Source of the DNA: an uncultured Bacteroidales bacterium
Lineage (GTDB): Bacteria; Bacteroidota; Bacteroidia; Bacteroidales; Paludibacteraceae
Length of the DNA stretch: 38,601 nucleotides
Reading direction: 5' to 3'
Assembly: GCA_900317885.1 (NCBI GenBank)
Contig: ONIM01000008.1
Location: 1-38,601 of the forward strand
Shown here: piece by piece, positions 1 through 38,601 of the stretch
How positions within the stretch are numbered: position 1 is the first letter of the stretch
Layout of the letters: the number at the start of each line of letters is the position of its first letter
Notes under the pieces: generated by a model
The model's database searches: none
What the model saw: only the letters and a program-made list of their open reading frames with translations
What the model was told of the DNA's origin: nothing
Position numbers and translations under genes: made by a program

Positions 1-533
1 GAGGTGCCGAGTTCCATCAGCCGGTCGTGTACCGAACCTACGTTCTCATCTTCGCCGATAGTGATGCGTTCCTGCATAATCAGGTTTCCTGTGTCGATCT
101 CATGCTTGAGCAGGAAGGTCGTTACGCCGGTCTCTTTGTCGCCGTTCATGACTGCCCGGTTGATCGGCGCGGCGCCGCGGTACTGCGGCAGGAGCGAGGC
201 GTGAAGGTTGAAGGTGCCGAGTCGGGGCATCGCCCAAACGACCTCCGGTAACATACGGAAAGCTACGACGATCTGCAGGTCTGCCTGATACGAACGCAGT
301 TCTTCGAGGAAGGCTTCGTCTTTGAGTTTCTCGGGTTGCAGAATCGGCAGACCGACCTCCAACGCGTATTTCTTCACGTCTGAGTACTGCACTTGATGGC
401 CTCGACCGGCAGGTTTGTCCGGCATGGTGACAACCGCCACGACGTTATAACCGCCTTCCACCAACGCCTTGAGGCTTGCAGTAGCAAACTCCGGCGTACC
501 TAAATATATGATTCTAAGATCTTTTTTTGTCAT
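1..533 (-). CDS. fmt: Methionyl-tRNA formyltransferase (5' part; 3' end outside window)
   Basis: Transfers a formyl group from 10-formyl-tetrahydrofolate to the initiator Met-tRNA in the cytoplasm. About 177 codons are present, covering most of the N-terminal Rossmann-type catalytic domain. Seen in the translation: an N-terminal YLGTPEFA motif, MPDKPAGRGHQ, then NLHASLLPQYRGAAP, which holds the family's catalytic Asn and His and the substrate loop, and later HEIDTGNLI with the catalytic Asp. The C-terminal tRNA-binding domain lies beyond base 1. The ATG at 533-531 overlaps the lgt stop as ATGA, which suggests translational coupling and makes this the last gene of the minus-strand unit visible here. 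The frame is intact over the visible part. Confidence 0.95.
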   Translation of the reverse strand, partial: MTKKDLRIIYLGTPEFATASLKALVEGGYNVVAVVTMPDKPAGRGHQVQYSDVKKYALEVGLPILQPEKLKDEAFLEELRSYQADLQIVVAFRMLPEVVWAMPRLGTFNLHASLLPQYRGAAPINRAVMNGDKETGVTTFLLKHEIDTGNLIMQERITIGEDENVGSVHDRLMELGT

Positions 534-1444
534 TTGTCTTGGTATTTAGGGTCCAGACTTTTCGGGCGTTTATCGACAACCGGACTCAGAGGGCGCTTAT
601 ACGCGCGTATGATAAGGAATATACCTAAAAGAATGAACGGCAGACTCAGGAGTTGCCCCATGTTCAGTACATGTCCGGCTTCGAAGGCCTCCTGGTCGTT
701 CTTGATGAATTCCAATAGGAAACGCGTGACAAACACGATCTCAAAGAACACGCCGAGCAGCAGACCTTCTCTTCGCCGTGCGTCGGTGTACCAATACATC
801 GGCCAAGTGACGCAGAGCGCTACGAAGCAATAGAGTATCTCGTATATCTGCGTCGGGTGACAAGGTACGGTCTGTCCGTCGCGTACGAAGATAAAGCCCC
901 AAGGCAGGTCGGTCGGTCCGCCGTATATCTCACTATTAAAGAGGTTTCCGAGCCGGATGAGCATCGCCGTGAAGCACACGCCTACGCAGAGCCGGTCGAG
1001 AATCCAGAGCCACGAGGTGCCGAACTGCGGGTACTTGCTGAACTTATACTTATTGAGCAGCACCGCTGCGGTGATGAGCCCTATCGCGCCGCCGTGGCTC
1101 GACAGGCCGCCTTCCCATATCTTAAGCAGTCGCAAGGGATTCTCTATATAGGGATTGCGATACGTAAACTCCCATGCCAAGAAATGCCACGGCTTGCCGT
1201 ACTGGTGCCACTCGTAGAACCAGCAGTGCCCTAAGCGCGCACCGATGATCACACCGGCTGCCATCCAGAAGAACAACAGATCCGCCCATTCCGCCGGACA
1301 ATTCTCCCGCTTGTACATCCGCTCATTGACTGCCCAACAAATATATAGCCCGATGGCCCAGAGCAAGCCGTACCACCGTATTCCTCCATCCCCGAAATGT
1401 ATCAAGATCGGGTCCACATCCCATATAATGTAATTTAAGATCAT
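530..1444 (-). CDS. lgt: Prolipoprotein diacylglyceryl transferase
   Basis: Inner-membrane enzyme that attaches diacylglycerol from phosphatidylglycerol to the lipobox cysteine of prolipoproteins, the first step of lipoprotein maturation. 304 residues, within the family's usual range. Several hydrophobic membrane segments are visible. Lgt signatures are present: GARLGHCWFYE (about 68-78), SSHGGAIGL with His117, and RLGNLFNSEIYGG (164-176), which carries the essential Arg and Asn residues. It lies 25 bases after nadK and overlaps fmt by ATGA, so it is probably cotranscribed with both. Lipoproteins that would need it are encoded in this same window (imelysin, di-haem oxidoreductase, the 33677-35239 product). 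Confidence 0.96.
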   Translation of the reverse strand: MILNYIIWDVDPILIHFGDGGIRWYGLLWAIGLYICWAVNERMYKRENCPAEWADLLFFWMAAGVIIGARLGHCWFYEWHQYGKPWHFLAWEFTYRNPYIENPLRLLKIWEGGLSSHGGAIGLITAAVLLNKYKFSKYPQFGTSWLWILDRLCVGVCFTAMLIRLGNLFNSEIYGGPTDLPWGFIFVRDGQTVPCHPTQIYEILYCFVALCVTWPMYWYTDARRREGLLLGVFFEIVFVTRFLLEFIKNDQEAFEAGHVLNMGQLLSLPFILLGIFLIIRAYKRPLSPVVDKRPKSLDPKYQDK

Positions 1445-1469
1445 GCTACGAATATCCGGCTGCGGCGCC

Positions 1470-2363
1470 TCACCGCCCCCAATTAAGTTTTGTTTTTAGA
1501 GATTTCAAGAAACTGTTATCGCCTATCTGTACAACCTTGACGGTGTACGGAGCGCGCTCGATGTGCAGGCTGAGGTCGGTGCTCAGACTAATGCTTCGTC
1601 CATCAACGGAGACCATGTAAGCGTCGTACCGGCTGCTGACGCGGATATCGATCTTCCAATCGTCCGGCATAATAATCGGTCTCACGGTCAAGCTGTGCGG
1701 CGCAATCGGCGTGAGAATCATACCTCTGTTCTGCGGCACAACGAGAGGTCCTCCAATAGAGAGATTATACGCTGTACTGCCCGTCGGCGTAGCGATGATG
1801 AGACCGTCTGAATGGTAGGTATGAAGCAACACACCATTCACTTTGGTCTCGATGGTCAACATATTTGTCAAACCTTGCTTGAGGATTGCTATCTCGTTCA
1901 GCGCGTTCGGCGCCATGATGAGTCCTTCACGCTTGATTCCGTCCTTGTCGAGAATCGTCAGGTTGAGCAGGCTGCGACGCTCGATCGTGTATTCCCCGGC
2001 AACCAGCTTCTGAAGGATATCATCGACATCCTGGGTCTGAACCTCTGCCAGAAATCCCAGATGTCCACAATTGACGCCGAGTATAGGAATATTCTTATCG
2101 CCGATAGCTGCTGCGCTGGTGAGGAAGGTACCGTCACCACCAATGGAAAGCGCAAAATCTATTGGTTCGCCGTACACGTTCTCCGGTTGCTGATCTCCGT
2201 CCCAGTTTTCAGGAAAACTCGGATACTCGCGCAGGTCTAACTCCTGGCGCAACTCTTGCGAGAGCAGGACGTTAATCTTCTGCTCGCTCATGAAAGTCAG
2301 GATGTGCTGCGCCTCGCGCAAGGTCTCCGGCTTCATTGCATTGCCAAAAATCGCTATTGTCAT
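1470..2363 (-). CDS. nadK: NAD kinase
   Basis: Phosphorylates NAD to NADP in the cytoplasm. 297 residues, full length for the family. Diagnostic motifs: GGDGTFL at 75-81 (catalytic Asp and nucleotide-binding glycines), VNCGHLGFLAEV at 98-109, NALNEIAI near 153-160 (the conserved Asn-Glu), and TPTGSTAYNLSIGGPLV from 192. It starts 6 bases after the apbE stop, which argues for one transcript with apbE and lgt. NadK and ApbE both handle cofactors, but I infer no tighter functional link. Confidence 0.96.
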   Translation of the reverse strand: MTIAIFGNAMKPETLREAQHILTFMSEQKINVLLSQELRQELDLREYPSFPENWDGDQQPENVYGEPIDFALSIGGDGTFLTSAAAIGDKNIPILGVNCGHLGFLAEVQTQDVDDILQKLVAGEYTIERRSLLNLTILDKDGIKREGLIMAPNALNEIAILKQGLTNMLTIETKVNGVLLHTYHSDGLIIATPTGSTAYNLSIGGPLVVPQNRGMILTPIAPHSLTVRPIIMPDDWKIDIRVSSRYDAYMVSVDGRSISLSTDLSLHIERAPYTVKVVQIGDNSFLKSLKTKLNWGR

Positions 2364-2369
2364 AATTCC

Positions 2370-3434
2370 CTAATCCGTTAATCCGTTAATCCGTTCCTTC
2401 CACTTTTCCGAAACCACCGTTACGAGGCTGTCTCCTTGCGCTACTATCAGCAGGCATGCAGCGTCTCGAGCTTGCTCAATCATTGCCAAAGCCTCTTCTT
2501 TGCCTAACACCATACATGCTGTAGCCAAGGCGTCCGAGCGCATGCACCGGCTGCTGATGACCGTCGCAGAGAGGACAGAGTGTTGCACCGGGTAGCCCGT
2601 GCGAGGGTCGATAGTGTGGCTCCGACGTACATCGCCGTCGTAGTAGAAATTGCGGTAGTTGCCGGAGGTCGCCATGGCTATGTCCGTCACTTCGAGTATC
2701 TCCTGCAGCTCCTCCTGAGCACCCTCGTTATTGATATTCGGCTTGGTGATGCCTATATGCCAGGGGGCACCTTTGGCGTTCTTGCCTTTGGCTACCACTT
2801 CGCCGCCTATATCCACGAGGTAGTTCTCACATCCGTTTTGGCGCAGCAGCTCCGCGATGACGTCGCATGCCTGACCTTTCGCCACAGCACCGCCGTCGAT
2901 CTGCACCCGCGGGTCGGATTTATAGACACGGTGATCAATCAGTTCCACCTTGTCGAAGCCCACAAACCTGCGAATGCTATCTATCTCCCTTCCTTTTTGG
3001 GAAGGGTCGGCTTTAGGCATCTTCTCTTTTCTTCCGAATCCCCAGTAGTTCACCAGCGGCGCGACGGTGATGTCGAACGCGCCCCCGGAGAGGGTATAGA
3101 CATCCTCCGCCTCTGCCCACATGGCTTCGAAAAACGCATTCGTCGTCGTGTCGCGGTTGTCGTTGATAGCGGAGAGAATAGAGTGGGGATTGAACATACT
3201 CAGACTTGCGTCAAACGCCTCAAAGGCAGCATGAATGCTGTCTTTCAAATCCTCGGTAGCCTCGTAACGAATGTTATAATACGTACCAAAGACCTTCCCT
3301 TCGTTATGGTAGTAGGTCTTATGCAATTCGTCCTCCGCCTCTTGGCGCTTGTCGTCCAAGCCCCAGATTAGCAGTGCTGCCAGGCCTACGCCCAACAACG
3401 CGCCGATTGTATGTCTGTTGTTCGCCCGAATCAT
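2370..3434 (-). CDS. apbE: FAD:protein FMN transferase (ApbE family)
   Basis: ApbE enzymes move FMN from FAD onto a threonine of secreted or membrane proteins such as RnfG and NqrC. 354 residues. An N-terminal hydrophobic stretch (10-25) with no lipobox cysteine looks like a membrane anchor. Family motifs: GAFDITVAPLVNYWGFG (118-134), DGGAVAKGQACD (180-191, the equivalent of the usual DLGGIAKG), VDIGGEV (207-213), GNYRNFY (258-264) and HTIDPRTG (273-280). Residues about 139-150 are an in-frame insertion from a short palindromic element. The last residues and the stop are made by an 8-base tandem repeat. No Rnf or Nqr genes are in the window, so the flavinylated target is not identified. Confidence 0.93.
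   Translation of the reverse strand: MIRANNRHTIGALLGVGLAALLIWGLDDKRQEAEDELHKTYYHNEGKVFGTYYNIRYEATEDLKDSIHAAFEAFDASLSMFNPHSILSAINDNRDTTTNAFFEAMWAEAEDVYTLSGGAFDITVAPLVNYWGFGRKEKMPKADPSQKGREIDSIRRFVGFDKVELIDHRVYKSDPRVQIDGGAVAKGQACDVIAELLRQNGCENYLVDIGGEVVAKGKNAKGAPWHIGITKPNINNEGAQEELQEILEVTDIAMATSGNYRNFYYDGDVRRSHTIDPRTGYPVQHSVLSATVISSRCMRSDALATACMVLGKEEALAMIEQARDAACLLIVAQGDSLVTVVSEKWKERINGLTD
2372..2397. repeat. 8-base tandem repeat at the apbE 3' end
   Basis: About three copies of aatccgtt. On the minus strand the repeat encodes the last residues (E-R-I-N-G-L-T-D) and supplies the TAG stop. Confidence 0.85.
2985..3019. repeat. Palindromic element, type A, inside apbE
   Basis: Arms CCCTTCC (2987-2993) and GGAAGGG (3000-3006), then a G-rich tail. 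Matches 30 of 35 bases with the element at 10207-10241. Read through in frame as about 12 extra ApbE residues (antisense orientation relative to the element as written on plus). Confidence 0.9.
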
Positions 3435-3437
3435 TGA

Positions 3438-4337
3438 TTAGAACCAGATACCGAGACCGATGACGCCGTTGAGTTTCTGGTTATACAGTTTCTCGTCTCC
3501 GGAACCCTTGATGAAGACATTCTCTTTGTTGATGCCGTCAGGGTTCAGCGAAGCCTGTGCGAAGAGGTCGAAGGTTACGTGATCCAGCTCCCACTCCTCG
3601 TTGATTTTCAGGCTGATGTTTGTTACGGCGAACTTCCCGTTGCCGTACAGATCACTCTGCCACGGCGACATTCCTACCACGCCGCCTAAGGTCAGACCGA
3701 TACCCTCAAAGGTGTAGTCGTAACCTACCTCAAAATAACTACTCCAAGCGCGTTTGAGGTCGCCGTCCTCGTTCTCTACGAAGTCATTGCCGGCTACCGT
3801 GGTGTACCAATTAATATATGCACCGGCTTTGTCTCCGAAGAAATGACCAAAGTTATATCCTGCCCAAACTTCCGTAGTGGAAGTAGTATTCACGAATTGA
3901 TCACCGTTCTCGTCCAACTCAATCAGTTTGGCATCTTTCTGCCAGGAGAAGAAGTTCGATCCGTCGCAGTAATAATAGTGGTTAAAACCTACTGTTAGAC
4001 CATAAGTGCTGAAAGACAGTACGACATCCAACTCCGGCATGAAGCGGGTGTTGGGATCGATCTCGATTCCATCTACATCCGTGTAGGTCGGCAGACCCTT
4101 GCGGAAACCCCAGTCCGACGCACCGATGTTTGCCCAAACGCCTGCGCGCAAAGACGTGTGCTCGCCGTCGTAACCGATCTCCAAATCCGGCTGAAAACTC
4201 AGACCGCCGTTATACTGACCACGCCAGATATAACTACTGACAATCTCAGCACCGGCGTCGTAAGCAAACTCTACTTCTGCTTTCGCAGTCATTACTGCCG
4301 CTACCATCGCGGCACACAAAAGTGTAAATTTTTTCAT
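3438..4337 (-). CDS. Outer-membrane beta-barrel protein, TorF/Gcw_chp-like
   Basis: 299 residues with a clear signal peptide (cleavage expected after MTAKA, about residue 20), followed by alternating aromatic/polar strands typical of an outer-membrane barrel and a C-terminal aromatic residue (GIGLGIWF). The region VSSYIWRGQYNGGLSFQPDL and the following GVWANIGASDWGF resemble the putative porin family called TorF/Gcw_chp; I recognise that family by pattern only. It starts 22 bases after the stop of a related barrel gene (4360-5241), sharing the order signal peptide, YIWRG/YLWRG, NIG.(S/T)DWGF. The two are probably ancient tandem duplicates. It is followed 3 bases later by apbE. Transport substrate unknown. 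Confidence 0.8.
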   Translation of the reverse strand: MKKFTLLCAAMVAAVMTAKAEVEFAYDAGAEIVSSYIWRGQYNGGLSFQPDLEIGYDGEHTSLRAGVWANIGASDWGFRKGLPTYTDVDGIEIDPNTRFMPELDVVLSFSTYGLTVGFNHYYYCDGSNFFSWQKDAKLIELDENGDQFVNTTSTTEVWAGYNFGHFFGDKAGAYINWYTTVAGNDFVENEDGDLKRAWSSYFEVGYDYTFEGIGLTLGGVVGMSPWQSDLYGNGKFAVTNISLKINEEWELDHVTFDLFAQASLNPDGINKENVFIKGSGDEKLYNQKLNGVIGLGIWF

Positions 4338-4359
4338 TCTAATACCTATTAATTTTTAA

Positions 4360-5241
4360 TTATTTCAAATAAACGCCAAAGGCGATATTGGCGTTGACCG
4401 CCTGACTACCCGGGTCTTTCGGCTTCCACTGTGCAGTCGTATTATCTGCCGCAAGCGCGGAAGGGTTAATACCCAGTTGCCCTTGTAGCATCAAGCCGCA
4501 TCGCTCGGATACCGACCAGTCTTTGCGTAAACGCAGCTCTATATTCTGCACGGCAAATCCCCGCTGATAACCTGTGTATAAACTGCGCCAAGGCGTGATG
4601 CCTACTGCTCCGTACAGGCTGAGCCCATAGGCAAAATTGTGCGTATAACTAATCTCCGCATAACTCGAGTAGGCATGAATCGTATCGCCGGCCATAACAT
4701 AACTGTCGGCGTTGGTAAAACGCGTGGCCCATAAGATACTCAGCGGTAGTTTGTTGCTCACCGTCCATCGTACGCCTAACTCTAATGCGTTGCGCCCGGA
4801 GTCATAATAACCCAAGTCGAAAAATCCGTGCTTGAAATTATGAATATAGAGCAAGTAGATATCGAGTCCCCACCGTCTGAATCCGATAGTCAGATCCACC
4901 TCGGGCTGGAAGGTCTTAAACCCCCAGTCGGTCACGCCGATGTTCCACCACATGTCAGCGTATAAGCCGCCGTAGCCGACGTTCGCGCTACCTTGTACGT
5001 TCGCGCCGCCGGCATATATGCCTCGCCAAAGGTAGGTGGTCTGGATTCGTGCCTGGGCGCCATAGGTGAAGCCCACGGGACGCTTGTACTCGTCCCAGAA
5101 CCCTTCGACTATCGACTCTTGGCTCTCGACTCTCGTCTCCTCGCCTGCGTACGCCTGCGTATTAAATACAAAAGGTAACGCCCCGACGCATAGCGCCAGA
5201 GCTATTACCTTTCTAAAAGCCGTTGGAAAAATGCTTATCAC
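4360..5241 (-). CDS. Outer-membrane beta-barrel protein, paralogue of the next gene
   Basis: 293 residues. A signal peptide (hydrophobic ALALCVGALPFVF, then TQAYA) is followed by a barrel-like body. YLWRGIYAGGANVQGSANVG and WWNIGVTDWGFKTFQPEVDL align by eye with the barrel at 3438-4337, and GITPWRSLY in this protein parallels GMSPWQSDLY in that one. The mature N-terminus contains a short Glu/Ser-rich stretch encoded by a repetitive gactctcg-like tract (about 5107-5136). It starts 4 bases after the small helix-turn-helix-like gene, so it is in that operon. Function unknown beyond likely outer-membrane porin. Confidence 0.78.
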   Translation of the reverse strand: MISIFPTAFRKVIALALCVGALPFVFNTQAYAGEETRVESQESIVEGFWDEYKRPVGFTYGAQARIQTTYLWRGIYAGGANVQGSANVGYGGLYADMWWNIGVTDWGFKTFQPEVDLTIGFRRWGLDIYLLYIHNFKHGFFDLGYYDSGRNALELGVRWTVSNKLPLSILWATRFTNADSYVMAGDTIHAYSSYAEISYTHNFAYGLSLYGAVGITPWRSLYTGYQRGFAVQNIELRLRKDWSVSERCGLMLQGQLGINPSALAADNTTAQWKPKDPGSQAVNANIAFGVYLK

Positions 5242-5245
5242 TGCC

Positions 5246-5485
5246 TTAAAGCTCGTTTTGAGCCTCCCAAGCGCGGCGCAAAGCCACCTCCAGGATTCGC
5301 GTGTTGCTGAACACTACGATACCCCCGTCGGGACCCGGCTCAATGTGATAATCGGCGTTGCCTTCACCGTTAAAATAAGCTCTTACCTCGTCGCCGGGAA
5401 TACTAAGCTCGGCTGCGATGGCGTCCATACTACCATGAGGAAGGCTGTCTTTTACTGCACGAAGGCGATTGAATGTTGTACGCAT
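5246..5485 (-). CDS. Small helix-turn-helix-like protein
   Basis: 79 residues, cytoplasmic, no signal peptide. The segment LPHGSMDAIAAELSIPGDEV reads like a short helix-turn-helix (helix, G-S-M turn, AAELSI, recognition helix ending in YFNG). The second half, HIEPGPDGGIVVFSN, is a conserved-looking hairpin. I recall similar small proteins annotated as DNA-binding in Bacteroidales, but this is recognition from memory. It is the first gene after the promoter at 5535-5565 and precedes the two barrel genes by 4 bases, so it could regulate its own operon; that is inference. Start ATG at 5485-5483, about 45 bases after the predicted transcription start. Confidence 0.7.
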   Translation of the reverse strand: MRTTFNRLRAVKDSLPHGSMDAIAAELSIPGDEVRAYFNGEGNADYHIEPGPDGGIVVFSNTRILEVALRRAWEAQNEL

Positions 5486-5534
5486 AATGTTTGATTTTTT
5501 ATTGAGTTTATAATGTTGATTTCCAAATCCGGTG

Positions 5535-5565
5535 CAAAGTTACAAAGAATTTTTGATATATGCAA
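5535..5565 (-). promoter_or_regulatory. Bacteroidota-type promoter for the barrel/apbE/nadK operon
   Basis: On the minus strand the -33 element is TTGCATATATC (TTG at 5565-5563) and the -7 element is TAACTTTG (5542-5535), 20 bases apart. It is divergent from the mnmE promoter, with about 40 bases between the two -33 boxes. Confidence 0.85.
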
Positions 5566-5603
5566 GCAAAAAGGTAAAAAAAACGTCCTATTATTATAAA
5601 AAC

Positions 5604-5634
5604 TTGCATATCTCAATTTTTTGTTGTACCTTTG
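5604..5634 (+). promoter_or_regulatory. Bacteroidota-type promoter for mnmE
   Basis: TTGCATATCTC (TTG at 5604-5606) and TACCTTTG (5627-5634), spacer 20. Transcription would start near 5640, only about 13 bases before the mnmE ATG at 5653. Confidence 0.87.
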
Positions 5635-5652
5635 CAGGAAAATTTGAAACAC

Positions 5653-6957
5653 ATGCATGCTATCTGTGCCATCAGTACTGCGTATGGGTTCGGCGGAATC
5701 GCCGTCATCCGTGTCTCCGGAGAGGGGAGTATAGCCATCGTCGATGGCCTCTTTCGCGGTCGTGTGACCTTGGCGGAGGCTAAGGGCGGCACGGTACATT
5801 TTGGCCGTATAGAGAGGAACGGCGAGGTGCTGGACGAGGTGCTCTGTTCGGTCTTCCGCGCGCCGCATTCGTTCACGGGTGAGGAGACCGTAGAGATAGC
5901 GTGTCACGGCAGCCTCTATATCCAGCAGGAGCTGCTCAGATGGCTCATCGACGCAGGTTGTAAGGCTGCCGAACCGGGCGAGTTCACCCGCAGAGCGTTC
6001 CTCAACGGCAAGATGGACCTGACGCAGGCCGAGGCGGTCGCTGACCTCATTGCAGCGCAGAGCAAGGCGGAGAAAGATCTCGCGCTGAGTCAGCTGCGCG
6101 GATCGGTATCCACGGAGTTGGCGGCGCTGCGCGAACGCTTGTTGCATTTCACTTCTCTGGTAGAACTGGAGTTGGATTTTGCGGACCATGAGGAACTGGA
6201 GTTTGCCGACCGTACGGAGCTGCAGACCTTAGCGGACGAGATCGAACACAAACTTGCTGCCTTGCTGGATTCCTTCCGTACCGGCAACGCCATCCGTAAC
6301 GGGATCTCAGTAGCCATCATCGGTGCGCCGAATGTCGGCAAATCGACCCTTCTGAATGCGCTCTTAGGCGAGCAGCGGGCGATAGTGAGCGACATCCAAG
6401 GCACGACGCGTGACACCATCGAAGACACCCTCGTCATCGACGGCATCCTCTTCCGTCTCATCGACACGGCAGGTATCCGCGAGACGAATGATACGCTGGA
6501 GAGCATGGGCATGGAGCGAAGCCGCCGTGCCGCTCAAAATGCGCAGATAGTGCTGCTGATTTCGGACGGAACGGGAACTAAGAATGAGGACATAACGGTT
6601 AACGGAACGCTTATCCATGTGTTGAATAAAGCGGACATCGGTGCGGCAGGGGAAGGGATTCCCATCTCTGCCAAGAATGGCGAGATAGAAGCACTCAAAC
6701 GCGAGTTGGTGCGGGTAGCCAAAGAGCTTATGCCAACCTCCGCCGTGATGCTCTCCAACGTCCGTCACTATGAGGCGATAAGCCGTGCTCATGAAGCCAT
6801 TCTCCGTGTGCAGCAGGGCTTGCAAGACAACCTCTCCGGCGAGTTGCTCTCCATGGATCTGCAGGACTGCCTTGCGGCTCTCGGCGAAGTGACCGGACAG
6901 ATCACCAACGCCGAAGTTCTGGCGAATATATTTAGCAAATTCTGTATAGGCAAATGA
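5653..6957 (+). CDS. mnmE: tRNA uridine-5-carboxymethylaminomethyl modification GTPase
   Basis: With MnmG it builds the cmnm5 group on wobble uridine 34 of several tRNAs. 434 residues from the ATG at 5653. A reading frame can be opened at a TTG (5632), but that codon lies inside the -7 box, so it cannot be the start. N-terminal tetrahydrofolate-binding domain (GFGGIAVIRVSG, PGEFTRRAFLNGKMDL), helical domain, then the inserted G domain: G1 GAPNVGKS (224-231), G2 TTRD (251-254), G3 DTAG (271-274), G4 NKAD. The essential C-terminal FCIGK is intact. First gene of mnmE-yicC-gmk-nadD, overlapping yicC by ATGA. Confidence 0.97.
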   Translation: MHAICAISTAYGFGGIAVIRVSGEGSIAIVDGLFRGRVTLAEAKGGTVHFGRIERNGEVLDEVLCSVFRAPHSFTGEETVEIACHGSLYIQQELLRWLIDAGCKAAEPGEFTRRAFLNGKMDLTQAEAVADLIAAQSKAEKDLALSQLRGSVSTELAALRERLLHFTSLVELELDFADHEELEFADRTELQTLADEIEHKLAALLDSFRTGNAIRNGISVAIIGAPNVGKSTLLNALLGEQRAIVSDIQGTTRDTIEDTLVIDGILFRLIDTAGIRETNDTLESMGMERSRRAAQNAQIVLLISDGTGTKNEDITVNGTLIHVLNKADIGAAGEGIPISAKNGEIEALKRELVRVAKELMPTSAVMLSNVRHYEAISRAHEAILRVQQGLQDNLSGELLSMDLQDCLAALGEVTGQITNAEVLANIFSKFCIGK

Positions 6958-7850
6958 TACTTTCTATGACCGGCTACGGAAAAGCCGAAACAATTTTCCG
7001 AGGACATAAACTGATTTGCGAGATTCGCTCGCTGAACTCCAAATCCATGGACCTCTCGACGAGGCTCATTCCTGCGCTTCGTGCGCATGAGTTGGACATC
7101 CGTACCATCATCACTTCCCGCCTCGAGCGCGGCAAGGTGGATCTCGCCATCTGCGAGCAGACTTCCCTCCCTGCAGGGGAAGGTCAGAGTGGTGCTTCAC
7201 CCATCAATTGGGCGGCAGCGAAGACTTACGCGCAGCAGTACGGCGAGCAGTTTGGCGAACCGGTACCGGCTGAAGTGATGGCGGCTATCCTGCGTTTCCC
7301 GGATGTACAGAAGACCGCCGAAGAGGAGTCCGAAATGACGGACGAGGAATGGAAAGATATTCAGGCTCTCCTGGACCGCGCCATCGAAGCCTTCATCGCC
7401 TTCCGTACCCAAGAAGGAGCGGCGTTGCAAGCGATGTTCACGGAGAAACTCGACGGCATCGCAGCCTTGCTCGCCCAAGTAGAGCCGTTTGAGAAAGGGC
7501 GCGTGGCGAAGATCAAAGAGCGGCTGGAAGCTAACCTCGCACAACTCTCCGCTGAGACGCAGGCGCAGACCGACCGCAACCGGCTCGAGCAGGAGATGAT
7601 CTACTACCTCGAGAAACTTGACATCACCGAGGAGAAAGTGCGCCTGACGAACCATATCAAGTATTTCCGTGAGACCATGGGCGGTGAAGGTGCCGGAGTC
7701 GGCAAGAAACTCGGCTTCATCGCTCAGGAGATGGGACGCGAGATCAACACCCTCGGCTCCAAATCCAACCAATCGGAAATGCAGATCATCGTCGTTAAGA
7801 TGAAAGATATCCTTGAACAAATCAAAGAGCAAGTATTGAACGTCCTATGA
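6954..7850 (+). CDS. yicC: YicC/YloC family endoribonuclease
   Basis: 298 residues. The N-terminal MILSMTGYGKAE is the family signature, and the C-terminal domain ends with KKLGFIAQEMGREINTLGSK and KMKDILEQIKEQVLNVL, both characteristic of YicC/YloC proteins. Members cleave RNA and affect stationary-phase survival in other bacteria. The ATG overlaps the mnmE stop (ATGA), and the stop overlaps the gmk start the same way. Residues about 70-82 (T-S-L-P-A-G-E-G-Q-S-G-A-S) come from a palindromic element at 7162-7199 and look like an insertion relative to the family. yicC next to gmk is a common arrangement in many bacteria. Confidence 0.93.
   Translation: MILSMTGYGKAETIFRGHKLICEIRSLNSKSMDLSTRLIPALRAHELDIRTIITSRLERGKVDLAICEQTSLPAGEGQSGASPINWAAAKTYAQQYGEQFGEPVPAEVMAAILRFPDVQKTAEEESEMTDEEWKDIQALLDRAIEAFIAFRTQEGAALQAMFTEKLDGIAALLAQVEPFEKGRVAKIKERLEANLAQLSAETQAQTDRNRLEQEMIYYLEKLDITEEKVRLTNHIKYFRETMGGEGAGVGKKLGFIAQEMGREINTLGSKSNQSEMQIIVVKMKDILEQIKEQVLNVL
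7162..7199. repeat. Palindromic element inside yicC
   Basis: Outer arms CTTCCC (7162-7167) and GGGAAG (7177-7182) with inner CCCTGCAGGG, followed by a tail AGGTCAGAGTGGTGCTTC. Same plan as the type A and B elements: hairpin plus G-rich tail. Confidence 0.75.
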
Positions 7851-8395
7851 TCTATATTTTTTGTGCGCCTTCGGGCAGCGGTAAATCGACCATGGTGAAG
7901 CATCTGCTCACCCAGCATCCGGATCTCTTTGAACTCTCGGTATCCTGCACGACGCGTCCTCCGCGTGGACAGGAAGTACACGGCAAAGAGTATTACTTTA
8001 TCTCTGTTGAGGAGTTCCAGAAACGCATCGAGAACAATGACTTCATCGAGTATGAGCAGGTCTATGATGGTCTTTATTACGGGACGCTCAAGGAGGAGAT
8101 TGACCGCATTGAGGCGGCAGGACGGCAGGTGCTTTTTGACGTTGATGTGAAAGGTGGTCTGAACCTCAAGAAGATCCTTGGCGATAAAGCGACTTCAATC
8201 TTTATCTGTCCGCCGTCCATCGAGGAACTGCGCCGTCGTCTGGAAGGCCGTGGGGACACGAGCCCGGAGATGATCGAGAAACGCCTCGCGAAAGCGGAAG
8301 AAGAACTCTCCTACAAACCCTACTTCGACCGCGTGGTCGTAAACGATGACCTCACCCATGCCTTCGAACAATTAGACGCCATCATAGCAGAATGA
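7847..8395 (+). CDS. gmk: Guanylate kinase
   Basis: Converts GMP (or dGMP) plus ATP to GDP and ADP. 182 residues, slightly shorter than the usual 190-210 but complete. P-loop APSGSGKST at 7-15, then SCTTRPPRGQEVHGKEYYF (GMP-binding), FIEYEQVYDGLYYGT and LFDVDVKGG, all in the expected order. Start and stop both overlap neighbours by ATGA (yicC before, nadD after), so translation is probably coupled. Confidence 0.97.
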   Translation: MIYIFCAPSGSGKSTMVKHLLTQHPDLFELSVSCTTRPPRGQEVHGKEYYFISVEEFQKRIENNDFIEYEQVYDGLYYGTLKEEIDRIEAAGRQVLFDVDVKGGLNLKKILGDKATSIFICPPSIEELRRRLEGRGDTSPEMIEKRLAKAEEELSYKPYFDRVVVNDDLTHAFEQLDAIIAE

Positions 8396-8937
8396 AAATC
8401 GGAATATATGGCGGAAGTTTCAACCCCGTGCATTTCGGGCATGTGGGATTGGCAAAATGGGTCATCGAGCATACGGATCTCGATGAGTTATGGCTCATGG
8501 TCAGCCCCAATAACCCGCTCAAAGATGCCGGTATCTTAGCGCCCGAAGAAGAACGCTTGGCAGCCGTCCGCGAGGCGATAAAAGACATCCCCGGAGTGAA
8601 AGCATCGGATTTTGAGTTCTCGCTTCCGCGACCGTCTTATACTGCCAACACCCTGCGCGAACTGCAAAAACAATTCCCCGAGTACGAGTTCACGCTCGTC
8701 ATCGGGGAAGATAATCTGGCTATTTTTGATAAATGGCGCGAGTACGAATATATCCTCGCGAACTTCCGGATCTTCGTCTATCCCAGAACGTCCTCCCGAC
8801 AAACGGGAGGAGTGGCCTCTGCCGAGAAGGGCAAGATAAATACCGCGAAGTCGGTCAAGGAACTTCAGTTCCTCAGTGAAGCACCTCTTTTCGACATATC
8901 ATCATCCGCCATTCGCCATTCGCGCGGACTTCAATAA
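8392..8937 (+). CDS. nadD: Nicotinate-nucleotide adenylyltransferase, short C-terminus
   Basis: Makes deamido-NAD from nicotinate mononucleotide and ATP. 181 residues. Motifs: GIYGGSFNPVHFGHVGLA (nucleotidyltransferase G-G-S-F-x-P-x-H-x-G-H), SPNNPLK, GEDNL and the final ISSSAIR. In relatives the ISS-x-x-IR motif is followed by roughly 25 more residues ending in a VP...YI pattern; here the frame stops 6 residues later, inside the 3' end of the convergent prmA gene. Residues about 133-142 are encoded by a perfect hairpin element (8791-8811). Active-site motifs are intact, so it is probably functional. NadK, two operons away, acts in the same pathway. Confidence 0.92.
   Translation: MKIGIYGGSFNPVHFGHVGLAKWVIEHTDLDELWLMVSPNNPLKDAGILAPEEERLAAVREAIKDIPGVKASDFEFSLPRPSYTANTLRELQKQFPEYEFTLVIGEDNLAIFDKWREYEYILANFRIFVYPRTSSRQTGGVASAEKGKINTAKSVKELQFLSEAPLFDISSSAIRHSRGLQ
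8791..8811. repeat. Perfect hairpin element inside nadD
   Basis: Eight-base arms TCCTCCCG (8791-8798) and CGGGAGGA (8804-8811), loop ACAAA. It falls in a region of NadD where relatives have a shorter loop. Confidence 0.8.
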
Positions 8938-9721
8938 GACGTAGCCCGTTCTTTTTTGCCTCTTCTTCGAGTGCCGGACAATCGGTCTCATAAAATCCGC
9001 TCATCCATACTTCTCCTCCTTCTTTTATTATGCGCGCGTAGATAGGCATCTGCGCGAGGAGGATGTTGCGGTGGATATTGGCGAGGACTAAGTCGAATAC
9101 AGACCGACCTTCAGTCTGACAGAGTACAGACCGTTCGCCTTGCTCATTGACAGATCCCAGACGCACATCCAACTCTACGCCATTCAGAGCAGCGTTCTCG
9201 AGCGTGTTCTGCACGGACTTGTCGTCAATATCTACTGCCAGCACATGCGCCGCACCGAGTTTCTTGGCAAAGATCCCCAACACCCCGGTTCCGCACCCAT
9301 TGTCAAGGACATTAAATTTAAAATTTGAAATTTGAGATTTGAAATTAATTAATGCCTCAATCATCATCGCCGTCGTCTCGTGGTGGCCGGCACCGAAGGC
9401 ACAATGCGGGATGATCTTCACGCCCAGTGGCAGTTCTTGCACCGGGTGCTCGGCTTCCCAAACCGCATTCCAATTCTCATCGGGCACTTCTTCCACCGAT
9501 AGAAGCGTCGCTCCTTCGGTATCGGAGATCTGCGCTTGGATGGCTTCTTGGTTTTGTTCCCATAGATCCGAAGGGATGTAATAATCCGCATGGCCTGCTT
9601 GCTCCGGTTCTAAACCGGCGTCTATGGTATCGACGCCGAGGTCGCAAAGTTCCTGGTCAAACACTTCTTTCTGCCATTCCTCGGCAAAATCCGTCGTTAT
9701 ATGTAATACGTGGTACTTCAT
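8873..9721 (-). CDS. prmA: Ribosomal protein L11 methyltransferase
   Basis: SAM-dependent methylation of ribosomal protein L11. 282 residues. FGAGHHETT (109-117), NVLDNGCGTGVLGIF (137-151, SAM-binding motif I) and DLVLANIHRNIL (210-221, the N-x-x-x-N/ANI motif) identify it. Two stretches look inserted: about 125-136, encoded by an AT-rich direct repeat (9312-9350), and about 193-209, encoded by a tacagaccg repeat region (9098-9133). Both keep the frame and lie outside the motifs. The gene overlaps folC's stop and is the last gene of dnaE-folC-prmA. Its 3' end overlaps the convergent nadD by 65 bases. Confidence 0.94.
   Translation of the reverse strand: MKYHVLHITTDFAEEWQKEVFDQELCDLGVDTIDAGLEPEQAGHADYYIPSDLWEQNQEAIQAQISDTEGATLLSVEEVPDENWNAVWEAEHPVQELPLGVKIIPHCAFGAGHHETTAMMIEALINFKSQISNFKFNVLDNGCGTGVLGIFAKKLGAAHVLAVDIDDKSVQNTLENAALNGVELDVRLGSVNEQGERSVLCQTEGRSVFDLVLANIHRNILLAQMPIYARIIKEGGEVWMSGFYETDCPALEEEAKKNGLRLIEVRANGEWRMMICRKEVLH
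9098..9133. repeat. Repeat insertion inside prmA
   Basis: Direct copies of TACAGACCG at 9098-9106 and 9125-9133, enclosing a CAGAC/GTCTG inverted pair. Encodes part of the extra stretch E-Q-G-E-R-S-V-L-C-Q-T-E-G-R before the ANI motif strand. Confidence 0.7.
9312..9350. repeat. AT-rich direct repeat inside prmA
   Basis: Repeated aaatttgaa/gatttgaaatt units, much more AT-rich than the surrounding gene. Encodes I-N-F-K-S-Q-I-S-N-F-K-F just before SAM motif I. Confidence 0.8.
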
Positions 9722-11055
9722 TTGTCGCTAATCATTTGCAAAGCCTCGCCCACGAGGTAATTACTGCCGCCGATAAAGACCGCATCCTCCTCTGCGGCGT
9801 GTTCCAACGCATAGTTGATTGCCTCTTTCGGATCATTGATGGACATCGGCTGAATACTGAATGCTGAATGCTGAATACTCTCCCACATCGCCAACATCTC
9901 CTCCGCCGTCCTTGCGCGCTTCGTATTCGGGGTGGTGAAGATATAATGGTATTTGTCGTCGCTCGGCAGCAGCCGCATGACGACGTCTGTATCTTTGTCG
10001 TTGACCATGCCGAAGACGATCCATATATGCGGGTTCGGGAGGGTCTTGAGTTGCTGGGCAACGTACTGGATTCCGTGGCTGTTATGTCCGGTGTCGCAGA
10101 TCACGAGCGGCTTCTCACGCAGCGTCTCCCATCGTCCGCGAAGCCCCGTCAGACTGCATACGTGGCTAAAACCCTCGTGGATAGCGTCTCTGCTGATGGA
10201 AAAATGCTCCCTTCCTTTTAGGGAAGGGTTGGGGTTAGGCCATCTCAGCACCTGCAACGCCACAAATGCCGTCTGGAGGTTTTTCTCCTGATAGAGGCCT
10301 TTGAGTTCGCACTCGGGCGCTTCGCGAAGCCTTCGGGTGCGCAGGTAACCGCATTGATCGGCGAACCAAATCCTGCAGTCGGTGGTCTCCAGTCCTTCGC
10401 CTAAGATACCGCACTCCTGCGCTTTGTCGAGGAAGACGTTCATCGTCTGGGGATGCGTCTCGCCGATGACGCAAGGCACGCCGGGTTTGATGATACCGGC
10501 TTTCTCACGGGCGATCTTTGCAAGCGTGTTGCCCAAGAACTCCGTGTGATCCAGACCGATATTCGTGATGACGGAGAGAATCGGAGTGAGGACGTTGGTG
10601 CTGTCGAGCCTTCCTCCGAGTCCCACTTCAACGACTGCAATATCTACCTCCTGCGCTACAAAATAGGCAAAAGCCATGGCGGTCATGGTCTCGAAGAAAG
10701 AGGGTTGTGCCTCGTCAAGAAATGCGCGGTTTGTCTCAACAAACTGCGCCACTTCGCTCTCGGGAATCGGCACTCCGTTGACGCGGATCCGTTCGGTAAG
10801 GGAGACAAGATGCGGGCTGGTGTACAGCCCCACTTTGTAACCCGCGGCCTGCAGCACAGCGGCGATGAGATGGGATGTCGAACCCTTGCCGTTGGTGCCT
10901 GCCACATGGATCGCCCGCAACTTCTCTTGCGGATTGCCGACGTGCGCCATGAGCCGGAGCGTGTTCTCCAGACCGGGCTTGTACGCTGCCGCACCTACCA
11001 GATGAAACGGCGGCCGCGCGTTATACAAATATTCTATCGCTTCTTTGTAGCTCAT
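9718..11055 (-). CDS. folC: Bifunctional folylpolyglutamate/dihydrofolate synthase
   Basis: Adds glutamate to folates (and to dihydropteroate in the dihydrofolate synthase role). 445 residues from the chosen ATG at 11055-11053. P-loop AGTNGKGST (52-60), YTSPHLVSLTERIRVNG, EVGLGGRLDSTN, GLDHTEFLG and DTGHNSHG follow in family order. An upstream in-frame ATG at 11097 overlaps the dnaE stop (ATGA) and would add 14 residues, but those are encoded entirely by a palindromic repeat element; family members begin near M-S-Y-K-E-A. The element places GGGGAGGAG about 9 bases upstream of the chosen ATG. Two more repeat-derived insertions lie near residues 271-284 and 392-402. Confidence 0.94.
   Translation of the reverse strand: MSYKEAIEYLYNARPPFHLVGAAAYKPGLENTLRLMAHVGNPQEKLRAIHVAGTNGKGSTSHLIAAVLQAAGYKVGLYTSPHLVSLTERIRVNGVPIPESEVAQFVETNRAFLDEAQPSFFETMTAMAFAYFVAQEVDIAVVEVGLGGRLDSTNVLTPILSVITNIGLDHTEFLGNTLAKIAREKAGIIKPGVPCVIGETHPQTMNVFLDKAQECGILGEGLETTDCRIWFADQCGYLRTRRLREAPECELKGLYQEKNLQTAFVALQVLRWPNPNPSLKGREHFSISRDAIHEGFSHVCSLTGLRGRWETLREKPLVICDTGHNSHGIQYVAQQLKTLPNPHIWIVFGMVNDKDTDVVMRLLPSDDKYHYIFTTPNTKRARTAEEMLAMWESIQHSAFSIQPMSINDPKEAINYALEHAAEEDAVFIGGSNYLVGEALQMISDK
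9850..9877. repeat. 7-base tandem repeat inside folC
   Basis: Four copies of ctgaat(a/g), 28 bases. In folC's frame it encodes S-I-Q-H-S-A-F-S-I-Q. Confidence 0.9.
10207..10241. repeat. Palindromic element, type A, inside folC
   Basis: Arms CCCTTCC (10209-10215) and GGAAGGG (10222-10228) plus the tail TTGGGGTTAGGC. Matches the apbE element at 30 of 35 positions. Encodes N-P-N-P-S-L-K-G-R-E in FolC. Confidence 0.9.
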
Positions 11056-11061
11056 ATAATT

Positions 11062-11095
11062 TCTCCTCCCCTTCATGGGAGGTCGGGTGGGGCTC
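11062..11095. repeat. Palindromic element, type B, at the dnaE/folC junction
   Basis: Arms CCTCCC (11065-11070) and GGGAGG (11077-11082), then TCGGGTGGGGCTC. Same as 21201-21235 apart from one substitution-scale difference and one indel. It fills the gap between the dnaE stop and the chosen folC start and supplies a purine-rich GGGGAGGAG upstream of it. Confidence 0.9.
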
Positions 11096-14000
11096 ATTCT
11101 TTCGTCACTACATTAAACTCCAACACGCCTTCCATCCGTTTGGTCACGAGCCATTTGTAGAACTGCGGGGTGACGTGAATCGCGTTGGAGCGGCTGGTGA
11201 GAGATATCTGCTGGCGGTTGAGGGGATTGAAAACGGATATATGTACGCGCTCGGAGCCTTTGTTGGCCTTGAGCACGTCGTTCAGTTCGTCAATCAGCTC
11301 GTAACTCAAGGCGTCCAACGACAACCGGATATTGATGCCCTCCACACGTTTGTCCTGCGCCTCGTTCATCATCTCCACCTGCTGCACTACGAACTCAAAC
11401 TCCGCCTCCTCATCTTTGGCTTCCTTAAACCATTTCATGCCGGCGCCTTTCTGTTGCACAACACCTGTGACAAGGACGAAGAGGTCCTTGAGCATGAGGT
11501 GGGCAAACTGCGCGTAGGCGTTGCCGAAGAGTACGAACTGATAAGAGCCGGTGTAATCCTCAATGGTGTAACGGCCGTACGGGTTGCCTTTCTGCGAACG
11601 CAACTGCTCCGCTTCTATGATGAGTCCGCCTATGAGGCAGGCTTGGTTCTTATGTGCGGCAAGGAATTCCGAAGGCAGGAGGACCTGCTCATCCGGTTCT
11701 TCTATCTGCTGCTTGCGGAGGGTGATCTCCGCTTCGTTACGGGCGTCCGGGCGACGCCATTTATCAAACTGCGACATCTCTAACGCCGTGGTGTTGCTCA
11801 ACTCGTTGACCTCGAACGCATACTCGTCCAGAGGGTGCGCGGAGAGGTAGATGCCGATGAGTTCTTTCTCTTTGTTGAGCCGCTCGATGGTGTCCCAACG
11901 GGGTACTTGCGGCAGGGAAGGGTGGTGTATATCCACCTCGATGTCGAAATCGTCGAAGAGCGAATTGGCGTTGGAGGCCTTGTCTGCCTGCCATTTATTG
12001 CCGTAGTTCATCAGCAGGTCGAGTCCCGATTCACCATTGTCGTTGACGCCGAAGAACTGCTCGCGGTAGATGTCCTCGAAGCACTCGAAGGCACCTGCCT
12101 GCGCGAGGTTCTCGATGGTCTTGCGGTTACAGGACTGCAGGTTCACGCGCTCCAGAAAATCGAAGATATCTTTGTATTTGCCGTTTTTCTCGCGCTCTTT
12201 GATGATGGCCTCTGCGGCGCCTTCGCCGACACCTTTGATGCCGCCCAGGCCGAACCGGATAGCACCTTTCTCGTTGACCGTGAAGGACAACTCCGACTCG
12301 TTCACGTCCGGCTCCAAGACACTCAGGCCGAGCGCTTTGCATTCGTCCATGAGTTTGGTCACCTCCTTGATATCGTCCTTGTGGACGGTGAGGTTCGCCG
12401 CCATGAACTCCGCCGGGTAATGGGCTTTGAGGTAACCCGTCTGATAAGCTACCCACGAGTAGCAAGCCGCATGAGATTTATTGAAGGCATAGGATGCAAA
12501 TTTCTTCCAGTCCTCCCAGATTTTCGTCAGCACTTTCGGGTCGTGACCGTTCGCTTTGCCGCCTTCCATGAACTTGACTTGCAGCGACTCCAGAACCGCC
12601 ATCTGCTTCTTTCCCATCGCCTTACGGAGCTTGTCGCTCTCGCCGCGGGTGAAGTTCGCCAAGAGGCGGCTCAGAAGCATCACCTGCTCCTGATAAACGG
12701 TCACGCCATAAGTGTCCTTGAGGTATTTCTCCATCACAGGGATGTCGTACGTCACAGGTTCGAGACCCTGCTTGCGGCGGATGAACTGCGGGATATAATC
12801 CATCGGTCCCGGACGGTAGAGCGCGTTCATGGCGATGAGGTCGCCAATGACGGTCGGCTTCAACTCCCGCAGGTATTTCTGCATACCGGCGGACTCGAAC
12901 TGAAAGACCGCTACCGTCCGTCCTTCCTGGAAGAGTTTGTAAGTCACCTCGTCGTCGATGGGTATATGATCGATGTCGATATCGATGCCTTGTGCTTTCT
13001 TGATGTTTCTCAGACACTCTTTGATGATCGTCAGGGTGATGAGGCCGAGGAAGTCCATCTTGATCAGACCCACGGACTCCACCACATGCCCGTCGTATTC
13101 GGTCACGAGCACACGTTTCTTACTGGTCTTATCCTCTACGGAACTCAGCGGCGCGAAGTTCGTCAAGTCGTCCGCACCGATGATCACGCCACAGGCGTGT
13201 ACACCTACTTGCCTAATCGTACCTTCCAGCCGCGCTGCGTAGTCAAGCATCGAGCGTATATTCGGATCGCCGTTCTTATGCTCCTCTTTGAGTTCGGGGA
13301 TGTACTTGTAGCAGTTCTTGAGGTTCACTTTGGGACGTTTGGCATCTTTCGGAAGGTCCTTCAGTAAGGAGTCCGGGAAATCGCGGTCGGGGATAAAGGA
13401 CTTGAGCTCATTTACCCTCGCTAACGGCACTTGCTGCACGCGGCCGACATCGGCCAAAGCGGACTTGGTAGCCATCTTGCCGTAGGTCACGATATGCGCC
13501 ACATGTGTCTCGCCGTACTTGCGGCTGACGTAATCAAGCACCTTGCCGCGGCCGCAATCCTCGAAATCCGTATCGATATCCGGCAGGGATATACGGTCGG
13601 GGTTGAGGAAACGCTCAAAAAGGAGGTCGTACTTAAGAGGATCCAGATCGGTGATCTTCAGACAGTAAGCCACTACCGAACCTGCCGCACTACCACGACC
13701 CGGACCGACCGAGACATCCAGATCTTCCCGCGCCGCACGGATGAAATCCATGACGATAAGGAAGTAACCCGGGAAACCCATCGTGATGATGGTGTTGAGT
13801 TCGAACTCGATACGCTCTTTCAGCTCCTCGTCGTTCGCTAACCGTTCCTCGCCGTAACGCTCTTTGGCGCCTTCCATCGTCAGATGGCGCAGGTACGCAC
13901 TCTCGAACGCCAGACGGTCGGGGTAGTCTTCCTCTTTGCCGAACGAAGCGGGGATGTCGAACTTAGGCATGATCGGGTCATGGTCGATGTCGTAGATCTC

Positions 14001-14993
14001 CACCTTATCGACAATCTCCTGCGTGTTCTCCAGCGCTTCCGGCAGGTCGGGGAAGATAGCCGCCATCTCTTCGGGTGTCTTGAGCCACTCCTGTTTGGTA
14101 TAGTGCATTCGGTTGACGTCGTTGACGAAGTGGTTGGTGCTCAGACAGATCAGTCGGTCATGCGCCTCCGCGTCTTCTTCGTTCACGAAGTGCGAGTCGT
14201 TGGTCGCAATAATCTTCACGCCGTATTTGCGGGCGAGCTCCACAAGCACAGGGTTCACCTGTTTCTGCCGCTCGTAAGTGTCCTGATCTCCTCCGGGTTT
14301 CTGCGTCTCATGGCGCTGTAACTCAATATAATAATCCTCGCCAAAGAGGTTCTTGAACCATTTTACCGTCTCCTCCGCCTCTTTGAACACCCCCTCCTCA
14401 ATGAGTTCTGAGGTCAACCTGGAAGCGGTCTGTGCGCTGAGGTCAACCTGGATAGCGGTCTGTGCTCCTAATATCTTCTGCGGCAGCTCGCCGCCGAGAC
14501 AAGCCGAACAACAGATGACACCTTCATGCCATTTCTCCAAGAGCTCCTTGTCAATACGCGGAGTATGGTAGAACGCGTCGGACATATATCCGTGCGAGAC
14601 GATGCGGCAGAGGTTATGGTAGCCCACCATATTCTTTGCCAAGAGGATGAGGTGCCATCCCGAGCGGTCGATGACGTAGGTCTTACCCTCGCCGTTCACG
14701 GCTTTGTCGTCGCTCATGGAGTGTCTTCCGCGACGCGCACAATACGCCTCGCAGCCCACGATGGGCTTGAAGGGAACAAAAGGCTCACCTTTCTCTTCTG
14801 CGGCAGCTTTGAGTTTCTTATTCACGCCCTTGCAGTAGTCCAGCAGGTCCTTGATGCCGTACATATTGCCGTGATCGGTTAACGCCACGGCATTCATGCC
14901 CGTCGCCAGACACTTATCGACGATCTCCTCTACCTTGGAAAGTCCGTCCAGCAGGGAGTAGTGGGAGTGTACATGAAGATGTGTAAAATTCAT
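11094..14993 (-). CDS. dnaE: DNA polymerase III subunit alpha (DnaE type)
   Basis: Replicative polymerase. 1299 residues from the ATG at 14993; an open frame extends upstream to 15146 but runs through the promoter, so it is not the start. N-terminal PHP domain (FTHLHVHSHYSLLDGL), palm motifs VGPGRGSAAGS and SLPDIDTDFED (catalytic aspartates), FQFESAGMQKYL, helix-hairpin-helix GLGGIKGVGEGAAEAI and a C-terminal OB fold (ACLIGGLIIEAEQLRSQKG). Residues about 176-195 (between GGELPQKIL and ELIEEGVFKEAE) contain a tandem 29/30-base duplication that looks inserted. First gene of dnaE-folC-prmA. No intein. Confidence 0.97.
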   Translation of the reverse strand: MNFTHLHVHSHYSLLDGLSKVEEIVDKCLATGMNAVALTDHGNMYGIKDLLDYCKGVNKKLKAAAEEKGEPFVPFKPIVGCEAYCARRGRHSMSDDKAVNGEGKTYVIDRSGWHLILLAKNMVGYHNLCRIVSHGYMSDAFYHTPRIDKELLEKWHEGVICCSACLGGELPQKILGAQTAIQVDLSAQTASRLTSELIEEGVFKEAEETVKWFKNLFGEDYYIELQRHETQKPGGDQDTYERQKQVNPVLVELARKYGVKIIATNDSHFVNEEDAEAHDRLICLSTNHFVNDVNRMHYTKQEWLKTPEEMAAIFPDLPEALENTQEIVDKVEIYDIDHDPIMPKFDIPASFGKEEDYPDRLAFESAYLRHLTMEGAKERYGEERLANDEELKERIEFELNTIITMGFPGYFLIVMDFIRAAREDLDVSVGPGRGSAAGSVVAYCLKITDLDPLKYDLLFERFLNPDRISLPDIDTDFEDCGRGKVLDYVSRKYGETHVAHIVTYGKMATKSALADVGRVQQVPLARVNELKSFIPDRDFPDSLLKDLPKDAKRPKVNLKNCYKYIPELKEEHKNGDPNIRSMLDYAARLEGTIRQVGVHACGVIIGADDLTNFAPLSSVEDKTSKKRVLVTEYDGHVVESVGLIKMDFLGLITLTIIKECLRNIKKAQGIDIDIDHIPIDDEVTYKLFQEGRTVAVFQFESAGMQKYLRELKPTVIGDLIAMNALYRPGPMDYIPQFIRRKQGLEPVTYDIPVMEKYLKDTYGVTVYQEQVMLLSRLLANFTRGESDKLRKAMGKKQMAVLESLQVKFMEGGKANGHDPKVLTKIWEDWKKFASYAFNKSHAACYSWVAYQTGYLKAHYPAEFMAANLTVHKDDIKEVTKLMDECKALGLSVLEPDVNESELSFTVNEKGAIRFGLGGIKGVGEGAAEAIIKEREKNGKYKDIFDFLERVNLQSCNRKTIENLAQAGAFECFEDIYREQFFGVNDNGESGLDLLMNYGNKWQADKASNANSLFDDFDIEVDIHHPSLPQVPRWDTIERLNKEKELIGIYLSAHPLDEYAFEVNELSNTTALEMSQFDKWRRPDARNEAEITLRKQQIEEPDEQVLLPSEFLAAHKNQACLIGGLIIEAEQLRSQKGNPYGRYTIEDYTGSYQFVLFGNAYAQFAHLMLKDLFVLVTGVVQQKGAGMKWFKEAKDEEAEFEFVVQQVEMMNEAQDKRVEGINIRLSLDALSYELIDELNDVLKANKGSERVHISVFNPLNRQQISLTSRSNAIHVTPQFYKWLVTKRMEGVLEFNVVTKE
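14408..14466. repeat. 29/30-base tandem duplication inside dnaE
   Basis: Copies at 14408-14436 and 14437-14466, each ctgaggtcaacctgga...agcggtctgtgc; the second has one extra base, so the two copies are translated in different frames (A-Q-T-A-I-Q-V-D-L-S, then A-Q-T-A-S-R-L-T-S). Confidence 0.9.
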
Positions 14994-15011
14994 ATTTTCG
15001 CAATTTGGCTG

Positions 15012-15042
15012 CAAAGATAGTAATTTTTTTTCATTTTTGCAA
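15012..15042 (-). promoter_or_regulatory. Bacteroidota-type promoter for dnaE
   Basis: Minus strand TTGCAAAAATG (TTG at 15042-15040), 20-base spacer, TATCTTTG (15019-15012). Transcription near 15006 leaves a leader of only about 13 bases before the dnaE ATG, which fixes the start choice. Confidence 0.85.
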
Positions 15043-15079
15043 GGCTTGGTGCTTTTTTTACAAAAAAACGCGCGCGGGC

Positions 15080-15110
15080 TTGCGTATGTCAGAAAAAAAC
15101 AGTAAATTTG
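15080..15110 (+). promoter_or_regulatory. Bacteroidota-type promoter for the GH3 operon
   Basis: TTGCGTATGTC (TTG at 15080-15082), 20-base spacer, TAAATTTG (15103-15110). Divergent from the dnaE promoter. Confidence 0.83.
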
Positions 15111-15151
15111 CACCCAAATTGCGTTAATAGGCAAAAACAGAACCATTTATT

Positions 15152-17014
15152 ATGGCAAAAACAAAACCATACTTGGATAACGAAGGCAACGCTTTGCCTT
15201 ATCCATGGCTCATCAATTTCATGCTGATGCTAGTCGGCGGGTCGCAGACATTGCGTCTGCGTTTCTGGAGTCGCAAGCCCCGCCACACAGCAGAGAAGAC
15301 TCTACGAGACATACTCACTATTTCCCGCGACACCGTTTATGGCAAAGAGCACCATTTCGACCGCATCCTGAGCGCCACGAGTGCTGAGGACCTGTTTCGG
15401 TTGTACAGGCTCTATGTGCCGGTGAATAACTCGTTTGAGACGCTGCGGCCGTACGTAGAGCGGCATAAGAACGGCGAGGAGAACGTGCTCTTTCCCGGCA
15501 AGCCGGATATGTACGCAACGACATCGGGTACGACCTCCGAACCCAAATGGATTCCCATGACGCATAAGTACCTCAAGGACGTGTACGGCAAGATGAGCCA
15601 TATATGGACCTGGAACTTTGTCAAGCACCGGAGTCGGATCTTCGGCGGCCGGATCTTCACGACGGTCGGCAAAGAGTGCGAGGGCTACGCGCCGGACGGG
15701 ACGCTCTTCGGCTCCGTGAGCGGTGTGTTGGTGCGCGACATCCCGCAGATTATCAAGAAGCACTACACGGCCCCTGCGTCGGTGATGGCGATTCCGGATT
15801 ACGGAACACGCAACTACGTCCTAATGCGGTTAGCGTTGCAGTACCGCGACGTGACGCTCTGGGCGACGGCGAACCCCGCAACGATCTTAGAACTGCTGCG
15901 GGCGCTCAATGAGAACACCGAGCAGATGATCAACGACATCGAGAAAGGCACCATCAGCGAAGATGTGGATATCCCGTACGAGATCCGTTCGGAGTTAGAC
16001 GCGTATATCGCTCCATATCCTGAGAGAGCCGCAGAACTGCGGCAGATTCTCGCCGAGAAGGGACACTTGTACCCGAAGGACTTCTGGCCCTGGCTCCAGT
16101 ACCTCAGTACCTGGAAATGCGGCAACACGAAGATCTACATGGACAAGTACATGGACCAGTTTAATTGGGACAAGACCTTCTACCAGGAGCTCGGCTATAT
16201 AGCCACCGAGTGCCGGTTCGGTTTCTCGTTGGACGATACCAACGAGTCCGTCCTTTTCCCGCAGTTCCACTACTACGAGTTCGTCGAGGAGAGCGAGTTG
16301 GACAGCCCGCATAAGCACTTCCTGCAGATCGACGAGTTGGAGCTCGGCAAGCGTTACTGCGCGTACGTGACGACCTACTCGGGACTCTTCCGGTATAACA
16401 TGAACGACCTCGTGGAGGTCGGCGGGTTCTACAAGAGCACCCCGACCGTACACATGATCTCGAAAGTCAACGGCATCGTCTCCATGACGGGTGAGAAGTT
16501 GTACGAACCGCAGTTCATGGACGCCGTACACCAGGCCGAGGAAGAGACGGGAATCAAGACGAAGTTCTTCGTCGGTTTCGCTGAGGTGGAGGAGAGTAAG
16601 TACCATTTCTACTACGAGTTCCAGGACGAGAAGATCAACCAGGAGCAGGCAGAGGCGTTTACCAAAGTGGTGGACGAGAAGCTGCAGCACATCAACGTGG
16701 AGTACGAATCCAAGCGGCAGTCTTTCCGTCTCCATGCTCCCGAGACCCATATACTCCTTTCTAACGCGTACGCGCGATTTAAGGCAGCATGCCTCAAGGA
16801 CGGATTTAGGGACGGGCAGTTCAAGTTCAACTTGCTCATGCAGGACGAGAAACGGCGTAGCAAGTTCAACCTCATCCAACGCATGGAGAGCCGGTTTGAC
16901 AAGATTAGTCAGAACATTATTGATAGAGCAAACAAGATAGATGATCGACAAAAAGAACGTGCTAAACGGCGTGCAAACCGTCGTACTGGATCTCGACGGG
17001 ACGATGTACGATAA
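15152..17014 (+). CDS. GH3-family acyl-adenylating enzyme
   Basis: 620 residues; Bacteroidota GH3 homologues are, as I recall, nearer 500, so this is long. The family (plant GH3/JAR1, firefly-luciferase fold) adenylates carboxylic acids and commonly joins them to amino acids. Seen: YATTSGTTSEPKWIPMT (phosphate-binding S/T-G-T-T motif), then TTYSGLFRYNMNDLVEVGG and SKVNGIVSMTGEKLYE, which match the adenylate-binding and hinge motifs. No signal peptide. The C-terminal last ~25 residues (Lys/Arg-rich) are encoded in the 74-base overlap with the next gene. First of four overlapping genes with a HAD phosphatase, acyltransferase and permease. Substrate unknown; bacterial roles are poorly defined. 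Confidence 0.88.
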   Translation: MAKTKPYLDNEGNALPYPWLINFMLMLVGGSQTLRLRFWSRKPRHTAEKTLRDILTISRDTVYGKEHHFDRILSATSAEDLFRLYRLYVPVNNSFETLRPYVERHKNGEENVLFPGKPDMYATTSGTTSEPKWIPMTHKYLKDVYGKMSHIWTWNFVKHRSRIFGGRIFTTVGKECEGYAPDGTLFGSVSGVLVRDIPQIIKKHYTAPASVMAIPDYGTRNYVLMRLALQYRDVTLWATANPATILELLRALNENTEQMINDIEKGTISEDVDIPYEIRSELDAYIAPYPERAAELRQILAEKGHLYPKDFWPWLQYLSTWKCGNTKIYMDKYMDQFNWDKTFYQELGYIATECRFGFSLDDTNESVLFPQFHYYEFVEESELDSPHKHFLQIDELELGKRYCAYVTTYSGLFRYNMNDLVEVGGFYKSTPTVHMISKVNGIVSMTGEKLYEPQFMDAVHQAEEETGIKTKFFVGFAEVEESKYHFYYEFQDEKINQEQAEAFTKVVDEKLQHINVEYESKRQSFRLHAPETHILLSNAYARFKAACLKDGFRDGQFKFNLLMQDEKRRSKFNLIQRMESRFDKISQNIIDRANKIDDRQKERAKRRANRRTGSRRDDVR

Positions 17015-17552
17015 GTCGGGTCTGGCTGCCCGCATGGTAAGAAGGTTATTCTGGTGCCTGCCCTTGGTGATGGCAGAGCGCTGGGCTCGGCGAAACATGC
17101 ACTACACCCAGTATGCCTCGGAGGAAGAGTACAACGACGCTTTCTTCCATTTCATGGCGCGTGGGCATTGGTGGAGCGCAGGTATCGCTGAGACGTGGTA
17201 CAATAACTTCTATATGCCTGCGATGGTGCGGCTGATCCATCGTTACCACAAGCCCCGCAAAGAGGTTATGGAACTGGTGGAGGAGGCGAAGAGTAGGGGA
17301 CTGAAACTCGCCATCTACTCCGACTACGGCTTTGTGGAGGAGAAATTAGAAGCGCTGGGTATCGACCCGGAGCCGTTTGAGTTGCTCATCGCTGCTCCGG
17401 AGCTGGGAGCCCTCAAACCCTCGGAACCCTGCGTGCGCAGGTTGCTGGAGATGTTAGAGGCAGATCCCGCAACAACGCTCTTCGTGGGCGATCGTGACGA
17501 CAAGGACGGCGCCTCTGCCCGCGCCGTAGGAGCAAAGTTTTTGAAAGTATGA
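16941..17552 (+). CDS. HAD-superfamily hydrolase
   Basis: 203 residues. HAD motif I LDLDGTMYD (the DxDGT nucleophile, near residue 17), motif II IYSDYG, motif III region ELGALKPSEPCVRR (Lys) and motif IV FVGDRDDKDGASARAVGA are all present, so it should be an active phosphatase-like enzyme with a helical cap (residues about 25-100). It begins inside the GH3 gene (74-base overlap) and ends with an ATGA overlap into the acyltransferase gene. Substrate not predictable; its position suggests a phosphorylated intermediate in the same lipid or acyl pathway (inference). Confidence 0.9.
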   Translation: MIDKKNVLNGVQTVVLDLDGTMYDKSGLAARMVRRLFWCLPLVMAERWARRNMHYTQYASEEEYNDAFFHFMARGHWWSAGIAETWYNNFYMPAMVRLIHRYHKPRKEVMELVEEAKSRGLKLAIYSDYGFVEEKLEALGIDPEPFELLIAAPELGALKPSEPCVRRLLEMLEADPATTLFVGDRDDKDGASARAVGAKFLKV

Positions 17553-18430
17553 ACAAGCGATATCAAGATCTGAAAGTCACTCCCGGAACTTATGTTCTGC
17601 CGGTGAAGATAGACTACCCGGAGGAGGATCCGTATGTAGGGCTGTACAAACCCGTTTATGACCGTCCGTACCCCGAGGTAGATGCAACTTATCCGTATGT
17701 GGATGATACATGGCGCAACAAACTGCGAATCTGGTTCGGCTACCGCATTGTGCGTCCGATCATGGGCGTGGTGCTGCGGCTGAAATACGGACTGAGATGG
17801 CAGATAGAGGGCGAGAAGAAATGGCACCGCAGCTCCTGTCCGATGCGACGGTACTTGAAGCAGTTTGACCTCTCACACGGAGCCATCACCATCGCTAACC
17901 ATTGTTACCGGCACGACTGCGCGTCGGTGCTGACAGCCATCAATGGCACGCATCACATGCGTATCCCGATGTTCGCGCCGAACTTCCGCACCAAAGACCA
18001 GATCTTCCTCCGTATCATCGGCGGAATACCTATCCCTGCTCCGGAAGCAGGGCTCTCCGCTATGAAGGCGTTTAACGCTGCGTTCGATGAGTTCGACCGC
18101 CGCGGATATTGGTTTCATATCTTCCCCGAAGCCAAGCGATGGGACTGGTATAAGCCCTTGCGGCCTTTCCAGAAAGGCGCTTTCACGATGAGTTATAAGT
18201 ACAACAAACCCATCATCCCGTTTGCAATCACGTACCGCGAGCGGAAGGGTATCTACCGGCTTTTCGGGAGCAAGGATGAACCGTTGACGCAAGTTATCAT
18301 GGGGGCGCCCATCTATCCCGATACTACGGCTCCGAGAGCCGCCGAAACGGAGCGATTGATGAATTTAACACACGAAACGATATGCCGTTTGGCGGGTATA
18401 GAGAAAAACAGCTGGCCATCGTCGCTCTGA
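17549..18430 (+). CDS. PlsC-like lysophospholipid acyltransferase family protein
   Basis: 293 residues. Acyltransferase motif I appears as IANHCYRHD (NH...D), followed by GGIPIPAPE, FPEAKRWDW (motif III FPE-x-x-R equivalent) and PLRPFQKGAFTMSYKYNKPIIPFAITYR (motif IV, here given in two parts: RPFQKGAF and KPIIPFAITYR). It likely moves an acyl chain onto a glycerophosphate-type or other lipid acceptor at the inner membrane. Residues 1-75 before the domain lack a clear membrane segment apart from IVRPIMGVVLRL. Coupled to the HAD gene by ATGA and overlapped 49 bases by the permease gene. Confidence 0.85.
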   Translation: MNKRYQDLKVTPGTYVLPVKIDYPEEDPYVGLYKPVYDRPYPEVDATYPYVDDTWRNKLRIWFGYRIVRPIMGVVLRLKYGLRWQIEGEKKWHRSSCPMRRYLKQFDLSHGAITIANHCYRHDCASVLTAINGTHHMRIPMFAPNFRTKDQIFLRIIGGIPIPAPEAGLSAMKAFNAAFDEFDRRGYWFHIFPEAKRWDWYKPLRPFQKGAFTMSYKYNKPIIPFAITYRERKGIYRLFGSKDEPLTQVIMGAPIYPDTTAPRAAETERLMNLTHETICRLAGIEKNSWPSSL

Positions 18431-19338
18431 TCGTCTCCATGATCATCTGGTCGGTGAGCGGGATCGCTATCAAACATGCGTTGGTAGCCTTGCCCCCGTT
18501 TACGATGATCCTCATGCGGTTTATTCCGTCGGTGTTGCTGATGCTTGTTATCGGCCTCGTGAGACGCAAGCACTCGCTCTTTTGTCTGCAGCGGATGGAA
18601 CTCAAAGACCTGCCGCTGTTTCTCCTGGCGGGTTTCTGCCAGCCGTTCTTGTATTACATGCTCGAGACCTACGCCTACGACGCGCTCAACAGCCCGACAA
18701 TCGCGGAGACCTTACTCTCGACGAGTCCGTTGCTGAGTCCGGTCTTTGCGGCAATCCTGCTGCGGGAGCGTATAACCGGCAATAATATCTTCGGTATTCT
18801 TATCTCTACGGGCGGCGTGTTTGTACTTACTCTTGCCGGGGCGGAGAACTACTCCATTGGCAGTTATTGGGGCGTGTTGTTGGCCTTCCTGGCAGTCTCG
18901 GCGGCGGTGATAGACTCTGTGATGATGCGTAAGGCGCCGATGCGGTACAGTGCGCTCTCCTTTGTATTCTACACCCAGGTAATCAGTCTGCTCTTCTTTA
19001 TCCCGGTGTGGTTCTGGCGCGAAGGACCGAGTGCGCTCAGGGCGATTGAATGGAGTACGCTCGCAGACCCGTCTTCCTCTCTTACAACTGCCCTTTGGTC
19101 GGTTTCATACCTGACGGTGTTTGCGTCCGTGACGGCGTTCATCCTCTTCTGTTACGCCTTGCGGCAGATAGGCGTGACGAAGGCAAATGCCTTCAATAAT
19201 ATCCGTCCGGTGTTTACGGCAATCTGGATGTTTCTCTTCTTCGGCGAACATCTGCCTGCACTCAAATGGGTAGGTATAGGATTGATTATTTTCGGACTCT
19301 TTATATGCCAAAAACGCGAAAAAACCGATAAATCGTAA
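18382..19338 (+). CDS. EamA/DMT-superfamily permease
   Basis: 318 residues with about ten hydrophobic segments in two EamA repeats: the first begins LAIVALIVSMIIWSVSGIAIKHAL with PTIAETLLSTSPLLSPVFAA, the second GSYWGVLLAFLAVSAAVIDSVMM with a closing ALKWVGIGLIIFGLFIC. Members export amino acids, metabolites or lipid precursors. Its start lies 49 bases inside the acyltransferase gene; later Met codons would cut into the first membrane segment, so this start is preferred. Last gene of the GH3-HAD-acyltransferase-permease operon. Confidence 0.9.
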   Translation: MPFGGYREKQLAIVALIVSMIIWSVSGIAIKHALVALPPFTMILMRFIPSVLLMLVIGLVRRKHSLFCLQRMELKDLPLFLLAGFCQPFLYYMLETYAYDALNSPTIAETLLSTSPLLSPVFAAILLRERITGNNIFGILISTGGVFVLTLAGAENYSIGSYWGVLLAFLAVSAAVIDSVMMRKAPMRYSALSFVFYTQVISLLFFIPVWFWREGPSALRAIEWSTLADPSSSLTTALWSVSYLTVFASVTAFILFCYALRQIGVTKANAFNNIRPVFTAIWMFLFFGEHLPALKWVGIGLIIFGLFICQKREKTDKS

Positions 19339-19344
19339 GAATAA

Positions 19345-19376
19345 TTTGCACACACGAAATAAATTTCGTACCTTTG
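19345..19376 (+). promoter_or_regulatory. Bacteroidota-type promoter for the steroid-type redox operon
   Basis: TTTGCACAC (TTG at 19346-19348), 20-base spacer, TACCTTTG (19369-19376). It gives the three-gene operon its own start, about 40 bases before the first ATG. Confidence 0.85.
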
Positions 19377-19417
19377 CACGATTTTTTGTGGATTATAAAG
19401 AAAAATAACAAACAATT

Positions 19418-20236
19418 ATGAATATTTATACGATTGACTTCTTTTACGACCTGCTGTTTATTATGTTTATAATCGGCCTGGTTGTATTTGTGTCCCTGTA
19501 TTACGTGGACGCCGGTTATGGTAAGATGCGTTCGGAGAAATGGGGCCCGGCGATGAATAATAAAGTAGGGTGGTTCCTCATGGAGTGTCCGGTGTTCTTC
19601 GTCGTATGGTATGAGTATTTCAAAGCGATGGGCAGCGCTGATCCGGTGATTGCCGAGGCAGCGAAGAGTGCGCCTTACTGGCTCTTCTTCCTCTTCTTTG
19701 AGTTCCATTATTTCCAGCGTTCGTTCATCTTCCCGTTCCTGCTGAAGGGCAAGAGCAAGATGCCGGTAGCAATCATGATTCTGTCGGTCGTATGGAATCT
19801 TATCAATGGTTATATCCAGGGTTTCTGGTTGTTCCATCTGGCGCCGAAAGATCCGTTCTATGCGCACCTCTACTCGACGTCTTGGCTGACCGACCCCCGC
19901 TTCATCATCGGTACGGTTATCTTCTTTGTCGGATGGATTATTAACATGCATTCCGACTACGTGATCCGCCATCTGCGCAAGCCCGGTGACACGAACCATT
20001 ACCTGCCCAAGAAAGGGCTCTACAAGTACGTCACGAGTGCCAATTACCTCGGTGAGATCACCGAATGGCTCGGCTTTGCGATCCTCACTTGGTCGCTCGC
20101 AGGACTGCTCTTCTTCTGGTTCTCGTGCTGCAACCTCGTGCCGCGCAGCAATGCTATCTACAAGAAGTACGAGGAGGAGTTCCCCGATGAGTTCGACCGC
20201 AAGAAACTGAAACGCATCATTCCGTTTATTTACTAA
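19418..20236 (+). CDS. 3-oxo-5-alpha-steroid 4-dehydrogenase (steroid 5-alpha-reductase) family membrane protein
   Basis: 272 residues, about seven membrane segments. The similarity to vertebrate SRD5A1/SRD5A2, recalled from memory, runs along the whole protein: AGYGKM near 32-37, GWFLMECPVF with Glu56 (the position of catalytic Glu57 in SRD5A2), HYFQRSFIFPFL with Tyr98 (position of Tyr91), NGYIQGFWL, WLTDPRFIIG, NMHSDYVIRHLRKPGDT (NADPH site), GLYKYVTSANYLGEITEW and the C-terminal RIIPFIY. The expected reaction is NADPH-dependent saturation of a 3-oxo-delta4 steroid to the 5-alpha product. Its stop and the next ATG overlap (TAATG). Sterol-reductase activity on bile acids or steroid hormones is inferred from family and neighbours. 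Confidence 0.9.
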   Translation: MNIYTIDFFYDLLFIMFIIGLVVFVSLYYVDAGYGKMRSEKWGPAMNNKVGWFLMECPVFFVVWYEYFKAMGSADPVIAEAAKSAPYWLFFLFFEFHYFQRSFIFPFLLKGKSKMPVAIMILSVVWNLINGYIQGFWLFHLAPKDPFYAHLYSTSWLTDPRFIIGTVIFFVGWIINMHSDYVIRHLRKPGDTNHYLPKKGLYKYVTSANYLGEITEWLGFAILTWSLAGLLFFWFSCCNLVPRSNAIYKKYEEEFPDEFDRKKLKRIIPFIY

Positions 20237-21543
20237 TGAACAATAAACTCTTTACACCCTATCAATTAGGGCCGATTACGCTGCGGAACCGCATCATCCG
20301 TTCCGCGGCATTCGAAAATATGGCGCGTCATAATGCGCCGACCAAGGAGCTTCAGGACTATCACGTCTCCGTAGCCCGCGGCGGAGTAGGCATGACTACC
20401 GTCGCTTACTGCGCGGTGGACCTCTCCGGCGTCTCTTTTGACGGCCAGCTCTATGTCCGCGAGGAGATCATCCCTCAGATGAGGCAGATGACCGACGCCA
20501 TCCACGCCGAGGGCGCGAAAGCATCCATCCAACTCGGACATTGCGGTAACATGACGCATTTCTACACCTGCCACTGCATGCCTGTTTCTGCGGATACATG
20601 GTTCAACCTCTATAGCCCGACGATCCATCGGAGACTAAAGGTCTCGGAGATCAAGGGGCTTGTCAAGAAGTTCGGTGAGGCGGTCGATTGGGCTCGTACC
20701 TGCGGCTTTGACTGCGTGGAGATCCACGCCGGCCACGCCTACCTCATCTCGCAGTTCCTCGCGCCGCGTACGAACCACCGCCACGATGAGTACGGCGGTT
20801 CGTTTGAGAACCGTGTACGCTTCCTCAACGAAGTACTCGACGAAGTGATGATCCATGCCAAGGACGACATGGCGGTCGTGGTAAAGACGAACATGTGGGA
20901 CGATTGTTGGAAAGGTGTATCTATTGAGGAGGGTATTCGGATTGCCAAGGAGATTGCCAAACATAAGGTGCACGGTATTGTCCTCTCCGGCGGTACCGTC
21001 AGTCGTTCGCCGATGACCATCCTCTCCGGCGCAATGCCCTACAAGACCCTTGCGCATTACATGCCGATGAAGTCCTTCTGGTGGCTCAAAGCAGCGCTCA
21101 ATATACCCGGTGTGCACCAGATCATGCTGCCTACTTCGCCTTTCAAAGAACTCTATTTCATGGACAAAGCGAAGCTTTTCCAACAAGCATTAGAAGAAAC
21201 TCTCCTCCCCTCCATGAGGAGGTCGGGTGGGGCTCCGACCCTCATTTATGTAGGCGGCGTGCAATCCGGCGATAACTGCTACCAGATTATGGACGAAGGC
21301 TTCGAACTCTTCCAGATAGCACACGTGCTCATCAAGGATCCGGAGTTCGTGCACCATGTGGAGGCGAATCCGCATTACCACGCAGGCTGCGGAAGGTCGA
21401 ATTACTGCGTAGGACGTATGTACACGCTGGATATGAAATGCCACGAGTGCGTAGAGCGCGATGGCGAGGTTATCCCTGAGCGTATTCAGAAAGAGATTGC
21501 TAAATTAGAGAAGGATGCTGAGCTTAGTAACGGGCGCAAGTAG
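20236..21543 (+). CDS. Old Yellow Enzyme-family NADH:flavin oxidoreductase (candidate 3-oxo steroid ene-reductase)
   Basis: 435 residues. FMN TIM-barrel features: YQLGPITLRNRIIRSAA at the N-terminus, QLGHCGNM, CVEIHAGHAYLISQFLAPRTNHRHDEYGG (quoted here as HAGHAYLISQFLAPRTN) and SFENRVRFLNEV, plus GGVQSGDN. It is related to the N-terminal half of BaiCD/2,4-dienoyl-CoA reductases but has no C-terminal FAD/NAD domain. Four cysteines near the end (HAGCGRSNYC, then MKCHEC) resemble an iron-sulphur ligand set with altered spacing. Residues about 322-334 come from a palindromic element. Expected to reduce a C=C bond next to a ketone, possibly giving 5-beta or other ring products; its partners are a 5-alpha-reductase and an SDR. 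Confidence 0.88.
   Translation: MNNKLFTPYQLGPITLRNRIIRSAAFENMARHNAPTKELQDYHVSVARGGVGMTTVAYCAVDLSGVSFDGQLYVREEIIPQMRQMTDAIHAEGAKASIQLGHCGNMTHFYTCHCMPVSADTWFNLYSPTIHRRLKVSEIKGLVKKFGEAVDWARTCGFDCVEIHAGHAYLISQFLAPRTNHRHDEYGGSFENRVRFLNEVLDEVMIHAKDDMAVVVKTNMWDDCWKGVSIEEGIRIAKEIAKHKVHGIVLSGGTVSRSPMTILSGAMPYKTLAHYMPMKSFWWLKAALNIPGVHQIMLPTSPFKELYFMDKAKLFQQALEETLLPSMRRSGGAPTLIYVGGVQSGDNCYQIMDEGFELFQIAHVLIKDPEFVHHVEANPHYHAGCGRSNYCVGRMYTLDMKCHECVERDGEVIPERIQKEIAKLEKDAELSNGRK
21201..21235. repeat. Palindromic element, type B, inside the ene-reductase gene
   Basis: Arms CTCCTC (21202-21207) and GAGGAG (21216-21221), tail GTCGGGTGGGGCTC. Encodes T-L-L-P-S-M-R-R-S-G-G-A-P between the last helix and the GGVQSGD strand. 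Confidence 0.9.
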
Positions 21544-22318
21544 CGGTATAGGTCTGCAGTACGCTACCGCCTTGGCGCGGGATTATCACTCTGACCTCCT
21601 TCTGGTGAGCAACCAGCAGGAGGAGTTGGATTGCGTGGCGGCTGACTTGGCGGAAAAGTACGGCGTGAAAACCACTGCGCATTTTGCCGACCTCTCTCTC
21701 CCCGACGCTGCAGAGCAACTCTTCGCATGGACCAAAGAGAACAATTTTACCGTCGATGTGCTCATCAATAACGCGGGAGTGTTTTTCTTCAACCCCTATA
21801 TCGAGACCTCGATGAAGCGCATTGAGTTGATGCTCCAACTGCACGTCATGACCGTCGCCAAACTCACCCGCCTCTTCGCCGAAGATATGGCTAAAAGATC
21901 TGTCAGCGATAGCGGTCTTCCCATGAAAGGCTACATCCTCAATATGAGTTCGATGTCGGCATGGATGGCGATGCCGGGAATCCAGACCTATAATGCGTCA
22001 AAAGCGTTTATCTATAACTTCTCGAAGTCCCTCTGGTACGAGTTCAAACCACTCGGCGTCGGCATCACTGTCATGGCGCCCGGAGCCGTGGATACAGCCC
22101 TCTTCGGACTCTCGCCCAAGTTGCGCAAGTTAGCGGTGAACCTGACGGTCTCTATTCCTCCGGAGAAACTTGTTAAACGCGCCTTGAAGAAACTCTTTAA
22201 GAACAAGAAAGCGGACACCCCGGGTTTCTTGAATTGGCTTGCTACGCCGCTCTTGAAACACACGCCCGATTGGATGCTCTTCCTTGCGATGAAGTACGTC
22301 GGTAAGTACCAGAAATAG
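21515..22318 (+). CDS. Short-chain dehydrogenase/reductase (hydroxysteroid-dehydrogenase-like)
   Basis: 267 residues, classical SDR fold. Cofactor motif TGASSGIG (6-13), NNAG (85-88) and the catalytic triad Ser146, Tyr159 and Lys163 in NMSSMSAW and YNASK. The C-terminal lid after the catalytic residues resembles 17-beta-HSD/very-long-chain 3-oxoacyl reductases. It begins 29 bases inside the ene-reductase gene, so it belongs to the same operon. The likely role is interconversion of a 3-keto and a 3-hydroxy group on the product of the two reductases; the stereochemistry (3-alpha or 3-beta) cannot be read from sequence. Residues about 128-137 may be a repeat-derived insertion just before the catalytic strand. 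Confidence 0.9.
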   Translation: MLSLVTGASSGIGLQYATALARDYHSDLLLVSNQQEELDCVAADLAEKYGVKTTAHFADLSLPDAAEQLFAWTKENNFTVDVLINNAGVFFFNPYIETSMKRIELMLQLHVMTVAKLTRLFAEDMAKRSVSDSGLPMKGYILNMSSMSAWMAMPGIQTYNASKAFIYNFSKSLWYEFKPLGVGITVMAPGAVDTALFGLSPKLRKLAVNLTVSIPPEKLVKRALKKLFKNKKADTPGFLNWLATPLLKHTPDWMLFLAMKYVGKYQK

Positions 22319-22351
22319 TAATTTCCTTCCCAAAATCGTTATTTTTAGGGA

Positions 22352-22382
22352 TTGTATAAATGACGAAAAAGTAGTACCTTTG
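22352..22382 (+). promoter_or_regulatory. Bacteroidota-type promoter for the porin-imelysin operon
   Basis: TTGTATAAATG (TTG at 22352-22354), 20-base spacer, TACCTTTG (22375-22382), about 35 bases before the porin ATG. Confidence 0.83.
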
Positions 22383-22416
22383 TATTGTTTTTAAAAGGCA
22401 ATACAGAGGTATTATT

Positions 22417-23868
22417 ATGTATCGGCAAATAATCTTTTCAGCAAGGCACTTAAGCCTGTTTATCTTATTGATTTCGTGCGCGTTACATGCGTACGCAGGG
22501 GATTCTATAACGGTCTCTGTTGCGGACCTTCAGGCGCTCGTTCAGCGTGTGGAGAGGCTCGAACAAGCCCAGCAACAGACGGTAGAGAAAAAAGACACTC
22601 TATCCCCCAAAATTGGTAAAACACGACGTTTTACTATCGGCGGTTACGGTGAGATTACCGCCAAACATTGTTTCTACTCCAACAACTATCTTCGTTATGG
22701 CAAGAACCCCGAGCGGTTTGCCAACGATCATTACGGCGAGTTTGATCTGCCGCACGTGGTGATTTACATGGGCTATGACTTCGGTCATGGATGGTCGGTA
22801 GGCACGGAGATCGAGTTCGAGCACGGCGGTACGGAGAGTGCCATCGAGATCGAAGAGGAAGAAGGCGGCGAGTACGAGAGTGAGATCGAGCGCGGTGGTG
22901 AAGTGGCATTAGAGCAGTTTTGGCTGCAGAAAGCCTTCAACCGCTACGCGATCATCCGGGCAGGTATGCAGGTCATCCCCGTCGGCGGTCTGAACGCCCA
23001 CCACGAATCGACGGAGTACTTCGGCGTGTACCGTAACGAAGGCGATTTCACCATCATCCCGAGTACCTGGCATGAGGTGGCGCTGACGTTCATGGGAAGC
23101 ACCAAGAACGGTTTTCATTACCAGGCGATGTTCCTTCCCGGGCTCGATAGCGATCGTTTTAACCGAAAGAATTGGGTCAAACCCGGAGCTGGCAGTCCGT
23201 ATGAGTTTAAGATTGCGAACGTCTTTGCCGGTGCAGCGAGGGTGGATTATACGGGCGTGAAAGGACTTCGTCTCTCCCTCAGCGGGTACTGCGGTAACTC
23301 CTTCCGCAATACCCTCTCAAAGTCCAACGCCGAGTTGGACGAGAGTGCGTACAAGGACGTCAAGGGTACGGTCTCCATCGGCGCGTTTGATTTCCAATAC
23401 AAGGACTACGGTCTCATCCTCCGCGGTAGTTTCACCTACGGTCATCTGTCCGATGCGGCGGCGATCACGCAATACAATATCGCAATGCGCAAAGGCTCCG
23501 TTTCCTCCAAGCAATGGGTTGCGTCCGATGCACTTGCAGCAGGTATAGAAGCAGGTTACGACTTCTTCTCGCTCAACAATAAACTCAAAGAGAAGAACCA
23601 ATCCTTCTACCTCTTCGCGCGGTACGACTACTACGACTCGATGTTCCGCTACGACGGCAAACCGACGGATATGTACTCCTGGTGCGGTAGGCACCGTGCG
23701 GCGGTGGGTATCAACTACTTCCCTATCAAGCAGATCGGCGTGAAGGCGGAGTTCTCCTACGGTATATTGAAAAAAGGAACGCGCGCGGACGGTACGCGCG
23801 GGAAGCTCTACAACGACGAACCGCAGATTGCCGTAGGAATCGTCTATGCAGGATTTTATCAACTATAA
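22417..23868 (+). CDS. Outer-membrane porin-like protein with N-terminal coiled coil
   Basis: 483 residues. Signal peptide (hydrophobic LSLFILLISCALHAYA), then a short coiled-coil segment VADLQALVQRVERLEQAQQQ as in trimeric porins, then a barrel-like body with many Tyr/Gly strands (FTIGGYGEITAKH, VVIYMGYDFGHGWSVGTEIE) and a terminal aromatic strand ending in YAGFYQL. The Glu-rich loop at about 145-167 could bind cations. It is followed 22 bases later by an imelysin gene; iron- or metal-related uptake is the usual inference for imelysin neighbours. Specific substrate unknown. Confidence 0.83.
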   Translation: MYRQIIFSARHLSLFILLISCALHAYAGDSITVSVADLQALVQRVERLEQAQQQTVEKKDTLSPKIGKTRRFTIGGYGEITAKHCFYSNNYLRYGKNPERFANDHYGEFDLPHVVIYMGYDFGHGWSVGTEIEFEHGGTESAIEIEEEEGGEYESEIERGGEVALEQFWLQKAFNRYAIIRAGMQVIPVGGLNAHHESTEYFGVYRNEGDFTIIPSTWHEVALTFMGSTKNGFHYQAMFLPGLDSDRFNRKNWVKPGAGSPYEFKIANVFAGAARVDYTGVKGLRLSLSGYCGNSFRNTLSKSNAELDESAYKDVKGTVSIGAFDFQYKDYGLILRGSFTYGHLSDAAAITQYNIAMRKGSVSSKQWVASDALAAGIEAGYDFFSLNNKLKEKNQSFYLFARYDYYDSMFRYDGKPTDMYSWCGRHRAAVGINYFPIKQIGVKAEFSYGILKKGTRADGTRGKLYNDEPQIAVGIVYAGFYQL

Positions 23869-23890
23869 ATACTAACAAATTACAATCATT

Positions 23891-25063
23891 ATGAAAAAGA
23901 AGTTTCTTTTATTCTCGCTCATCGGCTTGGTAGCATTGAGCGGATGTAAGAAGGGTGACACAGAGGTCACCACGGACAAAGAGGCGGCGTTGCAACGCGC
24001 CATGAAGCCTTATGTAGAGAACACGGTCATCGCCACCTATTCCTCCATGGCGGATGAGGGTCTGAAGCTGCTGGACAAATGCCAGCAGATCCTCAAGGCA
24101 CAGGAGGCAGGGACGGATTACTCCGAACTCATGAAAGCTGCCGGTACGGACTGGAGAGCGATGCGTAAGTACTGGGAGCAGAGTGAGGCCTTCCTGTACG
24201 GTCCTGCAGCGGGACATAACATCGACCCGCACATCGATTCCTGGCCTTTGGATTTCAATGCGATGAAAGCGTTGCTGAACGATCCGCAGAAGATGGCGGA
24301 GCTGGAGGCTGAAGGCGGTTCGTACGTAGGCGACAAGCTCGGTTACGCCCTCAAGGGTTTCCATGCTTGCGAGTACTTGCTCTTTGAATCCATAGAGAAA
24401 GAAGGCCGTGCTGTGGGTACCGGCAGGCCTCATGCAGCAAACCTCACGCACGCCGAGGCGGTTTATCTGCTTGGTATCGTCGAGGACCTCACGCAGCAGG
24501 CAATCCTGCTCGAAGACTGCTGGGCTGGTAAGGTGAGCGAGGCCAAAGAGGCGGTTATCACGGTGGATGACGAGTCGCTCAGCTACGGAGAGAACTACGG
24601 CGAGTATCTCGTTAACGCAGGTCAGGCGGGAAGTCTCTATAAGACTTATCAGGAGGCTGCAGAAGAGATCATCGCCGGATGTGTAGATATTGCCGGTGAG
24701 GTAGCGGACCTGAAGATGGGTAATCCGTATATCAGCAGTACTCCCGACCAACGCGACTACATCGAGAGCCCGTACAGCTGCACTTCGACGATTGATTTTG
24801 CGGATAACATCCGTTCTATCCGTCACGCTTACTGCGGTGCGCAGGCCGGTGACTACGCCATCTCAAACTATATCTACCAGCAGGACGCAGACTTGGACGG
24901 CAAGGTGCGCAAAGCCATCGATGCCTCCATCGCTGCCATCGAAGCCATCGAAGACTTTGAGAACACGGCTAAGGGCAACGCTAAGGTAAAAGCGGCAATC
25001 GATCAGGTTTCCGAACTCGAAGGACTCCTCGATGACGAGGTGCTGCCCCTCTTATCGAAATAA
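23891..25063 (+). CDS. Imelysin family lipoprotein (peptidase M75-like)
   Basis: 390 residues. Lipobox LSGC with Cys19 after a short hydrophobic signal, so a lipoprotein made mature by Lgt/Lsp. The GxHxxE signature is present as GFHACEYLLFE (Gly156, His158, Glu161), and the body is helical in two repeats, as in imelysin/EfeO-like folds. Imelysins are now mostly regarded as periplasmic iron-uptake components rather than proteases. Its neighbours are a porin and two genes of haem-protein biology, which supports a role in iron or redox-linked metal handling at the cell envelope. Confidence 0.92.
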   Translation: MKKKFLLFSLIGLVALSGCKKGDTEVTTDKEAALQRAMKPYVENTVIATYSSMADEGLKLLDKCQQILKAQEAGTDYSELMKAAGTDWRAMRKYWEQSEAFLYGPAAGHNIDPHIDSWPLDFNAMKALLNDPQKMAELEAEGGSYVGDKLGYALKGFHACEYLLFESIEKEGRAVGTGRPHAANLTHAEAVYLLGIVEDLTQQAILLEDCWAGKVSEAKEAVITVDDESLSYGENYGEYLVNAGQAGSLYKTYQEAAEEIIAGCVDIAGEVADLKMGNPYISSTPDQRDYIESPYSCTSTIDFADNIRSIRHAYCGAQAGDYAISNYIYQQDADLDGKVRKAIDASIAAIEAIEDFENTAKGNAKVKAAIDQVSELEGLLDDEVLPLLSK

Positions 25064-25098
25064 CGAAATCTCGAAATATCGATATATCGAAAAACAAT
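25064..25098. repeat. AT-rich cgaaat/cgatat repeat between imelysin and di-haem genes
   Basis: Imperfect units of tcgaaat, acgaaat, tcgatat and tcgaaaa fill the 41-base gap. No promoter motif is seen in it. Confidence 0.7.
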
Positions 25099-25104
25099 AT
25101 CATT

Positions 25105-26688
25105 ATGAAAAAAGAATTTTTATTCATGGCTCTGGCGGCGGTAGCGCTCGTAGGTTGTAAGAAAGATCCCACGCCGACTCCGGAGCCCGTGACCGACCTG
25201 CCGGAGTGGTACTACACCGGTGGCCGGTTAGGTACGACGACCAACACCTCTTCCATGACCTTCCGTCAGCCGACACCGGCTACCGAAGAGGCAGGTCTCG
25301 GAACAATGTTTGCGCAGGGCGATAACATCGCCGAGAAAGATTTCGTGACGGACACCACAGGACGTCAGCATGGTCTGGGACCGATCTATGTCCGCGCCTC
25401 CTGCCAGCACTGTCACCCGAACTACTCGCACGGAACCTCCGTCCCCGAAGGCACCTATAACGCCAAGGATCAGGGTAACGGAACGCTGCTCGTGGTCATT
25501 AATCCTCAGACGCAGGCCTACGTAACTTGGCTCGCCGGCATGCCGCAACTCTTCGGTGCTGCACCTTTCAAGGCGCCGCTGGATCCCGATCAGATCACGG
25601 TGACCTGGAAGACGGCGACGGATGAGCACGGCAACAAGTTCCCCGACGGCGAGACCTACGAGTTGCGCTACCCGGAGGTGAAGATGCCGAACACCGCCGT
25701 TTACGTCTATAACCAAGGCTACCGCGACCCGGACGGCTTGCTCGAGAGCGAGGGCTACGAAGTGAAGCTGGAGAACACGATCGGCGTGTACGGTACGGGA
25801 CTTCTCGATGCCATTACCGATGAAGATATCATCGCCCAGTATGAGAAAGAGGCGACAGACGGCAAACTCAAAAACGGTCTGAACCATGCTTTCTGGAACG
25901 GCGGTTTCCAGACCTCCGGCTACTATAAGAACGACCCGCAGTGGGGTCCGAAACGTTTCACGTACGCCCTCACCCGTGGACCGATCATGGATGCTGCAGG
26001 GGCGAACGCTATCTGGAACATCACCAACGTCACCCGTTCCGACCGTCGTTACCACTATCTCGACCTTGACGGCACAATCTACGCGAAGTATGCTTCCAAA
26101 GATCCGGAGGTACAAGCAGCGTTTGGTACCGAGCAGGAGATATACGACTACCTGACCTCCAAGTCTCTGCCGGCGGAGATGACCGACGACGAGTTCACGC
26201 AGGTCATGATCTGGCACCGCGGTCTGGCGGTTCCGGCAGCTCGTAACGTGAACGACAGTGCGGTTCTGCGCGGAAAAGAACTCTTTTCGAAGATTGGCTG
26301 CGACTACTGCCATCGTCCTACTTGGACTACCGGACCGGACGAAGTGCGTGACCCGAACCATTTCCCCGTCACCGCTTCGATGCCGCGCTATCCGAACCAG
26401 AAGATCTGGCCTTATACCGATATGGTTCAGCATAAGCTCTGCATGGTCAATGATATCCGTACCGGTTGGTGCCGTACGACGCCGCTTTGGGGTAGGGGCT
26501 TGCATCGCAAGGCTACCGGTGACGCTTACGAAGCACGTCTGCACGACACCCGTGCCCGCAATGTGATCGAAGCGATCATGTGGCATGGCTATAGCGAGCA
26601 ATCCGATGCCTACTGGCCGACCCAGCAGTTCTATAAACTCAATAAAAAAGACCGCGATGCAGTCGTTGCTTTCATCAATGCGATTTAG
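25105..26688 (+). CDS. Di-haem oxidoreductase family lipoprotein (DHOR, thiol oxidoreductase-like)
   Basis: 527 residues. Lipobox ALVGC with Cys18. Two c-type haem motifs are visible: CQHCH at 100-104 and CDYCH at 399-403. The segment GLGPIYVRASCQHCHPNYSH and the later ELFSKIGCDYCHRPTW match the di-haem cytochrome family often found beside imelysins (COG3488-like). Expected at the periplasmic face, carrying out an electron-transfer or peroxidase-like reaction. The next gene supplies cytochrome c assembly, as such haem attachment requires. A 41-base gap before it holds an AT-rich cgaaat repeat. Confidence 0.92.
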   Translation: MKKEFLFMALAAVALVGCKKDPTPTPEPVTDLPEWYYTGGRLGTTTNTSSMTFRQPTPATEEAGLGTMFAQGDNIAEKDFVTDTTGRQHGLGPIYVRASCQHCHPNYSHGTSVPEGTYNAKDQGNGTLLVVINPQTQAYVTWLAGMPQLFGAAPFKAPLDPDQITVTWKTATDEHGNKFPDGETYELRYPEVKMPNTAVYVYNQGYRDPDGLLESEGYEVKLENTIGVYGTGLLDAITDEDIIAQYEKEATDGKLKNGLNHAFWNGGFQTSGYYKNDPQWGPKRFTYALTRGPIMDAAGANAIWNITNVTRSDRRYHYLDLDGTIYAKYASKDPEVQAAFGTEQEIYDYLTSKSLPAEMTDDEFTQVMIWHRGLAVPAARNVNDSAVLRGKELFSKIGCDYCHRPTWTTGPDEVRDPNHFPVTASMPRYPNQKIWPYTDMVQHKLCMVNDIRTGWCRTTPLWGRGLHRKATGDAYEARLHDTRARNVIEAIMWHGYSEQSDAYWPTQQFYKLNKKDRDAVVAFINAI

Positions 26689-27718
26689 TCGGAAATCGTT
26701 TACATATGTGTTGCACATAGCCCTTGCGATCATTATCGTGGGGGCATGTGTGACGCATTTCTTCGGCGTCCAAGGTGAGATACACTTGCGTGCGGACAAG
26801 GCGGAGACGCTCTCGGTAGCGAATAAGCCCGTTTCTCTCTTCCTTTGGGATTTTCAGATCCTCAACGATGCGGAAGGCAACCCGGTGGATTTCGTTTCGG
26901 ACTTGCGCCTCTTGGACCGCAGTGCCCGGACGCCGGACCACCAGATGAAGATCGACGAAGGCACCGTGCGCATGAACAACCCCCTCAAGTACCGCGGCTA
27001 TCGGTTCTGCCAGTCGGACTACGACAGCGATCAGATGGGCGTGACCCTCTCGTATAACTACGATCCGTGGGGTATCGGCATCACCTATACCGGCTACGCA
27101 CTCTTGCTGCTCGGCATGACCACGTTCTTCTTCCAGAAGAACACCTACTTCCGTGCCCTTTGGAACAAGATGATAGCTGCTTTCCCCGTTTATGGCAGGG
27201 TAGGAGCCGGTCTCTTTGCGGTTCTTATCACCGTCTTGGCTTTTGTCATGACGAAGGTCGTCACGCCCAAACCGCCCCTTCAGCCTGTCCTCCAGACGCC
27301 GCTCTTGGGAATCCACGTCTCGGTGATCATGCTCTCCTATACGCTCTTTGCGGTGGTGATGATCAACGGCATCTTGGGCCTCTGCGTAGCGCGTTGGCGC
27401 GAGACGCTGATGAACCTCTCGCAGCTTCTCTTGTACCCTGCAGTCTTCTGCCTCACGGCCGGCATCTTTATCGGTGCTGTATGGGCGAACCTCTCCTGGG
27501 GACGTTATTGGGGATGGGATCCGAAAGAGACTTGGGCGCTCATCACCATGCTCGTTTACGCAGCGATGATCCATTGGCCGGTGATCCTCAAGGCGCGAGG
27601 GCGCAAACCCGCTTCGCAGGTTGCCTACCATATCATCTCCATCATCGCGTTCGTCTTTGTCTTATTCACGTATTTCGGAGTCAACCACCTCCTTGGAGGC
27701 TTACACTCTTATGCATAA
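26678..27718 (+). CDS. Cytochrome c biogenesis protein, compact ResB-CcsA type
   Basis: 346 residues from the ATG at 26678, which overlaps the di-haem gene by 11 bases. The frame is open further upstream to 26585, but that part lies inside the preceding gene and precedes the natural membrane start (FTYVLHIALAIIIVGACVTHFF). The first half resembles ResB/Ccs1: MNNPLKYRGYRFCQSDYD and YDPWGIGITYTGYALLLLG. The second half is CcsA-like with the haem-handling motif WGRYWGWDPKETWAL and several membrane segments. It probably delivers haem for the CxxCH motifs of the gene before it. It is short compared with full CcsBA fusions. Confidence 0.88.
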   Translation: MRFSRKSFTYVLHIALAIIIVGACVTHFFGVQGEIHLRADKAETLSVANKPVSLFLWDFQILNDAEGNPVDFVSDLRLLDRSARTPDHQMKIDEGTVRMNNPLKYRGYRFCQSDYDSDQMGVTLSYNYDPWGIGITYTGYALLLLGMTTFFFQKNTYFRALWNKMIAAFPVYGRVGAGLFAVLITVLAFVMTKVVTPKPPLQPVLQTPLLGIHVSVIMLSYTLFAVVMINGILGLCVARWRETLMNLSQLLLYPAVFCLTAGIFIGAVWANLSWGRYWGWDPKETWALITMLVYAAMIHWPVILKARGRKPASQVAYHIISIIAFVFVLFTYFGVNHLLGGLHSYA

Positions 27719-27723
27719 AAAAA

Positions 27724-27750
27724 AACGGGGCTCGTCCCCGTTCTTTTTTT
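27724..27750. terminator. Bidirectional intrinsic terminator
   Basis: Stem AACGGGG (27724-27730) / CCCCGTT (27736-27742) with loop CTCGT, followed by a T-rich tail on the plus strand and preceded by an A-run that serves the minus strand. It sits exactly between the convergent cytochrome-assembly and S41-protease genes. Confidence 0.9.
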
Positions 27751-27763
27751 ATTTCTGTCTTTT

Positions 27764-29389
27764 TTATTTCAGTTCTTTCAGCGCTCTCTTCAGCTCCTTG
27801 TCGTAGCGGAGGTTATACGCCGCTTGACCTTTCTGGTAGTAGTACCGCAGCACGATCTCTGTGCCCAGGAGTTGTTTCACTTCCTCTTTGTTGCGCTCGA
27901 TGGCTTTGCGGAAGTCCGGCGTCAGCACCGGCTCCAGAGCCTCTAACTGCGCGAGCGTCGCGGAGTCGATATCTTCGTGCTTCGCCATCTTGATCATGTC
28001 TTCGAAGAACTTCGAGGTCTCCGTCTCGTATTTGAATCCCCGTTCGTCCAGGAACCGGCAGAAATCCTCTATCTCCTCGTCCGTTAACTCGAACACCTCA
28101 GGGCGGGCAATCGAGTCATGCAGACGGTGGTAACGCGTCGCGTAGTCGAAGAAATAATGATTGATATACAGCGAATAGGTGATATCTACCTTGCCTGAAT
28201 CCGAGAGAACGATATCCGGCAGGATGCCGCCTGCGGTGTCGCGTTTGAGTTCATGCCCTTTCTGCCGCTCGCTGTAGTCGATCGCCTGAATACACCGTCC
28301 CGAAGGCAGGTAGTACTTACTCGTCGTGACCTTCACATGACCGCCGTATGCAATCGGCCGCACGTTCTGCACAAGCCCCTTGCCAAACGTCCGCTGACCC
28401 ACTAACGTAGCGCGATGGAGGTCCTGCAAGGCACCGGAGACGATCTCGGAAGCGGACGCGGAGTTCTTATCTACCAGCACCACGAGCGGCAAGTCTTTGT
28501 ACCGCGGGTTGTTCCGTGTCTGGTAGGTGTTGTTACTACGCGCCGTCTTGCCGCGCGTCTCCACGATCGTCGTATTGCGATCTACAAAGAGATTGACGAT
28601 CTGCATCGCCTCATCCACGATACCTCCGCCGTTACCGCGCAGGTCGATCACCAGACCCTTGGCGCCGTGGTTATAGTACAGGTCGTCCAGCGCGTTGCTG
28701 AAGTCCTGCGCCGAACCTTCTGTAAACTCTCCGAAAGCGATGTATCCGATCGGGTAGGGCAGGGTGTCTGCTTGAAGAATCGTCGCATAACTGACGGGCT
28801 CCAAGTGAATATCTTCGCGGACGATGGAGACCTTGAACGGCTTCTCCACACCTTCGCGCTCGAGCTCCAAGACCACCGTCGTACCCGGTTCGCCGCGGAG
28901 GTTATTGCTTACCTCGCTCACGCTCAGACCCTTCGTCGTCTTGCCATCTACGGAAAGAATCCTGTCTCCCGCTTGCACACCTGCCCGCTGAGCCGGCTTG
29001 CCCTCATAGGGGTTCACCGCGTACGTCCAGAGGCTGTCTTTCGATACTTTCCCTTTGTACTTGGTACTTTGTCCCTTGGTACTTGGTTTGGGCCGTTGTT
29101 GTATAATCGAACCGATACCGCCGTACTTACCCGTGGTCAGCATACGCAGATCGCGGTCGTTCTTCTTCGGATAATATACGGTATAAGGGTCGATCTTACG
29201 GAGCATCGCGTTGATGGCACTCTCCGTCAGATCCTCGTAGTTGAGGGTATCGACGTAGTTCACATCAACCTGACGCATCACGTCGTTGAAGATCGTGATA
29301 CACTCATCCACCCGTACCGTCGACGGCCGCTCCTGCGCGTGAAGACTAACGCAGAGTATTAGGCACAAAATCGCTAACGTCTTTTCCAT
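27764..29389 (-). CDS. S41-family C-terminal processing peptidase
   Basis: 541 residues from the ATG at 29389, which gives a clean signal peptide (MEKTLAILCLILCVSLHAQ); a GTG at 29404 in the same frame would add five residues and is less likely. N-terminal helical domain, PDZ (RAGVQAGDRILSVDGKTTKG), then the protease core: GLVIDLRGNGGG, catalytic Ser in NSASASEIVSGALQD and Lys in GQRTFGKGLVQN. A periplasmic protease cutting proteins near C-termini. Residues about 99-115, between IGSIIQQR and SLWTYAVNPYEG, are a repeat-derived insertion just before PDZ. Its 5' end overlaps coaD. Confidence 0.94.
   Translation of the reverse strand: MEKTLAILCLILCVSLHAQERPSTVRVDECITIFNDVMRQVDVNYVDTLNYEDLTESAINAMLRKIDPYTVYYPKKNDRDLRMLTTGKYGGIGSIIQQRPKPSTKGQSTKYKGKVSKDSLWTYAVNPYEGKPAQRAGVQAGDRILSVDGKTTKGLSVSEVSNNLRGEPGTTVVLELEREGVEKPFKVSIVREDIHLEPVSYATILQADTLPYPIGYIAFGEFTEGSAQDFSNALDDLYYNHGAKGLVIDLRGNGGGIVDEAMQIVNLFVDRNTTIVETRGKTARSNNTYQTRNNPRYKDLPLVVLVDKNSASASEIVSGALQDLHRATLVGQRTFGKGLVQNVRPIAYGGHVKVTTSKYYLPSGRCIQAIDYSERQKGHELKRDTAGGILPDIVLSDSGKVDITYSLYINHYFFDYATRYHRLHDSIARPEVFELTDEEIEDFCRFLDERGFKYETETSKFFEDMIKMAKHEDIDSATLAQLEALEPVLTPDFRKAIERNKEEVKQLLGTEIVLRYYYQKGQAAYNLRYDKELKRALKELK
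29045..29092. repeat. Repeat insertion inside the S41 protease gene
   Basis: Imperfect copies of ttggtactttg/cccttggtacttgg. Encodes K-P-S-T-K-G-Q-S-T-K-Y-K-G-K just before the PDZ domain. Confidence 0.75.
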
Positions 29390-29795
29390 AAGCGTATAAA
29401 TCACGTACTAAGGTGGAGGAGATATGCGCGTACTCGGGGCGCGTATAAAGGATCACGGTCTCAATCTCGCCGATCTGCTTGTTCGCCTCCGCCATGTTTC
29501 GTTCGTACTCAAAATCGCCGATGCAACGCATCCCGCGAAGGATGAACTTCGCATCTTGCTCTTTCGCGAAATCTACCGTCAGGCAGTCGTAGATAGCCAC
29601 CTTCACGCGCGGTTCGTCTGCAAAAATCTTACGGATCGCCTCCTCGCGCTCACGGATCGGGAAGGTCTCTTTCTTCGTGCTGTTTCGGCCTATACCGATG
29701 ATGATCTCATCAAATAACTCCAGACCACGCTTCACGATATCATAGTGGCCTACTGTAAAGGGATCAAACGATCCCGGAAATATTGCTCTTTTCAT
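29346..29795 (-). CDS. coaD: Phosphopantetheine adenylyltransferase
   Basis: Fourth step of coenzyme A synthesis: ATP plus 4'-phosphopantetheine to dephospho-CoA. 149 residues, close to the usual 155-160. Motifs: AIFPGSFDPFTVGHYDIV (T/HxGH), RGMRCIGDFEYE and the C-terminal YAHISSTLVRDLYAYGKDVS. It overlaps the upstream acyltransferase gene by 32 bases and the downstream protease gene by 44, showing strong packing of this operon. Confidence 0.96.
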   Translation of the reverse strand: MKRAIFPGSFDPFTVGHYDIVKRGLELFDEIIIGIGRNSTKKETFPIREREEAIRKIFADEPRVKVAIYDCLTVDFAKEQDAKFILRGMRCIGDFEYERNMAEANKQIGEIETVILYTRPEYAHISSTLVRDLYAYGKDVSDFVPNTLR

Positions 29796-30768
29796 AATTT
29801 ATCTTCGGATTATTATACATTTCATAAAGTTTAGTTCTCAAAAACTCCTCGTCCTTATTGGGGATGTCAATCATCGCCAGGCGGCTCTCGATGTACGCAT
29901 CAAAATCCGTGCCACGTTCGTATATCTCGTAGCCCCGATGAATATGCCGGTCGATGATGTCGCACACGTGTTGCAGCTGGTCGTGGATCGGAGCCTCGCG
30001 GTACTCCGGATGCGCCGCTAATAGCGCGTCGATCTCCGGATTGATGCTTTGCGTCAAGCGATACACCACGTGTCCTTTGTATCCACGAATACCTGTCTTC
30101 ATGGACAATACATCGTCTTTCGCGCGTTTTTTCCATTTCGGATTATCCCGTTTGAGCTGCATCTCTGCCGCCTTCAGGTAGTCGCACGGGTCGTACTCGT
30201 AGGTGATACTCACGGGGCAGATATTGAGCGCCTTGACGTTCTGAAAGAAGTCCTCGTCGCCCAGCGTCAGCATGTGCAGCACCGACGCTTGCGTCAGGTC
30301 GTTACTGTCTTTGGCGCGGCCCTCACGTTGAGCCAGCCAGATAGATTTGCCTTCCTCGCGGAGCGAACGGATATACGCCGAGAGCTGCTTCGAGTTCTCC
30401 AACTGCGCATGAGCCCCCGCACCGCGTTTGACCACAAAACAACGGTTGAAACGCACCAACACTTCGATCCATTTATAAGCAAACAAATTATTGCCGATGC
30501 CGATGAACGGACGGATGAAGTATTTGCATCTTAGCAGCAACGACAGCCATGCCGAGTCCAAGACGATGTCGCGGTGGTTCGTCATGAAGAAGGCCCCGTG
30601 TTTGATATCTTTCTCTATCTGTTTGCGGTCGCCCATGTAATCTAACTTGATACCTTCCGTCGTCCGCTTTGCCCAGATCCACAAGAGCGGAAAAGCAAAC
30701 AGAAAATCGCAGATGGTCAGCAACCATCCCACGCGATAAGCTCTAATATCTCTAAATTTATCTTTCAT
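29764..30768 (-). CDS. Glycerophosphate acyltransferase-like protein
   Basis: 334 residues. Motif I MTNHRDIVLD (NH...D with a five-residue gap) and motif III IWLAQREGRAKDSND (REGR in place of FPEGTR) place it in the PlsB/PlsC-type acyltransferases. A hydrophobic segment near the N-terminus (VGWLLTICDFLFAFPLLWIW) suggests membrane association. Distinct from the second acyltransferase at 17549. It overlaps the YigZ-like gene by 11 bases at its start. The acceptor is unknown; phospholipid synthesis is the default guess. Confidence 0.8.
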   Translation of the reverse strand: MKDKFRDIRAYRVGWLLTICDFLFAFPLLWIWAKRTTEGIKLDYMGDRKQIEKDIKHGAFFMTNHRDIVLDSAWLSLLLRCKYFIRPFIGIGNNLFAYKWIEVLVRFNRCFVVKRGAGAHAQLENSKQLSAYIRSLREEGKSIWLAQREGRAKDSNDLTQASVLHMLTLGDEDFFQNVKALNICPVSITYEYDPCDYLKAAEMQLKRDNPKWKKRAKDDVLSMKTGIRGYKGHVVYRLTQSINPEIDALLAAHPEYREAPIHDQLQHVCDIIDRHIHRGYEIYERGTDFDAYIESRLAMIDIPNKDEEFLRTKLYEMYNNPKINYEKSNISGIV

Positions 30769-31114
30769 AATCCTCCAACGCAGCCTTTGCTGCTTCCCGA
30801 TACGCCACCATCAGTCCTCCGGTGCCGAGCAGCGTACCGCCGAAATAGCGCACCACGACCACTAGGATATTGTCTAATCCCCGTGCATCGATGGATCGCA
30901 AGATAGGTGCTCCGGCTGTACCGTGCGGTTCGCCGTCATCTTTGGTTCGCCAGAGGTTCGGTCCCAACCGGTACGCGTAGCACACATGCCGCGCGTCGTG
31001 GTACTTCTTCTTATACCACGTGATACGCGCTTTCGCTTCGTCCTCATTCGCTATCGGCTCTGCGAACCCTAAGAACTTACTCCCGCGATCTTTATAGATT
31101 CCTTCCGCTGCCAT
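30758..31114 (-). CDS. IMPACT/YigZ N-terminal domain protein
   Basis: 118 residues, roughly the N-terminal UPF0029 domain only; E. coli YigZ has an added C-terminal domain. Motifs: EGIYKDRGSKFLGFAEPI, DARHVCYAYRLG, DDGEPHGTAGAPILR and VVVVRYFGGTLLGTGGL. The start is directly against a 14-base tandem repeat (31115-31168), so the few N-terminal residues expected before E-G-I-Y-K are missing or replaced. Cellular role uncertain; homologues have been linked to translation control. Confidence 0.87.
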   Translation of the reverse strand: MAAEGIYKDRGSKFLGFAEPIANEDEAKARITWYKKKYHDARHVCYAYRLGPNLWRTKDDGEPHGTAGAPILRSIDARGLDNILVVVVRYFGGTLLGTGGLMVAYREAAKAALEDYER

Positions 31115-31168
31115 CCTAAATCCTAATCCCTAAATCCTAATCCCTAAATCCTAATCCCTAAATCCTAA
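31115..31168. repeat. 14-base tandem repeat between the C1 peptidase and YigZ-like genes
   Basis: Three full copies of cctaaatcctaatc plus a 12-base partial copy. It begins at the YigZ-like ATG and runs into the TAG stop of the peptidase gene, so it is the whole intergenic gap. Confidence 0.95.
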
Positions 31169-32391
31169 AGGCCGCAGGCCTTCCTAATCTCCTTCGGTAC
31201 GGCGTTCTTATGCACGAGGATGTCGTTGGTCTTGTACCGCATGAACGCCTCGCTCACGTACCAGATACCTTTGTAGTCGGACCGCATTGTGCCCCAGCTG
31301 TTCTTGATCATGTAGTACTTCTTGCCGTTTTGGTCTTTGGCGATACCGAAGATCTGCATCCCGTGGTCGTCGGTGTTCTCCCAGTTATCGAAGGCGTCCT
31401 GACGCATCTCTTGGGTGATCTCTTTCTCCGGCAGCGGTTTCTTCGTCAGTTCCTCTTTCTTCTTGTCGTTGCTCATGCCGACCCATTTAGCCATGTCGGA
31501 ACCGGTGATATCTGCTCCGTGGTCGTCATCCGGCACTACGCCGATACCTTTTCTCGTAAAGCCCAACTCCGAAACATCCGCAGCCCATGCCAGCGTGTAG
31601 CCTTTAGCCAGCGCTTCGTCGATGATCTGCATCAACTCGTCGATCGGCACGTTGTACATCTGGTCCATACGCCAGTTATCCGGCACCTCCAGCGCGAACT
31701 TCTCGTAGAACGGATGATGCGTATAGGACGTGAAGGAGACGTAGTTCTCTTCCTTCAGCCCCAGGCTCTCCACAAAACTCTTCGGCGTGTATTTCTTGCC
31801 TTCGTACTCGAACTCCTCCGGACATTTGCCCAGGTACGTGTCGTAGATCGCTTGCAGACCCTCTTTCCACACCGGACTCAGTTTCTTCAGGCTCTTGAGG
31901 CCGTTCAGGTAACCGCCTGCCACCTTGTCCAACTCGCTATGAACGGGTAGGGTGTCGTTCTTCGTCCACCCGTAACGGATTCCCGGCATCGCCTCTTGCG
32001 GCACCAGACCGTAGTGCTCCATGCAATAAATGACATCATAGGCGCTACCTCCGGGCGCAAAATGCGGCTCGTTATACAGCCTTACGCAGTACGTCGCGCG
32101 GTCGATCATCGTCTTGCTCACGACATACATCTCGCTGAAATCCACCACTTTGCCTTTCTCCCGCAGCACCTCGCTCTCGAGGAATCCCAAGGTCGAGAAC
32201 GCCCAGCAGGTCGAACTTCGGTTCTGGTCCTTCACCGGCGTGATACCCACGCTATCCACCGTCGTAAAACGGAAACCCTCTATACTGTCTTTCTCAACTT
32301 TCGTACTGTCGTTCTCAACTTTCGTACTGTCTTTCTGCGCCCAGGCCGTCATTCCGACAGCCAACGCGGCTATAATCATTAACTCTTTCAT
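31165..32391 (-). CDS. C1-family cysteine peptidase (aminopeptidase C/bleomycin-hydrolase-like), secreted
   Basis: 408 residues. Signal peptide MKELMIIAALAVGMTAWAQ, unlike cytoplasmic PepC enzymes. Catalytic motifs: TPVKDQNRSSTCWAFS (oxyanion Gln and nucleophile Cys), DDHGMQIFG (His) and MIKNSWG (Asn). The mature N-terminus carries two copies of a 7-residue unit DSTKVEN/DSTKVEK encoded by a 21-base tandem repeat (32284-32325). It starts 3 bases after prfB. Likely a periplasmic or outer-membrane-side peptidase acting on oligopeptides. Confidence 0.93.
   Translation of the reverse strand: MKELMIIAALAVGMTAWAQKDSTKVENDSTKVEKDSIEGFRFTTVDSVGITPVKDQNRSSTCWAFSTLGFLESEVLREKGKVVDFSEMYVVSKTMIDRATYCVRLYNEPHFAPGGSAYDVIYCMEHYGLVPQEAMPGIRYGWTKNDTLPVHSELDKVAGGYLNGLKSLKKLSPVWKEGLQAIYDTYLGKCPEEFEYEGKKYTPKSFVESLGLKEENYVSFTSYTHHPFYEKFALEVPDNWRMDQMYNVPIDELMQIIDEALAKGYTLAWAADVSELGFTRKGIGVVPDDDHGADITGSDMAKWVGMSNDKKKEELTKKPLPEKEITQEMRQDAFDNWENTDDHGMQIFGIAKDQNGKKYYMIKNSWGTMRSDYKGIWYVSEAFMRYKTNDILVHKNAVPKEIRKACGL
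32284..32336. repeat. 21-base tandem repeat in the C1 peptidase gene
   Basis: Two full copies of actgtc(t/g)ttctcaactttcgt and an 11-base partial third. It codes the linker directly after the signal peptide. Confidence 0.93.
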
Positions 32392-32394
32392 TCT

Positions 32395-33501
32395 TTACTC
32401 TGGAAATTCCATTAGGTATGCTTTGATGAACGCGTCGATATCTCCGTCCATGACGGCATTGACGTTACTCGTCTGATAGTTCGTCCGGTGGTCCTTCACG
32501 CGGCGGTCGTCGAAGACGTAACTCCGTATCTGGCTTCCCCATTCGATCTTCTTCTTGCCGGCTTCCACTTTCGCCTGAGCCTGCCTTCTCTTCTCGAGTT
32601 CCAACTCATACAGCTGACTCCTTAAATGCCGCAAAGCATTCTCTCTATTCTTCGGCTGGTCGCGCGTCTCGGTATTCTCGATGACGATCTCGTCCGGCTG
32701 GTTAGTCAAAGGGTTGACGAACTTATAATGTAACCGCACACCGGACTCCACTTTGTTGACGTTCTGTCCGCCGGCACCCGAACTGCGGAAGGTGTCCCAG
32801 CTGATTCCCGCAGGGTTGACCTCCACCTCAATCGTGTCATCAATCAGCGGCACGACAAACACGCTCGCAAAACTCGTCATGCGCTTTCCCTGCGCGTTAT
32901 AAGGACTCACGCGCACCAGACGGTGCACGCCGTTCTCGCTCTTGAGATAACCGTACGCCATGTCGCCCTCGATATTGAACGTCACGGTCTTGATTCCCGC
33001 CTCATCGCCTTCCTGCAGGTTGGCGATCGTCACTTTATAATCGTGCTTCTCGCAGTACCGCTGGTACATACGCATCAGCTGTTCTGCCCAGTCCTGAGCC
33101 TCCGTTCCTCCTGCACCCGCGACGATCTTCAACACCGCCGGCATCTGGTCCTCTTCATGAGAAAGCATATTCTTCATCTCCAGGTCCTCGACCTCCGCGA
33201 GAGCGTGCGCATATGCCGCATCCACCTCTTCTTCGGTCACCAACTCCTCGCGGTAGTACTCATAACTGAGGTTCAGCTCCTCCACCGCCGCACGTACACC
33301 TTCGTATCCGTCGATCCAGCGTTTGATGCCCTTCACCTTGCGCATCTGCGCCTCGGCAGCTTTCGCGTCGTCCCAGAATCCCGGAGCCTGCGTATGCAGC
33401 TCTTCTTCCTCCAGCTGAATACGTTTCTCGTCGATCTGCAGGTACGCTTTCAGCTTGTCCGCACGTTGCTGCACATCTTTCAATTGTTCTATCGTAATCA
33501 T
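32395..33501 (-). CDS. prfB: Peptide chain release factor 2
   Basis: Releases peptides at UGA and UAA. 368 residues from ATG 33501 (MITIEQLKDVQQ). Upstream in-frame codons to 33576 fall in the promoter and are rejected. Motifs: GGTEAQDWAEQLMRMYQRYC and SGAGGQNVNKVESGVRLHY with the catalytic GGQ. The stop-recognition tripeptide, SPF in E. coli, reads SPY here (VRVSPYNAQGKRM). The site where many bacteria carry the programmed +1 frameshift (after KAYLQID) reads straight through with no in-frame stop, so that autoregulation is absent. Confidence 0.96.
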   Translation of the reverse strand: MITIEQLKDVQQRADKLKAYLQIDEKRIQLEEEELHTQAPGFWDDAKAAEAQMRKVKGIKRWIDGYEGVRAAVEELNLSYEYYREELVTEEEVDAAYAHALAEVEDLEMKNMLSHEEDQMPAVLKIVAGAGGTEAQDWAEQLMRMYQRYCEKHDYKVTIANLQEGDEAGIKTVTFNIEGDMAYGYLKSENGVHRLVRVSPYNAQGKRMTSFASVFVVPLIDDTIEVEVNPAGISWDTFRSSGAGGQNVNKVESGVRLHYKFVNPLTNQPDEIVIENTETRDQPKNRENALRHLRSQLYELELEKRRQAQAKVEAGKKKIEWGSQIRSYVFDDRRVKDHRTNYQTSNVNAVMDGDIDAFIKAYLMEFPE

Positions 33502-33533
33502 AAGCCTATAATTTGCCAATTTAAAATCGGGTG

Positions 33534-33565
33534 CAAATTTACTGCTTTTTTTTGACATATGCAAA
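33534..33565 (-). promoter_or_regulatory. Bacteroidota-type promoter for the prfB operon
   Basis: Minus strand TTGCATATGTC (TTG at 33564-33562), 20-base spacer, TAAATTTG (33541-33534), about 30 bases before the prfB ATG. Confidence 0.87.
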
Positions 33566-33574
33566 TTTATTTGC

Positions 33575-33605
33575 AAAAAAAAAGCAGCAAGGTCTCCCTC
33601 ACTGC
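33575..33605 (-). terminator. Intrinsic terminator for the 33677-35239 lipoprotein gene
   Basis: On the minus strand GCAGTGAGG (33605-33597) pairs with CCTTGCTGC (33592-33584), a nine-pair stem with two G-T pairs and a GAGA tetraloop, followed by nine T. It ends transcription just before the prfB promoter. Confidence 0.85.
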
Positions 33606-33625
33606 CCTTCTTTCTTGGTAGTTCC

Positions 33626-33675
33626 GCGGGATAGTATCCCGCTCCGTATGTCCATTCCGCGGGATTTTATCCCGC
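33626..33675. repeat. Two direct copies of a GCGGGAT...ATCCCGC hairpin
   Basis: Copies at 33626-33642 and 33659-33675, each with seven-base perfect arms (GCGGGAT/ATCCCGC) and a three-base loop (AGT and TTT), flanked on both sides by the same TTCC and T. They lie between the lipoprotein stop and its terminator. They could protect the mRNA 3' end or be a mobile REP-like unit; neither is proven. Confidence 0.85.
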
Positions 33676-33676
33676 T

Positions 33677-35239
33677 TTAGTTCAGTCTTACCATAACCGA
33701 GATGACTTGTCCTGCGTCGGATTCACCTTCGTGAAGAACGGTTACCTTACCGCGATTCTCCCCCTGTGCATAGAGGATGAAGTACAGATGCGTACCATCC
33801 AAGAGTTGTGCTCCGCCGGTGAAACATTGCGTATTCGGGTCATACTCGCTGAAACCGCCCATAAACGCAATCTGGGAGATATATTCAGCAATCGATTCAT
33901 CAAACTGAATCTCTACTTGCTCTGCCGCGTCCTTCGCCAAGTCGCATACATAGAAGAAACTCTGGCCTTCGCCCATGACATACGCAACACCGTCATAGTA
34001 CTTGGTTTCATCCACCGGATAGTTCGCCGGTAACTCTTTCTTTGTGAGAGACGCAGCTATCGGGTCAAAGGTATAGACATACGAATGAGCTGTCCAGTTA
34101 GCTTCATATTCCGTTCCCATCCATGTGGCTACCGGCGTCTTGTATACCCTTTGTGTGGGGCCGGATTGCTGTTCTAGATCAAACTCATACAAGGCAGGAG
34201 TTTTTACTGTCCACATGCCCGATTGGTTCTCCAAGGCATAGAAATAGCCCATGTGTTTCGTTACATCCCAATTACCTTCTTTGCCGTCGGTTTCCGTGGT
34301 CGTAATATATCTCTCTGCGTATATATATGCTCTTCCGCCTATGGCGATATACTCCGGTTTCTCAAGCTGTGCCGCACCTGAATTGATGTTGCTCAACTTC
34401 AAAGAACTCGGATCAATTATCACGGGTATTCCGCCGCCAAAGTCGCCGCCTAAGATCGTTCCAACATAGCCGCGGTCGTCGACATATAAACCGTTGCCGG
34501 ATTGTGAACTGTTTAGCACTTGTACTACATTCAAGATATCGCCTTGGTCTTCCAGTTTGTAGATTCGTCCATAGTAGTCATCCAAGCCGCCCATAGAAGG
34601 ACAGGAGAACACGTCTTTGCCTACCGATTCGACTTGACCATAGATATCGCTCGGTTGCTTGTAACCTCTACCTTTCTGCGGACAACCTTGCTCGCGCGTC
34701 CATTGGAAGAGCGCACCGTCAGACTTACGCACGAGGAAATTGAGGTCAATACCTGCGTTATTAATCAACTCGCGAATCTTGCCGTGCAGCGGTTCAGGGA
34801 TGTCATCCAATCCGGGGTAGTCGTATTCGCAGTTTACGAGCCACAACCATTCGTCACCGATAGGATAGATATACTGCATCACAAGGCGCATGTTGGCTTT
34901 TACCAAATCAACTATTTCGCCATTACCTACGACTTCGATGGTATAGTGTACTTCAACGAGTGTGCCATCTTCGGACACAGTCCATACAGGATTCGATACG
35001 TTGTAATCCGGGGCATCTCCTTCTGCCGGCATACGCTTCGGCCCGTTGTTCCGGCTACTGCCGTCACTTGCCAAGGCAATCGCTTTCGCTCCGGCAATGT
35101 CCATACGCTTGAACTGCATACTACTTGCGCTCCCGCCGCTATTTCCTTCGCATGAGACGAGAAAAAACATGGCAATCATTCCGATGCCAATAAGAGAGAA
35201 GAATTTTGTCTTCATGTACGAGAAGAATTTTGTTTTCAT
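33677..35239 (-). CDS. Lipoprotein of unknown function
   Basis: 520 residues. The N-terminus is a duplicated start: M-K-T-K-F-F-S-Y then M-K-T-K-F-F-S-L, followed by the hydrophobic signal and lipobox FLVSC (Cys30 counted from the first Met, Cys22 from the second). Either ATG (35239 or 35215) could be used. The mature protein begins with a Gly/Ser linker and then contains many short Tyr/Trp/Gly strands (DEWLWLVNCEYDYPG, GALFQWTREQG, GLYVDDRGYVGT, MGYFYALENQSGMW) that suggest a beta-propeller-like fold; this is a guess from spacing. No catalytic motif recognised. It has its own promoter (35328-35358) and terminator, so it is a single-gene unit. Confidence 0.85.
   Translation of the reverse strand: MKTKFFSYMKTKFFSLIGIGMIAMFFLVSCEGNSGGSASSMQFKRMDIAGAKAIALASDGSSRNNGPKRMPAEGDAPDYNVSNPVWTVSEDGTLVEVHYTIEVVGNGEIVDLVKANMRLVMQYIYPIGDEWLWLVNCEYDYPGLDDIPEPLHGKIRELINNAGIDLNFLVRKSDGALFQWTREQGCPQKGRGYKQPSDIYGQVESVGKDVFSCPSMGGLDDYYGRIYKLEDQGDILNVVQVLNSSQSGNGLYVDDRGYVGTILGGDFGGGIPVIIDPSSLKLSNINSGAAQLEKPEYIAIGGRAYIYAERYITTTETDGKEGNWDVTKHMGYFYALENQSGMWTVKTPALYEFDLEQQSGPTQRVYKTPVATWMGTEYEANWTAHSYVYTFDPIAASLTKKELPANYPVDETKYYDGVAYVMGEGQSFFYVCDLAKDAAEQVEIQFDESIAEYISQIAFMGGFSEYDPNTQCFTGGAQLLDGTHLYFILYAQGENRGKVTVLHEGESDAGQVISVMVRLN
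35192..35239 (-). repeat. 24-base tandem duplication of a signal-peptide start
   Basis: Two adjacent 24-base units (35239-35216 and 35215-35192) each begin with ATGAA(A/G)ACAAAATTCTTCTC. They give the lipoprotein two possible start codons in one frame. Confidence 0.9.
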
Positions 35240-35327
35240 ATATTTGTGAGTCTTTTTCCCGGCTCTTACACCTTCACCGGCCTTGGTTTTTATTCCGTTA
35301 GTGAGGATTGATATTAAATTACGGCGA

Positions 35328-35358
35328 CAAAATTACTACTTTTTTTTGACATACACAA
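35328..35358 (-). promoter_or_regulatory. Bacteroidota-type promoter for the lipoprotein gene
   Basis: Minus strand TTGTGTATGTC (TTG at 35358-35356), 20-base spacer, TAATTTTG (35335-35328). The leader to the first ATG is about 80 bases. Confidence 0.8.
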
Positions 35359-35406
35359 GGATTTTAATACTTTTTACTATTTTTCTTTGTTTTTTGAGGC
35401 TGGAAA

Positions 35407-35438
35407 TTTGAAAAAGTCCAAAAAAAGCAGTACCTTTG
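35407..35438 (+). promoter_or_regulatory. First plus-strand Bacteroidota-type promoter
   Basis: TTTG (35407-35410), 20-base spacer, TACCTTTG (35431-35438). No confident gene follows within 250 bases; it may drive a leader or small RNA, or read through to the secreted-protein gene. Confidence 0.7.
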
Positions 35439-35621
35439 TCGTCGGATTAGGAAGAGGTATTCTCTCGAGGCTCGTTTTGGGGCTTTTCTCCCCTTTTCGT
35501 CATACGAATGTCGCGGTAATCACGCGCTTATCACCCGCTAATCACGCGCTTTTGGATGTATTTCTGTCTTATTTTTTTTGTTATTTGGACGAAATTTATT
35601 TGTCATTATTTTGCAGAAAAA

Positions 35622-35653
35622 TTTGCGTATGTCGATTTTTTGTCGTACCTTTG
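35622..35653 (+). promoter_or_regulatory. Second plus-strand Bacteroidota-type promoter, for the secreted protein
   Basis: TTTGCGTATGTC (TTG at 35623-35625), 20-base spacer, TACCTTTG (35646-35653). Confidence 0.83.
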
Positions 35654-35695
35654 CAGAAAATACTGCAATGGGGCAGAAATACAGAAAAAGTATTT

Positions 35696-35763
35696 ATGAA
35701 AACTAACAAATTCTTTTTAGAAAACTAACAAACTCTTTTTATGAAAACTAACAAATTCTTTTG
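35696..35763 (+). repeat. Triplicated start-codon unit
   Basis: Three near-copies of a 22-23 base unit containing GAAAACTAACAAA(T/C)TCTTTT, with GAAAAC at 35698, 35720 and 35743. The first copy has an ATG (35696) but reads only M-K-T-N-K-F-F-L-E-N before TAA at 35726-35728; the second lacks an ATG; the third is the real start (35741). Confidence 0.9.
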
Positions 35764-36769
35764 GGTTATCGCCATGATAGCCTTTATGGTGCCGGAGATG
35801 GCACAGGAGATTGCGGCAGAGGAACCGGTGATGGCACAGGAGATTGCGGCAGAGGAGCCGGTGATCATCACCGCCCCGGACACAACGATCGACAAGACCG
35901 CTTATACCTTATCCGATCAAGGCATCACCATCGCTGTTTCCTACGGATCAGCGTACCCCGCAGACCATGCGTACAATAACATCGACGTGACGTATTTCGG
36001 CGTTCTTGCCAATGGGAGTATGACCATTTCCGCCGGCGAAAACATCCGCGGCATAGCGGTTAACGGATGGGCGAAGCAGAATTTCAGCGCGTTGTGTGAT
36101 TACGGAAATATCGACTACATCTCCGATGAGGCAGCGGACGCCGTCGGCGAGCCGGTTCTGACGATTAGCGACATTAACCATCCGTCGGTGACGATCTCCT
36201 GCGATAAGCAGCTCCGCTGTTTCAGCATCGAGGTGTATTTCTCCGAGAACCCCGACGCCCCGCAGGAAGAGGCGACGGATACCGTGCGTCTGGAGATGGT
36301 AAGGGCGGTAGCGCAAGACTACTCGGAGGACACCACGTACTCCAGCGAAGGAGCGTACAGTTATTGGCTGATGTTAGCGTCCGAGGCGGGCTATCCCGAG
36401 GTTTGGCTCGATCTTTACGCTGCGGTCAAAGGTGATCTGTCCGGCGAGTACTCGCTCTATAACTACAACGTAGGCGACTACACATATGTGCAGCTGAGCG
36501 CTTCGTCGCTGGATTACGAGTACACTTACGATCAGGAGTTTACGATCACCAAGTCCGGCAGCAACTACCATATAGAAGGCTATGTGATTGCCGAGAATGA
36601 TGTACAGTATGAATTTGTATTTGAGGGACCTGTATCGTTCGTGAAAAAAGGTGACGAAGAAGGCGTAGAGAACGCGGAGCATGACTCCTTACGAAGCGTC
36701 AAGATTCTGCAAGACGGACAACTCCTGATCCTGCGAAACGGCAGGAGATACACCGTTTTCGGGATATAA
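35741..36769 (+). CDS. Secreted protein of unknown function
   Basis: 342 residues. Signal peptide MKTNKFFWVIAMIAFMVPEM, followed by two exact copies of M-A-Q-E-I-A-A-E-E-P-V from a 33-base tandem duplication (35798-35863). The body shows beta-rich segments (ITIAVSYGSAYPADHAYN, GNIDYISDEAADAVG, DYTYVQLSASSLDYEYTYD). The C-terminus SVKILQDGQLLILRNGRRYT followed by VFGI resembles the short C-terminal tail seen on many secreted Bacteroidales proteins, possibly a type IX sorting-like signal; this is tentative. An extracellular or surface role is likely, with no enzyme motif recognised. Confidence 0.8.
   Translation: MKTNKFFWVIAMIAFMVPEMAQEIAAEEPVMAQEIAAEEPVIITAPDTTIDKTAYTLSDQGITIAVSYGSAYPADHAYNNIDVTYFGVLANGSMTISAGENIRGIAVNGWAKQNFSALCDYGNIDYISDEAADAVGEPVLTISDINHPSVTISCDKQLRCFSIEVYFSENPDAPQEEATDTVRLEMVRAVAQDYSEDTTYSSEGAYSYWLMLASEAGYPEVWLDLYAAVKGDLSGEYSLYNYNVGDYTYVQLSASSLDYEYTYDQEFTITKSGSNYHIEGYVIAENDVQYEFVFEGPVSFVKKGDEEGVENAEHDSLRSVKILQDGQLLILRNGRRYTVFGI
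35798..35863 (+). repeat. 33-base tandem duplication in the secreted-protein gene
   Basis: Copies at 35798-35830 and 35831-35863 differ by one base (GAA/GAG) and encode the same 11 residues, so the duplication is recent. Confidence 0.95.
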
Positions 36770-36793
36770 AAAGCACGATAATTCATATTTTTC

Positions 36794-36824
36794 TTGCATA
36801 TATCAAAAATTTTGCGTACCTTTG
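36794..36824 (+). promoter_or_regulatory. Bacteroidota-type promoter for the DUF349-ftsE unit
   Basis: TTGCATATATC (TTG at 36794-36796), 20-base spacer, TACCTTTG (36817-36824), about 37 bases before the DUF349 ATG. Confidence 0.87.
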
Positions 36825-36860
36825 CACCCGCAAAGGTTTTTGCACGTAATAAAAACAACT

Positions 36861-38102
36861 ATGGCAAGTACAAAACAAGAAATTATTGAGGAGCTCAAGG
36901 CGTTGCTGCAGCAGGAAGATGTGATGGCAATCAAGGAGCAGGTAGATCATCTGAAAACGCGTTTCTATTCCACCGCCGAGGAGGCTGAGGAAACAGTAAC
37001 GGAGGTAGAAGAAGAGTTCAAGACCCTTTTGGCGCAATATAAATCCAAGCGCGCTGAGGTAGCCGCGGCTCAAGCCAAAGAAGAGGAGGCTAATCTCGCC
37101 CGCAAGGAAGCAATCCTTGCGCAGATGAAGGAGATGGCGGAGGACGAGAACGCAGACGGCGTCATGGCGAACCTCCAGAAGATGCGCGACCTGCAGGCCG
37201 AGTGGAAGACGATCGGTGCCGTTCCTGCTCCCAAGACCCAAGAGATCCGTAAGGCATACCAGCAGTACCAGGAGCAGTTCTACGACCTGGTGAAGATCAA
37301 TATCGAGCTGCGTGATCTGGATTTCAAGAAGAATCTGGAGCTCAAGACCCTTCTTTGCGAGGCTGCTGAGAAGCTGCAGAACAACGAGAATATCGTCGAG
37401 GCAAGCCGTGCGCTGCAGCAGCTGCACGACGAATGGGCAGAGATCGGTCCCGTTGCCCGTGAGTTGCGTGAAGACCTCTGGAACCGATTCAAGACCGCTT
37501 CGACCATCATCAATAAGAAACACCAGGCTTATTTCGACGAGCTGCACGCCAAAGAGCAGGCGAACCTCGAGGCCAAACAGGCGATCATTGATCAGCTCAA
37601 GCAGATCAACGAACCCCTCGTCAACGGCGAGCCGATGAGCGCCAAACAGTGGGAAGAGTTGACCGAGAAGATCCAAGGCCTGCAGAACGAATGGCGCAAG
37701 ATCGGTTTTGCTCCGAAGAAATTCAATCAGTCCATCTACGACTCGTACCGCGCCGAGTGCGACCGCTTCTTTGCTACCAAGAAAGAGTACTTCCTTGAAC
37801 TGCGCGAGCGCCGCAAAGAGCGTGAGCAACGCCATAAGGAGTATCTGGAGCGCCAGAAAGCCCGTGAGGAGCGTCAGAAAGCGCGTGAGGAGCAGCGTCA
37901 GGCATTTGTAGCCAAGGGCGGCGACAATCTCCGTCGTATGCACGAGCGCCTCAAACAAGAGGTCAAGACCGCGGAGAATAATATCCTCTTCTTCACCGCC
38001 AAATCCAAGACCGCGAACAAGTTAGTGGACGCAATGCAAAAGAAGATTGACGACCTCAAAGCGCAACTGGCGGAGATTGAGAAGAAGATGAACGAGGAAT
38101 GA
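36861..38102 (+). CDS. DUF349-domain coiled-coil protein
   Basis: 413 residues from ATG 36861 (MASTKQEIIEEL); an upstream open frame at 36822 starts inside the -7 box and is rejected. Highly charged and helical. At least three DUF349 units are visible, each with a W-x-x-I-G core: EWKTIGAVP, EWAEIGPVARELREDLWNRF and EWRKIGFAPKKFNQSIYDSY. The C-terminal third is a long Arg/Glu/Lys coiled coil ending in a leucine-spaced helix (LVDAMQKKIDDLKAQLAEIE). Function not established in the family. Its stop overlaps the ftsE start (ATGA), so the two are probably cotranscribed. Confidence 0.9.
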   Translation: MASTKQEIIEELKALLQQEDVMAIKEQVDHLKTRFYSTAEEAEETVTEVEEEFKTLLAQYKSKRAEVAAAQAKEEEANLARKEAILAQMKEMAEDENADGVMANLQKMRDLQAEWKTIGAVPAPKTQEIRKAYQQYQEQFYDLVKINIELRDLDFKKNLELKTLLCEAAEKLQNNENIVEASRALQQLHDEWAEIGPVARELREDLWNRFKTASTIINKKHQAYFDELHAKEQANLEAKQAIIDQLKQINEPLVNGEPMSAKQWEELTEKIQGLQNEWRKIGFAPKKFNQSIYDSYRAECDRFFATKKEYFLELRERRKEREQRHKEYLERQKAREERQKAREEQRQAFVAKGGDNLRRMHERLKQEVKTAENNILFFTAKSKTANKLVDAMQKKIDDLKAQLAEIEKKMNEE

Positions 38103-38601
38103 AAGAATTAATTCGATATAAGGACGTAGAAATCCACCAGGCGGATCAGATCGTCTTACATGACGTGAATCTCACGGTCTATACCGGCGAAATGATCTAT
38201 CTATTAGGTAAGGTGGGGAGCGGCAAGTCCTCGCTGATGAAGACCTTCTACGGCGCGCTGCCGATCATCAGCGGCGAGGCGCAGGTGTTGGACTACGACA
38301 TGTGTACCATCCGTCGCCGCAAACTGCCGTACCTCCGTCGCCGTCTGGGCATCATCTTCCAGGATTATAAACTGCTCACCGACCGCTCGGTAGAGGAGAA
38401 CCTCCTCTTCGTCCTCCGCGCAACCGGATGGAAGGATAAGAAACTGATGGCGGATCATGTACGCGAGGTGCTGGAGCAGGTCGGTATGGAGACCAAGGCG
38501 TACAAGCGCCCGTATGAACTCTCCGGAGGCGAGCAACAACGTGTGGTTATCGCCCGCGCCTTGCTCAACACGCCGGAGATCATCCTTGCTGATGAGCCGA
38601 C
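38099..38601 (+). CDS. ftsE: Cell-division ABC transporter ATP-binding protein FtsE (3' end outside window)
   Basis: 167 residues visible. Walker A LLGKVGSGKSS, Q-loop IIFQDYKLL, signature LSGGEQQRVVIARAL and Walker B IILADEP are in order. The sequence between them (YDMCTIRRRKLPYLRRRLG) is typical of FtsE, which with FtsX links the division ring to peptidoglycan hydrolysis. A related lipoprotein-export ATPase (LolD type) is possible, but the short ...RRRKLPYLRRRLGIIFQDYKLL segment fits FtsE better. Coupled to DUF349 by ATGA. The frame is cut by the end of the window. Confidence 0.88.
   Translation, partial: MKELIRYKDVEIHQADQIVLHDVNLTVYTGEMIYLLGKVGSGKSSLMKTFYGALPIISGEAQVLDYDMCTIRRRKLPYLRRRLGIIFQDYKLLTDRSVEENLLFVLRATGWKDKKLMADHVREVLEQVGMETKAYKRPYELSGGEQQRVVIARALLNTPEIILADEP

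Follow-up and report, generated by a model that had tools for sequence, protein, structure and literature searches.

A probable steroid A-ring operon of the Bacteroidales and its two alternative third genes

Do three overlapping genes in a Paludibacteraceae genome encode the pathway by which other Bacteroidota make isoalloLCA, and would they bring that pathway to a new lineage? A cluster of genes for a 5-alpha-reductase (5AR), a 5-beta-reductase (5BR) and a 3-beta-hydroxysteroid dehydrogenase (3-beta-HSDH) involved in isoalloLCA formation has been described in P. merdae, O. laneus and B. dorei (PMC10382948) and is also mentioned in PMC12697870 and PMC11271093. The product is reported to inhibit Gram-positive pathogens and to promote regulatory T cells (PMC10382948, PMC11271093). 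The stretch of DNA analysed here (the window, 38,601 nucleotides) carries what appears from its sequence to be a real operon of this known kind, but not one that corresponds gene for gene to that of Parabacteroides. It is probably a variant of a steroid A-ring operon that is conserved in the Bacteroidales.

The initial annotation described three closely packed, overlapping genes behind a promoter of their own, and this description holds (Table 1). The 5AR and OYE genes share a single base (TAATG), and the OYE and short-chain dehydrogenase (SDR) genes overlap by 29 bases in different frames. The promoter ends 41 bases ahead of the 5AR start codon and conforms to TTTG/TAnnTTTG, which we take to be the Bacteroidales promoter consensus. 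With a spacer of 19–21 bases, the pattern occurs four times in the window, compared with a mean of 0.09 in 100 shuffled versions, none of which reached four.

Table 1. Features of the three-gene operon in the window.
Feature	Positions	Strand	Description
Promoter, Bacteroidales-type	19345-19376	+	TTTG-N20-TAccTTTG; pattern search against shuffles
5AR gene (first of three)	19418-20236	+	272 aa, ATG start; membrane 5-alpha-reductase, SRD5A family
OYE-family flavoenzyme gene (P0002)	20236-21543	+	435 aa, ATG start; candidate 3-oxo-5-beta-steroid dehydrogenase / Delta4 5-beta-reductase
Type A short-chain dehydrogenase gene (P0003)	21515-22318	+	267 aa, ATG start; candidate 3-hydroxysteroid dehydrogenase

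The next gene starts at 22417, 98 bases past the SDR gene; a TAccTTTG box can be seen by eye ahead of it, at a place where the full promoter pattern has no match. In a Pfam scan of 20 open reading frames of the window, three had no match at E ≤ 1e-5. By Pfam, the neighbours are unrelated to the operon: upstream there are GH3, HAD hydrolase, acyltransferase and EamA proteins, and downstream a protein without assignment, an imelysin, a di-haem oxidoreductase and a cytochrome c assembly protein. Long reading frames without a Pfam match at this threshold lie at 22417-23868, directly 3' of the operon and before the imelysin gene, and at 29764-30768 and 3438-4337. Searches of the window for tRNAs and Rfam families gave no matches. 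The GH3-family protein (15152-17014; Pfam GH3, GH3_M and GH3_C) is encoded four genes upstream of 5AR, and by eye the same neighbourhood is seen in the locus of a genus sibling, L040. GH3 proteins can couple carboxylic acids with amino acids, and one could therefore ask whether this one has a connection with steroid acids.

The three gene families originally assigned are confirmed by Pfam scores above the respective cut-offs. The 5AR scores 139.3 bits with Steroid_dh (PF02544; cut-off 22.6). Among solved structures, it matches a bacterial SRD5A homologue (PDB 7c83; 180.5 bits, E = 4.3e-52) and human SRD5A2 (PDB 7bw1; 137.1 bits, E = 7.5e-39); a weak match is to a very-long-chain enoyl-CoA reductase. 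In the alignment to 7bw1, its E56 and Y98 correspond to E57 and Y91 of SRD5A2, for which a role in polarising the C3 carbonyl has been proposed; activity is lowered in the E57Q mutant and essentially abolished in Y91F (PMC7591894). Both residues are invariant in 43 of 43 aligned 5AR sequences. By its Pfam score and these two equivalents, the window protein is a member of the SRD5A family. Membership does not fix the substrate, since residues of the steroid pocket are reported to differ within the family (PMC7591894). A control search with PF02544 returned matches only in Caulobacter, Synechococcus and Lactococcus, and none in a named member of the Bacteroidota.

The OYE-type protein scores 181.9 bits with Oxidored_FMN (cut-off 27). 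Its confidently predicted structure (mean pLDDT 92.7) consists of one OYE barrel with an extended C-terminus, and the top PDB matches of the model are Chloroflexus CaOYE and 2-naphthoyl-CoA reductase. In 50 of 50 sequences there is no variation at H164, H167 and Y169, which we take to be functional H/H/Y residues, or at C385, C391 and C402 in the C-terminal extension. The cysteines of residues 385–402 possibly form a metal or iron-sulfur site and may be compared with the Fe-S motif of four Cys in 2,4-dienoyl-CoA reductase.

The SDR scores 116.7 bits with adh_short (cut-off 26.6) and has both short-chain dehydrogenase motifs, TGxxxGxG and Ser-Tyr-Lys; S146, Y159 and K163 are conserved without exception (44 of 44 sequences). 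Its model (mean pLDDT 89.8) matched at least 1991 SDR-like chains. Among the 50 matches listed, the top query TM-score (0.80) belongs to a 7-beta-HSDH (5fyd/5gt9; 25–26% identity), which ranks tenth by E-value, and the best E-value belongs to a Sphingobium SDR, uncharacterised by its title. The 7-beta-HSDH match hints weakly at a steroid substrate. The 25 NCBIfam matches listed, of 203, are all generic and below cut-off, which counts against a steroid reading.

How widespread is the operon? At the level of the order, at least 67 of the 247 genomes drawn have a 5AR match at E ≤ 0.001, at least 31 of them at E ≤ 1e-70; at the level of the window's family, the match is found in 21 of 61. Gene order was read in the best 80 of 520 relatives in terms of similarity to a putatively Odoribacteraceae 5AR, where an OYE gene lies behind 5AR in 73 of 80 and an SDR of the window's kind (type A) occurs in 40 of 80. 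A second set of 60 loci includes 49 with a 5AR of at least 45% identity, with OYE behind it in 37 and a type A SDR in 24, and 11 with a 5AR below 45%, with OYE in none and type A in none; the counts in the two sets are not independent, because contig ends cut some loci and some contigs appear to be shared by both. The 12 of 49 loci at or above 45% that lack OYE in the fetched stretch, some of them cut by contig ends, count against the main reading.

In a quick 5AR tree of 134 rows (SH-aLRT support in brackets), the window protein pairs with that of L040 (99). The pair is joined first by two genomes from another family (85) and then by another genus sibling (98), within a 23-row group of the window's own family and Paludibacteraceae records (99). 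This lies in a 56-row group (98) that includes four Parabacteroides, 18 Bacteroidaceae (Bacteroides and Phocaeicola) and one Odoribacter-titled metagenome-assembled genome. The 5ARs of Butyricimonas and Sanguibacteroides fall outside it but inside a 123-row group (100) from which distant 5ARs are excluded. The nearest rows in the OYE and SDR trees are largely the same. Within the best 80 of 520, the closest named 5ARs are Paludibacteraceae-titled (L139, L148 and L154; 64% identity), as is the closest named OYE (genome of L150; 85%); in two other Paludibacteraceae-titled records, L137 and L141, the 5AR is just 53–55% alike.

Two loci of another family, L060 and L061, have all three genes at 72–79% identity to those of the window, and their 5AR is closer to the window's than that of any fetched same-family genome outside its genus. 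L061 has an extra gene between OYE and SDR. The tie of all three genes to another family suggests that the operon may have been transferred.

The proposal that the window places the pathway in a new lineage has to be given up. Many families of the Bacteroidales carry the operon, the cluster had already been reported for isoalloLCA producers, and in a 2018 study of a chicken set 5AR genes were reported from the Bacteroidetes isolates, with the exception of two Odoribacter and P. distasonis (PMC6069880). None of the 12 papers listed by a literature search on the subject contained the word Paludibacteraceae; this does not prove absence.

The surprise lies in the third enzyme. Judged by sequence comparison, the third position of the operon is taken by one of two non-orthologous SDRs. 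In 14 of 17 examined loci without type A, another SDR lies behind OYE that is 21–27% identical to type A. Type A proteins in operons score 202–436 bits with an A profile and at most 76 with a B profile; type B proteins score 182–515 bits with the B profile, which was built from 10 of the loci scored, and at most 67 with the A profile. A stray SDR in L069 reaches 91 bits with the B profile. The window has the order 5AR-OYE-A. No type B SDR was found in its genome (88.8% complete), where a Parabacteroides type B query gave two matches, both 25% identical.

Among the best 80 of 520, the architectures are 5AR-OYE-A-B (26), 5AR-OYE-B (23), 5AR-OYE-A (13), 5AR-OYE (9), 5AR alone (5), 5AR-B (2), 5AR-OYE-B-A (1) and 5AR with OYE in two pieces and B (1). 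Within these, B without A is found in three of four Parabacteroides-titled loci (the fourth has 5AR alone) and in 18 of 19 titled Bacteroides or Phocaeicola (the other has A-B), and A-B in three of three Barnesiella-titled loci. The seven Alistipes-titled loci have A-B (2), A (2), 5AR-OYE (1) or 5AR alone (2). Loci of Odoribacter, Sanguibacteroides and Butyricimonas (L118, L121 and L122) have A followed by B, their type A SDR being 40–43% identical to the window's, and 11 further loci of one family have A-B (9) or B (2). The second set of 60 comprises 5AR alone (23), 5AR-OYE-A (12), A-B (11), 5AR-OYE (8), B (3), one more B with a stray SDR upstream, and A-A (2). Two tandem type A SDRs lie behind OYE in L040 (3570-4418 and 2765-3547; identity to the window's SDR about 77% and 52%) and in L049 (72% and 54%). 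In Bacteroides faecichinchillae and Bacteroides fragilis S82 (L127 and L134), the OYE gene is in two pieces and adjoins a full-length 5AR and a type B SDR.

The window SDR is therefore not an orthologue of the Parabacteroides enzyme, since Parabacteroides loci carry type B and the window type A only, and the suggestion that the third gene matches the Parabacteroides 3-beta-HSDH fails, the two types being 21–27% identical. A simple rule would be that type B is the 3-beta-HSDH and type A a 3-alpha-HSDH, which we keep as no more than a hypothesis. In the table of a review, 3-beta-HSDH is listed for O. laneus, Odoribacteraceae, P. distasonis and P. merdae, and 5-alpha-reductase without 3-beta-HSDH for B. 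thetaiotaomicron, P. goldsteinii and A. onderdonkii (PMC12692668). Neither SDR type alone explains this table, because Bacteroides loci carry B and Alistipes loci are mixed. A bolder model, which we think rather unlikely, is that the operon is modular at C3: types A and B would set opposite 3-hydroxyls, the four-gene form would both epimerise and flatten its substrate, and A-only and B-only forms would give different products, so that the window would make allo (3-alpha) and not isoallo (3-beta) forms, with foregut versions acting on plant or dietary steroids. No mention of two SDR types was found in the accessible parts of the literature on the cluster, a scope that excludes the 2021 primary papers, and no priority is claimed. 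The swap turns the product of the window's operon into a testable question. Genome-based prediction of the isomer that a gut species makes would depend on telling apart two non-orthologous SDRs, a distinction that family-level annotation hides.

Substrates, direction and C3 stereochemistry we infer as follows. The SDR would interconvert the 3-hydroxy and 3-oxo forms of the substrate, and the OYE-type flavoenzyme the 3-oxo-5-beta and 3-oxo-Delta4 forms. The membrane 5AR would then use NADPH to reduce the 3-oxo-Delta4 form at its alpha face, giving the flat 3-oxo-5-alpha form; the window's SDR or another would reduce this form at C3. Overall, the cis A/B ring junction would become trans, or a Delta4-3-ketosteroid would be reduced.

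For bile acids as substrate speak the published conversions by relatives, which are of bile acids (PMC10382948, PMC12692668), and an order-wide link to the CBAH (bile-salt-hydrolase) family: among the matches listed, CBAH-family matches (E ≤ 2e-28) occur in 17 of 31 genomes with a 5AR (E ≤ 1e-70) versus 20 of 216 without, at thresholds of our choosing, with the two genome draws taken as identical and kinship uncorrected. Both observations argue against a steroid operon that in nature acts mainly on other compounds, such as plant sterols from the diet, stenones derived from cholesterol or steroid hormones of the host. That alternative, which we consider somewhat unlikely, draws on the finding that the CBAH family has no match in the window's genome or in that of a sibling, G021 (100% complete), and on five of the best 80 of 520 loci with titles naming rumen, reticulum or abomasum (L157, L166, L181, L185 and L192). 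All five have OYE and a type A SDR, at sites where bile is unexpected. Because of these two findings, bile acids need not be the sole substrate.

SRD5A members are reported to have evolved recognition of different steroid or lipid substrates (PMC7591894), and the candidate SDR has no assigned specificity. The operon could thus belong to a pathway for enones of non-steroid lipids or isoprenoids in which the SRD5A and OYE folds are reused, the more so as OYE enzymes are promiscuous. Such a pathway seems very improbable to us, however, as the 5AR group holds genera with reported bile-acid 5AR activity and the counterparts of E57 and Y91 are present in 43 of 43 sequences.

The preferred reading, a conserved steroid A-ring operon, can be set beside several known systems. 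The window 5AR is like 7c83 and SRD5A2 in family and in its catalytic Glu and Tyr, but its pocket differs from that of SRD5A2, with W126 in place of F118 and L122 in place of R114 (alignment read by eye). BaiP and BaiJ of Firmicutes are bile acid 5-alpha-reductases that carry out the same reaction; however, they are FAD-dependent oxidoreductases, unlike the membrane-associated enzymes of Bacteroidetes (PMC9645264). BaiCD of bile-acid-dehydroxylating Clostridium shares the OYE domain and is the best NCBIfam match of the window OYE, but an identification with BaiCD was rejected on the score, 171.3 bits against a cut-off of 825 (NF041087). The match spans just the first 255 of 642 profile positions, and the three conserved C-terminal cysteines set the window protein apart.

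The closest system is the isoalloLCA cluster, compared at genus level, with congeners in Parabacteroides, Odoribacter and Phocaeicola/Bacteroides standing in for P. merdae, O. laneus and B. dorei. The proposed match to this cluster stands in part. The window has an SRD5A-family membrane 5AR with the catalytic Glu and Tyr, adjoining an NADH:flavin oxidoreductase in the same order, and its 5AR groups with those of the producing genera. The match does not extend to the SDR, which is not of the Parabacteroides type: Parabacteroides and Bacteroides congeners carry type B, and those in Odoribacter and Butyricimonas carry both A and B, sharing with the window the one type that it has.
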